Assembly: GCA_002591605.1 (NCBI GenBank)
Contig: PCDA01000010.1
Span: 15,087 to 27,020, forward strand
Direction of reading: 5' to 3'
From: Fidelibacterota bacterium
Lineage (GTDB): Bacteria > Marinisomatota > Marinisomatia > SCGC-AAA003-L08 > TMED161
Length of the DNA: 11,934 nt
Below the pieces are notes generated by a model. That model did not search any database, had not been told where the DNA came from, and worked only from the letters and a program-made list of their open reading frames with translations. How positions within the stretch are numbered: position 1 is the stretch's first letter; each line of letters opens with the position of its first letter. Positions 1 to 11,934 of the stretch are shown here, one piece after another. Position numbers and translations under genes: made by a program.

Positions 1-74
1 CCTACGCTAAGGTGCAAATCAGATGCGCCGCTATCTAGAGCATATTTAAGTAATTCTTTTATTGAAAATGACAT
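1..74 (-). CDS. pilT: Type IV pilus retraction ATPase PilT, N-terminal fragment (cut by window edge)
   Basis: Reading the minus strand from an ATG at 72-74 gives 24 complete codons before the window ends. They include the stretch LLKYALDSGASDLHLSVG, which is the characteristic N-terminal PAS-like start of PilT-type ATPases (A-S-D-[IL]-H-[LI]-x-x-G). PilT is a cytoplasmic hexameric ATPase that powers pilus retraction and twitching motility. The Walker A/B, Asp and His boxes that would prove ATPase function lie beyond the left edge. The gene starts 9 bases after the stop of the prepilin gene on the same strand, so the two are probably co-transcribed. A GGTGGAG-like ribosome binding site lies inside the end of the pilin gene. 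A PilB/PilU-like relative is possible from so short a fragment, but the SGASDLHL motif so near the start favours PilT. Confidence 0.85.
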   Translation of the reverse strand, partial: MSFSIKELLKYALDSGASDLHLSV

Positions 75-83
75 TAAAGGTAT

Positions 84-515
84 TTACTCTCCACCTGAAT
101 TAGATTGACCGTAACCTGTATACTTTCCGGTTTCTTTATTATATTCAATTTTTTTTCCTCCGCCACCACCCATTTCTTCGGTACTTGTAGCAGATAGGGT
201 TCCGCCCTCTCCATCCTCATCAAAAGAGCATTCAAATTCCCATTTTTTTGTAATTGATTTTTTTATTTCTAGGTAATCTTCTTCTTTGAGAGTTTCCCAA
301 CAATCAGGTGGGTAGCTATCATTTTCCATTTTATATATTTCTGAAGCTTGAACAATATTTTTCATTTGAGTTTTAGCTTCAGTTGCATAGCCTTTTCGGA
401 CATAGCTATAATATGTTGGTATTGCGATTGCAGCCAAAATTCCTACAATCACTACAACGATAAGAATTTCAACTAGAGTAAAACCAGTAAAATATTTTTT
501 GATTGACTTTTTCAA
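84..515 (-). CDS. Type IV prepilin / pseudopilin (143 aa)
   Basis: This is a classical class III signal: a short 11-residue basic leader (MKKSIKKYFTG), the prepilin peptidase site G11^F12, then TLVE with Glu at mature position 5, and a hydrophobic helix to about residue 33 (ILIVVVIVGILAAIAIP). Residues 34-65 continue the N-terminal helix (YYSYVRKGYATEAKTQMKN), as in PilA/PilE and type II secretion GspG-like subunits. Two Cys (72 and 96) could form the D-region or loop disulfide. The globular part is small and acidic and carries a five-glycine run (116-120) before a short lysine-rich end. The start is TTG at 513-515, chosen because a near-perfect AGGAGG sits 5 bases upstream and the leader has normal length. 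The product would be cleaved and N-methylated by PilD and assembled into a pilus or pseudopilus. The adjacent pilT favours a retractable type IV pilus over type II secretion. Confidence 0.92.
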   Translation of the reverse strand: MKKSIKKYFTGFTLVEILIVVVIVGILAAIAIPTYYSYVRKGYATEAKTQMKNIVQASEIYKMENDSYPPDCWETLKEEDYLEIKKSITKKWEFECSFDEDGEGGTLSATSTEEMGGGGGKKIEYNKETGKYTGYGQSNSGGE

Positions 516-520
516 AATTG

Positions 521-526
521 CCTCCT
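521..526 (-). promoter_or_regulatory. Strong Shine-Dalgarno fixing a TTG start for the prepilin gene
   Basis: On the minus strand AGGAGG is followed by CAATT and then TTG. There is no ATG in a suitable position, so this site decides the unusual TTG initiation codon at 513-515. Confidence 0.75.
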
Positions 527-653
527 TAGCATTTTACGAAAATAGTTTGTTTTTGATTTATATTTGAAATTTATAAAAATCTACCGTAATCACTAAATAT
601 AATTTTATTTATTTACAAATTAACTAAGACGAAATTACTACTTACGGCTTTTC

Positions 654-678
654 CTTTGTATTACAACTTGTAACAAAG
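654..678. promoter_or_regulatory. Inverted repeat, candidate operator or 5'-UTR hairpin
   Basis: The sequence reads CTTTG-TA-TTACAA-C-TTGTAA-CAAAG. The inner 13 bases (661-673) form a perfect 6+6 palindrome around a central C. The outer CTTTG/CAAAG arms extend the dyad, with a 2-base TA bulge on the left. It lies about 140 bases from both divergent start codons, and TATATT begins 7 bases to its right. A dimeric repressor or activator site is plausible. As RNA it could form only a modest hairpin, and there is no T-run after it, so it is not an intrinsic terminator. Confidence 0.35.
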
Positions 679-810
679 TTATCTTATATTGTTAACTCAT
701 AATTCTTAAATTAGCTAGAATTTATCAAAAACATACACGAGCTACGTTGCTGTTTAGCGAATAAAATTTAGATTTTATAAAGTAAACTTTTTTGTTAGTT
801 TATTTAAAGA

Positions 811-816
811 GAGGAG
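811..816 (+). promoter_or_regulatory. Closely spaced ribosome binding site for the C25-like gene
   Basis: GAGGAG ends only one base before the ATG at 818, an unusually tight spacing. The preceding bases extend it to AGAGAGGAG, so pairing through the left half would give a more normal distance. The upstream in-frame stretch back to the stop codon at 755-757 contains no ATG, GTG or TTG, so 818 remains the best start. Confidence 0.5.
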
Positions 817-817
817 A

Positions 818-3800
818 ATGTATATCAATTTAGTTACGCTATTAATAAGCATTTCTGTAATATTTTGTGCTCAACAAAATAATACTACATATACAACTCA
901 TTATAATGATTCTGAGAAATTGATTAATGTATCAAGTAACATTCTTCATACTGGACTGTCAGAAAAACTTAATCAGCAATACACGATAACGCCAGATTTC
1001 CTTATTGAAAATGGAATTACACCATTCACAACTTACTATATGATCCAAGAAGGCAAGGAGTATTCGGCTTATATAGAAATACTTGAATCTTATATTATTG
1101 AAAATATTGATGTTGATCTAGATGATGAGCTTTTAAACTCTAATATTTTATCAAACACATTAAATATGAGAGGAGTTAATCTTGTTGAAATTAACGTTTA
1201 TCCAATTCACTACAATCAAGAACAACAAACTTTAACCATGATTAAAGCTTTTGATATTATAATTGATGAATTTGATACTTTAAACGATAATAGTCAAAAA
1301 TATACTGTTCCAATTTCATTAGATTTTGAAAAACTTCTTTCAAGCATGGTGATTAATCTAGACTTAAGCAATAGATTGATAGAAACTCAACCATCAATAT
1401 TATACATATGTGGAGGTGCATCTATTTCAAATAGTTATCTTCAAGATTTAATTCAGTGGAGAAAAGAGCAGGGGTATAAAGTTTATTCAGTAAGTACATC
1501 TGAGATAGGTACTAGTTTTAATGCTATCTCAGATTATATTTCAAATGCTTATTTTAATTGGGATTTCCCTCCTGAGTATGTAACTCTTGTAGGCGATACA
1601 AGTGGATCATATCAAGTACCTTATTCATCTGCAAGTGGAGGCTCTAGCGATTATCCTTATAGTCTCATACAAGGAGGAGATTTATTACCAGAGGTCATTG
1701 TTGGTAGAATTTCAGCCAGTAGCTCATCAGAACTTAGCAATATTATTAATAAAACAATTGCCTATGAAAAAGCTACATATTTTGATTTTACTGGAACTGA
1801 TTGGTATGAAAGTTCTGCATTGGTAGGCGACCCATCATCGACTGGAAACTCAGCAATTATAACTAATGAATATATTGAAAATATTTTGAATGTGTATGAA
1901 TTTGAAGATGTGGGTACATGCTACTCTTGTGGTAGCTATAGTAGTTGGATGCAAAATCGTTTACAAGAAGGGATTCTTTATTTTAATTATAGAGGATACA
2001 TAGGAACTAGTGGGTTTGGGTCAACTAATATCAATAATGCAAATAATGGCTACATGACTCCCTTTGCCACATTTATTACATGTGCAACAGGAGATTTTAA
2101 TGGAACTTCAATTGCAGAGTCATTTATAAAGGCTGGTTCAATAGCAAATCCAAAAGGGGCAGTTGCAGCAGTTGGAACTGCTACATCATCAACACATACT
2201 GTACCAAATAATATAGTGGATATGGGTATCTATGATGGAATTTTTGCTAAAGGTGTTTCAACAGCTGGTGCAGCACTTGTTAGTGGTAAAATGGCGTTGC
2301 ATAGTACATATCCTCAAGATCCATATAGTATGACTTATAAGTTTACTCATTGGAATAATTTGATGGGAGATCCTACTCTTAGCCTATGGACTGATACACC
2401 TTCCGCATTTAATGTAGATTATAATAATAGCATAAATATGGGGTCAGATTTATTGGAGTTTTATGTTACAGATATTCAAGGTAATGATGTGAATAATGCA
2501 CGAATTGTTTTGTATGTCGATGACGATAATGTGTATGAAACATTCTCAAATGAAAGTGGATATGCTAACATACAATTAAATGAATTAACTCTCTCAAATG
2601 CTAAAGTTACAATTTTAAAGAAAAATTTTATCCCTCATTCTGGCAATATCAATATCATAAATGAAAATAGGCACATTGAATATAAAAGCGAATTGCTTGT
2701 CATTGACGATGATTTAGGAATTAATGATTCTAACCCAAATGGCTTAGCAAATAGTGGAGAAACTGTTCAACTATATATGTATTTAGAAAATTTATCTAAT
2801 AGCAATGTTTCTTCATTATCCTACATTGAAACCAGTTCAGATAAAATTGAAATTATTAGTAATGGGCTGATATCTAATAATTTAGCTGCAGCTGAAACAA
2901 GCCTAGTTGGTCCATTTCAATTACATTTGAATCAAGATATAATATCAACAGATAATACAGACCTAATTTTAAAGGTTATTAATAATGATAATGAAGGTGA
3001 AGAGTGGATTTTTAATGTTCCATTTAATGTATTATCACCTAATGTTATAATTAATAGCATCAATTACAGTTCAGATTTCAATCCTGGAGATGTGGTTGAA
3101 ATGTTTGTTGAATTTGAAAATATTGGTACGGAAGCTATTGAAAATGGTAATGCGACTATATCAATAAATAATTCATTAGTTGAAATATTTGATTCAGTAG
3201 TTAATATAGGATCGATTTTACCAGGTCAAACTAGTCTAAATACAGAGCCGTTTTCTATATCATTTAGTGATGATATGATTGATGGTTCCCTATTATCTTT
3301 TAACTTAAATATAGCTAACGAGCATGGCTACAGCCAAAATATTGTACTAGATAATATTTCTGTTGGAGTTGCATCTCAAAATGATCCATTGGGTCCAGAT
3401 TCATATGGCTATTATATATATGATTGGACAGATGTTGGATATAGTCTGACACCATTTTATGATTGGATAGAGCTCGATCCCAGTCAAGGTGGAGATGGTT
3501 TAAATTTAGGCATAAGTCATTCAGGCAATGGAAATGGTAGTGTAGCAAATAGTACAAAGTATGTTGATTTGCCCTTTACATTTACATTTTATGGACAAGA
3601 TTATGATCAAATATCTGTAAGTGCAAATGGTTGGATATCTTTTGGTTATTCAAATATGGAATCGTTTAGAAATTATCAGTTACCTGGAGCAGGAGGTCCT
3701 TCTCCAATGGTAGCTGCATTTTGGGATGATTTGAAAACTACAGGTACATCAAAAGTTCTTAAATATATTTCTGATGAATATGTAATTATCGAATGGCTTA

Positions 3801-4279
3801 ATATGGAAACATATCAATATGGTGATAATCAGACTTTTCAAGTAATTTTATATAATTCTATAACTCCATCAGGTGATGATGAAATAAAAATTCAATATAA
3901 AGAATTTAATAATACTACAAATGGTGACTATAGTCAATACACTCCATATCATGGCTGCTATTCTACAATAGGTATCGAAAACCATATGTCTAATGATGGG
4001 ATAGAGTATACCTTCAATAATAATTATCCTACTGCTGCAGCTCCTTTGCAGGATCAAAGTGCTATTTTTATTACCACGAGGAATACAACTGTTTTAAATG
4101 CAGGTGATGTGAACCAAGATGATGAAGTTAATATTTTGGATATAGTTATGGTTATTAATCATATCTTAATGATTGAATCATTGGACTCTCTAGGACAATT
4201 TGTCTCAGATATGGATGAGAATCAATCAATTAATATTTTAGATGTTATTTTAATGATAAACTTAATTTTTGAATCATAA
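818..4279 (+). CDS. Secreted C25 (gingipain-family) peptidase-like protein with C-terminal type I dockerin; catalytic His replaced
   Basis: This is a large multidomain exported protein of 1153 aa. Residues 1-18 form a hydrophobic signal peptide with probable cleavage after FCA and no basic n-region. About 20-190 resembles a C25 prodomain. About 193-525 is the C25 fold: LVGD, then SDYPYSLIQGGDLLPEVIVGR, then YEK, with the nucleophile region ITCATGDFNGTS (Cys422, like the gingipain C-x-N-G-D-F) and the usual end motif NLMGDPTLSLW (MGDP from 516). The gingipain catalytic His sits in N-Y-x-G-H-G; here the equivalent reads NYRGYIG, with Tyr394. Ig- or CARDB-like segments fill about 530-850. About 856-1085 is a YGYY...YDWTDVGY...LPFTFTFYG module common in such proteins. 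Residues 1096-1152 carry two dockerin repeats (GDVNQDDEVNILDIVMVINHI and DMDENQSINILDVILMINLI) with Ca-binding Asp/Asn positions. It ends 9 bases before pgsB, suggesting co-transcription. Whether it is an active protease is uncertain. Confidence 0.85.
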   Translation: MYINLVTLLISISVIFCAQQNNTTYTTHYNDSEKLINVSSNILHTGLSEKLNQQYTITPDFLIENGITPFTTYYMIQEGKEYSAYIEILESYIIENIDVDLDDELLNSNILSNTLNMRGVNLVEINVYPIHYNQEQQTLTMIKAFDIIIDEFDTLNDNSQKYTVPISLDFEKLLSSMVINLDLSNRLIETQPSILYICGGASISNSYLQDLIQWRKEQGYKVYSVSTSEIGTSFNAISDYISNAYFNWDFPPEYVTLVGDTSGSYQVPYSSASGGSSDYPYSLIQGGDLLPEVIVGRISASSSSELSNIINKTIAYEKATYFDFTGTDWYESSALVGDPSSTGNSAIITNEYIENILNVYEFEDVGTCYSCGSYSSWMQNRLQEGILYFNYRGYIGTSGFGSTNINNANNGYMTPFATFITCATGDFNGTSIAESFIKAGSIANPKGAVAAVGTATSSTHTVPNNIVDMGIYDGIFAKGVSTAGAALVSGKMALHSTYPQDPYSMTYKFTHWNNLMGDPTLSLWTDTPSAFNVDYNNSINMGSDLLEFYVTDIQGNDVNNARIVLYVDDDNVYETFSNESGYANIQLNELTLSNAKVTILKKNFIPHSGNINIINENRHIEYKSELLVIDDDLGINDSNPNGLANSGETVQLYMYLENLSNSNVSSLSYIETSSDKIEIISNGLISNNLAAAETSLVGPFQLHLNQDIISTDNTDLILKVINNDNEGEEWIFNVPFNVLSPNVIINSINYSSDFNPGDVVEMFVEFENIGTEAIENGNATISINNSLVEIFDSVVNIGSILPGQTSLNTEPFSISFSDDMIDGSLLSFNLNIANEHGYSQNIVLDNISVGVASQNDPLGPDSYGYYIYDWTDVGYSLTPFYDWIELDPSQGGDGLNLGISHSGNGNGSVANSTKYVDLPFTFTFYGQDYDQISVSANGWISFGYSNMESFRNYQLPGAGGPSPMVAAFWDDLKTTGTSKVLKYISDEYVIIEWLNMETYQYGDNQTFQVILYNSITPSGDDEIKIQYKEFNNTTNGDYSQYTPYHGCYSTIGIENHMSNDGIEYTFNNNYPTAAAPLQDQSAIFITTRNTTVLNAGDVNQDDEVNILDIVMVINHILMIESLDSLGQFVSDMDENQSINILDVILMINLIFES
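4097..4276 (+). other. Type I dockerin domain at the end of the C25-like protein
   Basis: The last 60 codons hold two EF-hand-like dockerin repeats. The first begins GDVNQDDEVNILD and the second DMDENQSINILD, each with Asp/Asn at Ca-coordinating positions followed by an amphipathic helix (IVMVINHIL and VILMINLIF). Such domains bind cohesins in cellulosomes and also occur in non-cellulosomal secreted proteins, where their partner is often unknown. No cohesin is encoded in this window. Confidence 0.85.
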
Positions 4280-4288
4280 GGTAAAGTA

Positions 4289-5461
4289 TTGCCAGTATCA
4301 ACTTTAGCTCTTCTTTTAATTCTTTGTCTCTTAATTTGTTTAGGGTTAATTGAATCATGGATTCATAAAAATGCAATTTCAAAAATCCCAATCAGAATAC
4401 ATGTTAATGGTACTAGAGGCAAATCAAGCGTTACAAGGTTAATAGCAGCTGGTCTTAGAGCAGGTGATATAAAAACATTCGCTAAGACTACAGGGTCATC
4501 TCCTAGATTTATTGATAGTAATGGAGATGATCATGTAATTCAAAGATTCCGCCCTGCTTCGATTGGTGAACAGATAAGAATGATAAGTAGGTTTGCCAAG
4601 TATTCTCCTAAAGCTATAGTTATGGAATGTATGGCTGTGCAGCCACAATATCAATGGGTCTCTGAACATAAAATACTTCAATCTAATTATGGAGTTTTAA
4701 CAAATGTGAGAGCTGACCATTTGGAAGAAATGGGGTATAGTCTAAATCATATAGCAAAATCATTAAGCAATACAGTACCCTATAATCAGAAATTTTTTAC
4801 ATCTGAAGATGAGAATTATCAAACCTTAGAAGATAAATCTATAAAGAATAATTCAACTTTTTTCCTTTCCAGTGGAAAACAATTAGATAAGAAATTTTTG
4901 GAGGGCTTCCCATTCATTGAACATCCTGATAATATTGCATTAGCATTGGATATTTGTGAAGACCTTGGAGTTGAAAATGAACAAGCAATTAAGGGTATGA
5001 GGAAAATGATACCAGATCCGGGGGCGCTTACGATCACTAAATTATCAATTAATAACTCAAGCGTTGATTTTGTAAATGCTTTTGCAGCAAATGATCCCCA
5101 ATCAACACTAAAGACATGGAATATTATTTTCGAATATGTTAAAGGTAGTAGAAAAACAGCCATATTTTTAAATACAAGGCCAGATCGTCAAGTTCGAACC
5201 CAGCAGTTACTGGATTTAGTATTTTCAAGTATGAAAGCAGATCATATTATCATTCGTGGTGACAACTTAGAAAGTGATGTTAAATCACGCTATGAAAATA
5301 TGAATAAAATTGATTATTCTATTTTTAGTTATGATGATAGTTCTAGTAAGATTATTGATAAAATATCTACATTAGATGATTATCTGATTGTTGGCATTGG
5401 CAACATTGTTGGTTGGGGTGAAGAATTTATGAGAAAATTAAAAGGTTATAAAAATGATTGA
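4289..5461 (+). CDS. pgsB: Poly-gamma-glutamate synthase subunit PgsB (CapB), Mur-ligase-like
   Basis: PgsB is the ATP-dependent amide ligase that joins glutamate through gamma-carboxyl groups at the inner face of the cytoplasmic membrane. The 390-residue length and colinear motifs match Bacillus PgsB/CapB (about 393 aa). An N-terminal membrane anchor (about 4-23) is followed by the P-loop NGTRGKS (40-46), KTTGSSPR, IGEQ, MECMAVQP (112-119), NVRADHLEEMG (139-149), HPDNIALALD, PDPGA, FAANDPQST, RPDRQVRTQQ and a C-terminal VGIGNIVGWGEE. All recognisable ligase motifs are present, so the enzyme looks intact. The start is TTG at 4289-4291, preceded by AAGG seven bases upstream; it gives the same distance to the P-loop as in Bacillus. 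The last 8 bases overlap pgsC, the standard partner. CapB/MurE-type relatives exist, but CMAVQP and the adjoining pgsC make PGA synthase the clear choice. Confidence 0.95.
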   Translation: MPVSTLALLLILCLLICLGLIESWIHKNAISKIPIRIHVNGTRGKSSVTRLIAAGLRAGDIKTFAKTTGSSPRFIDSNGDDHVIQRFRPASIGEQIRMISRFAKYSPKAIVMECMAVQPQYQWVSEHKILQSNYGVLTNVRADHLEEMGYSLNHIAKSLSNTVPYNQKFFTSEDENYQTLEDKSIKNNSTFFLSSGKQLDKKFLEGFPFIEHPDNIALALDICEDLGVENEQAIKGMRKMIPDPGALTITKLSINNSSVDFVNAFAANDPQSTLKTWNIIFEYVKGSRKTAIFLNTRPDRQVRTQQLLDLVFSSMKADHIIIRGDNLESDVKSRYENMNKIDYSIFSYDDSSSKIIDKISTLDDYLIVGIGNIVGWGEEFMRKLKGYKND

Positions 5462-5999
5462 TAATCCTGCAATAGCAATAGGATTAGGGATGATTATTAG
5501 TTTAATCCTTACTGAATCTGTTGGAGTTACAGCAGGGGGGTTAATTGTACCTGGATATATTGCTTTAAATCTTCATTCTCCAGCTATGGTATTAACAACT
5601 TTTGGAATAAGTCTATTTACCTTAGCTATTTTAAATTTATTATCAAGATATATTATTATATACGGTAAAAGAAGACTTGTTTTTTGCTTACTATTAGCGT
5701 TTATACTTGGCTCGATTATTAGAGAGGTTCCAATTCATTTAAAGAGCATATATGATGTTGAAACTTTATCTGCTCTTTTAGATATATCTGAGCTAAACTT
5801 CATTCAATACTTCATTGTTCAAATTGGTTACTTACTATCAGAATTTACTAGCAGTGAGCTTGTCTATGTGGGATATCTTATCCCTGGTTTAATTGCGAGT
5901 TGGATGGATAAACAAGGTATTTTAAACACTTCATCAATAATATTAATTATTGCTAGTTTTATTAACTTAATATTAATGGTTTTAGCTCACTATGTTTAG
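5454..5999 (+). CDS. pgsC: Poly-gamma-glutamate synthase membrane subunit PgsC (CapC)
   Basis: PgsC is the integral membrane partner of PgsB, required for PGA polymerisation and thought to form the membrane part of the synthase. Family landmarks are visible: an N-terminal helix leading to GVTAGGLIVPGYIAL (24-38), an IIIYGKRRL loop (67-75, cf. ILYGRRKF in Bacillus) and GYLIPGLIASWMDKQG (140-155, cf. GIIVPGLIANTIQKQG). About five hydrophobic segments can be seen. At 181 aa it is longer than Bacillus PgsC (149 aa). The extra residues fall mainly at about 95-135, between the YGKRR region and the second VPG motif. The ATG lies inside the end of pgsB (8-base overlap), and its own end overlaps pgsW by 8 bases, so translational coupling of all three is likely. 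Confidence 0.93.
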   Translation: MIDNPAIAIGLGMIISLILTESVGVTAGGLIVPGYIALNLHSPAMVLTTFGISLFTLAILNLLSRYIIIYGKRRLVFCLLLAFILGSIIREVPIHLKSIYDVETLSALLDISELNFIQYFIVQIGYLLSEFTSSELVYVGYLIPGLIASWMDKQGILNTSSIILIIASFINLILMVLAHYV

Positions 6000-7170
6000 A
6001 CCTTATATAAAAAGAACTTATATTTTAGTTTTAGTAGCTATGATTAATCTCTTACTTGTATATGTTTCATATCAATCACATTCATTTACCAAGTCGAAAG
6101 ATTATGAACTCAAAATTGAAGCTGCAACTATAATGAAGAATGCTCTTGATTTAACAAAAGAACTTGATAAGCCTAAAGTTGTTGATAGATTTAAATCAGG
6201 ACTTGTTGGAGTTGACTCAACCGATTCTCAAATGACAACAAAAAGAGGATTTTTAGAATCAAAAGTAGCCACTACTAATCCTAACTTTGCAGCGATTTTT
6301 ATTGATTGGTTTAGTGCTATTGGCATTTCTAGTAATATTTCTAATGTTTCTGATACTATCGCAGTAAGTATGACAGGGTCATTTCCAGGAGCAAATATTG
6401 CTTTTCTTTCTGCATGTAAAGCATCAAATGTATATCCAGTAATTATTAGCTCGATAGGATCCTCTTCATGGGGTGCAAATCAAATCGATAAAACATGGAT
6501 TGAAATTGAAAGTACTCTACTTGATGCAGATTTTTTTAATTATAAAAGTAAAGCATTTTCGTTAGGTGGGGATAATGACCAATTAGATGAGTTATCAGAT
6601 TATACAAAGCAAATACTAGAAAATAAAATTATTAAAAATAATTATGATATTATCTCTGGCGCCCAAATGCAAGAGGCTGTAAATAAAAGAATCAAAAAAT
6701 ACAAAGAGCAAAGTAGTAACTATAAAGCTTATGTAAATATTGGTGGCTCTTCAGCAAGTTTAGGTGACTCTACAACTAGTAAAATGTATTTACCTGGATT
6801 AATTTTTGGTAAAGACGAAGCTATAGCTGATGCCTTGGATGATGAATATTATGATGAATACGAGTATCAACAAGAAATAATACCTGTAATTGAATATTTT
6901 TTAAGTGAACAGAAAATTCCTGTTATTAATGTTAGAAATATAAATAACTTATGTGAATGGTATGGATTGCCGTATAGCAATCTAAGTTTTAATGATGACA
7001 ATGTTAAGGTTGGTAGTGGTGATTTATTTGGTGTTAAAACTAAGCACCGTTTCTCAGTTGTGTGGTTAAGCACCTTAGCTTCTCTAGCTTTAATTGCTTG
7101 GCTTGCAATATCTAGCCTTATACAAGTTAATAATAAAATGAAAGAAATTGACAATGATTCTATTATATAA
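5992..7170 (+). CDS. pgsW: Poly-gamma-glutamate system protein PgsW-like
   Basis: This 392-residue protein is anchored at both ends: a basic N-terminus with a membrane helix at about 9-27, and a second helix at about 354-376 followed by a short charged tail. The roughly 325 residues between them would be periplasmic. Position and features fit the poly-gamma-glutamate system protein family (PgsW) found beside pgsB-pgsC in some bacteria. Notable stretches are MTGSFPGANIAF (127-138), SIGSSSWGANQIDKTWIEIE (154-173), LGGDND (191-196), NIGGSSASLG and a late VINVRNINNLCEWYGLP. The Gly/Ser-rich segments suggest ligand or polymer contact, but I see no established catalytic motif. It is not a CapA/PgsA metallophosphatase-fold protein. 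It overlaps pgsC by 8 bases and the next gene by 17, placing it firmly in the PGA operon. The family assignment is from recollection and context. Confidence 0.82.
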   Translation: MFRPYIKRTYILVLVAMINLLLVYVSYQSHSFTKSKDYELKIEAATIMKNALDLTKELDKPKVVDRFKSGLVGVDSTDSQMTTKRGFLESKVATTNPNFAAIFIDWFSAIGISSNISNVSDTIAVSMTGSFPGANIAFLSACKASNVYPVIISSIGSSSWGANQIDKTWIEIESTLLDADFFNYKSKAFSLGGDNDQLDELSDYTKQILENKIIKNNYDIISGAQMQEAVNKRIKKYKEQSSNYKAYVNIGGSSASLGDSTTSKMYLPGLIFGKDEAIADALDDEYYDEYEYQQEIIPVIEYFLSEQKIPVINVRNINNLCEWYGLPYSNLSFNDDNVKVGSGDLFGVKTKHRFSVVWLSTLASLALIAWLAISSLIQVNNKMKEIDNDSII

Positions 7171-8113
7171 ATTTTTCATTCTTACTTTTTTTGCATTACT
7201 ATTTGCAAAACCAATTGATCCTGTTGGAACTGAAAAATCAGTTTTAATATCTAATTCTAAGAAAAAGAGTAAGAATTATAAGTATTATGAATTAGATAAG
7301 TCTGGACTGAAATTTACAGATTTGGGCTCATTTTCAAATGATGACTCATTGCGTATCAAATTATACATAAGAGAAGTAATCGCTAAAGAAAAAAAAGAAA
7401 AACAAAAATTCAAAGTTGATATTTCTTTAAATGGGACTTCTAAAACAGTTTCATTTAAAGATAAATCAATGAGCAAGCATACTTTGAAAAATAGACCTGG
7501 CTGGGCTACTACAGATGCGGGTATTTGGTTTTTAGATGTAAAATATAGTGATTTTAAAAATTTACTTATTAATAGAAAATCAAATGAAAAATTAATTGTT
7601 CGTACCGTGGTTAATAAGATTGATAGATCCAAGCTTGTTTCAAGAACTATTAGTACAATAAATAGTCAGAAAAAATATAAAATAGATACTAAAAGCCAAA
7701 AAAGTGGAAAGTTAATTTCAAGATATTGGTATAAATTGGAAGAAAACTCAGATAAATTGAAGTTTGAAGTTGAGGGTCCAACTTCTATTAGAGTTTTTAG
7801 TAGAATTTCAAATCCCTCGCATAATTCTAAGGTTAATAATTATTCCTTATTTATTAAAGAAAATGGACTTGATATCGGAACATTTTCCTTTTCGTCTGAA
7901 TTATCTTCCCTTAGCAATTTAAATGAAACAGGTGAGAAAGTAAGTAAATGGAGAACATGCTGGATAAATGTTCCTAAGGGAAAGCATTATTATACAATAA
8001 GTAAAGGTTCATTCTATTCCAGAGAAAACTCATATTATGCAAATACTCAAGATGCTACAATTGAAGATTCTAGCAATACATTTATAAGAGTAAAAAGATA
8101 TGATAAAGACTAG
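7154..8113 (+). CDS. Exported protein of unknown function in the PGA operon
   Basis: I do not recognise this family. The ATG at 7154 gives 319 aa beginning MILLYKFFILTFFALLFA, a good signal peptide with probable cleavage after Ala18, leaving a mature protein that starts KPIDP. A TTG two codons upstream (7148) is the alternative start. The mature protein is strongly basic in its first half (KKKSKNYKYY, KEKKEKQKFK) and rich in alternating beta-type sequence. The C-terminal half (about 165-319) has WYKLEENSDKLKFEVEGP, then a YSLFIKENGLDIGTFSF stretch and a KWRTCWINVPKGKHYYTI stretch, suggesting a beta-sandwich. There is a single Cys (269) and no catalytic motif that I can name. It overlaps pgsW by 17 bases and the barrel gene by 14, so a role between synthase and outer membrane is a reasonable inference. 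The many lysines would suit contact with a polyanion such as polyglutamate. Confidence refers to the gene; its function is open. Confidence 0.9.
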   Translation: MILLYKFFILTFFALLFAKPIDPVGTEKSVLISNSKKKSKNYKYYELDKSGLKFTDLGSFSNDDSLRIKLYIREVIAKEKKEKQKFKVDISLNGTSKTVSFKDKSMSKHTLKNRPGWATTDAGIWFLDVKYSDFKNLLINRKSNEKLIVRTVVNKIDRSKLVSRTISTINSQKKYKIDTKSQKSGKLISRYWYKLEENSDKLKFEVEGPTSIRVFSRISNPSHNSKVNNYSLFIKENGLDIGTFSFSSELSSLSNLNETGEKVSKWRTCWINVPKGKHYYTISKGSFYSRENSYYANTQDATIEDSSNTFIRVKRYDKD

Positions 8114-9173
8114 ACAACTTCTTTTGTCTCTTTTATTATTATCGGTACTTTACACTAATACTATATTTAGTGGGTTCAGAGTTCCTATCTATTATACCAG
8201 TTCAATGTCAGTTGGCTATGATAATAATTTATTTAGATTATCTAATTTAAACTTAGAGTCTAATACATCTTCAAATATAATTGATTCAGATACATTTGAT
8301 ACCGGGTATATCACTCCTAAGCTTCAAATTGATTATCAGCCATATATATTTTCATCTTTGAAGACTGATTTTGATTTTTCTTTATCAAGAAATCATTATT
8401 TTAGTTCACCAGAAAAATCTTTCAATATTCTTTATTCACAGATAGGTATAAAGTTTGCACCTTATCAATCGTTTAAGTTTGCACATCGCTATATACCAAA
8501 ATACTATTTGCGAAATTATATTGATCATGATATGTCAACTGATGTAAATCAAATATGTACTTTCTCAATAGAAAGTTTTTCTTTTTCCTATTCACTACCT
8601 TTATTAAATAAAAATTGGGTTAAACTAAGGTTTATTAGGACAAACTATTTTTATAATAACAGTTTTACTGAATTTGATACTCGCATCAATCAATTAGAGC
8701 TAAAATATTATTTTAGATTTTTAAAGATGTCTAATAGTATATGGTATTCTTACTCAGATGGTGATAATATATCAAGTGGTGATGGATTTTTTTCAAGTAA
8801 GATCAATCGATCATATATAGAGCATAACCTTGGTTTTAGTTTGAAAAAGAAGATTCGAAAAGTTAATCTATTAGATAATTTGGGGACATCTTTGATGCTT
8901 GAGAATAGATTTTACAAAGCAGAGAATGAAAATAACTTATCATTCAGTTCATGGGAGGATGCATTGCATAATGGAAGGACTCATAGTGAGGTTAATTTTT
9001 CAATCTGGATTGATAGGAAGTTAACTGATGAGATAAGTAATCAGTTTAAATTCAAGTTTAGAAAAAGAACAGTTGAGTCTGATTATTACTGGGTTTCAGA
9101 CTTTAAAGAGTTTAATAAGTTTGAGATCATTTATAAGATTTCATTTAGTTCGAATTTTAATATTTTGTATTAA
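8100..9173 (+). CDS. Predicted outer-membrane beta-barrel protein in the PGA operon
   Basis: This 357-residue protein has a clear signal peptide (MIKTRQLLLSLLLLSVLYTN, cleavage near residue 24). The rest is barrel-like: alternating polar/aromatic strands such as YYTSSMSVGYDNN, PKLQIDYQP, LKTDFDFSLSRNHYF, LELKYYFRF and NSIWYSYSDGDN, separated by short acidic or Ser/Asn-rich turns. It ends NKFEIIYKISFSSNFNILY, where the last strand finishes in an aromatic residue (Tyr) as expected for BAM recognition. The many repeated strands suggest a mid-sized barrel, but I cannot count them reliably. No plug, TonB box or known enzyme motif was seen. The ATG overlaps the end of the preceding gene by 14 bases. 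The context suggests an outer-membrane exit or anchoring pore for poly-gamma-glutamate, which Gram-positive systems do not need. This role is inference; an unrelated porin-like protein remains possible. Confidence 0.85.
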   Translation: MIKTRQLLLSLLLLSVLYTNTIFSGFRVPIYYTSSMSVGYDNNLFRLSNLNLESNTSSNIIDSDTFDTGYITPKLQIDYQPYIFSSLKTDFDFSLSRNHYFSSPEKSFNILYSQIGIKFAPYQSFKFAHRYIPKYYLRNYIDHDMSTDVNQICTFSIESFSFSYSLPLLNKNWVKLRFIRTNYFYNNSFTEFDTRINQLELKYYFRFLKMSNSIWYSYSDGDNISSGDGFFSSKINRSYIEHNLGFSLKKKIRKVNLLDNLGTSLMLENRFYKAENENNLSFSSWEDALHNGRTHSEVNFSIWIDRKLTDEISNQFKFKFRKRTVESDYYWVSDFKEFNKFEIIYKISFSSNFNILY

Positions 9174-9184
9174 GGAGTCATAAC

Positions 9185-10252
9185 ATGAAGATATTTTTTT
9201 TAATCACATTGTTTTTGATTGGATGTAGTAAGCAATCAGATCCCTTGGGAATTAAAGTTTTAGATGAGTGGCATTACGAGACCATAGATGCCTGTAGGGG
9301 CATTGATATTTCTGATAATGTATTAGTTGCAGCTGCTTCTAGTAATGGTTATTTTAGATTTAATATTTCAGACTCTGATACTTTGCAGCTTGTGAATCAT
9401 ATTGCTGATATTAATCCTAACACTGGTGATGATGCTGCATATGATGTAGCAATTTCAGGCAGTATAAAAGATAAGGTTTTTGTATTAGATGATGTTGATG
9501 GTATTGTAGTATATTTTTTTGATGGGAGTCCAAGTATTACATTGGATGCATGTGGAAATAGTCTAACCTATAGAAGTTTAGCAATAAATGATGCAATACA
9601 GGATACAACAATAGTTTTTACCTTACAAAAGCATCAAGTTGATGGCCTGCCTAATGGTTTTGATCAATATTCAACCTCTGTGGGAATTAGACAGTATTTT
9701 GAAACTCTTGACCCGTTTGGCGGTGAAACATTATTTGAAAATGATGGTTGTGACGCCGCAATTAATCCTAGTATTGATGCAATGAAGATTTTTTATGCTG
9801 ATAATCTTTTGAGCCTCACTCTTGGTGGACTTGGAGTACAGGTTTATAAGTATGAACATAACTCAGATAACCCTCTTGTGCCTTGGTCTTCATTTTATGT
9901 CCAAGGAGGAGAAGCTGAAAGCATATTCTCTTTAGGGCAAACGGTGATTGGAGGATTTGATAATGATAGAGGTTGTTACATGGCGTTACTTGACTCAGAT
10001 GGTGAAATAGTTGGTAATTTAAGTTTTGCTGATGGTTACTCAGTTAATGCAATTGACTATAAGAGCGGTGTGCTTGCTCTGGCTGTGGGAAATGATGGAG
10101 TTCTCATTTATGACTGGGATGAGTCACTTGGATTAGATTTAAAAGGTATACTAAATGTTGGAGACGATAATTATGTATACGATGTAAAGGTGCATAACGA
10201 TGATGTATATGTTGCATCTGAGAATGGAATATCAATTTATAACATAAAATAG
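9185..10252 (+). CDS. LVIVD-type beta-propeller lipoprotein
   Basis: The N-terminus MKIFFLITLFLIGCSKQSDP is a lipoprotein signal with lipobox L-I-G-C, so Cys14 should be lipidated; Ser at +2 is compatible with outer-membrane sorting. The 355-residue protein contains degenerate repeats of the LVIVD kind (A-x-G-V/I-x-I-x-x-N-x-x-Y/L-V-A...G-x-x-I/V-Y-D/N-I): about 37-61 (CRGIDISDNVLVAAASSNGY), 84-112, 199-222, 243-267, 285-311 (VNAIDYKSGVLALAVGNDGV) and 329-354 (VYDVKVHNDDVYVASENGIS). Six or seven blades would close a propeller, a fold that serves as a binding scaffold; no catalytic residues are evident. AAGGAG overlaps the previous stop codon and lies 7 bases before the ATG, so the gene follows the barrel by 11 bases in the same apparent operon. 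It could be a surface partner of the barrel or an independent surface lipoprotein. Confidence 0.9.
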   Translation: MKIFFLITLFLIGCSKQSDPLGIKVLDEWHYETIDACRGIDISDNVLVAAASSNGYFRFNISDSDTLQLVNHIADINPNTGDDAAYDVAISGSIKDKVFVLDDVDGIVVYFFDGSPSITLDACGNSLTYRSLAINDAIQDTTIVFTLQKHQVDGLPNGFDQYSTSVGIRQYFETLDPFGGETLFENDGCDAAINPSIDAMKIFYADNLLSLTLGGLGVQVYKYEHNSDNPLVPWSSFYVQGGEAESIFSLGQTVIGGFDNDRGCYMALLDSDGEIVGNLSFADGYSVNAIDYKSGVLALAVGNDGVLIYDWDESLGLDLKGILNVGDDNYVYDVKVHNDDVYVASENGISIYNIK

Positions 10253-10264
10253 GAATATATAAAA

Positions 10265-11934
10265 ATGTATAAAATATTAAGCGCTCTAACTTTTGTTTCA
10301 AGTCTTTTTTCTCAGTTTAATTGGCAAGATGGGGGATTACCATTGAGACAAGGAGTTCACATAGAATGGCAAAGAAGTGGTATTGTTTCAAGTGATGGAG
10401 GTTTAATTATGACTTGGTCTGATACTAGAAACTCAATAAGAGATATTTACGCTCAAAAAATTGATTCTGATGGGAATTACCTTTGGCAAGATGGAGGTGC
10501 TGTAGTTGTAGATGTAGATGGTAGACAAGAAGATCCTTTAATTGTACCAGATGATCAAGGAGGAGCATATATAATTTGGCGTGACTATAGAGATGAGAAT
10601 TACTATGGTGATATTTATGGTCAGCATATTGATTCTAGCGGTAATCAGCTATGGGCATCTGGAGGAGTACCTCTTTCAAATCAAACTGGTGAGCAATCAA
10701 GTCACAACTTGTGTATAGATGGTAATGGTGGCGCATTTGCTGTTTGGCTTGATAAGAATGGCTCTGGAACTTATAGAGGAACCCACTTATCATCAGATGG
10801 CCCTTTAACTGTTGGGCAAGGTGAAATAGTTTCAAATCAGGTAAGTGGTGGCTTTAGTTTAGAGTATTCTGGTGATGCTAGCGCTGTTATGGTATGGAGT
10901 GAGGGCGTTACTTTAGATATATTTGAATGTTCTGATAATGAAGATATTTATTTTGATGAAGATAGTTGTCTAAATGGATGTTTATCAGACTGTGAATTAG
11001 GTACTCTAGAATCGGGTGATATTAGAGCACAACGATTTAATACCGATATGGAAACACTGTGGAATGAAGATGATTCTAATAGTGGAAAAGACATATGTGA
11101 TGATGAATACCTTCAAAGTAAAGCTAAGGTTACAACTTTTGGTGACAATGTAGTTGTAGTTTGGAGAGATTTAAGAAACGATGATGATGGAGATGTTTAT
11201 GCTCAAATCATTAATTCAAATGGTGACAATCTTCTTGCAGATAACGGTGTTGTAGTCTGTGATGACGAGGGTCAGCAAGTTTCACCTAGGGTGAAAACAG
11301 ATGGGACTCATGCATTCATATATTGGGAAGATAAGAGATTTAATAATGTAGATCCTTATGTTCAAAAAATGGATGCCTCAGGTAATATGCTCTGGATCGA
11401 AAATGGTGTTCAGCTTGCGAATGATATAAACAATCAAGACCAGTTGAGAATGGCGGTAGATAATAATGGCGGTGCATTTTTTACTTGGATGGATGGTAGA
11501 GGTGAAGATAATCCAGTTTGGAGTGGTGCAGATATATATTTAGAGCATGTTAATCCGGATGGGAATATTACATTTGGTGGCTCCGGGATACCAATTGACC
11601 AAGACTCTGGACCTCAGAAAGATCCTTTAATTAAATGTAATTCAAGTGGTGAATCTTATGTTATATGGGCTGATTTAAAAGATGGGGCTAATATAAGCGT
11701 TGATCTTCAAATTGTGACGACTGCAGGGCCTTTACTCGAAAATAATGGCCAAGAAGTATGGTATGGTGTAGATGGTAATGCTCTTTTGAGTAATTCAATT
11801 AATCTTTCATCTGGAAAGTATTTAGTTGCTTGGGAAGATAATAGATTCTTTAGTACTGGTCGCCCAGGTTCATACACATATGGACTAGTAGTTGAAGAGG
11901 ATATGGATATGAATACTCACCAAACAGCTTCTCC
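10265..11934 (+). CDS. Secreted W-x-D-x-R propeller-repeat protein, 3' end outside the window
   Basis: An open frame runs from ATG 10265 to the right edge (556 full codons) with no stop, so the gene is partial. MYKILSALTFVSSLFS is a signal peptide, and the mature protein begins QFNWQDGG. Nine repeats are marked by a Trp in [VITA]-W-x-[DE]-x-[RK] at residues 51, 105, 161, 211, 300, 354, 408, 468 and 523. Most continue D-I-Y-A-Q-x-I-D-x-x-G-N-x-L-W-x-x-x-G-V, as in DIYAQKIDSDGNYLW and DIYGQHIDSSGNQLW. The period is 50-60 residues except for 89 between the fourth and fifth, where a Cys-rich insertion sits. This is a beta-propeller architecture seen in large cell-surface proteins of FCB bacteria. 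Any C-terminal sorting or dockerin domain would lie outside the window. AGGA at the previous stop codon precedes the ATG by 10 bases, suggesting the same transcript. Function unknown. Confidence 0.9.
   Translation, partial: MYKILSALTFVSSLFSQFNWQDGGLPLRQGVHIEWQRSGIVSSDGGLIMTWSDTRNSIRDIYAQKIDSDGNYLWQDGGAVVVDVDGRQEDPLIVPDDQGGAYIIWRDYRDENYYGDIYGQHIDSSGNQLWASGGVPLSNQTGEQSSHNLCIDGNGGAFAVWLDKNGSGTYRGTHLSSDGPLTVGQGEIVSNQVSGGFSLEYSGDASAVMVWSEGVTLDIFECSDNEDIYFDEDSCLNGCLSDCELGTLESGDIRAQRFNTDMETLWNEDDSNSGKDICDDEYLQSKAKVTTFGDNVVVVWRDLRNDDDGDVYAQIINSNGDNLLADNGVVVCDDEGQQVSPRVKTDGTHAFIYWEDKRFNNVDPYVQKMDASGNMLWIENGVQLANDINNQDQLRMAVDNNGGAFFTWMDGRGEDNPVWSGADIYLEHVNPDGNITFGGSGIPIDQDSGPQKDPLIKCNSSGESYVIWADLKDGANISVDLQIVTTAGPLLENNGQEVWYGVDGNALLSNSINLSSGKYLVAWEDNRFFSTGRPGSYTYGLVVEEDMDMNTHQTAS
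10904..11017 (+). other. Cys-rich insertion within one propeller repeat
   Basis: This segment encodes about residues 214-251 of the propeller protein. It separates the W-S-E start of the fourth repeat (W211) from its continuation GDIRAQRF. It is acidic and carries four Cys at 222, 235, 239 and 243 (C-x12-C-x3-C-x3-C). The Trp-to-Trp distance here is 89 residues against about 54 elsewhere, so roughly 35 residues are extra. It may be a disulfide-stapled or metal-binding loop displayed from the propeller. Confidence 0.7.

What the first reader, a model, noticed from the sequence alone, without database searches (positions are those of the whole stretch)
4289..9173. A five-gene, fully overlapping PGA cassette: pgsB-pgsC-pgsW plus an exported protein and an outer-membrane barrel
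Each gene overlaps the next (8, 8, 17 and 14 bases), which is strong evidence for one translationally coupled unit. PgsB and PgsC are the synthase known from Bacillus. The added exported protein and beta-barrel are what a diderm cell would need to move an anionic polymer across the periplasm and outer membrane. I know of no characterised outer-membrane PGA exporter, so this may be a complete diderm PGA synthesis and secretion system.
Basis: partly seen in the sequence, partly recalled or inferred. Interest (0 to 1): 0.82.

Follow-up and report, generated by a model that had tools for sequence, protein, structure and literature searches.

The report
Likely polyglutamate export cassette, two-membrane bacteria
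A marine bacterium carries five linked genes, kept together in distant relatives, that look like a machine for making the polymer polyglutamate and passing it through both of the cell's membranes; I found no description of the outer part of such a machine.

Summary
Confirmed: pgsB, pgsC, pgsW, an exported protein and a barrel overlap by 8, 8, 17 and 14 bases. The first three pass curated cut-offs; the last two match no Pfam or NCBIfam family. Nearest relatives are Neomarinimicrobiota.

The last two genes belong with pgsW. Over 580 genomes in three phyla the exported protein occurs in 138 of 151 pgsW-positive and 1 of 429 pgsW-negative genomes, the barrel in 139 and 2. Eighteen uncut pgsW loci lack both; 16 of these carry gamma-glutamyltranspeptidase instead, and the PgsW tree splits along that line (100/98).

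Best reading: an old trans-envelope poly-gamma-glutamate synthesis and export unit, laid out like the cellulose system from unrelated parts. Polymer, export direction and complex formation are untested; a Wzi-like surface anchor is the main rival. Ten paper searches listed no such unit.

The parts
4289..5461 (+). pgsB: poly-gamma-glutamate synthase subunit (Mur-ligase type), N-terminal TM helix, NGTRGKS motif
   Evidence: TIGR04012 408.7 bits vs cut-off 222.7; Mur_ligase_M 1.9e-9; TM 3-21; motif visible
5454..5999 (+). pgsC: inner-membrane synthase/translocation subunit
   Evidence: TIGR04011 114.4 bits vs 96.45; Caps_synth_CapC 2.5e-27; four hydrophobic segments
5992..7170 (+). pgsW: poly-gamma-glutamate system protein; soluble domain between an N- and a C-terminal TM helix
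   Evidence: TIGR04332 234.4 bits vs 100; TMs 9-27 and 355-373
7154..8113 (+). exported, basic protein of two beta jelly-roll-like domains; proposed periplasmic polymer-binding subunit
   Evidence: no Pfam/NCBIfam family over cut-off; model pLDDT 80.5, pTM 0.50; second domain CBM35/36-like; next to pgsW in 121 of 142 loci with room
8100..9173 (+). 14-stranded beta-barrel with N-terminal signal helix; proposed outer-membrane exit pore
9185..10252 (+). g8: lipoprotein-like protein, accessory neighbour (not core)
   Evidence: lipobox-like LIGC in sequence; homolog in L005 matches LVIVD repeats 1.4e-24; next to the barrel in 89 of 112 loci with room
10265..11932 (+). g9: large secreted-looking protein, runs off the window; accessory neighbour
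   Evidence: full length in L002 (1018 aa) with a weak dockerin match, 0.037; followed there by an M14 carboxypeptidase gene
818..4279 (+). C25 (gingipain-type) peptidase with dockerin, ends 9 bases before pgsB; accessory neighbour
   Evidence: Peptidase_C25 1.5e-53, Dockerin_1 1.1e-9; homolog upstream of pgsB in L002, L003 and L005

Best explanation
The five genes encode a trans-envelope machine for poly-gamma-glutamate (PGA) in a bacterium with two membranes. PgsB and PgsC polymerise glutamate at the inner membrane and pass the chain out of the cytoplasm. PgsW, anchored by two helices with its domain in the periplasm, takes the place that PgsA/CapA has in Bacillus. The basic tandem jelly-roll protein binds and guides the anionic chain across the periplasm, as the jelly-roll domains of BcsB do for cellulose (BcsB role recalled). 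The 14-strand barrel with an Arg/Lys-rich lumen lets the chain out through the outer membrane. Shown: gene order, conservation, family membership of PgsB/C/W, near-exclusive co-occurrence, charge; predicted: the two folds. Inferred: substrate, topology of PgsW, complex formation, export direction, fate of the polymer (capsule, anchor or shed).
Against: No chemical or genetic evidence of PGA in these organisms. No gamma-glutamyltranspeptidase or Asp/Glu racemase of the kinds profiled lies in the fetched stretch of any of the 124 loci with exported protein or barrel; the rest of those genomes was not searched for them. Three loci (L107-L109) have the barrel but no exported protein. G006 and G119 have PgsB at a contig end but none of pgsW, exported protein or barrel anywhere. 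A 14-strand barrel is also the fold of uptake channels such as CymA and FadL. Jelly-roll matches are at the common-fold level. The lumen side was set by hydrophobicity parity, weakly for some strands (150-167: 0.00 vs -0.28), without coordinates and without control barrels. 30 of 130 PgsB-profile proteins lack NGTRGK.
Confidence: 0.68

Rival explanations
1. The barrel is a surface anchor or receptor for the polymer (as Wzi is for group 1 capsule), and the exported protein a binder; the chain leaves by another route.
For: Wzi is an outer-membrane lectin that underpins capsule assembly (title and abstract start in the listing, PMC3791409). Carbohydrate-binding modules, the nearest folds of the exported protein, bind polymers without moving them (role recalled).
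Against: No other outer-membrane protein was seen as constant at the locus; the predicted barrel has 14 strands and aligns best with channels (CymA, OmpG). Wzi is not among the rows listed, which excludes nothing.
Confidence: 0.17
2. The system makes or moves a polymer other than PGA (another poly-amino acid or a glutamylated envelope component), using PgsB/C-type ligase chemistry.
For: PgsB matches the Mur ligase middle domain. In Francisella, capB and capC were found not needed for capsule and the role of the locus is unsettled (passages of PMC4688374).
Against: PgsB and PgsC exceed equivalog cut-offs. The sister PgsW branch sits with gamma-glutamyltranspeptidase in 16 of 18 uncut loci and with an Asp/Glu racemase-like gene in two, which ties PgsW to glutamate polymers.
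Confidence: 0.1
3. Uptake or recycling: the barrel imports glutamyl polymers or peptides released by neighbouring secreted peptidases (C25, M14).
For: CymA and FadL, close in fold, are uptake channels (roles recalled); an M14 carboxypeptidase gene follows in L002.
Against: The peptidases are not part of the core: in the third-phylum loci the M14 profile has no match and a C25 match upstream of pgsB appears only as a 100-aa piece in L161. The constant partner is a biosynthetic ligase pair.
Confidence: 0.05

Closest known systems
Bacillus pgsBCA(E) / capBCA poly-gamma-glutamate synthase
   Same: PgsB and PgsC over curated equivalog cut-offs, adjacent B-C genes
   Different: PgsW (TIGR04332) follows pgsC; no CapA-type domain among the nine window ORFs scanned; two further envelope genes
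Loci with a 'poly-gamma-glutamate system protein', e.g. Francisella capBCA (capA so annotated in PMC5362203, passage; membership of TIGR04332 inferred from the name)
   Same: B-C plus a third gene of that name
   Different: The passages read mention no exported protein/barrel pair; the product of that locus is disputed
Bacterial cellulose synthase BcsA-BcsB-BcsC (layout recalled)
   Different: Ligase instead of glycosyltransferase; 14-strand barrel without TPR match; same Z as many unrelated jelly rolls, so no kinship is claimed
Second kind of pgsW locus found here: gamma-glutamyltranspeptidase, (racemase), (pgsB, pgsC), pgsW
   Same: PgsW family; pgsB and pgsC in the first two phyla
   Different: No exported protein or barrel; transpeptidase neighbour in 16 of 18; separate PgsW side
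Fusobacterium nucleatum polyglutamate (Candela 2009, seen only as a citation in PMC3815933 and PMC4497714)
   Same: PGA in a Gram-negative bacterium
   Different: Called homologous to the Bacillus synthesis genes; the passages read mention no outer-membrane component ('outer membrane' has 0 occurrences in PMC3815933)

Membership tests
poly-gamma-glutamate synthase (PgsBC) | PgsB equivalog score above cut-off | tested here: met
   408.7 bits vs 222.7
poly-gamma-glutamate synthase (PgsBC) | PgsC equivalog score above cut-off, adjacent to pgsB | tested here: met
   114.4 vs 96.45; 8-base overlap
poly-gamma-glutamate synthase (PgsBC) | makes gamma-linked polyglutamate | not testable with these tools
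   needs chemistry
PgsW-type systems (TIGR04332) | TIGR04332 above cut-off next to pgsBC | tested here: met
   234.4 vs 100; 8-base overlap with pgsC
Bacillus-type pgsBCA | PgsA/CapA subunit in the operon | tested here: not met
   no such Pfam or NCBIfam match at E 0.1 in the nine window ORFs scanned
outer-membrane beta-barrel | signal helix plus an even number of antiparallel strands, C-terminal aromatic residue | tested here: met
synthase-dependent exopolysaccharide secretion (Bcs, Alg, Pel, PNAG) | processive glycosyltransferase synthase | tested here: not met
   no glycosyltransferase match among nine window ORFs; synthase genes are PgsB/C
synthase-dependent exopolysaccharide secretion (Bcs, Alg, Pel, PNAG) | outer-membrane porin with TPR scaffold | tested here: not met
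   no TPR match in nine window ORFs
Wzi-type capsule anchor | 18-stranded barrel with polymer-binding surface (strand number partly recalled) | tested here: inconclusive
   model has 14 strands; Wzi not among the listed rows

The most novel reading that the evidence does not exclude
This is the first recognised dedicated trans-envelope secretion machine for a poly-amino acid: a PgsBC synthase coupled through PgsW and a basic tandem jelly-roll protein to a 14-strand outer-membrane exit barrel, convergent in layout with the cellulose machine, old in at least three phyla of two-membrane bacteria and nearly universal in one of them (37 of 39 genomes).
Probability: 0.58. Interest if true: 0.85.

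Novelty: new variant of a known kind. Interest (0 to 1): 0.72.

Why it matters
PGA is studied mostly in Bacillus, where one membrane must be crossed (recalled). How two-membrane bacteria would get this anionic polymer out is open: CapsuleFinder's PGA model makes CapB and CapC mandatory and, in the passages read, names no outer-membrane part, although its authors note that two-membrane cells need at least one more protein (PMC5542703). If the reading is right, it names that part, gives two protein families without a Pfam or NCBIfam model a testable job, and predicts polyglutamate envelopes in mostly uncultured marine bacteria and across a whole phylum.

Tried and rejected
Rejected: chance neighbourhood (order and co-occurrence in three phyla). 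Rejected: a core that includes the C25 peptidase, g8, g9 or the M14 enzyme (not constant beside the cassette in the third phylum; the iterated C25 and g9 profiles drifted through shared domains, so I give no counts from them).

Led nowhere: sequence search of PgsB and PgsW against solved structures (none at 0.001 for PgsB; a weak flavodoxin match at 0.021 for PgsW); a profile of the L086 N-formylglutamate-amidohydrolase-like protein, which gave 79 hits, I think through its sorting tail, so not used; promoter and terminator scans (88 promoter-like sites against 71.5, sd 7.8; 3 terminator-like against 3.7). A first PgsB motif pattern was too strict (89 of 131); the shorter NGTRGK occurs in 100 of 130 and I did not look into the other 30.

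Papers: ten searches listed no outer-membrane PGA exporter, and no paper with both Marinimicrobia and polyglutam. One search (pgsW) listed 20 of 24 papers, all on other meanings of the letters as far as titles show; one search listed 20 of 77, 20 of 43, 15 of 19, 12 of 261, 12 of 82. Only open PMC papers are held. Papers read in passages: PMC5542703, PMC10100824, PMC5362203, PMC4688374, PMC3815933, PMC6029982, PMC4497714, PMC10897055; none in full. PMC10100824 only showed a Leptospira CapA entry.

Full report
What is in the window. One search confirms five overlapping plus-strand ORFs: 4289-5461, 5454-5999, 5992-7170, 7154-8113 and 8100-9173, with overlaps of 8, 8, 17 and 14 bases. The last two ORFs match no Pfam or NCBIfam family over its cut-off. 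The run is longer than five genes: a C25 peptidase gene ends 9 bases upstream, and two further genes follow with gaps of 11 and 12 bases. The nearest relatives found are a Neomarinimicrobiota genome and 'bacterium TMED161' (L001, L002; PgsB 93% identical). No whole genome is held for the window.

Gene order elsewhere. Of the seven loci, two (L004, L006) are cut by contig ends; the other five show pgsB-pgsC-pgsW-exported protein-barrel, including an Ignavibacteriaceae record (L005) and an unnamed bacterium (L007) (in L005 the barrel is found only by profile). I then searched TIGR04332 in 245 genomes of the phylum of L003 (100 positive), 296 genomes drawn evenly from the phylum of L005 (12 positive) and the 39 genomes of the phylum of L007 (39 positive, from L004, gave the same 39). 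Stretches were fetched around the places, the 12 (one as L005), and 29 of the 59 rows, besides L004 and L007. Over 148 loci the steps are: pgsB to pgsC 130 of 130 with room, pgsC to pgsW 132 of 132, pgsW to exported protein 121 of 142, exported protein to barrel 118 of 119. Ends overlap or touch in 103, 125, 92 and 93 of these; starts were taken as the longest ORF, so overlaps are somewhat overstated.

The reverse test. Profiles of the exported protein (A1, 27 rows) and barrel (A2, 35 rows) were run in the same genomes. First phylum: 95 and 97 of 245, of which 94 and 95 are pgsW-positive. The exceptions are G238, which has both genes and a PgsB piece at a contig edge, and a 44-residue barrel piece in G153. 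pgsW-positive genomes without the exported protein are G026, G144, G178, G179, G180 and G240; without the barrel G026, G125, G144, G228 and G240; in G125, G144 and G228 the pgsW locus runs into its contig end. Second phylum: 7 and 7 of 296, the same seven genomes, all pgsW-positive. Third: 37 and 37 of 39, the same genomes (in G577 the barrel match is a weak contig-end piece, 4.7e-4). Together 138 of 151 pgsW-positive against 1 of 429 pgsW-negative genomes for the exported protein, and 139 against 2 for the barrel. The Fisher p-values (about 1e-116) take genomes as independent, which they are not. The profiles were built partly from these same genomes.

What accounts for the misses. Of 23 pgsW loci with neither gene, five (L004, L060, L065, L143, L147) have no room downstream; the other 18 are a second kind of locus. 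Sixteen of the 18 have a gamma-glutamyltranspeptidase gene (not L088, L185), against 0 of 124 loci with exported protein or barrel. Two (L086, L089) also have an Asp/Glu racemase-like gene just before pgsB, and in L086 pgsW is followed by a secreted protein resembling N-formylglutamate amidohydrolase with a type IX sorting tail. A PgsW tree of 68 of 139 usable rows (I capped the two largest groups at 25 and 18 and dropped rows under 290 residues and the five cut loci) puts cassettes with exported protein or barrel on one side of a branch and the others on the opposite side, support 100/98, in all 200 bootstrap trees; within the first side the first phylum (93/89), the second (98/89) and the third (96/88) lie apart. 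The root is only the midpoint, and some rows are long (L176, L185, L110). Three loci (L107-L109) lack the exported protein, keep the barrel, and have a longer PgsW (461 aa).

PgsB without PgsW. In 209 genomes of the first phylum 79 have PgsB over the cut-off; 76 are pgsW-positive. In the other three (G006, G119, G238) the PgsB hit lies at a contig end. G006 and G119 have no exported protein or barrel elsewhere, which incomplete assemblies may explain but which I cannot settle. G092 has a PgsB piece below the cut-off at a contig edge and no pgsW.

Mechanism. That PgsBC are needed for PGA synthesis and excretion, and that the PgsC homolog is held to transport it, is reported for Bacillus (PMC6029982 passages). 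PgsW stands where PgsA stands. The exported protein would hold the chain in the periplasm and the barrel release it. Everything after PgsBC is inference from gene linkage, predicted fold and charge. The polymer could stay as a capsule, be processed by neighbours such as the M14 carboxypeptidase of L002 (the phage PGA hydrolase PghP is related to carboxypeptidase A, PMC4497714 passages), or be shed.

Known or new. CapsuleFinder reports PGA capsules in most phyla with CapB and CapC mandatory and, in the passages read, no outer-membrane part (PMC5542703). Fusobacterium nucleatum is cited as the first Gram-negative PGA producer. Ten paper searches listed no outer-membrane PGA exporter; several listings were capped and subscription papers are mostly not held, so this is no proof of absence. 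I file it as a new variant of a known kind: PGA synthesis with a new envelope module.

Noticed in passing
L086:6601-13000 and L089:3-6330 (G240, G237): A second pgsBCW layout: gamma-glutamyltranspeptidase, Asp/Glu racemase-like gene, pgsB, pgsC, pgsW; in L086 followed by a secreted N-formylglutamate-amidohydrolase-like protein with a type IX sorting tail. This ties PgsW to glutamate polymers.
   Followed up: partly
L188:6505-10625 and L181:6360-10401: In the third phylum a second pgsW copy sits after a gamma-glutamyltranspeptidase gene with no pgsB or pgsC beside it; in L188 a DctM-like transporter gene follows. Function unclear.
   Followed up: partly
phylum of L007/L004 (39 genomes): PgsW is found in each of the 39 genomes examined of this phylum, an unusually universal distribution for a capsule-type gene.
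   Followed up: partly
L107-L109 (G178-G180): PgsW is longer (461 aa) and the exported protein is missing while the barrel is kept; the extra stretch may stand in for the missing protein.
   Followed up: no
window 8100-9173 against L001:4965-6035 and L002:12895-13965: The barrel is 73% identical to its L001 and L002 relatives while its four partners are 91-99% identical: it changes much faster, as a surface-exposed protein might.
   Followed up: no
window 818-4279: C25 peptidase with dockerin and a weak nidogen-like match, 9 bases before pgsB; a C25 protein also precedes pgsB in the Ignavibacteriaceae locus L005.
   Followed up: partly
window 84-515 (-) and L002:506-5313: Divergent type IV pilin-like gene; in L002 it lies in a run whose proteins look like pilus components by eye.
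   Followed up: no
L002:18124-20253: M14 zinc carboxypeptidase (4.9e-28) after g9; the profile of this protein matches 52 ORFs in the 108 loci; a possible PGA-processing enzyme.
   Followed up: partly
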